Shown in pieces: positions 1 through 39,348 of a stretch of 39,348 nucleotides of DNA. This stretch comes from an uncultured Sporosarcina sp. (GTDB lineage: Bacteria > Bacillota > Bacilli > Bacillales_A > Planococcaceae). The notes beneath the pieces are model-generated. The model made no database searches, was not told the origin of the DNA, and saw only the letters and a program-made list of their open reading frames with translations. The stretch's first letter is position 1, and the number at the start of each line of letters is the position of its first letter. The position numbers and the translations under genes were made by a program. The stretch lies in assembly GCA_947644645.1 (NCBI GenBank), contig CANSAF010000022.1, positions 1-39,348 on the forward strand. Direction: 5' to 3'.

Positions 1-143
1 ATTTTGAAGGGAATTTCCAATTCATAATTAATACCCACAAAAGCTTGACTCAATCCATTTACTGTTAAAATCACAAATGATATACCGATATAATATAGTA
101 AGAAAGCTTGCTTTCTATCAATAAGATATAGGAGTGAGGAAAA

Positions 144-734
144 ATGAAGAAGATTTTATTCGTCATGGCTGTGTCAGTATTGTTTATATTTCCGGTAAAT
201 GCTTTTGCGTCTACTGGGGAAAGTGAAGAAGCATTTATTGACAACTTGAATTTACTGGATGATTCGTTTTCTATGCTAGAAGAAATTGAAGCAGATGTGA
301 ATGAGTCTAACCGAGCAGTAATGGGTGAAGTAGTCGACAAAGTAAAATTGAAAATTGCTGAAAGAAGTCAGTTAGTTGGCAATGTCAAAGCAACACGCAC
401 TCAAGTTGAGCAATTAAAAGAAAATAAAGCGGCGATTTTCTCAGAAGTAGCAAGAATTCGTTCGTCTGAAGTAAATATGACGGAAGAACAATTAGCTGCA
501 TTGATTAAAGAAACTAAGTTTACAATTGTTCAATTAAAAGATAACGAGTATCATGCGGGACAAGTTGGTAAAGAAACAGTAAAACTTGTGAAATATGTTA
601 GCCAAAAAGATTTACTCTCTATAAAAAAACAAGTTCAAGCAGTTATTTATGCGCAAAACAATCGTATTATGATGTTGGAAGAATTGAGTGACGAGCTATA
701 TGTACTATTAAATATTTTACAAGAAATTAAATAG
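144..734 (+). CDS. Secreted helical protein of unknown function
   Basis: A 196-residue protein with a clear Sec signal peptide (residues 1-23, hydrophobic core followed by AFAS). The rest is almost entirely predicted helix rich in E, K, Q and L with heptad-like spacing, so it is probably a coiled coil. I see no catalytic motif, no further membrane segment and no cell-wall anchor. The start is supported by a ribosome binding site GGAGTGAGG at 131-139. It has its own terminator at 749-790 and so is probably monocistronic. I do not recognise the family. Its position next to the coiled-coil YhgE proteins may be coincidental. Confidence 0.75.
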   Translation: MKKILFVMAVSVLFIFPVNAFASTGESEEAFIDNLNLLDDSFSMLEEIEADVNESNRAVMGEVVDKVKLKIAERSQLVGNVKATRTQVEQLKENKAAIFSEVARIRSSEVNMTEEQLAALIKETKFTIVQLKDNEYHAGQVGKETVKLVKYVSQKDLLSIKKQVQAVIYAQNNRIMMLEELSDELYVLLNILQEIK

Positions 735-748
735 CACTATTAAAATCA

Positions 749-790
749 AAAACGAGGCGTTCAGAAAAAGTCTGAGCGCTTCGTTTTGTT
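749..790 (+). terminator. Rho-independent terminator after the 144-734 gene
   Basis: A 17-bp stem pairs 749-765 with 771-787 around a 5-nt loop, with only two G-T wobbles. A T-rich stretch follows. Confidence 0.85.
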
Positions 791-906
791 GTTTAATATG
801 CCGAAAAAGGAACTTTTATGTGTGAAAGACGTTAAAAATAAAAGAAGTTATTAACTTTACTAAAAAAATATATTTATATAACACTAAAAATGATAAATCC
901 GTCATC

Positions 907-936
907 TTGGCTATTCTCTTGAATATGATGTATTAT
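907..936 (+). promoter_or_regulatory. Possible sigma-A promoter for the first yhgE-like gene
   Basis: A TTGGCT -35-like box (907-912) lies 18 bp from a TATTAT -10-like box (931-936), in the 284-bp gap between the upstream terminator and the gene at 1019. The boxes are partial matches in AT-rich sequence, so this is weak. Nothing else stands out in the gap. Confidence 0.25.
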
Positions 937-1018
937 AAACAGGATATAGACTATGACTTAAAATAGCATTTTCAAGTATAAAAGATCGTTATAGTATGAT
1001 AGGTAAGGAGATTTATAA

Positions 1019-4000
1019 ATGAAGAACATCTTAAATATATTTAAGACAGACTTAAATAATATTCGTAAGAAAAGAGCTGCAATTGTTGTGATTGTAGCTT
1101 TAATGATTTTACCATCGATGTATGCATGGTTTAATATATTACCCTCATGGGACCCATATGCAAATACTGAAGGCGTTTCAGTTGCCGTTGTAAACAAAGA
1201 CGAGGGTGCGAATGTAGAAGGCGAAGAGATTAATGTAGGGAATGAAATTGTTTTATCACTTCTCGATAATAAGAAGTTAGGTTGGCAATTTGTCGATGAA
1301 GAAGAAGCATTAAAAGGTGTCGAACATGGGGATTACTACGCTTCAATTATTATTCCAGAAAATTTCTCGCAACGATTATCCAGTGTGCTTGATGAAGAGC
1401 CAGAAAAGCCAATACTGGACTATTATATTAACGAGAAAATTAATGCTATTGCACCAAAAGTGACGAGTGCGGGAGCATCTGGAATTGTTGAGCAAATTGA
1501 AAGTGGTTTTGTCAAGGTTGCCAATGAAGCTATTTTCACAGCATTTAATGATATTGGAATTGAGTTAGAAACAAATCGTGAGTCAATTGAAAGGCTGCGA
1601 GATTCTATTTATCAAATGGAAGATGATTTACCTGAGATTGAGCGACTTTTGGGTGTTGCAGGTACGGATTTAACTAAAGTAGAGGATTCAGTCGGAAAAG
1701 CGAATGACGGTGTAAAACGGGCAGAAGATATTAGTAAAGATGCTGAACGAATGAGTGAACGTTTGGAAGAAATGCTTAAGGAAAGTGATAAATCTGTTCG
1801 TACTTATGTGCCAATTATAAAGCAAGATTTAAGGCTTGCACAAACAGTCATTCAAGAAATACCTTCAATTACAAGACGAATTTCACAAAAAGGTACAGAT
1901 GTAGATCGATTACTCAATGGCGTTGTTGATAGTACCGCGAAAATTGACGAAACGACGAAGTCTTTGCAAAAACTTGCCGATTTATTGGAAAAAACAAATG
2001 AAAGACTTACGGAAGATAGAAAGCTTGAAGATTTAATCGACCATTTAAATGAACAATCAAATAAAATGGAAGATTTAAAGACAAGTGTTGAGTCGGCAAT
2101 TGAGACATTGGAAAAAGGCGAACATATTGGTGTGGATATCATTGATCATATTAATCAAACAGCAGAAGACGTTGAAAAACAACTTGGTGAGCTCATTGAT
2201 ATTTATGAAAAGACAATTATTCCTGGTATTGAAGATAAAATGGAAGAAATTCGAAAAAATGCACCTCTTGTAAAAGAGAAACTGGAAGAGGCGCATAAGA
2301 TTGGGATTGATCTTCAAGAGCAGGTTGAACAATGGGTAGAAGAAGGCGGTCGCCTGGATTTAGAGAAGCAAAAAGAAATCCTTGAAAGACTCCAACCATT
2401 AGTCGGGAACTTAGAAAGTCATGTTGGCACATTGGAACATGTTTTAGGTCACTTAGATAGTATTTTTAGTAGCGGTCGATTCAGCGAACAACTTGAAAAA
2501 ATAACCGCATTACATGAGCGCGTCATAGAGATTCAAGAGTCGATTGATCATGGGTTGGAACTCATTGAAAAAGGTGAAAATATCGATCAGTTTTTCTGGG
2601 AGAAATTGAACGGTTTATTGATTAAAGTGAATGATCAATTAGAGCATTTAACAGGCGATGGCTTTGTAAATATTTCAAAGAGCTTTGAAGATGCTGTTAA
2701 AAAATTAGAAGAAGAGAAAAAGAAAGTACAGGATAAACTTGCGGATCTCGAGAAAGCAGCTGAAAATGCTTCTAAATTAACGGGAGATTTATTGGAAACT
2801 GTTAAAAATCCAGAGAAAACGTTAAAGATGCTTCGTGACATTAATGCACGAATTACAGAAGGGCAAGATGCGATTGCATCGGTCGTTGATTTAAGCGAAC
2901 GTCTACAGAAAACATTTGATGATGGTCTGTTCTTGGACGGAGTTGACCGAATCGAAAGTTTGCAAAATGATCTTCAAACGTTTAAAAGTGATATTTTAAG
3001 GGTAGTGGATAACGCAAGAGATACAAAGAAGTCGGCTGGAGAAACATTAGTTAAAATTGAAGATAAATCGAGAGAAATGGACCGTGCAATTTCTGATGTA
3101 TGGCGTTTTATTGATCGCGATTTAATGCCGAAATATGAAGAAGCTTCTAATAAAGCTAATAATGCCTTAAAAGAAGGAAATAAAATATTAACGAAAGCAA
3201 ATACGTATTTCCCAAGAATCAATGACTTATTAGGACAAGTCGATGAAGGTGTCGTTAAAGGGAAAGATGGTTTAGCAAAAGCGAATGAGGCATTTCCAGA
3301 AGCCAAAGAAAAAATTACTGAGATTGCTAAGAGAGTCCGGATTTTAGAGGAAAAAGGTGATCTTGACCAAATTATTCGTTTACTGAAAAATGATCCGAGT
3401 GCAGAAAGTGAATTTTTTGCTGATCCAATTGTATTAAATGAGCATGAATTATTCCCAATTCCAAACTATGGTTCGGCAATGGCGCCATTCTTTACCGCAA
3501 TGTCATTATGGGTTGGTGGTTTAATTCTTGTATCTTCATTGATTGTAGACGTACCAAATAAACATCTTTATAAAAGTTATGAGACGTATTTCGGTCGGAT
3601 TTTAACATTTTGGGCGATTGGTATTGTACAAGCCCTTATAGTGACAGTTGGAAATATGATTTTACTTAAAACATTTGTTGCTCATAAAATTTTATTTGTT
3701 TTATTTGGGTTCTTAATTAGTATAGTATTTGTAACAATTATTTATACTTTTGTATCTGTTTTTGGTAACTCAGGTAAAGTAATGGCGATTATTTTGCTCG
3801 TTATGCAGTTGGGGGCATCGGGCGGAACCTTCCCAATTCAGATGACACCAGAGTTTTTCCAAAAGATTCATCAGTTCTTACCTTTCACACATGCTTTGGG
3901 CTTGTTCCGAGAAGCTGTTGGTGGTGTGATTTGGCCGGTAGCTTTTGAACATATCGCATGGTTACTCGGTTATATGGCGATCTTTTTATTCATTGGAATT

Positions 4001-4075
4001 CGATTAAAAGAACGTATTAACAAGAGAAGTGATAAGTTTTTAGCTGAGGCACGTGAGAGTGAAATTATATTGTAA
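1019..4075 (+). CDS. yhgE: YhgE/Pip family membrane protein (long paralog)
   Basis: A 1018-residue protein with the two conserved halves of the YhgE/Pip family. The N-terminal half has one membrane segment (about residues 20-40) followed by the conserved MYAWFNILPSWDPYANT stretch and an extracytoplasmic domain. The C-terminal half is an ABC-2-permease-like block of about five or six membrane segments (about residues 815-1000). Between them lies a very long coiled coil (about 190-790). Family members include Lactococcus Pip (phage infection protein) and the related EsaA of type VII secretion. No enzymatic role is established. The ribosome binding site TAAGGAG (1004-1010) supports the ATG. A shorter paralog at 8003 shares both ends but lacks about 280 residues of coiled coil. 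B. subtilis YhgE is nearer the shorter size. Confidence 0.9.
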   Translation: MKNILNIFKTDLNNIRKKRAAIVVIVALMILPSMYAWFNILPSWDPYANTEGVSVAVVNKDEGANVEGEEINVGNEIVLSLLDNKKLGWQFVDEEEALKGVEHGDYYASIIIPENFSQRLSSVLDEEPEKPILDYYINEKINAIAPKVTSAGASGIVEQIESGFVKVANEAIFTAFNDIGIELETNRESIERLRDSIYQMEDDLPEIERLLGVAGTDLTKVEDSVGKANDGVKRAEDISKDAERMSERLEEMLKESDKSVRTYVPIIKQDLRLAQTVIQEIPSITRRISQKGTDVDRLLNGVVDSTAKIDETTKSLQKLADLLEKTNERLTEDRKLEDLIDHLNEQSNKMEDLKTSVESAIETLEKGEHIGVDIIDHINQTAEDVEKQLGELIDIYEKTIIPGIEDKMEEIRKNAPLVKEKLEEAHKIGIDLQEQVEQWVEEGGRLDLEKQKEILERLQPLVGNLESHVGTLEHVLGHLDSIFSSGRFSEQLEKITALHERVIEIQESIDHGLELIEKGENIDQFFWEKLNGLLIKVNDQLEHLTGDGFVNISKSFEDAVKKLEEEKKKVQDKLADLEKAAENASKLTGDLLETVKNPEKTLKMLRDINARITEGQDAIASVVDLSERLQKTFDDGLFLDGVDRIESLQNDLQTFKSDILRVVDNARDTKKSAGETLVKIEDKSREMDRAISDVWRFIDRDLMPKYEEASNKANNALKEGNKILTKANTYFPRINDLLGQVDEGVVKGKDGLAKANEAFPEAKEKITEIAKRVRILEEKGDLDQIIRLLKNDPSAESEFFADPIVLNEHELFPIPNYGSAMAPFFTAMSLWVGGLILVSSLIVDVPNKHLYKSYETYFGRILTFWAIGIVQALIVTVGNMILLKTFVAHKILFVLFGFLISIVFVTIIYTFVSVFGNSGKVMAIILLVMQLGASGGTFPIQMTPEFFQKIHQFLPFTHALGLFREAVGGVIWPVAFEHIAWLLGYMAIFLFIGIRLKERINKRSDKFLAEARESEIIL

Positions 4076-4082
4076 TAGAAAG

Positions 4083-4116
4083 AGAAAGCATCGATTGGAG
4101 ATGCTTTCTTTTTTTA
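4083..4116 (+). terminator. Rho-independent terminator after yhgE (long)
   Basis: A perfect 10-bp stem, AGAAAGCATC (4083-4092) with GATGCTTTCT (4100-4109), is followed by a run of seven T. Confidence 0.9.
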
Positions 4117-4136
4117 GTACTTTCATCATGCGAATT

Positions 4137-4165
4137 TTCAGAAATTAAGAATGGTATTTTATAAT
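4137..4165 (+). promoter_or_regulatory. Candidate promoter for the SLH gene at 4279
   Basis: A perfect TATAAT (4160-4165) lies 17 bp from a TTCAGA -35-like box (4137-4142). It would give a leader of about 105 nt. A second TATAAT at 4256-4261 is too close to the ribosome binding site to be the likely choice. Confidence 0.35.
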
Positions 4166-4278
4166 TATTTTTTCATTTTCTAAGTAATTTTGATGATTAT
4201 TATAGGAAAATGAAGTTTCATATGCTATCATTTCTATTAGTTGGAATTTTCTAAGTATAATAAATTAGGAGGGTTTTT

Positions 4279-5916
4279 ATGGTAAATGTAAAAGGTTCAA
4301 ATAAATTATTTAAAGCGACGATAGCGGCTACTGTTGCGGCAGGTGCTTTTGTGACGGCAGCTCCAGTTTACACAAAAGCAGCTCCTGAAATTACAGAGTT
4401 AACAGACTTGGAGAAAGAGCAGGACTACTACGAAGCGGTAAAAATACTTTTGGAACGAGGTGCGATTAAAGGGTTTCCAGACTTAACATATCGCCCATAT
4501 GAGTCCGTTACACGTGGCCAAGCTGCAAAAATTTTAGCGCATTTTTTAGATTTAGATTTAAAAAATGTTGAAAACCCACGTTTTGTAGATGTTAAAGAAA
4601 CTGATGAATATTACACGGCAATTGCTGCGCTAGTAGAAAAAGGAATTATTAAAGGCTATGCAGACCATACATTTAGACAAAATGAGCCACTTACTCGTGC
4701 ACAAATGGCGCAGATGGTTGTCCTTGGATTTGAGTTAAATGTAGAACAATCAGAAGTGATAGCGCTTCCATTTATTGATGTAGATGAAAGTGATGCATTT
4801 GCAGGTTATATTCAAGCGCTAGCAAATTATGATATTACAAAAGGTGTGTCAGAAAATCAGTTTGCACCTAATGCATATGTGACGAGAGGACAAATGGCTT
4901 CATTTATTACTAGAGGAGAAGCCGCACTTGCAATCCCTGAAGTGTCTGGCGAGATTGTAGAAGTTGAAGAAGATAAAGTCGTTCTTTCAACGGGAACATA
5001 TTATATACCAGAATCACTGAAAGGGATTTTTAAGCCAGAAAACACTGATGCACTTCAAGGAGCTTATGTTGATTTGAAAAAGGATGGAAAGGTTATCCAG
5101 TCCTTGACAGAGCTTATTCTAGTGGGAAGTACTGATTCTACAAAAGAATTAAAATTAGATGGTGGGGGTACCGAAGTTCACGGTAATTTAACGATATTAG
5201 GAGATTACCATTTGGTACAGAATTTAAAAGTAGCAGGTGATCTCACTATTTATGAAAGTAGTCCAAATCAGACCTATGCGAATGATTTAGTCGTGGATGG
5301 CGAAACACATATTTTAAGTAAGATAGAGGCTGAAGAAGTGAAAGCGGCAAATGCTGACCTAGCAACGGAAGCATTACCATTTTCAGTTTCAGTAACTAAT
5401 GCAAATGCGACAGTTGCAAATGAAGAAGGTGGAGGGACTGTGACTTTTACAAGTTCTTCACTGAACACAATTACCGCTTCCCAAAATGGTGTTACAATAG
5501 AAGTTAAGGAAGATACGACTTTTAAAGACCTAATTGTTGAAGAGAATGCAACACTTAACGCTGATTACGGATATTTATTTCCATCTGTAACATTAAGTAA
5601 AGCTGTTACGGAATTGACTGCGAATGTAGAAATTGAGAATTTAATTACAAAAGGCGAAGAAGCTGTTACTATTCATGGAGATGGAAGAGTCGATTTAATG
5701 AAAGCATATTCTACTGCCCCTGTATTCATTGATTTACCTGGCTCAGTGAATATCTTAGAAATTCATAACCCGGATGCTAAAATTTCACTAGGTCGAAAAA
5801 CATTGGTCGGTCATTTATATCTGCCACTATTAACAGACGTTAAGAAAGTAATTGCAAATTATGATGATATTGCAAGGAATATTGAGATGATTGATGGAGA
5901 GATTCATGAACCTTAA
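4279..5916 (+). CDS. SLH-domain surface protein, beta-rich C-terminal region
   Basis: A 545-residue secreted protein with a signal peptide (about 1-34) and three N-terminal SLH domains (about 45-95, 102-153 and 165-216). Their TRGQ, TRAQ and TRGQ motifs are the loops that bind pyruvylated secondary cell wall polymer. The remaining 330 residues have no family I recognise. Short repeated hydrophobic strands (for example VHGNLTILGDYHLVQNLKVAGDLTIYE-like units around residues 300-330) suggest a beta-helix or stacked-strand surface domain. No enzyme motif is visible. The strong TAGGAGGG site at 4266-4273 fixes the start. It could be an S-layer-like structural protein or an adhesin. Anchoring would depend on csaB at 34.3 kb. 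Confidence 0.88.
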   Translation: MVNVKGSNKLFKATIAATVAAGAFVTAAPVYTKAAPEITELTDLEKEQDYYEAVKILLERGAIKGFPDLTYRPYESVTRGQAAKILAHFLDLDLKNVENPRFVDVKETDEYYTAIAALVEKGIIKGYADHTFRQNEPLTRAQMAQMVVLGFELNVEQSEVIALPFIDVDESDAFAGYIQALANYDITKGVSENQFAPNAYVTRGQMASFITRGEAALAIPEVSGEIVEVEEDKVVLSTGTYYIPESLKGIFKPENTDALQGAYVDLKKDGKVIQSLTELILVGSTDSTKELKLDGGGTEVHGNLTILGDYHLVQNLKVAGDLTIYESSPNQTYANDLVVDGETHILSKIEAEEVKAANADLATEALPFSVSVTNANATVANEEGGGTVTFTSSSLNTITASQNGVTIEVKEDTTFKDLIVEENATLNADYGYLFPSVTLSKAVTELTANVEIENLITKGEEAVTIHGDGRVDLMKAYSTAPVFIDLPGSVNILEIHNPDAKISLGRKTLVGHLYLPLLTDVKKVIANYDDIARNIEMIDGEIHEP

Positions 5917-5972
5917 TACTTTAAGGTCTACTACGGAATTATTTTTCTGACTATTCTATTATAAGTGAAGCG

Positions 5973-6014
5973 AAAAGCTAGAAGTGCTGTATAGACAGCA
6001 TTTCTAGCTTTTTT
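5973..6014 (+). terminator. Rho-independent terminator of the SLH gene; intron target
   Basis: An 18-bp stem (5973-5990 with 5995-6012, one G-T wobble, ATAG loop) ends in a T run. The group II intron begins immediately after it at about 6016, as expected for class C introns, which use terminator stem-loops as insertion sites. Confidence 0.88.
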
Positions 6015-6015
6015 G

Positions 6016-7915
6016 GTGTGCCCGGCATGGGTAATCGCTAGGCGGTGAAAGTCCGCTACAGGCTTGGCAGTAGGAACTGTTAGCAGAAGGCAAGGGTGTC
6101 CATTGTGAAATGGAATCTGAAGGAAGCCGTATGCAAATCCTTGGACCGACGAACAGAAACCATATATAAGGCTGTGTGAGGTGGATGAGTCTGCCAAACA
6201 AGATGAAGTCCAATACTGCCCGAAACCTCATGCAGTAAATATGGCGGTTAGATGAGGAAAAAGTGATTATTCTTACCCGGGGAGGTCTTACGAGGGTTAT
6301 TCAATTAACAATCGACTTAGTGATAAGTCGATGAATCGTAAGAAGTCAGCAGATGCCATAGTAGCTTTTGAAGTTCTAAAAGTGAAAAGTGAAGGGCTGA
6401 ACAATCTTAAATCTTGAAGAAAACAAGGAGGTGCAGACATCACCGCCAAAGCACAGAAAACACCACGGTTATGACCAAATCAGTGGCTGCCCATGGAGAG
6501 ATAAGTTGGAAACGAAAGGGTAAATGGGAGTGTGTAGGGATGTCGCCTAGATATGAAAGAACAAGATGGTATCAACTTAATTGAAAAAGTAATTTCAGAT
6601 GAAAATCTATGGAAAGCCTACAAAAGGTGAGGAAGAATAAAGGAGCACCTGGTGTGGATGGGATTACAGTTTACCAACTGAAATCCCATATGGAAGAATA
6701 CTACGAACCCTTGAAACGGAAATTAAGAGAAGGTTCATATGAACCAACACCTGTTAAAAGAGTGGCGATTCCAAAAGCAGATGGTTCAAAAAGATACTTG
6801 GGGATTCCGTGTGTCTTAGACCGCGTAGTCCAACAAGCAATTCTACAAGTGATTGAACCAATTATTGACCCATACTTCTCGGATAATAGCTATGGTTTTC
6901 GGAAAGGTCGAAGTGCACATCAAGCGATAAAGAAAGCAGAAAACCTACTATGAAGAAGGTTATAGAGTCGTTGTAGACTGCGACTTGAAAAGCTATTTCG
7001 ACACAATCCACCACCATAGAATCCGTGGATACCTAGGTTATTTTATTTCAGATAAAATAGTGCTTCGCTTAATTTGGAAATTCTTACGTTCAGGCATACT
7101 CGATAAGGATATTTATATCGAGACGACAAAAGGAGCACGCCAAGGAGGACCACTTTCTCCTATTCTAGCAAATGTTTACCTAAATATGTTAGATCGAGAA
7201 CTGGAGAAAAGAGGGCATCGTTTCGTACGTTATGCGGATGACTTTGTGATTTACGTCAAAAGTAGACGTGCAGCAGAACGTGTCATGGAAGGCGTAAAGG
7301 AATTTATCGAAAAAGACCTTCAATTGACAATAAACGAGGAGAAAAGCCAAATATGTGGTGCAACAAAAGCTACATTCCTAGGCTTCAATATCCAAAACCT
7401 CATGGGAAAGTAGGTTGCCGACCAAGTAAGTCGGCAAAACGAAAATTCAAGGAAAAGCTCAAGAAATTAACCAGTCGGAAACGAACTGGCACTTTCATAG
7501 AAATCATCAAAGAAATTAATCAAGTGACAGTCGGTTGGATAAATTATTTTGGCATATCGAATATAAAATCGTTCGTCGCCACGCTCCAACATTGGTTACA
7601 TCATCGATTAAGGCAATTAATATGGAAACGATGGAAAAAGGTAAATACGAAATATAAAATGCTTCGTAAATATGGGATTGACCATGACGACGCAATGGCA
7701 CTTGCCAATACCCGAAAGGGTTACTGGAGAATATCTCGCAGTAAAACAATTCATCGTGCCATAACAAATGAAAAACTCGCAAAGTGGGGACTGAAAAACA
7801 TGTCCGAACTTTACGAGTCAAGATACTTAAAAGGTTGAACCGCCGTATACCGAACGGTACGTACTGGTGGTGTGAGAGGTCGGCTAATCAATTAATGATT
7901 AGCCTCCTACTCGAT
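6016..7915 (+). mobile_element. Group II intron, bacterial class C type
   Basis: The 5' end GTGTGCCCGGCATGGG (6016-6031) matches the class C consensus. The ribozyme part runs to about 6550 and includes a conserved TTACCCGGGGAGGTCT stretch near 6274. Domain V is recognisable at about 7838-7872 (ACCGCCGT stem with a CGC triad, GAAC loop, GGTGGT return strand). Domain VI (about 7880-7904) folds on GGCTAATCA/TGATTAGCC, and the 3' end is near CCTACTCGAT (7915). The element encodes a reverse transcriptase/maturase inside domain IV. Boundaries are judged by consensus and may be off by a few bases. Because the maturase is frameshifted, the copy may be unable to move on its own, although the RNA could still be spliced by a maturase acting in trans. 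Confidence 0.88.
6553..7838 (+). pseudogene. ltrA: Frameshifted group II intron reverse transcriptase/maturase
   Basis: The protein reads across three frames. The start is MKEQDGINLIEKV (6553). The frame shifts at the A4 run 6622-6625 (one A apparently missing), then at CC 6944-6945 (one C extra), then at the GGGAAA run 7404-7409 (one A missing). Repaired, it is about 428 residues. It contains the N-terminal RT0/1 motif KGAPGVDG, the finger/palm region with the YADD active site (7231-7242), the group II maturase-specific X domain with WINYFGIS, and no C-terminal endonuclease domain. That layout fits class C proteins. The frames between the breaks are well conserved, so the damage is either very recent or a sequencing artefact at short homopolymers. 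Confidence 0.85.
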
Positions 7916-8002
7916 TTAACAAAAGTTTAAAAAATGGATAATTTATCGACAAATGGAAATGATATAGGAACCTAGAGAAAAGTGTAAAGATGGGAGGACA
8001 AT

Positions 8003-10228
8003 ATGAAAAATGTTTTTAGGATTTTCAAAACAGACCTTGTAAATATTCGTCGTAATAAAGCCGCAATTGTTGTCATTGTTGCGGTTATGTTCCTGCCATC
8101 TTTATATGCTTGGTTTAATATTCTTCCTTCTTGGGATCCATATGCGAATACTTCTGATGTGAAAGTAGCCATAGCTAATAAAGATAAAGGTACAGAAGTA
8201 AAAGGACAGACAATAAATGTTGGCGATGAAATTATCAACTCATTACTTGAAAACAAGCAGCTTGGCTGGCAATTCGTCAGTGAGGAAGAGGCTGTCAGAG
8301 GTGTAGAGCAAGGTCAGTATTATGCCTCGGTGATTATTCCAGAAAACTTATCTGAAAAATTAATGAGTGTGTTGACAGGAAATCCTGAAAAACCGCTTCT
8401 TGATTATTATATTAACGAAAAGATAAACGCAATTGCACCAAAAGTGACGGGAGCAGGAGCATCTGCCATCGTTGAAAATATACAAAGTGGGTTTGTTCAA
8501 GTTGCTAATGAGGCTATATTTAATGTTTTTAATGATGTTGGATTGCAATTGGAACTGAATCGCATATCTATTGAAGAATTTGTTCAATCTGTTTTCCGAC
8601 TCGAGCAGGAAATCCCCGAAATACAACGTATGTTACATGTGGCGGATGACGATTTAACACTTGTTGAAGGGGCATTAGCAAAAGCAAGTGAAGGGATGAA
8701 GAGAGTAGAAGAAATTCGAAGTCGAGCTGAAGTTTTTAGCGGAAAAATAACATATTTATTGACAGAGGCCGATGAAGTTTTAAAGAAATACGTTCCGCTT
8801 GTCAAGCAAGATTTAGAGTACGCTCGTTCAATTATTCAAAGTATCCCACCAATAACAGAAAAAGTTACTGGAAAAGGAGAAAATCTAGATCAATTATTGA
8901 ATGAAATTGAACAAATTGCGAACCAACTTCATGAGCGTTCTTCTTCCTTAAATCAATTAATTGAACAATTAAAAGCAGCTAATCAGAAACTAATTGAACA
9001 ACAAAATAATAACGTACCAGCCGATTTGTTGAAAAATGAATGGGGGGAAGTCCAAGAGAATCATCAAGCAACAATCGACCAACTAAATGAAAATATTACA
9101 AAGCTTGTAGCGATGCAAGAGGAATTAGAACAATTGCATAACAATATTATGGAGGCCATTGAAAAAGTTCGTGCGGGGAAAGGAAATATTGATAATGTTT
9201 TTCAAAGTATACAGGAAAAATCGAAAAAGATGGATGAAGCACTTGATGAACTGCTTCAATTTATAGAAAATGATTTGCTTCCAATGTATGAAAATGCTTC
9301 AAAGCAAGTAAAAAGTGCTCTTGAAGAAGCGAATAACATGTTAGCCAAAGTGGAAGAGAATATTCCCCAAATTTATGAGCTACTAAAAAAAGGTGAGGAA
9401 GGGGTCAGGCTAGGTAAGGATGGTTTAATAAAAGCGAATGAGGTCTTTCCAGAAGCAAAAACAAAAATAGAAGAAATCGCTAATTTAATTCGACGTTTGG
9501 AGGAAAAAGGTGATTTACAACAACTAATTGATATTATGAAAAATAATCCAACGGCGGAAGGAGAATTTTTTGCGCATCCGATTGATTTAGTAGAGCATGA
9601 GTTATTTCCCATTCCGAATTATGGTTCAGCGATGTCTCCATTTTTTACAACTTTAGCATTATGGGTAGGTGTACTCATTCTTGTATCCTCACTTCGAGTA
9701 GATATTCCAAATAAACATCGGTATAGAAGTTATGAAGCGTATTTTGGACGACTACTGACGTTTTGGATGATTGGTTTTGTCCAGACCGTAATCGTAACAG
9801 TAGGCGATATATTTTTATTGAAAACCTTTGTCGTTCATAAAGTGTTTTTCATTTTATTTGCTTTAATGATAAGCTTAACGTTCGTTACAATTGTTTATAC
9901 ACTTGTTTCCGTATTTGGAAATACGGGGAAAGTACTTGGGATAGTTTTGCTTGTGATGCAGTTAGGCGCTTCAGGAGGAACATTTCCAATTCAAATGACA
10001 CCGGCTTTTTTCCAAACAATCCATACCTTTTTACCTTTCACACATGGCTTACAATTATTGCGTGAGGCGGTTGGTGGTATTATTTGGCCAGTTGTATGGA
10101 GACATATATTTGTGCTTCTAATTTATATCGGTATTTTTATTTTTATTGGGATTGGTTTGAAGGAAAAAATTAATAAATCAAGCGATCAATTTATGGAAAA
10201 AGCGAGAGAAAGTGAAATTGTTTTATAA
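8003..10228 (+). CDS. yhgE: YhgE/Pip family membrane protein (short paralog)
   Basis: A 741-residue paralog of the protein at 1019. The first 170 residues are nearly superimposable (one membrane segment, then MFLPSLYAWFNILPSWDPYANT), as is the C-terminal permease-like block from about residue 535 (NYGSAMSPFF onward, roughly five or six membrane segments). The central coiled coil is about 280 residues shorter. This length is close to that of B. subtilis YhgE. The start is fixed by GGGAGGA at 7992-7998. It is separated from its paralog by one SLH gene and the intron, which suggests an old tandem duplication. Its transport substrate, if any, is unknown. Confidence 0.9.
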   Translation: MKNVFRIFKTDLVNIRRNKAAIVVIVAVMFLPSLYAWFNILPSWDPYANTSDVKVAIANKDKGTEVKGQTINVGDEIINSLLENKQLGWQFVSEEEAVRGVEQGQYYASVIIPENLSEKLMSVLTGNPEKPLLDYYINEKINAIAPKVTGAGASAIVENIQSGFVQVANEAIFNVFNDVGLQLELNRISIEEFVQSVFRLEQEIPEIQRMLHVADDDLTLVEGALAKASEGMKRVEEIRSRAEVFSGKITYLLTEADEVLKKYVPLVKQDLEYARSIIQSIPPITEKVTGKGENLDQLLNEIEQIANQLHERSSSLNQLIEQLKAANQKLIEQQNNNVPADLLKNEWGEVQENHQATIDQLNENITKLVAMQEELEQLHNNIMEAIEKVRAGKGNIDNVFQSIQEKSKKMDEALDELLQFIENDLLPMYENASKQVKSALEEANNMLAKVEENIPQIYELLKKGEEGVRLGKDGLIKANEVFPEAKTKIEEIANLIRRLEEKGDLQQLIDIMKNNPTAEGEFFAHPIDLVEHELFPIPNYGSAMSPFFTTLALWVGVLILVSSLRVDIPNKHRYRSYEAYFGRLLTFWMIGFVQTVIVTVGDIFLLKTFVVHKVFFILFALMISLTFVTIVYTLVSVFGNTGKVLGIVLLVMQLGASGGTFPIQMTPAFFQTIHTFLPFTHGLQLLREAVGGIIWPVVWRHIFVLLIYIGIFIFIGIGLKEKINKSSDQFMEKARESEIVL

Positions 10229-10232
10229 AAAT

Positions 10233-10284
10233 AAAGTAAGGATGTCTAGAAATTCAATAAAGACTTTCTGGACATCTCTACTTT
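10233..10284. terminator. Bidirectional terminator between convergent genes
   Basis: A long imperfect stem (about 10233-10252 with 10265-10284) has a GATGTCTAGAAA / TTTCTGGACATC core, flanked by A-rich and T-rich ends. It lies between the short yhgE gene and yfhO and can serve both strands. It belongs to the related hairpin family described in the findings. Confidence 0.75.
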
Positions 10285-10291
10285 AATTTAC

Positions 10292-12904
10292 TTACATATT
10301 TTGTAATCTTCTTTTGTAAAAAATAGCAATCAAAAGACTAATATAGGTGAGGAGTGAAAGCCAAAGACCAGTACGTAAATATGGACTGTGATAGGTTAAT
10401 TCAATAGTCGTATTCCCTGTCTCCACTGGAATCCCAATGAAGGCTCCGTTAATGCGATGTAGATCTCCTTTTTTTCCATCAATCTCGACATGCCATCCTT
10501 CACTATAAGGAATAGAAGTGACAAGCATACCAGAATTATTTGCTTGACCTGTTAATTGAACTTTGTTTTTATAGAGCATTTTCAAGTCAAAAGCATTATT
10601 AAGTGCAGCTTGCTGATAATTAGACATGTTATTTATAGGGAGCATCTCAATTGTAATATCGGATAAATGATAAGAGCCCGCTGTTAATGTGAAATTTAAT
10701 GTGTCGCCCTTACATTCACTATCAACTAGCATTGTAAACGCTTGAATAGGAAGTGAATAAGTATGTTCACTTTCGCGTTTTTTCATAAAAGAATTCTCAA
10801 TCTTTAAAGTAAAGGACTTACCATGAACTTCTTCAATTGTAAAAGAAGCGAGTATTTGTGCGTCTTTACTTGGTACTTCTTGAAGTGGAATTGTAAAGCT
10901 TGTTTCTTGTTCTAATTGTAATGTATTTGTTTCAGTATTAAAATAGTTCGTTTCTTCAAATGGAACCGCACTTTCATATAAGACGATTGGTAAGTCATAA
11001 GATGCATTGGTGTTTGTTGAATTATGATCATCCGAACGATAAGCTTGCAACAGTAACATATCCCTTGAGCCAATGGATAGGGCGTCAAATTCTTTCGCAT
11101 GAACAACTTGATTTTGTACATAAGCAAATGGCATCGGTGATTTTAATTTATAAATTTTATAATGTGTTGTCGAATAAACAAGCGTATAGCCATCGGGCTT
11201 ATACGAATAGTCTTTATTGACAATTGTATAATTTGCTTGTAAATAAGTTTCTAAAAATAAACGTTCATCAACATTATAAAAATGACTAAACGAGTCGAAT
11301 TGTTTAATTTTAAAATCTTCATAAATAAATTTTCCTAAATCATTTGAAAATAAACTTTGATAATAGGCTAAACTTGGCATTCCATATAGCATGCTATTGT
11401 TATGCTCTCTAAAATTGCCAAGTTGATTGGTATAAGGTAAATACCAGCTATATCGGGCAAAGCTATCAGGTTGACTTTCTATCCATTGAAAAATTTCTTG
11501 TACTTCTTCATTTTTATCGTAAGAATCCATCATATCTATTATGGTTTCTTTATAGGATGCGGGATCTCCCAATTGCTCCTCAAAGAAATTCCATTGTTGT
11601 AAAGAAACTAAGACAAGTAATAAACCGAATAAAATCGTCATTGCACTCTGTCTATATCGCTTTTGAATGACAAAGAAGAACGGCAATATACAATGAATAC
11701 TAATAATTATCCAACCGTTGTTGTATTGGCTTAGAGACTCCAAAGCATATTTTCCGATTAAAGCATATAAAAGATAAACAACATATAATAGAAAAACTGT
11801 TAAATGTATATTTTTTCCTTGTTTCCATTCGTCGACCGTATATGTGACGACAATTGCAAGAGAGAAAATAAATAAATAGGTCCAGCGCGACTGCATCGCG
11901 GAAAAGCCATTAAAAATAGAGTACATATATGGAATTTGATAGAAAATAAAAAATATAAAAGCCATCCACAAATGAATCGAAGGAATATATTTTTTGAATT
12001 GAAAGGACGCCATCCAAATAAATAATACAATTGCAGGTATGGTAATCATGGAAATCTTCATAAATAAACCGACAGGCATATTCAAATAAAAGTCCATTGG
12101 GTAAGTCAATGGTATTTCGTACTCTTTTGAAAAACGATAAGCATTAAAAAATTGATAAACAGCAGGTAAAAAACTATAACTAGCAATAAAAAGGGCGATT
12201 AAATAAGCACCTGCAACAGCTAATCCTTTTTTTATCAATTTTGGGATGGATTGTTGCTTCAACTGCAGAAATAAATACAAAAGAGTATAAATACTAATAT
12301 AAATCGTTGTAATATAGGCAAAATAAAAGTTTGATTGAATCATAAGAAAAGATGCAAAGATAAACAGTAACGGTTTTCCTAGTTTTAATAATCGTTCAAG
12401 TCCCCAGACGACAAGTGGGAGAAAGACGAATGCATCTGACATAAAATCTGAGAAAAAAGAAAACTGCATAAACTTTATTGCACCGATATAAATTATTGTT
12501 CCAATTAAAGCAGCTGTTTTGGTTCGTTCATTTGCAATCATATAAAGATAGAAAAAGCTGCTTGCTAGGATTGCTTTCCCTATACTGACATATAAGCTTA
12601 TTTTAGCGAGCTGCATCAAGGAATCCAGTGGAAAAAAGAGTTTAATAAGAAAAAATAATGAAGTTGAATAATAATAGCCAAACTGGCCAAGGATATCCCC
12701 GCCAAGTCCATTTAACCAAGACCACTCAAGATTAAAATTGCGGAAGTTTTCGTGTAAAAACAGTTGATATTTTGCAAACTGATCTAAAGGATCTCCTCCG
12801 GAATACAAGAAAGGGATTGAATCCTTTAAGAAATATAAATGTAGAGAAACTGCAAAAAGCATAATTAAAATAAAGGAGAAAATATGTTTCTTTAAAAATT
12901 TCAA
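10292..12904 (-). CDS. yfhO: YfhO family membrane glycosyltransferase (GT-C type)
   Basis: An 870-residue multi-pass protein with about 12-14 membrane segments over the first 460 residues and a large extracytoplasmic C-terminal domain closed by one last membrane segment. The early SGGDPLDQFAKYQLF loop and the length match YfhO. In B. subtilis and Listeria, YfhO-type enzymes take a sugar from undecaprenyl phosphate on the outer face and put it on lipoteichoic acid, working with CsbB (loading) and GtcA (flipping). Both partners are encoded directly upstream here. The start appears to be TTG at 12904, with AAAGG about 10 nt before it; an ATG just upstream is out of frame. A terminator lies between gtcA and this gene, so expression may be lower or depend on readthrough. 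Confidence 0.88.
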   Translation of the reverse strand: MKFLKKHIFSFILIMLFAVSLHLYFLKDSIPFLYSGGDPLDQFAKYQLFLHENFRNFNLEWSWLNGLGGDILGQFGYYYSTSLFFLIKLFFPLDSLMQLAKISLYVSIGKAILASSFFYLYMIANERTKTAALIGTIIYIGAIKFMQFSFFSDFMSDAFVFLPLVVWGLERLLKLGKPLLFIFASFLMIQSNFYFAYITTIYISIYTLLYLFLQLKQQSIPKLIKKGLAVAGAYLIALFIASYSFLPAVYQFFNAYRFSKEYEIPLTYPMDFYLNMPVGLFMKISMITIPAIVLFIWMASFQFKKYIPSIHLWMAFIFFIFYQIPYMYSIFNGFSAMQSRWTYLFIFSLAIVVTYTVDEWKQGKNIHLTVFLLYVVYLLYALIGKYALESLSQYNNGWIIISIHCILPFFFVIQKRYRQSAMTILFGLLLVLVSLQQWNFFEEQLGDPASYKETIIDMMDSYDKNEEVQEIFQWIESQPDSFARYSWYLPYTNQLGNFREHNNSMLYGMPSLAYYQSLFSNDLGKFIYEDFKIKQFDSFSHFYNVDERLFLETYLQANYTIVNKDYSYKPDGYTLVYSTTHYKIYKLKSPMPFAYVQNQVVHAKEFDALSIGSRDMLLLQAYRSDDHNSTNTNASYDLPIVLYESAVPFEETNYFNTETNTLQLEQETSFTIPLQEVPSKDAQILASFTIEEVHGKSFTLKIENSFMKKRESEHTYSLPIQAFTMLVDSECKGDTLNFTLTAGSYHLSDITIEMLPINNMSNYQQAALNNAFDLKMLYKNKVQLTGQANNSGMLVTSIPYSEGWHVEIDGKKGDLHRINGAFIGIPVETGNTTIELTYHSPYLRTGLWLSLLTYISLLIAIFYKRRLQNM

Positions 12905-12933
12905 AATGAATCATACCTTTCGATGCAATCATT

Positions 12934-12988
12934 AAAAAAATAAGGAGTTGTCTAGAAAGTTATTCATCATACTTTCTAGTACACTCCT
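12934..12988 (-). terminator. Intergenic terminator between gtcA and yfhO
   Basis: The hairpin pairs 12942-12960 with 12971-12988, with an ACTTTCTAG/CTAGAAAGT core. On the minus strand it is followed by a run of T, so it terminates or attenuates transcripts coming from gtcA. It is a member of the related hairpin family. Confidence 0.78.
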
Positions 12989-13000
12989 CATTTTACTTTA

Positions 13001-13405
13001 TTACGCTTTAAAAGTGAAAAAGCGTTGTCCAAGATAATTGAAACCTGTAAATAAAATCATTCCAACAGCCATTGCAATATTTTCTTGTATAGTGGTACTG
13101 TAATTTACAAGTAAATATAAGGTAACCGGTTTGGCAATACCATAAGCTAGACCATAGCAAATCGCAATATTGACGATAAAACGTATGCCAACCCAAACTG
13201 ATCGATCTTTATTTTGAAATGTGAAGTACTTATTTAAAAAGAAACTTAAAATACTTGTTAAGAAATAGTTCATGGCAGATGAAAACCAGTAAGAAGCACC
13301 TACAAGATTGTATAACCCAAACATGATTGATGTGCCGACGATTGTATTAATCAAGCCAACGATTATAAATTTCCAAAACTTTTCATCAAAGAATGTTTTT
13401 ATCAT
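13001..13405 (-). CDS. gtcA: GtrA/GtcA family membrane protein (lipid-linked sugar flippase)
   Basis: A 134-residue protein of four predicted membrane helices with the GtrA family signature near the start (FIIVGLINTIVGTSIMFGLY) and the conserved N(Y)F-FxxNKYFTFQ block (residues 42-64). Members are thought to move undecaprenyl-phosphate sugars across the membrane. Its ATG overlaps the TGA of the upstream glycosyltransferase by 4 nt (13402-13405), indicating translational coupling. The neighbours supply the loading enzyme and the acceptor transferase, so the role in wall-polymer glycosylation is well supported by context. Confidence 0.88.
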   Translation of the reverse strand: MIKTFFDEKFWKFIIVGLINTIVGTSIMFGLYNLVGASYWFSSAMNYFLTSILSFFLNKYFTFQNKDRSVWVGIRFIVNIAICYGLAYGIAKPVTLYLLVNYSTTIQENIAMAVGMILFTGFNYLGQRFFTFKA

Positions 13406-14334
13406 AATTTTTGATCCTTTATGGATGTTTCAGAAATAATATAACGAGGTCTTTGTCTCGTTTCTTCATAAATTTTGGCGATATAATAACCAATAATTCC
13501 CAAACTCATCATGATGACACTGCCAACCCCAAGTAATAATAAAATAACAGTTGTGAATCCTTCAAGAGATTCGCCACGCGCAAAATTAAGTAGTGATTGA
13601 AAACCGAGAATGCTGGCGAAAATAAAAAACAATAAGCCAACGATTGTGACGAGTTGCATTGGAGCTGTTGAAAAGGATGTAATGTTTGTCATGGCGTACT
13701 TAGCCAATGACAAATAAGACCATTTTGTTTGTCCGGTTTCACGTTCTTGTACATGGAATTCCAGTGTCGTACTATTAAAGCCTAGCCAGAACGAAAGGGC
13801 TCTAAAAAATAACTTTCGCTCCGGTAAATTTAAGTAAGCATCAATGACTTTTCGGTCCAGTAATTTAAAGTCTGATGACCTTTCCATGTCAAAGCCAGTT
13901 GCACGATTAATTAAAGCGTAAAAAGATTTTGCGAAAAGTTTATGTAACATGCCCTCGTTTCCGCGAGAAGCCTTTACACCTTCTACAATGTCAAATCCTT
14001 CTTGCCAAAAATGATACATCTCAATCATTTTTTCAGGCGGATGCTGTAAATCACAATCAATGACAATTGCACAATCCCCAGTTGCATATTTTAAACCAGC
14101 TAAAATAGCAGCTTCTTTTCCAAAATTTCGAGAGAGGCAAATTCCTTTTACGTTTGGAAGTTCTATACTTGCCTGTTGGATAGCTTGCCAAGTGCCATCT
14201 CGTGACCCATCATTCACATAAATGATTTCAATTGGAATTTTATGGGTTTGTAGCAATTTGGTAATTACTTTAGCAGATTTCAATATCATATCTTCTTCAT
14301 TATAAGCAGGTAATACGATGGATAGTAAGCTCAT
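13402..14334 (-). CDS. csbB: CsbB-like undecaprenyl-phosphate glycosyltransferase (GT2)
   Basis: A 310-residue family 2 glycosyltransferase of the dolichol-phosphate-mannose-synthase/CsbB type. The cytoplasmic GT-A domain has SIVLPAYNEE at residues 5-14, VNDGSRDGT at 40-48 and the metal-binding DCDLQHPP (D93, D95), followed by the conserved RETGQTKWSY loop. Two C-terminal membrane segments follow (about 229-252 and 263-285). It should load a sugar from a nucleotide donor onto undecaprenyl phosphate. In B. subtilis csbB sits next to yfhO, as in this cluster. The start at 14334 has GAAAGGAT upstream. The sugar itself (GlcNAc in B. subtilis) cannot be read from the sequence. Confidence 0.85.
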   Translation of the reverse strand: MSLLSIVLPAYNEEDMILKSAKVITKLLQTHKIPIEIIYVNDGSRDGTWQAIQQASIELPNVKGICLSRNFGKEAAILAGLKYATGDCAIVIDCDLQHPPEKMIEMYHFWQEGFDIVEGVKASRGNEGMLHKLFAKSFYALINRATGFDMERSSDFKLLDRKVIDAYLNLPERKLFFRALSFWLGFNSTTLEFHVQERETGQTKWSYLSLAKYAMTNITSFSTAPMQLVTIVGLLFFIFASILGFQSLLNFARGESLEGFTTVILLLLGVGSVIMMSLGIIGYYIAKIYEETRQRPRYIISETSIKDQKL

Positions 14335-14376
14335 TAATTCTTATCCTTTCTCGGTCAATCAATTTCCTCTCGGTCA

Positions 14377-15924
14377 TTATTGTTCAGCAAATTTAACAAC
14401 AACTGTCCCATCGATTATTTTGATAGACGACTGGGCAGGCCAAACATCCATATCTTTAAAAGTAGGTGTTGTTAAAATTTCATCCAAATGCTCAGTTGAC
14501 GTTAATTCAATCGGAAAGCCGTAAAAAGTTTCGAATAGCGTTTTATAATGATAAGGATCGAATAAAAATGTTTCACCGATTGCCCCAATCATATTTGGGA
14601 TTTTATTTGGCAATGTAATCGATGAAAATTCCGAGTATAAACGAGCGCGACCAACGATTGCTAAATCTTCAATTTCCTCATAATCGTCCAGTTGTTCAAT
14701 GCGATTTAAAACGCGATCTGCATGCGCCATCGATTTCTCATAACGCACTTCCATGTTGAAGTAAGTAATATTGGCGATAATCGCAAAGTTAAAGATAATT
14801 ATACTCAGTAACACAACAGAAGCCCAAGAAGATGCAATTTCAAAGCGATTTGGATTGATATTTTCAACTGTATCGTAAATTATTATTAAAAATAAGTAGA
14901 CCGTTGTCATACTAAAAACCATTAGCATATGGTAAAACGTATCAGGTGATAAAAAATATACGATGTAATAAGCAAACGGAAAACAGAAAATCAAGAAAAT
15001 CATTAATGCCATATTAGCAATGTTTTTGTAAATTTGACGTTTAATAACTAAATAAGTCGTCACAATGACAATAGTCGTAAATAATAAAACGTTTAATACT
15101 TCTAGTAGATTAACACCATGGAATGAGAAGAATCCACGGAAGAAAAATTCAATTAATTGCTCTTTAATTTGAACAAGGCGGGTTGGAATACTACTGACGG
15201 GTAAAGATCCGACTTTGTTTAGTCCTTGATAGTCTGTAATCGGTACACGAAATAAGCTGGTACTGATTTTATAGATAATAAAATAAAGACCAAGTCCTAA
15301 AATAGTTGTGCTTAGAAAGCGAAACCCGTATTGAATAATTTCTTTTGTTTTTGTAGGGAAGCACAAGATCTCCCTTAATAACCATAAAATAAAAAACGCA
15401 AGAAATACAGAAAGATTTGCCTGGTAAACGCCAATTGCAATACTTAAGAGAATTGAACCAAAGATAAAGCCTTTTTTATATTTCTTAGTGATTAAAACAG
15501 CAAGTATTGCAATAAATGAACCAAACATATAGCCATCTGCTGTAAACATATAAGAAAAAGTGGAAGTTACACTTGGAAATGTAACAACAATTCCAGCGAC
15601 TAAAATGATGGACAGGCTTTTTCTTAGCTCAAATAGTTCAACGATACAAATGACCGCGAAAGCTAGAAATAAAATAGAGAGTAAGCCGATGACCCAAGGT
15701 AAGTCGAAAAATGAACTCATACCGCTTGCAGGACCCAAAAAGAATCGTCCAGATTTTACTTTTGCTTGTGTATTATGGATATTCAGCAAGCTGTCGTGGT
15801 TCATTAAACGATTAGTAAATATGAAAAGGTGAGTCAGTAATCCAATTATAATTGTAGAATAAAAAGCAATTTTCCATTGTTTACTGATTTTATTTTTTAA
15901 ACTCAGAATGATATTTTCTGGCAT
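14377..15924 (-). CDS. GtrII-like membrane glucosyltransferase
   Basis: A 515-residue polytopic protein with about ten membrane segments, an acidic NHDSLLN motif in the first outer loop (about residues 41-47), and a soluble C-terminal tail of about 120 residues. The layout fits the GtrII-type glucosyltransferase family (GT-C fold), which transfers sugars from lipid carriers. I prefer the ATG at 15924 over an upstream in-frame ATG at 15972 because GGAGG (15931-15935) sits 6 nt before it. The gene is 42 bp upstream of csbB in the same direction. The cluster therefore encodes two possible acceptor transferases, this one and YfhO. Confidence 0.78.
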   Translation of the reverse strand: MPENIILSLKNKISKQWKIAFYSTIIIGLLTHLFIFTNRLMNHDSLLNIHNTQAKVKSGRFFLGPASGMSSFFDLPWVIGLLSILFLAFAVICIVELFELRKSLSIILVAGIVVTFPSVTSTFSYMFTADGYMFGSFIAILAVLITKKYKKGFIFGSILLSIAIGVYQANLSVFLAFFILWLLREILCFPTKTKEIIQYGFRFLSTTILGLGLYFIIYKISTSLFRVPITDYQGLNKVGSLPVSSIPTRLVQIKEQLIEFFFRGFFSFHGVNLLEVLNVLLFTTIVIVTTYLVIKRQIYKNIANMALMIFLIFCFPFAYYIVYFLSPDTFYHMLMVFSMTTVYLFLIIIYDTVENINPNRFEIASSWASVVLLSIIIFNFAIIANITYFNMEVRYEKSMAHADRVLNRIEQLDDYEEIEDLAIVGRARLYSEFSSITLPNKIPNMIGAIGETFLFDPYHYKTLFETFYGFPIELTSTEHLDEILTTPTFKDMDVWPAQSSIKIIDGTVVVKFAEQ

Positions 15925-15990
15925 ATTAAACCTCCATGTTAAAAAATACCGACAAAGTACATTTGTCTCCATGCTACAGTATAGCTTATT

Positions 15991-16018
15991 TTGTTTTGAT
16001 GTACTAGGTTTTTATAAT
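15991..16018 (+). promoter_or_regulatory. Possible promoter for the deacetylase-SLH gene
   Basis: A perfect TATAAT (16013-16018) lies 16 bp from TTGTTT (15991-15996). It is in the 178-bp divergent region shared with the glycosylation cluster. On the opposite strand TATACT (15983-15978) could serve that cluster, but without a good -35 box. Confidence 0.35.
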
Positions 16019-16102
16019 CCACTTTGAAAGGAAGTATGATTTATTCTGAAAAAATGTATATTTGCAAGGATTAATCTGCCGTACTAAATATTAAGGATAT
16101 AA

Positions 16103-17925
16103 ATGAAAAATACAAGGAGTTGGGAAAGAAGAGTGTTTAAGAAAATTAGTGTAATGTTAGCCTCTGTTTTAGCTATGTTCCTTTGCTTTTATCAACAAGC
16201 TGAGGCCAATGAAAATGAAAGGATTATTGTTGCGCAGCAAGATGGAATTCCTATTTATAATATACATAACGGGGAACATTCGATCATTGGGGAAATGAAA
16301 AAAGAAGAAGCACTAATCGCCAGTTCGAGTGATCATGAAGAATTTTGGAAAGTTCGCTTTGGGAATGCTTATGGGTTCATTCAAAAAGATCAAGTTCAAG
16401 TAGATCCTGAAAGAGAAATACCAGCTAAGAGTAATCTTCCAAACACTAAAAAAGTTGTTCTTATAGAAAAGAACTTGGATGTTTATGATAACTCTACAGG
16501 GACATTAAAAAGTTTGCCGTAATTAAAGGTGGCTATCGTTATCCAATTACAGGTGACTATGGTTCGTGGTGGAAAGTAAATGTAGGTGGTAGAGAAGGTT
16601 ATATTTCAAAGTCATCTACTGTTTTGGATAAAGGAATAACTGTTTTTATGTACCATCATATTTTAACGGCTGAAGAAAAAGCAAAATCACCTTTTGCAAA
16701 TAGAAATACGACAATGATTGATACTCAATTTAATGAGCAAATGGATTATTTAAAAGAACATGGTTTCAAAACAATCAGTACAAAGGATTTGGAAGACTAT
16801 TTAGATGGAAAGATTAATCTGCCTGCGAAAGTAGCTGTTATTACATTGGACGCTGGAAATATAAGTTCACGAATTTATGCCTACCCCACTTTAAAAGCAC
16901 ATGGTTTTGTAGCAGATCAATTTATTATTACATCAAGAACACCTAAACAACCAGCAATTTTTGACTATAATAAACTCCATTTTTTAAGTCAACAAGAAAT
17001 GGATGATATGACGGATGTCTTCAATTATTATGGTCATACACACGCTTTGCATACATTAACAGATGCGAATGAAAGTTATGTAACTGCTATGGACAGAAGT
17101 TATGTGAAAGAAGATTTACTACTAAATCGTTTAAATTTAAAAGAAATGACTTATTTAGCCTATCCTTTTGGACAGTATAATATGGATACGGTTGAAATTT
17201 TAAAAGAAACAGGTTTTACTATGGCCTATACAACAAAAATGGGCTATGTCACATTAGATACAAATCGCTATTTAATCCCACGGTATGGGATTGAGCCGCA
17301 TTTGCCAATTGAGACATTTGCCAAAAGATTAGCGACAGGGTCTTCGTTATTGGATAATCCTTCACACCAACCGGACGATGAAGTAGAAAAACCCAATAAT
17401 TTTACTGATGTGAAGAAAGATGAATTCTTTTATGAAAGTGTCAAACGTTTAACGGAGAGAGGTATTATTCAAGGGTATGCCGATGGAACGTTTAAACCTT
17501 ATACAAACGTTACACGCGGTCAAGCGGCCAAAATATTAGCAAAAACTTTAAATTTGACTACTGATAAAACAAGTCAATCGCCTTTTGTAGATGTTCCTGA
17601 AACAAACGAATATTATCCGTCAATCACTGCTTTAGTTGATGCAGGCATTATTCAAGGCTATTCTGACGATACGTTTAGACCGGGAAATACTTTAACACGT
17701 GCTCAAATGGCAAAAATGATTGCACTTGGTTTTAAATTAAAAGAAAGCACGTTAGACCTTCCGTTTGTTGATGTTCAGGTAGAAGATGAGTTTGCAAAAT
17801 ATGTACAAGCTTTATTGACAGACGGCATTACGACAGGTACAACAGCAACAACCTTTTCTCCTTATCATACGGTCACAAGAGGGCAATTAGCTGCTTTCGT
17901 CGATCGAGCGGAGAATGCGAAATAG
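16103..17925 (+). pseudogene. SH3-polysaccharide-deacetylase-SLH protein, frameshifted
   Basis: One gene is split by a single missing base in the A5 run at 16507-16511. The first frame ends at 16522, and the second carries on from inside the second SH3 domain. Repaired, it is about 607 residues: a signal peptide (about 1-35), two bacterial SH3-like domains (to about 172), a polysaccharide deacetylase domain of the PgaB/IcaB kind (YHHIL, GHTHALH, LAYPFGQYN), then three SLH domains with TRGQ, TRAQ and TRGQ. The usual TFDDG catalytic motif is TLDAG here (16846-16860), which removes one metal-binding Asp, so activity is doubtful. AAGGA at 16093-16097 supports the ATG; a GTG at 16133 is an alternative. 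The break may be real or a read error. Confidence 0.8.
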
Positions 17926-17940
17926 CTCTTATATGAAAGA

Positions 17941-17987
17941 AGGAGTGACTAGAAAACCTTTTAGTAGGTTTCTAGACACTCCTTTTT
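17941..17987 (+). terminator. Rho-independent terminator after the deacetylase-SLH gene
   Basis: The stem pairs 17941-17958 with 17967-17984 (CTAGAAA/TTTCTAG core, AGGAGTG/CACTCCT outer part), followed by five T. Confidence 0.88.
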
Positions 17988-18078
17988 ATATAGTGGGTAT
18001 CAAGGGAATAGGTGAAAGTGCTAAACGTTTATTACTAAGGAGAACTTTTGCTTAACTTAGTGGACCACGCTTAGTCGC

Positions 18079-18106
18079 TTGTAATGTTCCGAAAAGAAAT
18101 TATAAT
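18079..18106 (+). promoter_or_regulatory. Sigma-A promoter for the GATase1-like SLH gene
   Basis: TTGTAA (18079-18084) lies 16 bp from a perfect TATAAT (18101-18106). The leader would be about 66 nt and contains a small CTGTTT/AAACAG hairpin just downstream (about 18119-18140). Confidence 0.5.
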
Positions 18107-18178
18107 AGGTATGATGGGCTGTTTTTTCTATGAGAAACAGTTCAAAAGGTTGAGTGAAATCAGAAGGGAATGATGTAA

Positions 18179-20074
18179 TTGAGAGGAAATAGGTTGGTTG
18201 TGTTAATTATCACTTTATTTTTGGTTTTTACTTTCTCCAATAATCATGTGAATGCACAAGGTAATCATCAGAAAATAGCCGTTTTATTTTCTGAAACGAG
18301 TGAAAAATATGCGCATGAAGTGAGGGCCGGTGGTGTATTAGATGGCAAAACAATTTCACCAAAAGAGAATTGGAGTTCGATTTATGACAAAGAACTCAAA
18401 ATGTATCATTTATATAAACAACAAGGCTTTGAAGTAGAGAAAATTACTGAAAAAGACTTAACAAACTTAAAAAAATTACATCAATATGAAGCAATTGTTT
18501 TTCCTTATACTGTAATGATGAATCAAGCGCAGCGAGAGGGTGTCAAGAGTTATATTCGCGATGGAGGCGGAGCAATTTTTGCTTATGGGACTGCTCGTAA
18601 TGAAGCAGCAAAATATCCAAAACCGGGTCAGCTTGATTTATCTGCATTAATTTATGATACGAAGACATGGGTTTGGGAATGGGATAACTTATCTGAAGTT
18701 TTTCATTCTGCTTTTGTAGATGATGTTGTGTTAAAAAATTATAAGGTTCGTTCATCAAAGGCACAGCATCCAATTTTAGCCGCAACACATAAAGAATTAG
18801 GCGTAACTTCCGTTGAATTAACGAATACGCGTGGCGGTGGGGATTGGATTGAAGTTATTGCTCCTTGGAATAACGCTGTACAACCTTTGCTAGTGTATTC
18901 GGATTATATCGTAGATCCAGTGAAAGCAAAATATGTCACAAAAAATCAAACAGGTGCAATGTATGCATTTGAACATGGAAAAGGAAGAGTCGTTGTTACA
19001 GGATTTAAGATGCATGACCATTTCGGTGTAGAAGCAGATGCAGATTGGGATGCGTCTACAAAGGGAAGCGCTTATGATGGAACTACTGGAAATCGTGTTG
19101 CACAAACCTTATTTAAACATTCATTGAATTGGGTGATGGCAGAATCGCCACAGGCTAAAAAACGTGTGTATGATGTTGGAATGAATTTATCTAATTTACG
19201 TGGTTACCTACGTGCGGGAGATTATTCTGTATATGGCGATGTGACAGTAAGGAATAATGGGAATATTCCAGTACGGGGCACCGTTCGAGTGGAGTTACTT
19301 AATGCAAATGGACAAGTCTTGAAAGAGCAAGATCGTTATTTGCCGGGATTATCACCAGATAATAAACAGGAAAGTTTTCATACAGAGAAATTTCATTTAA
19401 CATTACCTAAAAACTTAGCTCGTGGTACATATGAGTTAAGAGCAGTTTTTAAAGATGGTCGTGAAGACTATAAAGGATTGGACGTAAAAGCTATTTCAAT
19501 TAACTTAGTGTATAAAGGTGGTCCTGCAAATTTCCATACACCAGCATTATTTAAAGATGTTTCACCAAAGCATGAGATGATTCTAGATATGACTAATGCA
19601 GCGTATTTAGGTGTTATTAAAGGCTATACGGATGGTACATTTAAGCCAGCTGGAACGATTAATCGTGTCCAAGCAACAGAAATGATGTTGCGTGCTTTAA
19701 ATATCCCAGTATCGGGTTCTGTCACAATGAACGCAACGGATTTGAAAAAAGGACAATATGGTTATGCAGTACTGGCGACAGGTGTTGCTAACGGATTAAT
19801 TTCATTGCAAGATGGGAAAATTAACGGGGGAGCACCTATGACGCGAGGGGATATGGCGACAGGTTTAGTGACCGGCTTTAAGCTACAAGGAACAAGTCAA
19901 CGTCAATTTAAAGATATATCAATAACACATTCAAATTATGAACAAATTCAAGTGTTAGATGCATTAGATATTACAAATGGATTCCCAGACAATACGTTTG
20001 GCGCTCATAAAGCTGTTACACGTGCTCAATTTACAGCATTTATTAATAGAAGTTTAAAAGCCTCTTCAAGATAA
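18179..20074 (+). CDS. SLH protein with GATase1-like and Ig-like domains
   Basis: A 631-residue secreted protein: signal peptide (1-26), a Rossmann-type domain of about 300 residues resembling class I glutamine-amidotransferase/ThuA-like folds (KIAVLFSETSEKY, then YEAIVFPYTVM, then IRDGGGAIFAYG), an Ig-like region (about 330-435), and three C-terminal SLH domains (about 457-630; motifs are degenerate NRVQ and TRGD, then TRAQ). No nucleophilic Cys is visible at the expected elbow, so it is probably a binding rather than an amidotransferase domain. The start is TTG at 18179, with AGAAGGGA about 9 nt upstream. Its function is unknown. The assignment of the first domain is by fold pattern only. 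Confidence 0.75.
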   Translation: MRGNRLVVLIITLFLVFTFSNNHVNAQGNHQKIAVLFSETSEKYAHEVRAGGVLDGKTISPKENWSSIYDKELKMYHLYKQQGFEVEKITEKDLTNLKKLHQYEAIVFPYTVMMNQAQREGVKSYIRDGGGAIFAYGTARNEAAKYPKPGQLDLSALIYDTKTWVWEWDNLSEVFHSAFVDDVVLKNYKVRSSKAQHPILAATHKELGVTSVELTNTRGGGDWIEVIAPWNNAVQPLLVYSDYIVDPVKAKYVTKNQTGAMYAFEHGKGRVVVTGFKMHDHFGVEADADWDASTKGSAYDGTTGNRVAQTLFKHSLNWVMAESPQAKKRVYDVGMNLSNLRGYLRAGDYSVYGDVTVRNNGNIPVRGTVRVELLNANGQVLKEQDRYLPGLSPDNKQESFHTEKFHLTLPKNLARGTYELRAVFKDGREDYKGLDVKAISINLVYKGGPANFHTPALFKDVSPKHEMILDMTNAAYLGVIKGYTDGTFKPAGTINRVQATEMMLRALNIPVSGSVTMNATDLKKGQYGYAVLATGVANGLISLQDGKINGGAPMTRGDMATGLVTGFKLQGTSQRQFKDISITHSNYEQIQVLDALDITNGFPDNTFGAHKAVTRAQFTAFINRSLKASSR

Positions 20075-20087
20075 GAATATATCGTGC

Positions 20088-20130
20088 AAGCATCCCAAAG
20101 TCGGAAGAAAAGATTTTGGGATGCTTTTTT
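20088..20130 (+). terminator. Rho-independent terminator after the GATase1-like SLH gene
   Basis: A perfect 12-bp stem pairs 20088-20099 (AAGCATCCCAAA) with 20115-20126, followed by a T run. Confidence 0.9.
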
Positions 20131-20229
20131 ATTGGGGGGGGATTGTAATCATTTTTATGTAAGAGATTATTTTTAAAAATAGTATGAATGGAAATTACTA
20201 GAATAGTTTAGAGATTCTGCTCAACTCTA

Positions 20230-20238
20230 TGCTATAAT
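20230..20238 (+). promoter_or_regulatory. Extended -10 promoter of the subtilisin gene
   Basis: TGCTATAAT (20230-20238) is an extended -10 element with a perfect hexamer. No good -35 box is visible, as is common for extended -10 promoters. The expected leader is about 30 nt. Confidence 0.6.
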
Positions 20239-20275
20239 AGCAACATCTTAATATTAATTAGAGGGGGATGGTTAA

Positions 20276-22198
20276 ATGAGAAAAGGTTCATTTTATTTAT
20301 TGCTCTTTATTAGTTTTTTATTAATTTTACCTAAGCCTTCATTTGCGAATGAAGAACAAGCTTACATTGTGTTATTTAACAATGAAATTGATGAACAGCT
20401 CATTGAAGCATCCGGCTCAACAGTGATTGAGACGACAACAAATAGTCCAATTGCTTTGATTTTAGCGGATGAAGCAGGTATTGCTAAAATTCGACAATCT
20501 TCGCTAGTTAAGTCTGTTGAAGCAGATCATAAAATTGCTATTGCTGCACAAGAGACAAGTTGGGGGATTGAGTCTGCAAAAATACCGCTTGCTTGGCAAA
20601 GCGGCTATACGGGAAAGGGTGTTAAAATTGCTGTAATAGACTCTGGAATTGGTCCACATGATGATTTAAAGGTTGTTAAAAAGGTTTCTTTTTTAGAGTC
20701 AGATTCCTCAGATGTTGATTATAACGGTCATGGGACACATATTGCAGGGATTATCGCTGCACTAGATAATGACATAGGTGTAAAAGGTATTGCCCCAGAT
20801 GCTGAGTTATATGCGTTAAAAGTATTTAATAAAGAAGGAATTGGATTTACTTTTGATATTATAAAAGCAATTGATTGGGCAATTGAAAATGAAATGGATA
20901 TTATTAACTTGAGTTTAACATCCAAAGTGGGTTTACCAGCATATGAAGAAATTATTAATCGAGCTTATGCAAAAGGGAGCTTACTAGTTGCTGCTGCAGG
21001 GAATTCAACAGAAACTGACATACATGCGGATACTGTCGAATATCCTGCCAGGTATACGAATGCAATTGCTGTAGCTTCGGTTGATCAAAATAATAAAAAA
21101 GGGTATTATTCTGCAATTGGTCCAACGGTTGAGGTTTCTGCTCCGGGTGTCAATATTTATAGTACTTATACCGACAATCAATATAATACATTAAGCGGAA
21201 CATCAGTTGCGGCAGCTTCTATCACTGGACAACTAGCATTGTTAAAAGAAGCTTATCCACATTTAAATAATGTTCAGTTAAGAAAAAAGTTAATTGATCT
21301 TGCCGTCGATATAGGACCAAAAGGCAAAGATCCCGTTTTTGGTTATGGGCTTGTTCAAACATCAGCTTATGAAAAACCTTTATATGAATACCCAGCCTTA
21401 AATAACCCAGCTACGAAACTTACATTTTCACAAGATTATATAACTGAAGAAGTTGGGAAAACAGTCCAAGTGAAATTGATAGCTACATTTAAAAATGGTC
21501 AAACATTGGACGTCTCGGACTTTGTAAGATGGCAAATCAAAAATGAAAATATTGCAAAGTCTCGAGGTAATCGAATAGATTTACAAGCAGTCGGTCAAAC
21601 CACTTTACACGCAACTTATGCAGATTTAGCTGTTGAGCTACCGATTGAAGTCATAAATAATGGGTCTTTACCACCATCAAAAGCTTCACCATTTGTTGAT
21701 TTAACAGAAGATCATTGGGCATTCGATGCGATTCTTGAGATGCAAAAAAAGTTAATTATTACAGGGTATGAAAATCAAACATTTCTTCCTGAAAATCATA
21801 TTCAGAGACAACATGTTGCAGCAATGTTAGGTCGTACTCTTAAATTGGAAAAGAAAAAAGCAATTTCTCCTTTTTATGATGTATCGATGGAATCGCCCTA
21901 TTTTTACGATATTGTTAGAACGCAACAAGCGGGGATTTTTAAAGGAAACGAACATCGATTTGGACCCTATGAATCATTAACACGTGGACAAATGGCTAAA
22001 ATACTGGTAGAAACGTTTAATTTACCCAAATCAATGTCACATCCATTTCCAGATGTGACAGAAGTACATTGGGCACATGAATATGTCGCAACTCTTTATC
22101 AAGAAGGGATTACAACGGGTTCAAACGGTCAATTTAAACCAGAAGATCCAGTAACAAGAGCAGAATTTGCTGTATTTATTCATCGTGTAATGAAGTAG
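20276..22198 (+). CDS. SLH-anchored subtilisin-family (S8) serine protease
   Basis: A 640-residue protein with a signal peptide (1-24), an I9-type propeptide (about 28-92), and an S8 peptidase domain (about 95-370) with Asp122 (VIDSGIG), His152 (NGHGTHIAG), oxyanion Asn243 (AAAGNS) and Ser310 (SGTSVAAAS). A bacterial Ig-like linker (about 385-465) and three C-terminal SLH domains (about 472-640) follow. The catalytic set is complete, although the usual SGTSMAxP ends in Ser instead of Pro. It would sit in the wall through SLH binding and could process other surface proteins. The start at 20276 has AGAGGGGGA upstream. It stands alone between its own promoter and terminator. Confidence 0.92.
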   Translation: MRKGSFYLLLFISFLLILPKPSFANEEQAYIVLFNNEIDEQLIEASGSTVIETTTNSPIALILADEAGIAKIRQSSLVKSVEADHKIAIAAQETSWGIESAKIPLAWQSGYTGKGVKIAVIDSGIGPHDDLKVVKKVSFLESDSSDVDYNGHGTHIAGIIAALDNDIGVKGIAPDAELYALKVFNKEGIGFTFDIIKAIDWAIENEMDIINLSLTSKVGLPAYEEIINRAYAKGSLLVAAAGNSTETDIHADTVEYPARYTNAIAVASVDQNNKKGYYSAIGPTVEVSAPGVNIYSTYTDNQYNTLSGTSVAAASITGQLALLKEAYPHLNNVQLRKKLIDLAVDIGPKGKDPVFGYGLVQTSAYEKPLYEYPALNNPATKLTFSQDYITEEVGKTVQVKLIATFKNGQTLDVSDFVRWQIKNENIAKSRGNRIDLQAVGQTTLHATYADLAVELPIEVINNGSLPPSKASPFVDLTEDHWAFDAILEMQKKLIITGYENQTFLPENHIQRQHVAAMLGRTLKLEKKKAISPFYDVSMESPYFYDIVRTQQAGIFKGNEHRFGPYESLTRGQMAKILVETFNLPKSMSHPFPDVTEVHWAHEYVATLYQEGITTGSNGQFKPEDPVTRAEFAVFIHRVMK

Positions 22199-22210
22199 AA
22201 AATAAAGGAT

Positions 22211-22258
22211 AAAACGCCAAAGATGATTGAGAGTAAATTATCTTTGGCGTTTTATTTT
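22211..22258 (+). terminator. Rho-independent terminator after the subtilisin gene
   Basis: A perfect 14-bp stem pairs 22211-22224 with 22240-22253 (AAAACGCCAAAGAT), with a TTTTATTTT tail. Confidence 0.9.
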
Positions 22259-22311
22259 AAAAAGTAGATTGATAAGGTAAGGGGGCATTTCGAGCAAAGT
22301 ATACTGAGTTA

Positions 22312-22341
22312 CGTTAACGTGACGATATATTAGTGTTAACG
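22312..22341. promoter_or_regulatory. Inverted repeat upstream of the glucosaminidase gene
   Basis: CGTTAAC (22312-22318) and GTTAACG (22335-22341) form an inverted repeat. The left arm lies inside a 10-bp palindrome, ACGTTAACGT (22311-22320). It lies about 145 bp before the gene and could be an operator. No convincing promoter boxes were found in this gap. Confidence 0.3.
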
Positions 22342-22486
22342 ATCATTTAGTTTGATCCGATTGATAATGAACCTACCCTTTGTACGATTTTTTAGATGGG
22401 ATTTCGGCAGACATTCCCCTTTTGGTTATGCTAAACTACTAATAGGGAACTAGAACCCGAAGTCAAAAATAGTTAGGAGACTGGGA

Positions 22487-24427
22487 ATGAACGGATTATT
22501 TAAAAAGGTGATTCCATTTTTGTTGCTTTTGCTTCTTTTACCGACCGGGATGCAAGTAAAAGCTGCAGATGATATTACAGGGCACCATCATGAAGAACCT
22601 TTAAAAAGATTAATCGATGAAGGGCATATGAAGGGGTATGGAAATGGGATTTACAAGCCAAACGATCCTTTAACACGTGGTCAATTCTCGGCAATTATTA
22701 GTCGAGCATTGCATTTAGAACTTCCAGAAGAAGGTTATGGTTTCACAGACGTAACGGAAGAAACTGGTGTTTTAAATGAAATCTTAGCTGCAGCTGGTGC
22801 GGAGCTTATTACGGGATATAAGGATGGTACGTTTCGACCAAATGAAAAAATTAGTAGACAGCATATGGCGGCGATTATTGATCGCGCAATTGGTTACTTA
22901 GAACTTGAAGCTCGAACAAGTAATATTACATTTAAAGATCAATCTTCTATACTTTATTTAAAAGAAGTAAAAAATGCAGTTGCTTATGGCATTATTAAAG
23001 GATCTACGAGAGAAGATGGTGTATACTTTCGACCAAATGATAATGCAACACGTGGAGATGCAGCGGCAGTGATTGTGAGATTACTAGATGCATTCGAGAG
23101 TGAAGAGGAAGTGCCTCCGACTGAAGGCGAAAAACCAGAACTATTATTTAGTACAGCGGTTATTCAAGCAGATGGCAGTACAAAAACAGTTAAGAATTTT
23201 GAAACATATCAAGCAGCGCTTGCAGAACTAAAAGGGGGACAAGTTATTCAATATGGTCAAACAATTATTAATATGCCAAGTGGAATTGTAGTAACAAAGC
23301 CAACGACGGCAAGTAGTTTAACAAATATTTATACAACACCTGAATTAAAAACGGCAAATACTTATGTTTCTGCGGATACAGAATTAGAGTTTGTTAGTTC
23401 AACTGATAAATATGTAGAAGTTAAATTAGCTGGGAAAAAGGGATATATTAAACATGAGAATAGTATATTACTGCCGTGGAATGCTGTAAAAGAGCGTTCT
23501 TATTATCAGGCAGTTGGTGGTGAATTAGCACATTATATTTATTTCCATGGTCAAAAAAAATATGTCTCCTATATAGCTGGAAAAGCACCGGCATTTATGA
23601 AAGCTAATGTGAAGTATTATAGTTGGGATGGTATTAACTTTACAGGAGGCAATCAAAATGCGGTAGCTTATCAGTATTTCCAATATCTCCCGGCAAGAAC
23701 AACGAGTCAATATTCGGCAGAGGAAATTGATCGTTATGTCGTCAATATGCTAAAAGATTTGGAAAGTAAATCGCATTTAAATCCAATTTATAAAGATGCC
23801 ACGCAAAAAAGTAAATTAATTGGTATCGGAAAATATTTAAAAGAAGTAGAAAAAAATCATAAAATTAACGCGCTTCATATTTTAGCATTAGCACAGCATG
23901 AAAGTGCATATGGGTTAAGTGCAAGAGCACAAGAATACAATAATTTATTCGGTTTAAAAGTCTACGATGATCGTCCAGTAGCCGAATATTTTAAAACAAT
24001 TGAAGAGAATATTGATGAGCTTATTAATTCGTACTGGAATAAAAATTATATTCCACCAACAGCACCGTATGCAAACGGAGCGGTTTTCGGAAATAAAGCG
24101 ATTGGTTTTAACATGAAATACGCGTCAGATCCATATTGGGGTGCGAAAGCAGCAGGACATTTCTATCGTATCGATAAAGCGATGGGGGGAAAAGAATTAG
24201 CGAACCCATATAAAATTGGAATGACGACAACAACAGGTTTAAATGTAAGAAAAGCGGCCAATACAAGTCAGCCAGCGGCTTATACGTATAAAAATGCATC
24301 TATGCCAGTCGTAATTCTTTCAGAAGCTTCTCCAAAACCATGGTTGAAAATTGTTTCAGACTCAGTCATATACGACGAACTATACGTTTCAGGTGACTAT
24401 ATAAGAGAAATTCCGATTGTAAAATAG
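22487..24427 (+). CDS. SLH-anchored beta-N-acetylglucosaminidase
   Basis: A 646-residue protein: signal peptide (1-26), three N-terminal SLH domains (about 33-205), an SH3-like region (about 280-325), a glucosaminidase domain (about 410-570) of the GH73/LytD type with the proposed catalytic Glu472 in AQHESAYG and the NNLFGLK motif after it, and a final SH3-like region (about 580-646). Enzymes of this kind cut the GlcNAc-MurNAc bond of peptidoglycan during growth and cell separation. The start is supported by TTAGGAGA (22473-22480). It is probably monocistronic, sharing a terminator with the converging DUF4956 gene. The sugar-bond specificity is inferred from the family. Confidence 0.9.
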   Translation: MNGLFKKVIPFLLLLLLLPTGMQVKAADDITGHHHEEPLKRLIDEGHMKGYGNGIYKPNDPLTRGQFSAIISRALHLELPEEGYGFTDVTEETGVLNEILAAAGAELITGYKDGTFRPNEKISRQHMAAIIDRAIGYLELEARTSNITFKDQSSILYLKEVKNAVAYGIIKGSTREDGVYFRPNDNATRGDAAAVIVRLLDAFESEEEVPPTEGEKPELLFSTAVIQADGSTKTVKNFETYQAALAELKGGQVIQYGQTIINMPSGIVVTKPTTASSLTNIYTTPELKTANTYVSADTELEFVSSTDKYVEVKLAGKKGYIKHENSILLPWNAVKERSYYQAVGGELAHYIYFHGQKKYVSYIAGKAPAFMKANVKYYSWDGINFTGGNQNAVAYQYFQYLPARTTSQYSAEEIDRYVVNMLKDLESKSHLNPIYKDATQKSKLIGIGKYLKEVEKNHKINALHILALAQHESAYGLSARAQEYNNLFGLKVYDDRPVAEYFKTIEENIDELINSYWNKNYIPPTAPYANGAVFGNKAIGFNMKYASDPYWGAKAAGHFYRIDKAMGGKELANPYKIGMTTTTGLNVRKAANTSQPAAYTYKNASMPVVILSEASPKPWLKIVSDSVIYDELYVSGDYIREIPIVK

Positions 24428-24444
24428 GAATGATTGTTTAACGA

Positions 24445-24495
24445 AAAAAGAGGCTGTCTGGAAAGTCTAAGGGACTTTCTGGACAACCTCTTTTT
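24445..24495. terminator. Bidirectional terminator
   Basis: A 23-bp stem with a few wobbles pairs 24445-24467 with 24473-24495 (GGAAAGTC/GACTTTCTGG core), with five A on one side and five T on the other. It serves the glucosaminidase gene and the DUF4956 gene, whose stop codon lies at its edge. Confidence 0.85.
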
Positions 24496-25186
24496 AGTAT
24501 ACTTCTGTACTTAAATAGTTCACCGCGACTTTTAAATTGCCATTTGCTTTACGTAGTTCATCCATTAATTGCTTATCATTTACGTCAGGTTTATTTTGGA
24601 TAACGTATTGAAGTTGAATCATTGTTCCTTGGTTAGATGTTTCAATTGAGCGTAATGCAAAAAACGCTAAATGCTCATTTAAAATTGCATCAAAAACAGC
24701 CTCATCATGCAAGTTTTCGGGAACAGTTAATGTTAAACGCTTCTTTAATTGGGCGGTTTGCCCAAAATTGGTTGCATAAAGAAAAAAGATAATACCAATC
24801 AATGTTACCGTAAATAAAATTGCTACAATATAAAAACCAAGGCCGCATGTAATTCCAGCTGCCATACCAAAGAAGATAAAGGCAATATCTTTTGGATCGC
24901 TCATTGCACTTCTAAAACGAATAATTGAAAATGCACCAACTAATCCAAAGGCTACCGCAATATTATTACCAATGACAATCATAATCACAGAGACAACGAC
25001 ACCCATAATAATAATTGTTTGTACAAAAGACTGGGAGTAGCGAGCTCCAGTATGAGTTATTCTATAAGTAATTGCAATGGCTAATGTTAATATAAAACTT
25101 AGAAAAATGGCTGCAAAAGCTTCGAGAATCGTTACACGACTTGTAACATCTGCAAGCTGTTGCAAGTCATTAAAGAAACTTGTCAT
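24494..25186 (-). CDS. DUF4956 family membrane protein
   Basis: A 230-residue protein with four predicted membrane segments in the first 150 residues. The conserved VAFGLVGAFSIIRFRSAMSDPKDIAFIFFGMAAG block (about 77-111) is typical of DUF4956 proteins. A soluble C-terminal domain of about 80 residues follows. The biochemical role of the family is not known. It overlaps the upstream VTC gene by 4 nt (25183-25186, ATGA), so the two are translated together. DUF4956 genes are often found next to VTC-type polyphosphate polymerases and CotH kinases, exactly the set seen here. A membrane partner or channel for the polymerase is a reasonable guess only. Confidence 0.88.
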   Translation of the reverse strand: MTSFFNDLQQLADVTSRVTILEAFAAIFLSFILTLAIAITYRITHTGARYSQSFVQTIIIMGVVVSVIMIVIGNNIAVAFGLVGAFSIIRFRSAMSDPKDIAFIFFGMAAGITCGLGFYIVAILFTVTLIGIIFFLYATNFGQTAQLKKRLTLTVPENLHDEAVFDAILNEHLAFFALRSIETSNQGTMIQLQYVIQNKPDVNDKQLMDELRKANGNLKVAVNYLSTEVY

Positions 25187-25956
25187 GATAATACCTCACT
25201 TGTAATCGGTGGTGGAAGAGAACCTATCTCTTCAAGCAAATCAATACTTGTACAAAACTTAGAAAAACCTTGTCTTGTAAAATTAAATTCGCTTAATATG
25301 CGACTCAACCAAAAGGGGACGCTATTGGATACTTTTACTTCTAAAATGACTAAGTTTTGGTCAAGGAAGTGGAATCCTTCAGGTCCATTTTCAATTGATA
25401 AATCATCTACTCTACACATTAAGTTATAATCGAATGTCACACGTAAATCTTGTTCGTTTTCCCTTATTCCAGACAATGCCTGTCGATCATAGCTTACGAC
25501 AGTGGTAGGTTTCAATGCATATAAATCTTTAAAGTGGAGTGCTTCGCGCAAAATTTGTGGATTTGAAGCATTAGAAGTTATAATTAAATCTTCATTATAA
25601 GGTTCAGCGAGTACACGATATGCATCTTTTAGTGGGAGAATAGATCTTCTTTTATTAACGACATTTTTAAATTTTTGTTTAACCTCAATAAATGAATGAT
25701 CGTTAAGATTTACATTGTCATAAACTCTTAATCGTAGTTTTTGCCTAAACTGAAGTTTATTTACTGTTTCATTGTAAATTTTTTTATCATCGGACTCATA
25801 ATAAAGAGAAACAATATTATACTTACCTTCAGGATCTCCATAAGTATCGAAAGTCATGTAAGGCAAAATGGCTTTCCGAAGGTCATTATATTCAGCTTGC
25901 GTTAATAAGTATTTCAGTTCATAACGTTTGAAGATTTCCTGTGCTATGAATATCAC
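25183..25956 (-). CDS. VTC-domain polyphosphate polymerase
   Basis: A 257-residue protein covering a full VTC domain of the triphosphate tunnel superfamily: FKRYELKYLL at the start, then KLRLRVYD, the FIEVKQK strand, NKRRS, RVTFDYN, the ILEVKVS strand, and QGFSKFCTS at the end. These alternating basic and acidic beta strands line the tunnel that binds ATP and polyphosphate in Vtc4-type enzymes. No membrane segment is present. The assigned start is GTG at 25956, but its AAAGG is only 1 nt away, so the true start may lie a few codons in. It is coupled to DUF4956 and divergent from the CotH gene. Confidence 0.85.
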   Translation of the reverse strand: MIFIAQEIFKRYELKYLLTQAEYNDLRKAILPYMTFDTYGDPEGKYNIVSLYYESDDKKIYNETVNKLQFRQKLRLRVYDNVNLNDHSFIEVKQKFKNVVNKRRSILPLKDAYRVLAEPYNEDLIITSNASNPQILREALHFKDLYALKPTTVVSYDRQALSGIRENEQDLRVTFDYNLMCRVDDLSIENGPEGFHFLDQNLVILEVKVSNSVPFWLSRILSEFNFTRQGFSKFCTSIDLLEEIGSLPPPITSEVLS

Positions 25957-26014
25957 GCCTTTCTATCTCAAAGTTATAAGCAAATTTAGCTTTGTAAGTT
26001 ATTCACCTATCTAA

Positions 26015-26028
26015 TATAGTATACTATA
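26015..26028. promoter_or_regulatory. 14-bp palindrome in the VTC/CotH divergent promoter region
   Basis: TATAGTATACTATA is a perfect palindrome containing a TATACT -10-like hexamer on each strand. The flanks CTATCT (26007-26012) and AGATAG (26028-26033) add further symmetry. It could be a shared, face-to-face promoter or an operator. No strong -35 boxes are visible on either side. Confidence 0.45.
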
Positions 26029-26062
26029 GATAGAAGTACTTTTGGCTTTCAAGGGAGGAAAA

Positions 26063-28384
26063 ATGAGAAAAACAATTTATTTACCAATTATTTTGAGTAT
26101 CTTATTATTATCCTGGGGTGGATTTTATTATATTGCGGAAAAAGAGGCGAAGTTAGATCCGATGATAGAAAGTATAATAAAAGAAAATTATGGCACTAAA
26201 AATATTTCTAAACGACTTATAACATCCATAGAAACTTTAGATTTATCAAATCAAAATTTGACGTCTATTGAAGGGCTTCAATATTTTATAAACTTAAAAG
26301 AACTTAATTTAAGTGGAAATTTATTGACAGATGTAACGCAATTAGAAGGATTAGAGAAATTAACTAAAATAGATTTGAGTTTTAATCAGTTGACGCATTT
26401 AGAGCTATCGAGTAAAGAGCTAAAAACATTAGACTTAGAGGCGAATCGCGTCGTAACAATTGACTTTATTGCGAATTTACCACTTTTACAAAATTTAAAC
26501 TTACGAGCAAATCAAGTGGTTGACTTAAAACCACTTCAAACGTTAAATAACTTAACGAAACTAAATATAAGAGGTAATCAAGTTAAGTCATTAGAACCTT
26601 TGGGAAACATAACAACATTAATGGATTTAAATGCGCGAAATAATCAGATTCGTTCTATTGAACCGATTGTTGATTTGCCGCTTGAGAAAAGGGTTTATTT
26701 AACAGGAAATGATATTAGTGATTTAAATTTATTGGAAAATCGCTTAACTTCATTTGATGACTATGATTTTAAAATACCTATTCCAGTACCAGAATTCCGA
26801 GTGCCGAGTGGTATCTACACCGAACCATTTGAATTGGAATTAAGAACGGCTAAGCGCCACCAAATTTATTATACATTAGATGGTTCGATGCCAAACTTAC
26901 AATCTTATCAATATGAAGAGGAAACGATTAAAATATCCGAAGAGATGATGTTTGAGCAGCCAATTAATGCAAATCATAAAACGTCCCCATTAAGAGAAGG
27001 TTTTTCGTTTGAATCGAAAGATATAAAGAAAGCTATTACGGTAACAGCGGCTTCTTATATAGAAGGAGTTTTTAGTGAACCTGTATCACAAACATATATT
27101 TTGGATGATTCATTATTTGCGAATGGTTTACCAGTTATTTCATTAATTGTTCAGCCCAAAGACTTTTTTGACGATGATAATGGTATTTATGTGCCCGGAA
27201 ATATGTTCGAAGAAGGGTATAATCGAACAGGAAATTATTATCAAAAAGGTCGAAAATATGAAAAAGAAGGTTCAATTGAATATTTTAATGAAAATGGTGA
27301 GCTAAGTTTTAGACAAAATATAGGAATTCGTATTAATGGTTCTTATACGAGAATGTTACCCCAAAAAAGTTTAAGAATTTATCCAAGAAGTGATTACGGC
27401 CAAAGTAGAATTTATTCGAAAATCTTTGACGATATTCCATATCATGAGTTTAATCAACTCGTGTTACGCAGTTCGGGAAATGATAATAACTCTACAATGC
27501 TTCGGGATGGGTTAATGCATGAGTTAGTGAAAGACCGCGGGATGGATGTACAAGCTTATCAGCCTGCGATTGTGCTGTTGAATGGTGAATATTGGGGAAT
27601 ACACAATATACGTGAGAAGTTTAAAGAAGAATATATTGACATTAAGTATAATGTAAAAGAAAAAGATTTAGTGATGATGACTGTATTTAATAATTTTGGA
27701 TTAGGGTTCGACATGGATGTAGGGAAAGAAAAAGATCGCTTGCATTATGAAGAGATGTTGGATTATATCCGTTTAAATGATATGACGGATACAGAGCATG
27801 TTGCATATGTAAATACGCAAATGGATATTGAGAATTATTTAGAATACGTTGCTTATCAAGTGTATTATGGAAATACCGATTCATTTTATAATAATATGAC
27901 GATGTGGCGAAAACGTTCGGATTTTGTACCTAACGCTCCTTTAGGACATGATGGCAGGTGGCGTTGGATGCTGTTTGACTTAGATTTTGGAATGGGTTAT
28001 GGACTAGCTGCTGGCCTAGAAGGTGATCCATTCACATATAATATGTTGGCTTCTATGATGAGTGATGATGAGTCTGTGGAATTATTTAGACAATTGATGA
28101 GTAACAAAGATTTAAAAGATCAATTTACCAAAAAGATGATGACTTTATTAAATGAGAATTTTAAGCCAGATATCATCCATGCAAAAATAGATGAACTTGC
28201 AAATAGGATTGAAGGAGAAATGCCACGTTCAATTCAGCGATGGGAAAATATTGAATCTATGGACGTATGGAAAGAAAATATTAAACAGTTACATCGCTTT
28301 GCAGAAGAAAGACCGGAAATTATTCGAAACCATTTGAAAGAAACATTTGGCTATACAGAAAATGAGTTAGGCGAATTAGAATGA
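26063..28384 (+). CDS. LRR-CotH kinase-like membrane-anchored protein
   Basis: A 773-residue protein with an N-terminal membrane anchor or uncleaved signal (about 5-25), about eight leucine-rich repeats (about 55-225; SIETLDLSNQNLTSIEGLQ and similar), a chitobiase/Fn3-like beta domain (about 250-350; YYTLDGSMPN) and a CotH kinase domain (about 360-740). The CotH domain has LRSSGNDNN, LRDGLMHEL, NGEYWGIHNIREKF and FDLDFGMGYG. CotH proteins are atypical kinases; B. subtilis CotH phosphorylates spore coat proteins. This one should face the outside of the cell, with the LRRs probably binding a partner. The real start is ATG 26063, because GGGAGGA (26053-26059) precedes it; a TTG further upstream would include the ribosome binding site. 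It is divergent from VTC-DUF4956. Confidence 0.88.
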   Translation: MRKTIYLPIILSILLLSWGGFYYIAEKEAKLDPMIESIIKENYGTKNISKRLITSIETLDLSNQNLTSIEGLQYFINLKELNLSGNLLTDVTQLEGLEKLTKIDLSFNQLTHLELSSKELKTLDLEANRVVTIDFIANLPLLQNLNLRANQVVDLKPLQTLNNLTKLNIRGNQVKSLEPLGNITTLMDLNARNNQIRSIEPIVDLPLEKRVYLTGNDISDLNLLENRLTSFDDYDFKIPIPVPEFRVPSGIYTEPFELELRTAKRHQIYYTLDGSMPNLQSYQYEEETIKISEEMMFEQPINANHKTSPLREGFSFESKDIKKAITVTAASYIEGVFSEPVSQTYILDDSLFANGLPVISLIVQPKDFFDDDNGIYVPGNMFEEGYNRTGNYYQKGRKYEKEGSIEYFNENGELSFRQNIGIRINGSYTRMLPQKSLRIYPRSDYGQSRIYSKIFDDIPYHEFNQLVLRSSGNDNNSTMLRDGLMHELVKDRGMDVQAYQPAIVLLNGEYWGIHNIREKFKEEYIDIKYNVKEKDLVMMTVFNNFGLGFDMDVGKEKDRLHYEEMLDYIRLNDMTDTEHVAYVNTQMDIENYLEYVAYQVYYGNTDSFYNNMTMWRKRSDFVPNAPLGHDGRWRWMLFDLDFGMGYGLAAGLEGDPFTYNMLASMMSDDESVELFRQLMSNKDLKDQFTKKMMTLLNENFKPDIIHAKIDELANRIEGEMPRSIQRWENIESMDVWKENIKQLHRFAEERPEIIRNHLKETFGYTENELGELE

Positions 28385-28433
28385 AAAAAGAGCGTTCGAG
28401 AAAATAATTAGATTTTCTCGAACCGCTCTTTTT
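28385..28433. terminator. Bidirectional terminator
   Basis: A long stem pairs 28385-28405 with 28412-28433, with a single-base bulge (AAAAAGAGCG...CGCTCTTTTT outer part, TTCGAGAAAAT inner part). It lies between the convergent CotH and amidase genes. Confidence 0.88.
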
Positions 28434-28434
28434 A

Positions 28435-30294
28435 TTATTGTACTGAATAATATTGAAGTAGACCTTGATAGATTGCTTCTGCAAAAACATCAGGATTCTT
28501 TTTCAGTTTTTCAGCATCTTGTTTATTTGTCATAAAACCTAGCTCAACAAGAACTGATGCAACATTATTATTTTTAATCACATAGAATCCAGTATTTTTG
28601 ACACCACGATCTGTCATGTTGGCCATATTCACAATATTATTTTGAATATATTGAGCAAGTAGACGGCTTTCATCTCCATTAGGATTACCTGAAGTATCAT
28701 AAAAAACTTCGGTTCCATTCGCACTTGGCGAGAAAGAGTTACCATGTATTGAGACGAATGTTTCTGCATAATGCTTTTTAGCAAAGTCTGTTCGATCTTT
28801 TAAACTAGGGAATGTATCACCAGTTCGTGTCATTAAAACTTTTGCACCGGCATTTTTCAGTTTTGCTTCGACCCGTTTTGACACGTCTAATGTTAAATTC
28901 TTTTCAATAATCCCGTTTCCAGAAGCACCAGGATCGGTACCTCCATGTCCTGCATCGATAACGATAATACGATCTTGTAAAGGACTAGAAGATTGATTTA
29001 GTAATTTTAAATAAGACTTATGGACATATCCTGTTTTTCCGTTAAAGTTAATCGTTGCCCAATAACCATTTAAAGCATTCACTTCTATTTTTTGATTACG
29101 TTTTAGCTCACCGATTTTAGGGTGTTGATCACCGGCTCCTGATCTAACGTTTAAACTAGTAGCAGTTACTTTACCAATTAATTTACCAGAGCTAGGATTA
29201 CCACCAGGTGTAGAAGTATTTACCTTTTCAGTAAAACTTGCGTTAATATAACCCGGTATACCATCGTTAACAATGAGCAACCAGCCACTTTTTTCACCGT
29301 AAACTTCGACGACTTCATTATGACTTAATGTACCGATTTTAGCACCGTTAGCAGATGGGGATGTACGAACATTCAGCGTATCATTTCCTGTTACGATTTT
29401 AACTAAAGAAGTAGGATTTCCAATAGGTTTAGAATCTACGTCCAAAAGATCAACATATTGACTTGCTTTTGAAACATATGCTGGTCTGTTATAGTATTTA
29501 ATTTCAAACCAGTTTTCGTGAACTTTTAGAATTTCAAATGTATCGCTCTTCTGTAGCTTCCCTACGACTTTTCCAGTGCTTGTTGAAGGTGCTGTACGTA
29601 TGTTTAAATCATTTACTTTTGCTTGACCTTTAGCAATCACAGTCGGTTGTAGATTTGATACGGAAAGCTTAAATTGCTGATCCATAGCACGTGCTACAAA
29701 TAATGCAAATTGACCTCGTGTTAACTGACTGGCAGCATTAAAAGAGCCGTTGCTCCCATGGGAAACTCCTGCATAATAAAGTGCATTTATATCAGCAGCG
29801 TATAAATCTGTTCTAGACACATCGTTAAAGTATAAAGGATTTGTATGCGTAATGGGCTCTTTAAAATTAAAAGCAACTGCAAGTGCATGTGCTAATTCAG
29901 CACGTGTTACATATGTAGAAGGCTTTATAGAACCGTCAGCAGCTTGTTTGAAGTAACCGAGTGAAACTGCTTTACTAAGATAAGCATATGTTTCTGTCCC
30001 TGGTTGAACATCTTTAAGTTGAATATTACCTGCATGATGATTTTCGTTTCCAGTGGCTTCGATAAGCATTTTAGCAGCTTGGAATTTTGTAATATTATTA
30101 GCTGGTTTAAAATGTTGTTTGCCATTTACATCATAACCTTTAATAATTCCCAGGTTTGCAATGTAGTTGACTTCCTTAAAATACTCATCCTGTGAATTGA
30201 CGTCAGAAAAAAGAATATTAGCTTTTGCTTGTAATGGGGCAGTTAAAAGAAGAGTTGCCATTACTGAAAAAGCGATCAATCGTAGTAATCTCAT
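28435..30294 (-). CDS. SLH-SH3-N-acetylmuramoyl-L-alanine amidase
   Basis: A 619-residue protein: signal peptide (1-25), three N-terminal SLH domains (about 28-205), three bacterial SH3 domains (about 215-285, 305-360 and 375-425), then an amidase_3 domain (about 437-617). The zinc ligands and catalytic residues are visible: His in DAGHGG, Glu in GIIEKN, His in SIHGN, and Glu in VELGFM. It hydrolyses the bond between MurNAc and the stem peptide. AAGGAGGAAG just before the ATG gives a strong start. It resembles other Bacillales SLH/SH3 amidases near csaB. It ends at the bidirectional terminator shared with the CotH gene. Confidence 0.93.
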   Translation of the reverse strand: MRLLRLIAFSVMATLLLTAPLQAKANILFSDVNSQDEYFKEVNYIANLGIIKGYDVNGKQHFKPANNITKFQAAKMLIEATGNENHHAGNIQLKDVQPGTETYAYLSKAVSLGYFKQAADGSIKPSTYVTRAELAHALAVAFNFKEPITHTNPLYFNDVSRTDLYAADINALYYAGVSHGSNGSFNAASQLTRGQFALFVARAMDQQFKLSVSNLQPTVIAKGQAKVNDLNIRTAPSTSTGKVVGKLQKSDTFEILKVHENWFEIKYYNRPAYVSKASQYVDLLDVDSKPIGNPTSLVKIVTGNDTLNVRTSPSANGAKIGTLSHNEVVEVYGEKSGWLLIVNDGIPGYINASFTEKVNTSTPGGNPSSGKLIGKVTATSLNVRSGAGDQHPKIGELKRNQKIEVNALNGYWATINFNGKTGYVHKSYLKLLNQSSSPLQDRIIVIDAGHGGTDPGASGNGIIEKNLTLDVSKRVEAKLKNAGAKVLMTRTGDTFPSLKDRTDFAKKHYAETFVSIHGNSFSPSANGTEVFYDTSGNPNGDESRLLAQYIQNNIVNMANMTDRGVKNTGFYVIKNNNVASVLVELGFMTNKQDAEKLKKNPDVFAEAIYQGLLQYYSVQ

Positions 30295-30383
30295 TACTTC
30301 CTCCTTAAGATTGTAATTTAGGTTAAGTTTACCAATTAAAAATTAGGAAAGCATGTGTAGTTGTACCTAATCCTTTTTATTTT

Positions 30384-30413
30384 AAAAAAAGGAGTCCCTT
30401 TAATGGACCCCTT
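30384..30413 (-). terminator. Rho-independent terminator of the NlpC/P60-SLH gene
   Basis: A 9-bp stem pairs 30389-30397 with 30405-30413 (one G-T wobble), with seven T on the minus strand. Confidence 0.82.
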
Positions 30414-30433
30414 CTCGTTGATGTTGTATAGAT

Positions 30434-31336
30434 TTATTTAATTCTATCTAAGAATGTTTGGAATTGTGCTTTCGTTACATAATCATCAACACCAAAGTTT
30501 CCATCTGCATAACCAGTTGTGATTTCGTTATGCGCTAAAATTTCAATATATTCTTTTGCCCAATGATCATTTGACACGTCTTTAAATGAAGAATCAGATG
30601 TACCTTGTAATTCGAAAGATTCAACAAGAACTTTTGCAAGTTGTGCACGTGTTAAGTTTCCTTCTGGCATAAATGAACCGTTGCTTCCAGTGAAAATCCC
30701 AGCTTCTGCAACTGCAGCAATTGAAGAGATTTCAGGATGATCGTTTGGAACATCTTTAAATACTGACTCACTTTGCTCTGTAGCTAGTCCAAGTTCATTT
30801 GTCAGCGCTACTGCAATATCAACTCTTGTCGGATAAAGCTCTTTATTAGGTTTAACTTCTGGTGCAGGTGCAGCTGGTTGTGTTGTGAAATCTTTCACAC
30901 GCCTAGCGCCTAAATAACGTGAACCCCAGTAGTACGGATCATTAATTGAAGAAATCATAACTCCACGACTTGTTGATGCATGGATGAAATTGTTACTTCC
31001 AATATAGATTCCTACATGAGAAACGCCTCTTCCCATTGTATTGAAAAACACTAAATCTCCATTTTGTAAATTACTTTTTGCAACAGCTTTACCTGTATTA
31101 TATTGTTGCCCTGTAGTTCGTGGAATTGAAATTCCATTTTCTTTAAATACAGCTTGTGTATAAGCTGAGCAGTCAATTCCATTTCGTGTTGTACCACCTA
31201 GTTTATAAGGAACACCTAAATATGTACGGGCGGAACTAAGTAAAGAATCAAAACTATTCGCTGAAGCTGTCGATGTTCCAACGCCCGTCGTTGAAATTAC
31301 AAGACATGCCAAAAATACAAGTAAAAAACGTTTCAT
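30434..31336 (-). CDS. SLH-anchored NlpC/P60 endopeptidase
   Basis: A 300-residue protein with a signal peptide (1-26), an NlpC/P60 cysteine peptidase domain (about 28-150) with Cys56 (GIDCSAY), His107 (SHVGIYIG) and His119, then two complete SLH domains (about 190-240 and 250-300). A short piece before them (about 165-186, PTRVDIAVALTNELGL) looks like the tail of a degraded first SLH. Such enzymes cut D-Glu-DAP/Lys-type bonds in stem peptides. I chose ATG 31336 for its better signal peptide; a TTG at 31360 in the same frame is the alternative. It is divergent from the phosphodiester glycosidase gene. Confidence 0.88.
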   Translation of the reverse strand: MKRFLLVFLACLVISTTGVGTSTASANSFDSLLSSARTYLGVPYKLGGTTRNGIDCSAYTQAVFKENGISIPRTTGQQYNTGKAVAKSNLQNGDLVFFNTMGRGVSHVGIYIGSNNFIHASTSRGVMISSINDPYYWGSRYLGARRVKDFTTQPAAPAPEVKPNKELYPTRVDIAVALTNELGLATEQSESVFKDVPNDHPEISSIAAVAEAGIFTGSNGSFMPEGNLTRAQLAKVLVESFELQGTSDSSFKDVSNDHWAKEYIEILAHNEITTGYADGNFGVDDYVTKAQFQTFLDRIK

Positions 31337-31673
31337 CTCGTTCTCAATTTCCCCTTTCAAATCAACATCATGTTTTTTCTGTCTTTTTTAATCTAAAGTT
31401 ATCTTAGCACACTTAAACATTAAATTAGATTACAGTTATATTACATGTGGGTAACAATTGGAATATTTATTGTAGTGAATGTAATAAGATATAGCTTTGC
31501 CCCCGTTATATTTAAGCTGTAAACGTTATACCTATAGCGTTTATTAGTAAAAGGAAAGAAGAAGGATTCTTGTAATCTAATAATTAGAGTGATTTTTTCC
31601 ATGCTGGAAGTATCTTGCTAGAAGGACTGAAAAATACTAAACTAAGAGAAAACCTTCAGAAAAGAGTGCTAAA
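31337..31673. other. Divergent intergenic region, no gene
   Basis: This 337-bp AT-rich gap separates the NlpC/P60-SLH gene and the phosphodiester glycosidase gene. It holds an inverted repeat TAAACG (31520-31525) / CGTTTA (31538-31543), a possible operator, and the candidate promoter at 31615-31643. I see no RNA gene or conserved riboswitch shape. Confidence 0.5.
31615..31643 (+). promoter_or_regulatory. Possible promoter of the phosphodiester glycosidase gene
   Basis: TTGCTA (31615-31620) lies 17 bp from TAAACT (31638-31643). Each matches the consensus at four of six positions. The leader would be about 24 nt. Confidence 0.4.
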
Positions 31674-33911
31674 ATGAGAAAATTACGTTCGAAACTATTA
31701 GCTGGTTCACTTGCTTTTCTTTTATTATTGCCAGTAGGACAAGCGGCAGCTAATAATTTTACAGTCACACCCGGAGTAGATTATAAAAAAGGAGCTGCTA
31801 TTTGGAATGGTCAACCGCAATCCATCCATAGTGTTGAGGTCGATATTGGAAGACCGGATGTGTCAGTTCAGGCGATTATTCCAGACCCGTTACAAGAATT
31901 GAGACCATTAACTTATATTTTAAATAAGGCTTCTACGCAACAAATGCATGCCGTTGCAGGTGTTAATGCTTCTTTCTTTCACACAACAGGTAAAAATGCG
32001 AAATCACCTGCTTATTTATTAGCTGCTAATAATAAAGTAAATACATATGGCGTTATTTCTACAGGAAATGATGAATATATGAGTGTACCTTCAGCATTTG
32101 GTGTTGATAAAAATGGTCGAGGACAGATTGGGAAATTTGGCTATGAAGCTTCTATTAAAGTAGGAGACGAGGCATATAAAATATCCTCAATCAATAAAGA
32201 ACGGGGAAGTTCAGAGGTTATCTTGTATACTCCTTCCTATAGCTTTGAAACAACAAGGACCAATGAAATCGGGATGGAAATTTCCTTGGATAATTTATCG
32301 ACTTCCATCGAAGAAGGCTATGAACTAGGAACAGAGGTAACTGCGACAGTAAGTAAAATTGCAACATATAGTCAAGGTGGAAATAGTGTGATACCTAAAA
32401 AGGGAGCAGTTATTTCTATTCAAGGGGGTACACAAGCTGCAGCATTTTCAAACGTTAAAGAAGGAGATAAAATTACACTTTCAATTGATTTAACAAATCC
32501 GTGGAAAAGTGCGGAGTATGTATTAGCAAGTGGTCCATTGCTAGTTCAAAACGGTAAGGTGGATATGACAATTAACCCGAATAGTAGCCGAGCAAAAACA
32601 CGCCATCCAAGAACGGCAGTCGCAGTAAATAAAGATAGAACTAAAGTATTTTTAGTAACTGTGGATGGTCGTAAGACGAATAGTAGGGGAATGACACTAT
32701 CCGAGTTTTCGAATTATCTCGTTTCGATTGGTGCACATGATGCGCTTAATTTAGATGGCGGCGGCTCAACGACAATGGCAGTTCAAAAGCCAGGTCAATC
32801 ATTCCCAGGAGTTATGAACTCTCCATCTGGAAATTTTGAAAGGTATATTTCAGCGGTACTTGGTGCTGTGACTTATCCGGAATATCAACGCGAAGGCGTA
32901 CAGTGGTTAAATTCATTTGAAAACAAAGCTCAGTGGAAAAGTTCATCAGCTAATGCCCAAACCGAACTTCGTTTTGATGGGGAAAAATCGCCATTGAAAG
33001 ACGGTCAAACAAGTTTAACATTAACTTATGATTTCACTAAGAATCTAACAGGCACATCTGCTTCCTATGCCGTTGCAAACCCAGCACTTCCAATGGCAGG
33101 AAAACCTACTGCACTTGGCCTATGGGTATATGGTGACGGTGCTGGACATTGGTTACGGGGAACAATTGTTGACCGAAACGGTAAGGAACATACAATTGAC
33201 TTTACGAAAGAGAGTGGTTTAACCTGGAAAGGTTGGAAATATGTGAAAGCGCCTATCCCAACAGCTGCCGAAGGACCAATTTGGTTAAAACAAATTTATG
33301 TAGTCGAAACTGCAAGTCATAAGAAAAATAAAGGCTCAATTTATTTTGATCGTTTATTAGCGGAATATGGAACTACGCATCAAGAACAACCGTTTAATGA
33401 TGTCCCGTTATCGTACTGGGCAATTGATGAAGTTCAAAATGCAGTTGAAAAAGAATGGATTAATGGTTATCCAAATGGTACATTTGGTCCAGGGAATTAC
33501 TTGACACGTGCACATGCGGCAGTTCTTTTAACGCGTGCTTTAAACTTACCAATTCCTTCCACAACATCAAATTTATTTGAGGATGTTTCTGAGAAACATA
33601 TTTATGCTAAAGAAATTGCGGCGATTCAAAAAGCAGGAATTATGTCCGGTAAAGAAAATGGACGATTCGATCCCGATGCTCCTTTAACACGTGCTCAAAT
33701 GGCTAAAATTTTAGTTGCGGCTTATAAATTGGACAGTAAAGGAGAGGTAGTTCCACCATTACTTGATGTAAATGAAGGGTTTTGGGCTTATGATGATATT
33801 CAAATTTTGCAAGAAAATCATGTGACAATTGTTTCTGATCACAGATATAGACCGAATGAATTTGTAAATCGTGCTCAATTTGCCACATTTATGACTCGTG
33901 CGCATCGATAA
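31674..33911 (+). CDS. SLH-anchored phosphodiester glycosidase (NAGPA domain)
   Basis: A 745-residue protein: signal peptide (1-26), a NAGPA-type phosphodiester glycosidase domain (about 70-400; AVAGVNASFF, PRTAVAVN, LNLDGGGSTTMAV), a carbohydrate-binding-like beta domain (about 405-570), and three C-terminal SLH domains (about 572-745; the second and third carry TRAQ and NRAQ). NAGPA-family enzymes remove sugars attached through a phosphodiester, as in uncovering enzyme. In Gram-positives, substrates such as teichoic acid decorations or sugar-phosphate wall polymers are plausible but not shown. The ribosome binding site is weak (AAAGAG about 8 nt before the ATG). It is followed by a strong hairpin without a T run. 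Confidence 0.87.
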   Translation: MRKLRSKLLAGSLAFLLLLPVGQAAANNFTVTPGVDYKKGAAIWNGQPQSIHSVEVDIGRPDVSVQAIIPDPLQELRPLTYILNKASTQQMHAVAGVNASFFHTTGKNAKSPAYLLAANNKVNTYGVISTGNDEYMSVPSAFGVDKNGRGQIGKFGYEASIKVGDEAYKISSINKERGSSEVILYTPSYSFETTRTNEIGMEISLDNLSTSIEEGYELGTEVTATVSKIATYSQGGNSVIPKKGAVISIQGGTQAAAFSNVKEGDKITLSIDLTNPWKSAEYVLASGPLLVQNGKVDMTINPNSSRAKTRHPRTAVAVNKDRTKVFLVTVDGRKTNSRGMTLSEFSNYLVSIGAHDALNLDGGGSTTMAVQKPGQSFPGVMNSPSGNFERYISAVLGAVTYPEYQREGVQWLNSFENKAQWKSSSANAQTELRFDGEKSPLKDGQTSLTLTYDFTKNLTGTSASYAVANPALPMAGKPTALGLWVYGDGAGHWLRGTIVDRNGKEHTIDFTKESGLTWKGWKYVKAPIPTAAEGPIWLKQIYVVETASHKKNKGSIYFDRLLAEYGTTHQEQPFNDVPLSYWAIDEVQNAVEKEWINGYPNGTFGPGNYLTRAHAAVLLTRALNLPIPSTTSNLFEDVSEKHIYAKEIAAIQKAGIMSGKENGRFDPDAPLTRAQMAKILVAAYKLDSKGEVVPPLLDVNEGFWAYDDIQILQENHVTIVSDHRYRPNEFVNRAQFATFMTRAHR

Positions 33912-34289
33912 TTATTGCATTAAAGCCTATAGTTACAGTTAATTTAAGAAGTAAGAAGCTTAGGTGCGAAGTGAAAAACTCGCACCTAGCTATAAGGGGG
34001 TAGTGAATTTATCCCTTATTTGAAAAGAAGGAAGTCTTTGTCATTTCAACATTAATCTTCATTTGGCAAAACTCCCAACTCTATAGCGTCGATTTGGATT
34101 GGATGTCGTGGATTTTTAAGCAACCTAAAAAATCTGTATGTAATCGCGCTGAGTTGTAATTGATAATTGGGAAAAAGTAATCCCCGTATAAAATTTAAAA
34201 GTGATTCAGTGTGTTTTATGCCTTCTTTTAAAGAAGTTTATGTTATAATAGTTCACTATGAGAATCGTTATAAAAAAGGAAGAAATTTA
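33912..34289. other. Intergenic region before csaB, no gene
   Basis: This 378-bp stretch holds a strong 9-bp hairpin, TAGGTGCGA (33961-33969) with TCGCACCTA (33980-33988). It lacks a T tail, so it is either an atypical terminator for the upstream gene or an RNA-stabilising structure. It also holds the csaB promoter at 34241. Between 34000 and 34200 nothing is recognisable. Confidence 0.5.
34241..34249 (+). promoter_or_regulatory. Extended -10 promoter of csaB
   Basis: TGTTATAAT is an extended -10 element with a perfect hexamer (34244-34249), 41 bp before the csaB ATG. The -35 region is poor. It argues against an upstream in-frame start at 34167, which would precede the promoter. Confidence 0.55.
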
Positions 34290-35429
34290 ATGAGAATAGG
34301 CATCGTTGGAAACTATGGCAATAATAATAATGGGGATGAAGCAATCTTGGCTGGAATTATTGAGCAGGTAACTGATCAATATGAAATTGAAGCCAGGGAT
34401 ATCGTTGTGTTTAGTAATAACCCCCCCCAAACATCGAATCGCTTTGGTGTAGAATCAGCCCCACTATACTATAAACGTTCTTCCGCTATCATGACGGCAA
34501 TTGAAACGATACGTAAAAATTCTTCAATTGTGCGAACGCTTGATATGCTTATTATTGGTGGCGGGGGTATTTTAATGGACTTCTATAACCGAGAAGCACA
34601 GCTTTTTGGTTCGTATGGCTATATGGCGAAGCGCAGTAGAGTTCCATATATCATTTATGGATGTGGTGCGGGACCGATTACATCAACCATGGGGAAGTTC
34701 TTTATTAGAAAATTGGTGAATCACGCAGATAGTGCATCTGTCCGCGATCCAAAATCTAGAGATTTATTGAAAAAAATAGGTGTTCGCCGAGAAGTGAAAA
34801 TTGTCGGTGATCCATCTTTTGCATTGCCTTCTTTCCCAAAGAAGAAGTCTGAAGATCGGATTCGTCGAATTGGTGTAACGGTAGTACCCTATTATAATTT
34901 GGCATATTGGCCTGAAGCAAACGATATTAAATATGAGAACTATGTACAGGGCATGGCAGAGAATCTTGACGCGCTTTTAGAAGCTAAAGATGTACGGATT
35001 AATCTTTTCTCGACAAAGTTTCCACATGATGTGGACGTTACGATAGATGTATACAATCGAATGAAAAACCGAGATCATGTAACGGTGAATAGAGATAATC
35101 TATCCCCGGAAGAAATTATTCGAATTAGTGCTGAACAGGATTTATTAATCGGTACGAGGTTGCATTCTGTTTATCTTGCGGTCAATGCCGAAACACCCGT
35201 AATGGCCATTTCATATCATCATAAAGTTGCGGATTTTATGGATATGAAAAATATGGGGAACCGTACGATTCAAATTGAGGATTTAATTGTGAAAAATAAT
35301 TCTATACTCGATATTGTTTCTGCAATGGACGAAACTTGGCCGGAAAAATTAGCAGAAGCCAAAACTTTAGCGTATGAAATGAGTGAGCTTGCTAAACTTG
35401 GTACGAGGCAGTTTATTAAAAAGAAGTAA
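34290..35429 (+). CDS. csaB: Polysaccharide pyruvyl transferase CsaB
   Basis: A 379-residue cytoplasmic enzyme that adds pyruvate ketals to the secondary cell wall polymer, creating the ligand for SLH domains. Visible hallmarks are GNYGNNNNGDEAILAGI at residues 6-22, LIIGGGGILMDFYNREA with YIIYGCGAGPI (about 86-130), and GTRLHSVYLAVN with MAISYHHKVADFM near the C-terminus, all typical of the pyruvyl-transferase family and CsaB. The start is ATG 34290 with AAAGGAAG just upstream. The gene contains an eight-C tract (34421-34428, codons 44-47). It lies 42 bp upstream of slaP and probably forms an operon with it. Eight SLH proteins in this window depend on its product. Confidence 0.93.
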   Translation: MRIGIVGNYGNNNNGDEAILAGIIEQVTDQYEIEARDIVVFSNNPPQTSNRFGVESAPLYYKRSSAIMTAIETIRKNSSIVRTLDMLIIGGGGILMDFYNREAQLFGSYGYMAKRSRVPYIIYGCGAGPITSTMGKFFIRKLVNHADSASVRDPKSRDLLKKIGVRREVKIVGDPSFALPSFPKKKSEDRIRRIGVTVVPYYNLAYWPEANDIKYENYVQGMAENLDALLEAKDVRINLFSTKFPHDVDVTIDVYNRMKNRDHVTVNRDNLSPEEIIRISAEQDLLIGTRLHSVYLAVNAETPVMAISYHHKVADFMDMKNMGNRTIQIEDLIVKNNSILDIVSAMDETWPEKLAEAKTLAYEMSELAKLGTRQFIKKK

Positions 35430-35471
35430 CAAAAATATCATTTCAGAGTAGAAAAATGGAGGAGTAATTTT

Positions 35472-36365
35472 ATGAACTTATTTTCATTCTTTAAGAAAAC
35501 CGAAAAAACTGGTAAAGAAAGTGCAATAGATTCAACAGAAATTATGAATACAGCGAATGCATCATCAAGCACCGAAGCAGTTGAAACTAAACTATCTTAT
35601 CATCCATCATGGAATGTTCCACAAGAACAAGAATATGTATTTCGTTTTCTAGCAAATGAACTAGAACCTTTAAAACCAAATCAGATTTCATTGTCAGGAA
35701 TTGAAATAGATGCTGATCCTGCAACGGATGGCTGGCTTGTAAAAGCATTTTTCCGCTCATCATTAGATCAAACAATTCAAATGGAAGAAGCGGAGTTACT
35801 CTTATTAGATGAAAACGAAGAAGTACTTGCAGCGCAACAATTTGATTTGAGTGAATTAGGTGATATACCTGGAAGAAGTGCAAGACCTTGGATATTTGTT
35901 TTTGATAAAGAAAATATTACTGCTGAAGAATTACCGAAAGAAAACTGGAAACTTGCGTTTAACGTTCAATCTATGATGCCACATCGACTCGATTTAGCAG
36001 CTTCATGGGAGGAAGGGCTAGCAGAAGAGCAAAAGAAAATGCTTGCTGAAACGGCAGAAAATTTACCGAAGCTAAATCCTCGTGAAATGAACATTACTGG
36101 TTTTCAAGTGAAAGCAGAGGAGGACGGTAGTATCGCAGCTTCTGTCTTTATTCGAAATGGTTATAGTAAAGAAATTAATATTGAACAATTACCGCTGGAA
36201 ATCATCGATGCAAATCAAGATGTTGTGGCACGCGGCACGTTCCAATTAGAAGATTTCTCGGTGAAAGCAAATACAACAAAACCGTGGACATTTATTTTCC
36301 CGAAATCATTGGTACAGAAGGAAAATGCTGACTTCTCACGTTGGGTAGCAAAAATCGTCCAATAA
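35472..36365 (+). CDS. slaP: Accessory Sec system S-layer assembly protein SlaP
   Basis: A 297-residue protein made of two copies of a beta-rich repeat (about 62-155 and 195-295). Each runs from a P(N/R)(Q/E)xxxxGxxxxA stretch through a valued strand set to a terminal RPWIFVFDK or KPWTFIFPK motif. The N-terminal 30 residues are charged and lack a signal peptide, so it is cytoplasmic. The duplicated domain matches the SLAP_DUP/SlaP family; in Bacillus anthracis SlaP works with SecA2 in secreting S-layer proteins. GGAGGAG (35458-35464) fixes the start. It is directly behind csaB. No secA2 or secY2 is in the window. Confidence 0.82.
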   Translation: MNLFSFFKKTEKTGKESAIDSTEIMNTANASSSTEAVETKLSYHPSWNVPQEQEYVFRFLANELEPLKPNQISLSGIEIDADPATDGWLVKAFFRSSLDQTIQMEEAELLLLDENEEVLAAQQFDLSELGDIPGRSARPWIFVFDKENITAEELPKENWKLAFNVQSMMPHRLDLAASWEEGLAEEQKKMLAETAENLPKLNPREMNITGFQVKAEEDGSIAASVFIRNGYSKEINIEQLPLEIIDANQDVVARGTFQLEDFSVKANTTKPWTFIFPKSLVQKENADFSRWVAKIVQ

Positions 36366-36371
36366 TATAAG

Positions 36372-36416
36372 AAACTGCTAAAGATAGGTGAAAACCAAAT
36401 CTTTGGCAGTTTTTTT
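36372..36416 (+). terminator. Rho-independent terminator after slaP
   Basis: A 14-bp stem pairs 36372-36385 with 36399-36412 (one wobble), followed by a T run. Confidence 0.9.
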
Positions 36417-36470
36417 GTGGAGCAGAACTTTTTTAGTTCTAGTGCGATTATATAAAGTAAAGTGCGAAGG

Positions 36471-36627
36471 ATTGCCTAAGGTTCGGGTGTAATTGCCTAA
36501 AGTATTAGCGTTATTGCCTAAAGTAAAGTATTAATTGCCTAAAGTACGAAGGATTGCCTAAGGTTCGGGTGTAATTGCCTAAAGTTCACGCGTAATTGCC
36601 TAAAGTAAAGCACGACTTCCCTAAAGT
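36471..36627. repeat. Array of 12-bp cores at 21-bp spacing
   Basis: Eight copies of ATTGCCTAAAGT (or AAGGT variants; the last is CTTCCCTAAAGT) start at 36471, 36492, 36513, 36534, 36553, 36574, 36595 and 36616. The spacing is 21 bp except one step of 19. Spacers of 9 bp differ (one is 7 bp), but tcgggtgta occurs twice as part of a 42-bp near-identical block (36462-36503 and 36544-36585). A weaker unit, ATTATATAAAGT, lies at 36447. The array sits between two convergent terminators and does not code for anything. Confidence 0.92.
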
Positions 36628-36663
36628 TCAACCTTCACAACACTCTCACTAAATCTCCCAAAT

Positions 36664-36702
36664 AAAAAAGCCTTAGAAAGTCATTATATAGACTTTCTAA
36701 GG
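36664..36702 (-). terminator. Rho-independent terminator of the LysM-NlpC/P60 gene
   Basis: A perfect 12-bp stem, CCTTAGAAAGTC (36671-36682) with GACTTTCTAAGG (36691-36702), with a T run on the minus strand. Confidence 0.9.
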
Positions 36703-36712
36703 ATTCTATTGA

Positions 36713-37789
36713 TTACATCGCATATAATCGTTTAAAACTATCAAAATGTTTTTTCCAATAACTTTCCGATAGACTCGAAACTTGTACACGGTCTCCGCCG
36801 GCATGGATGAATTTATTGTTACCGATGTAAATGCCTGCATGTGAAATGCCAGACGTGTATGTATTTGAGAAAAATACGATATCGCCAACTTGCGGCGTGT
36901 CTACTTCATAAGACCTGGCATGGAATCCGACTGTATTTGTACGAGGGACATCGACACCGTTTTTACTGTAAGCATAATAAAGGAATCCGCTGCAATCAAA
37001 GCCGTTTGGTGAAGATCCGCCCCATACATAAGGCGTTCCTTGTAAAGACATTGCTAGATTGACAATATTATTGACTTTTTCACTATTTGACGTAGTTGGC
37101 GGTGTTGAAACGACTGGTGGTGTCGGTTTTGATTCAACGACTCTGTTTTCAATTTTTAAAACTTGTCCGACGTAAATCATATGTGATTTTATATTGTTCC
37201 AGTTTTGTAATTGTGTGACTGTAATGCCATGTCTATGGGCAATGCCAGATAAAGTATCTCCTTTAACAACTGTATACGAACCTGTTGGCGCATTTGGTGC
37301 TGGTGTAGACGGCGTTGCAGGTGTTGAAGGTACTGAAGGTGTTGTCGTTGCTGGCGGTGTGCCGTTTATTTGTAATGTTTGCCCAGCAAAAATTAAGTGC
37401 CCTGTAATATTGTTTAAACGTTGAATTGCGCCGACTGTTGTTTGATGTTGCTGGGCAATTTTGGATAATGTGTCGCCAGATTTAACAGTATACGTGACAT
37501 TCATCGACGAAGGTGGTGCACTTGGTTTTGTTGTATTTGGTGCACTTGGTTTTGATTCTGCTTGCGTAGTAGATCCATTAAGCTTTAACACTTGTTTTGG
37601 ATAAATTGTATCTGACGTTAAGTTGTTCCATTTCTTTAAATCGGAAACTGATACTTGATTGTTAGAAGCAATTTTCCAAAGCGAATCACCATTTTGCACT
37701 GTGTAAGATGTGCTAGCTTCTGCATCGCCTGTGCCAACGAACAAAGCGAGAGAACTTGTCGCAACTACTGAAAAAGCGATTTTTTTCAT
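36713..37789 (-). CDS. LysM-NlpC/P60 D,L-endopeptidase (LytE/LytF-like)
   Basis: A 358-residue secreted protein: signal peptide (1-26), three LysM domains (28-71, 99-142 and 171-214) joined by Pro/Thr/Ser-rich linkers, and an NlpC/P60 domain (about 236-358) with Cys266 (FDCSGF), His317 (SHAGIYIG) and His329. It binds peptidoglycan through LysM and cuts stem peptides, a role in lateral wall growth or cell separation like B. subtilis LytE/LytF/CwlS. Unlike the other hydrolases in the window, it does not use SLH anchoring. AAAGGAGC (about 37799-37806) supports the ATG. It has its own terminator and probably its own promoter. Confidence 0.93.
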   Translation of the reverse strand: MKKIAFSVVATSSLALFVGTGDAEASTSYTVQNGDSLWKIASNNQVSVSDLKKWNNLTSDTIYPKQVLKLNGSTTQAESKPSAPNTTKPSAPPSSMNVTYTVKSGDTLSKIAQQHQTTVGAIQRLNNITGHLIFAGQTLQINGTPPATTTPSVPSTPATPSTPAPNAPTGSYTVVKGDTLSGIAHRHGITVTQLQNWNNIKSHMIYVGQVLKIENRVVESKPTPPVVSTPPTTSNSEKVNNIVNLAMSLQGTPYVWGGSSPNGFDCSGFLYYAYSKNGVDVPRTNTVGFHARSYEVDTPQVGDIVFFSNTYTSGISHAGIYIGNNKFIHAGGDRVQVSSLSESYWKKHFDSFKRLYAM

Positions 37790-37840
37790 TTAACATGCTC
37801 CTTTATTATGATTGTACGAAACAATTCAATACTATTTTCT

Positions 37841-37846
37841 ATTATA
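37841..37846 (-). promoter_or_regulatory. Possible -10 box of the LysM-NlpC/P60 gene
   Basis: A perfect TATAAT on the minus strand, about 52 bp before the start codon. No strong -35 box is visible at the right distance. Confidence 0.4.
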
Positions 37847-37906
37847 GGTGATTGGAATTGACAATGAAACAGAAAATTTAAAAATGTTTCGACGGCAATT
37901 CATAAT

Positions 37907-38028
37907 TGGTTATATTAACCAGTTTATCATATAAATGAATGATGAGTTGATATTCATTTGAAGATTTGGTGGCATATGAGAAAAGGAGAATTATTTCAAA
38001 TCAGTTAAGTTTTTCGTTATGATAACGA
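37907..38028. promoter_or_regulatory. Three inverted repeats before the GNAT gene
   Basis: In the 263-bp divergent region there are three short dyads: TGGTTA/TAACCA (37907-37921), AAATGAAT/ATTCATTT (37933-37959) and TCGTTAT/ATAACGA (38014-38028). The last lies just before the GNAT ribosome binding site. They are candidate operators or leader hairpins. No regulator is identified. Confidence 0.35.
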
Positions 38029-38052
38029 TGATGATAGAAGGGAGTTTGACAG

Positions 38053-38598
38053 ATGAAGCGACTTAGACTTAAGATGATTCGAAATAATTTAAAAGAAATT
38101 CCTGAGAACTCGTTGCCAGCAGGCTTTCGTTTTCGATTTTTTGAAAAAGGCGATGAGAAAACATGGGCGCGTATTGAAACGAAAGTCGATGAATTTGACA
38201 ATGAAGATGCTGCATTAGAGCGTTTTAACGCAGAATTTGGCGACTATATTGAAGAGATGACTGAACGATGTCTCTTTATTGAAAATGAACACGGGGAAGC
38301 GATTGCGACAACGACAGCATGGTACGGAGATTTACGCGGAAAAGTAGAAGGGCGTATTCATTGGGTCGGCGTAATTCCTGAATATCAAGGGCGAGGACTT
38401 GCGAAACCTTTATTAAGTGAAGCGATGAAAACCTTAAAAAAGTATCATGAAACGGCTTACTTAACTTCACAAACGACGAGCTATCAGGCTATTAATATGT
38501 ATTTGAATTATGGATTTGAGCCATATTTAGTAACACCTACTTGCGAAGAAGCTTGGACATTAATGGAAGAAACTTTAAAACGCAAAATACTTGAGTAA
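38053..38598 (+). CDS. GNAT family N-acetyltransferase
   Basis: A 181-residue protein with the GNAT acetyl-CoA-binding motif (VGVIPEYQGRGLAKPLL, about residues 99-115) and the C-terminal SYQAINMYLNYGFEPY motif (about 141-156). The substrate cannot be told from sequence. GGGAG before the ATG (about 38040-38044) supports the start. It ends 15 bp before the HAD gene, so the two probably form an operon. Confidence 0.9.
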   Translation: MKRLRLKMIRNNLKEIPENSLPAGFRFRFFEKGDEKTWARIETKVDEFDNEDAALERFNAEFGDYIEEMTERCLFIENEHGEAIATTTAWYGDLRGKVEGRIHWVGVIPEYQGRGLAKPLLSEAMKTLKKYHETAYLTSQTTSYQAINMYLNYGFEPYLVTPTCEEAWTLMEETLKRKILE

Positions 38599-38613
38599 AT
38601 GGAGAGAAATTTC

Positions 38614-39273
38614 ATGATTAAAGCAGTGATATTTGATTTCGATGGACTCATATTAGATACGGAAACAGCTTGGTACGAAGCTTATAAAAAAGTATTATGG
38701 GAAGAATATCAATTTGATTTACCACTTGAAAAATTTGTTCAAGCTGTTGGTTCAAGTAATGGGGTGCTCGTTACTTATTTAAATCAAGCAATCGGAACCG
38801 AATTGAATTTGGAAGAGGTTCAAGCACAGACGAGTGTTCTTCATACAGAGGCGGTCAAAAATTTAGATGCGCGTCCAGGTGTCGTAGATTATTTAAGAGA
38901 AGCGAAAGAAAAGAATTTGGCGATTGCATTGGCAACTAGTTCTTCTAGAAATTGGGTGGAACATCATTTGGGTCAGTTACAATTACTACCATATTTTGAT
39001 CATTTAATTACAAGAGATGATGTGGAACAAGTGAAACCAGCGCCAGATTTGTTTTTGAAAGCAATCGAAACGTTAAATGTAGCACCAGAAGAAGCAGTGG
39101 TCTTTGAAGATTCTTTGAATGGTTTAATCGCCGCAAGGGAAGTGGGCATCCCGACTGTCATTATTCCAAATCCAGTGACAGCTAGTTTACCTTTTGAAAC
39201 TCATCAGCTGAAAATGTCTTCAATGGAAGAGATGACTTTAGCCGATGTGATTAATTCCATGAGCAAATTATAA
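38614..39273 (+). CDS. HAD-superfamily hydrolase (beta-phosphoglucomutase-like)
   Basis: A 219-residue haloacid-dehalogenase-like protein with an alpha-helical cap after motif I. Motif I is DFDGLILDT (nucleophile Asp8, acid Asp10), motif II is LATSSS, the motif III lysine is in VKPAPDLF, and motif IV is VFEDSLNG. It resembles B. subtilis YhcW and the phosphoglycolate phosphatase/beta-phosphoglucomutase subfamily. Its small phosphorylated substrate is unknown. ATG 38614 is chosen over the ATG at 38599 because GGAGAG (38601-38606) precedes it by 7 nt. It is probably co-transcribed with the GNAT gene. Confidence 0.88.
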   Translation: MIKAVIFDFDGLILDTETAWYEAYKKVLWEEYQFDLPLEKFVQAVGSSNGVLVTYLNQAIGTELNLEEVQAQTSVLHTEAVKNLDARPGVVDYLREAKEKNLAIALATSSSRNWVEHHLGQLQLLPYFDHLITRDDVEQVKPAPDLFLKAIETLNVAPEEAVVFEDSLNGLIAAREVGIPTVIIPNPVTASLPFETHQLKMSSMEEMTLADVINSMSKL

Positions 39274-39278
39274 AAAAG

Positions 39279-39348
39279 AAAGCCATCTAGAAATAAAATG
39301 GTCCCCAAGTCAAGGACAGATTAAAAAAAGAAGTTAAGCTACTAAGAG
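39279..39348. other. Half terminator and possible insertion-sequence end
   Basis: After the HAD stop, AAAGCCATCTAGAAA (about 39280-39294) looks like the left arm of the terminator family seen elsewhere in the window, but no matching right arm follows. From about 39299, TGGTCCCCAAGTCAAGGACA resembles the terminal inverted repeat of an IS3-type element running off the window. Only 50 bases are visible, so this is tentative. Confidence 0.3.

Follow-up and report, generated by a model that had tools for sequence, protein, structure and literature searches.

Helically phased arrays of species-specific 12-bp cores, dispersed beside gene ends in Sporosarcina and relatives, as candidate protein-binding sites

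The window analysed here is a 39,348-nucleotide stretch of DNA from an uncultured Sporosarcina sp. (contig CANSAF010000022.1). Two convergent genes in it, slaP and a gene for a LysM and NlpC/P60 protein, are separated by a gap of 347 bases (36366-36712), and an array of phased cores spans window positions 36447-36627 within that gap. The best matches of slaP among named genomes are from Sporosarcina and Filibacter, at 67-68% identity. The features are:

35472..36365, + strand: slaP, accessory Sec system S-layer assembly protein, left convergent gene (TIGR04399, 405.9 bits, cut-off 250)
36373..36417, + strand: predicted intrinsic terminator of slaP with hairpin and T run, bounding the presumably untranscribed gap on the left (-23.3 kcal/mol, z -6.93)
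36447..36458, + strand: degenerate first core ATTATATAAAGT, 3 mismatches, 24-bp step to the main array
36458..36610, + strand: 82-bp (four-unit) tandem duplication within the array (Tandem Repeats Finder, 1.9 copies, 93% match)
36471..36627, + strand: main array of 8 cores, consensus ATTGCCTAAAGT, steps of 21, 21, 21, 19, 21, 21 and 21 bp
36663..36702, - strand: predicted LysM-gene intrinsic terminator, bounding the presumably untranscribed gap on the right (terminator scan and folding, z -6.67)
36713..37789, - strand: LysM and NlpC/P60 protein, right convergent gene (PF01476, 3 stretches; PF00877)

The cores start at 36471, 36492, 36513, 36534, 36553, 36574, 36595 and 36616. Seven have at most one mismatch to the consensus, the core at 36616 has two, and the most such cores (at most one mismatch) in any of 2000 shuffles of the gap was one. 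The original prediction, made from the letters of the window, of near-identical cores in a phased array thus holds. It had also given a spacing of 21 bp, which applies to six steps of the main array; the single 19-bp step, from 36534 to 36553, makes the spacing non-uniform (mean pitch ~20.7). Because of this step the helical phase differs between the cores on either side, so that the cores lie roughly on one face of the DNA and not all on the same face as had been claimed. The larger duplication, predicted to be 42 bp, has a period of 82 bp. An A/T-rich 11-nt inverted pair flanks the array and was equalled or bettered in 35 of 300 shuffles.

Both terminators named in the original prediction fold strongly, although the slaP terminator was not listed by our terminator scan of the window, which considered loops of 3-8 only. 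The array is free of overlapping ORFs of at least 60 aa. Two strong predicted terminators and this lack of ORFs agree with the claim that the array is outside every transcript, a status that is predicted for it, and the gap between the terminators would accordingly be silent. For both strands the array RNA folds less stably than its shuffles (z +2.31 and +2.75); given this and its position outside the predicted terminators, we take the array to act as DNA.

The source genome (3,359,205 bases, 160 contigs) was screened by pattern searches, which strongly degenerate arrays would escape, and by examination of 13 stretches. At least eight arrays of the ATTGCCTAAAGT core were identified, the window array included, so that a genome-wide check of the core, which the original prediction had proposed, returned at least seven further arrays with the pitch kept. 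The window array is one of several and more than a simple tandem repeat. The arrays are on contigs C2 (two), C4, C9, C11, C22 (the window), C32 and C50, and between 4 and 15 cores are listed per array. Their steps measure 21 bp (47 times), 19 bp (7), 42 bp (2), 40 bp (1) and 24 bp (1); strict phasing is broken by the 19-bp steps, which recur within larger blocks of ~103 bp (C2, C50) or 82 bp. When the arrays were compared by BLAST with 1200 bases on each side, all matches fell inside the arrays or immediately next to them. According to a simple gene caller four arrays lie between convergent, three between co-directional and one between divergent genes, and seven of the eight start 47-146 bases from the 3' end of a gene. 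The sequence, read by eye, suggests that the C11 array lies between the terminator of one gene and the start of the next. By Pfam and TIGR04399 searches the 16 immediate neighbours are varied, with a lipoate ligase, a response regulator, cache/chemotaxis proteins, an oxidoreductase, an S-layer-type protein, transporters and others. A domain of a replication initiator, a recombinase or a transposase was found in none of them, nor was a RAYT transposase.

Conservation is concentrated in the cores. The mean over the 12 core positions in 60 aligned source units is 1.51 bits per base, a value somewhat inflated since units were selected by core likeness, versus 0.31 for the spacer and 0.13 for its middle; Bhargavaea (54 units) and S. 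koreensis (44 units) display the same contrast. Dispersed arrays with at least four exact units were also compared within single genomes: core identity, inflated because cores were picked by likeness, is 0.98 in S. koreensis (14 arrays) and 0.955 in Bhargavaea (12 arrays), and spacer identity is 0.38-0.47. Identity in the 30 bases upstream is 0.86 in S. koreensis, whose element includes a leader. For the 12 distinct Bhargavaea arrays it is 0.345 versus 0.257 when shuffled (0.305 for the first 28 bases); core and pitch are kept despite little-related flanks. Selection on the cores relative to the spacers, as had been proposed, is supported by how much better cores are kept across dispersed arrays. 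The simple decaying repeat that had been set against it mostly fails, since the core is found elsewhere, the pitch is kept and cores are conserved over spacers.

Among the 68 genus genomes searched, 19 (source included) contain any match to the own core pair, and those other than the source genome have 1-3 scattered matches, the level of reversed controls. A check in relatives, also proposed earlier, therefore divides: the core is above control in none, and a similar pitch occurs with other cores. Core ATTGCCTAAAGT is species-specific among the sampled species and the 20-21-bp pitch is common to many unrelated cores across the family.

The region 3' of slaP was compared in 23 named relatives by means of Tandem Repeats Finder. 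Repeats of 21 bp follow slaP in four (S. koreensis, a Sporosarcina MAG, Bhargavaea and Calidifontibacillus) and repeats of 52 bp in three (Sporosarcina NCCP-2716, an Alkalihalobacillus MAG and Schinkia); by eye, all seven differ from the window's sequence. The remaining 16 include L044, with a 104-bp repeat that is apparently another element, and three with a weak 41-bp signal, barely over shuffles. The 52-bp repeats of Alkalihalobacillus and Schinkia (L061 4744-5287, L063 4973-5120) contain inverted TGTCCGAA/TTCGGAC copies.

Other genomes carry their own cores. GTTATCTTTATCCG has 111 matches in Bhargavaea versus 14 in the control, many exactly 21 apart, and is at chance in the source genome (37 versus 41) and S. 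koreensis (16 versus 14); its paired form occurs 35 times in that Bhargavaea genome and is absent from seven congeners. The TGTCCGATA pair occurs 204 times in G060 (S. koreensis, to judge by identical coordinates) and 163 times in its sister genome G061, with controls of 0, and was not found in the remaining 66 genus genomes, source genome included. Single TGTCCGATACG matches number 336 in S. koreensis (control 72) and 85 in Bhargavaea (control 29), the latter scattered, among the matches listed. In 260 kb of S. koreensis we found 11 intergenic repeats with periods of 20, 21, 42 or 60, having different cores (GTGATCATAAACC, TGTCCGATA, GAACGCTCAAGCA and others); nine lie in six convergent gaps, a class of gap that accounts for 5,629 of the 29,800 intergenic bases. 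At least six additional array families can be distinguished in Bhargavaea by our own grouping. Further cores are CCGCTCAACC and CGTATCGAAACGTA in G018, CGCTCATAGAA in G033, GCGCGCAAAG in G055, TTCTATCCGTCA in G235 and TTATGTCC in G185. No such array was found in 200 kb sampled from G067, nearest by slaP among the relatives searched, nor in 100 kb each from G159 and G084. One co-directional Bhargavaea gap (L178, 3034-3430) contains three different 21-bp array families in series. Several gaps of Bhargavaea, G033, G018 and G134 hold another repeat, 118-121 bp long, which by eye looks rich in hairpins and is unrelated to the 21-bp arrays.

Intergenic repeats were surveyed in 13 genome samples (~2.3 Mb) by a lag scan with shuffles of 1,227 gaps of 60-1500 bases. 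The scan gave 65 repeats, of which four with CRISPR lags (66/67) were removed. Near-helical lags account for 43 of the 61 kept (nominal p ~7e-26), where near-helical stands for 20, 21, 40-42, 52, 53, 62, 63, 82-84 and 103-105, 15 of the 123 lags tested and picked post hoc, where the repeats are non-independent, as families recur and one Bhargavaea pair probably reflects a segment duplicated in the assembly, and where a few near-helical repeats are other elements. For lags of 15-60, 34 of 38 repeats are at 20, 21, 40-42, 52 or 53. The 43 are spread over 10 of the 13 samples, none being from G067, G159 or G084. They occur in 18 of 161 convergent, 23 of 823 co-directional and 2 of 243 divergent gaps, a convergent bias with p = 1.9e-5 versus co-directional and 2.8e-6 versus divergent gaps; gene calls were our own and imperfect (coding fraction 0.70-0.91). 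An automatic search located terminators on both sides of 4 of the 18 convergent arrays, on one side of 9 and on neither side of 5; it missed the slaP terminator because loops were limited to at most 9. The control, 200 kb of E. coli K-12 with 79 gaps, gave three repeats with lags of 92-100, all BIME-like by our own reading.

We tentatively favour, at somewhat below even probability, dispersed helically phased binding-site arrays for a putative sequence-specific protein, perhaps serving as a DNA barrier beside terminators. The protein-site reading is suggested by conserved cores, free spacers of fixed length, the two-turn pitch and little-related flanks, and a protein-binding array remains the best reading by likeness of its layout to protein sites. 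The predicted protein, probably oligomeric, would occupy the 12-bp cores on roughly one DNA face, much as plasmid initiators occupy iterons. The arrays would then work as DNA inside an untranscribed gap next to terminators, and their most plausible job, which is speculative, would be that of a local nucleoprotein barrier parting two transcription units and their supercoils. Several array sets, with cores of their own, are present in the species compared, and it is the two-turn pitch that stays constant in the lineage. Convergent placement agrees with a barrier against colliding transcription or supercoils and also with a tolerance of insertions that cost no promoter; selection against promoter insertions can by itself account for where the arrays lie.

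If proteins bind the arrays, Bacilli would have a kind of DNA-protein structure on the chromosome, located where the positive supercoils of facing genes would meet, in which sequence turns over between species and geometry does not. This would open bacterial insulation to direct tests, and likewise the coevolution between DNA-binding proteins and the sites they recognise. The wider version, in which the arrays are bacterial insulators, family-wide and fast-evolving two-turn operators in silent gaps, each set with its own putative protein, we regard as unlikely; if true, it would mean a geometry that is conserved with letters free to change.

A serious rival, about two-thirds as likely as the protein-site reading and on the doubtful side, is that of selfish repeats. 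Here a recombinase or transposase would recognise the cores and copy the arrays, which would survive in promoterless convergent gaps. Species-specific cores at many loci and the three families in series at L178 are what such copying would leave, as is the S. koreensis element, a leader plus usually five cores that is doubled at ~251 bp in five loci displayed. Units are moreover gained, lost and copied between sister genomes: L435 has an exact 21-bp unit duplication in G061, L434 has five units in G060 and three in G061, and the second array of L433 resembles its neighbour in G061 and not in G060, as if copied. Differences over nine orthologous pairs amount to 27/630 in cores, 65/839 in spacers and 184/2613 in flanks (core versus spacer p 0.007), and since these pairs include the misaligned L441/L191 and several spacer changes are whole-unit replacements, core and spacer differences are not reliably separable, although the totals lean towards slower change in cores. 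Inverted repeats of at least 10 nt are absent from the one koreensis element examined, however, and the window's 11-nt pair is at chance level; flanks are little related in both Bhargavaea and the source genome, the 16 genes beside source arrays contain no recombinase or transposase domain, and copying leaves the pitch common to unrelated families unexplained. Even if selfish, the arrays are a repeat class for which no description was found in the literature searched (open-licence PMC papers).

Gene cassettes, in the form of three paired Bhargavaea arrays ~1 kb apart, were rejected, since each of the three pairs proved to be a false duplication whose junction is marked by one N, and the recombination site suggested in the original prediction is not supported in a cassette form. 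These ~1-kb duplications holding arrays (L176, L179, L186) belong to the Bhargavaea cecembensis assembly.

The unit duplication in G061 and its array of three units where G060 has five could also come from ordinary slippage, in which tandem repeats happen to favour multiples of the helical turn and cores are remnants; the block duplications of 82 and 103 bp agree with this. Slippage is disfavoured, and we consider it improbable, because slippage and decay explain neither one core in eight arrays of a genome nor its far better conservation over a spacer of fixed length.

Array layout resembles that of iterons, which makes conceivable a third reading, chromosomal decoys in the manner of iteron-like incompatibility sites directed against plasmids or phages. 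Viral contigs with the koreensis core pair hold repeats at 8 of 14 loci (five with lags of 21-22), and those with the G018 core pair at 16 of 80 loci examined, among the matches listed; viral contigs with the own core pair, however, have no array in 22 loci. The window array is without match in 72,556 plasmid and 50,697 phage records, and three other arrays are without plasmid match, the koreensis one, which was also compared with phages, being without phage match as well. We judge this reading very improbable. Three viral-collection contigs (L270, L274, L277, the last at its contig end) contain 21-bp TGTCCGATA-type repeats with almost constant spacers, placed by the gene caller in small ORFs of 49-78 aa. 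Likewise very unlikely is an RNA element (3' stabiliser, sponge or attenuator), which would suit the position close to gene 3' ends in seven of eight source arrays and is opposed by an array outside both predicted terminators that folds worse than shuffles and has no credible Rfam family (single match, E 0.84, 19 bits versus a cut-off of 55).

Replication polarity was considered for the strands of the koreensis-type arrays, which crowd a 70-kb region of G061 C1 (~1.82-1.89 Mb, search coordinates). Among the 100 of 162 places listed, they largely switch strand near 1.845 Mb. Since the stretch of S. koreensis that maps to ~1.65 Mb already has a negative G+C skew, this switch is probably not the replication terminus, and the explanation was rejected; a search for a B. 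subtilis-type dif with up to 3 mismatches gave none. Intrinsic bending is likewise not supported. For 25 hand-typed consensus units 10.5-bp G+C periodicity had a combined p of 8e-5, and for 32 actual arrays the mean relative power of the helical harmonic was 1.99 (median 1.13), reached in none of 3000 permutations; this high power comes largely from arrays folded at 40-42 bp, for which the null is unsuitable, and in 20/21-bp arrays the helical share is 1.28 versus 1.19, 0.84 and 1.33 for harmonics 1, 3 and 4.

With regard to known systems, iteron repeat lengths are near two helical turns, and the RctB 12-mers of Vibrio cholerae ori2 have a spacing like that of the present arrays. Source, Bhargavaea and S. 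koreensis arrays also consist of direct repeats about two turns apart with a conserved core. PMC5395669 describes the RctB 12-mers as counterparts of iterons, and plasmid iterons and these 12-mers are, like the source arrays, several direct repeats, the known ones being initiator-bound. Source arrays differ in occurring at many chromosomal loci, with several unrelated cores per genome and placement at gene ends. The plasmid iterons suggested in the original prediction find no echo in BLAST, there being no match among the plasmid or phage records searched, in which these hosts may be sparsely sampled, and none of the 16 immediate neighbours of the eight source arrays has an initiator domain. 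REP and BIME elements are similarly dispersed and intergenic, common in convergent gaps and close to the 3' ends of genes, and REPs of E. coli are gyrase targets (PMC3733652); REPs are palindromic, whereas the present arrays are direct repeats of two-turn pitch without internal hairpins, as seen in the window array and in the one koreensis element. The heptamer G-rich repeats of Xanthomonas and Nostoc are also dispersed intergenic tandem arrays, but their units are 7 nt long and quadruplex-forming, and 16% lie between convergent genes in two xanthomonads (PMC4692102). Terminal inverted repeats, as in MITEs, are lacking in the koreensis element and represented in the window by the chance-level 11-nt pair.

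In layout the arrays are nearest to iterons and in genomic habit to REP/BIME, and we file them under neither because no replication gene is beside the source arrays, no plasmid or phage match was found and the unit is not palindromic. CRISPRs share a constant repeat with variable spacers of fixed length, but have longer repeats and spacers of ~30 bp; the present units are 20-21 bp with spacers of ~7-12 bp. A CRISPR-like array with units of 66-67 bp and repeat ATTTCAATCCACGCACCCATAAAGAGTGCGAC is present in the source genome on contig C2 at 57.8-60.9 kb (end of L117, start of L118).
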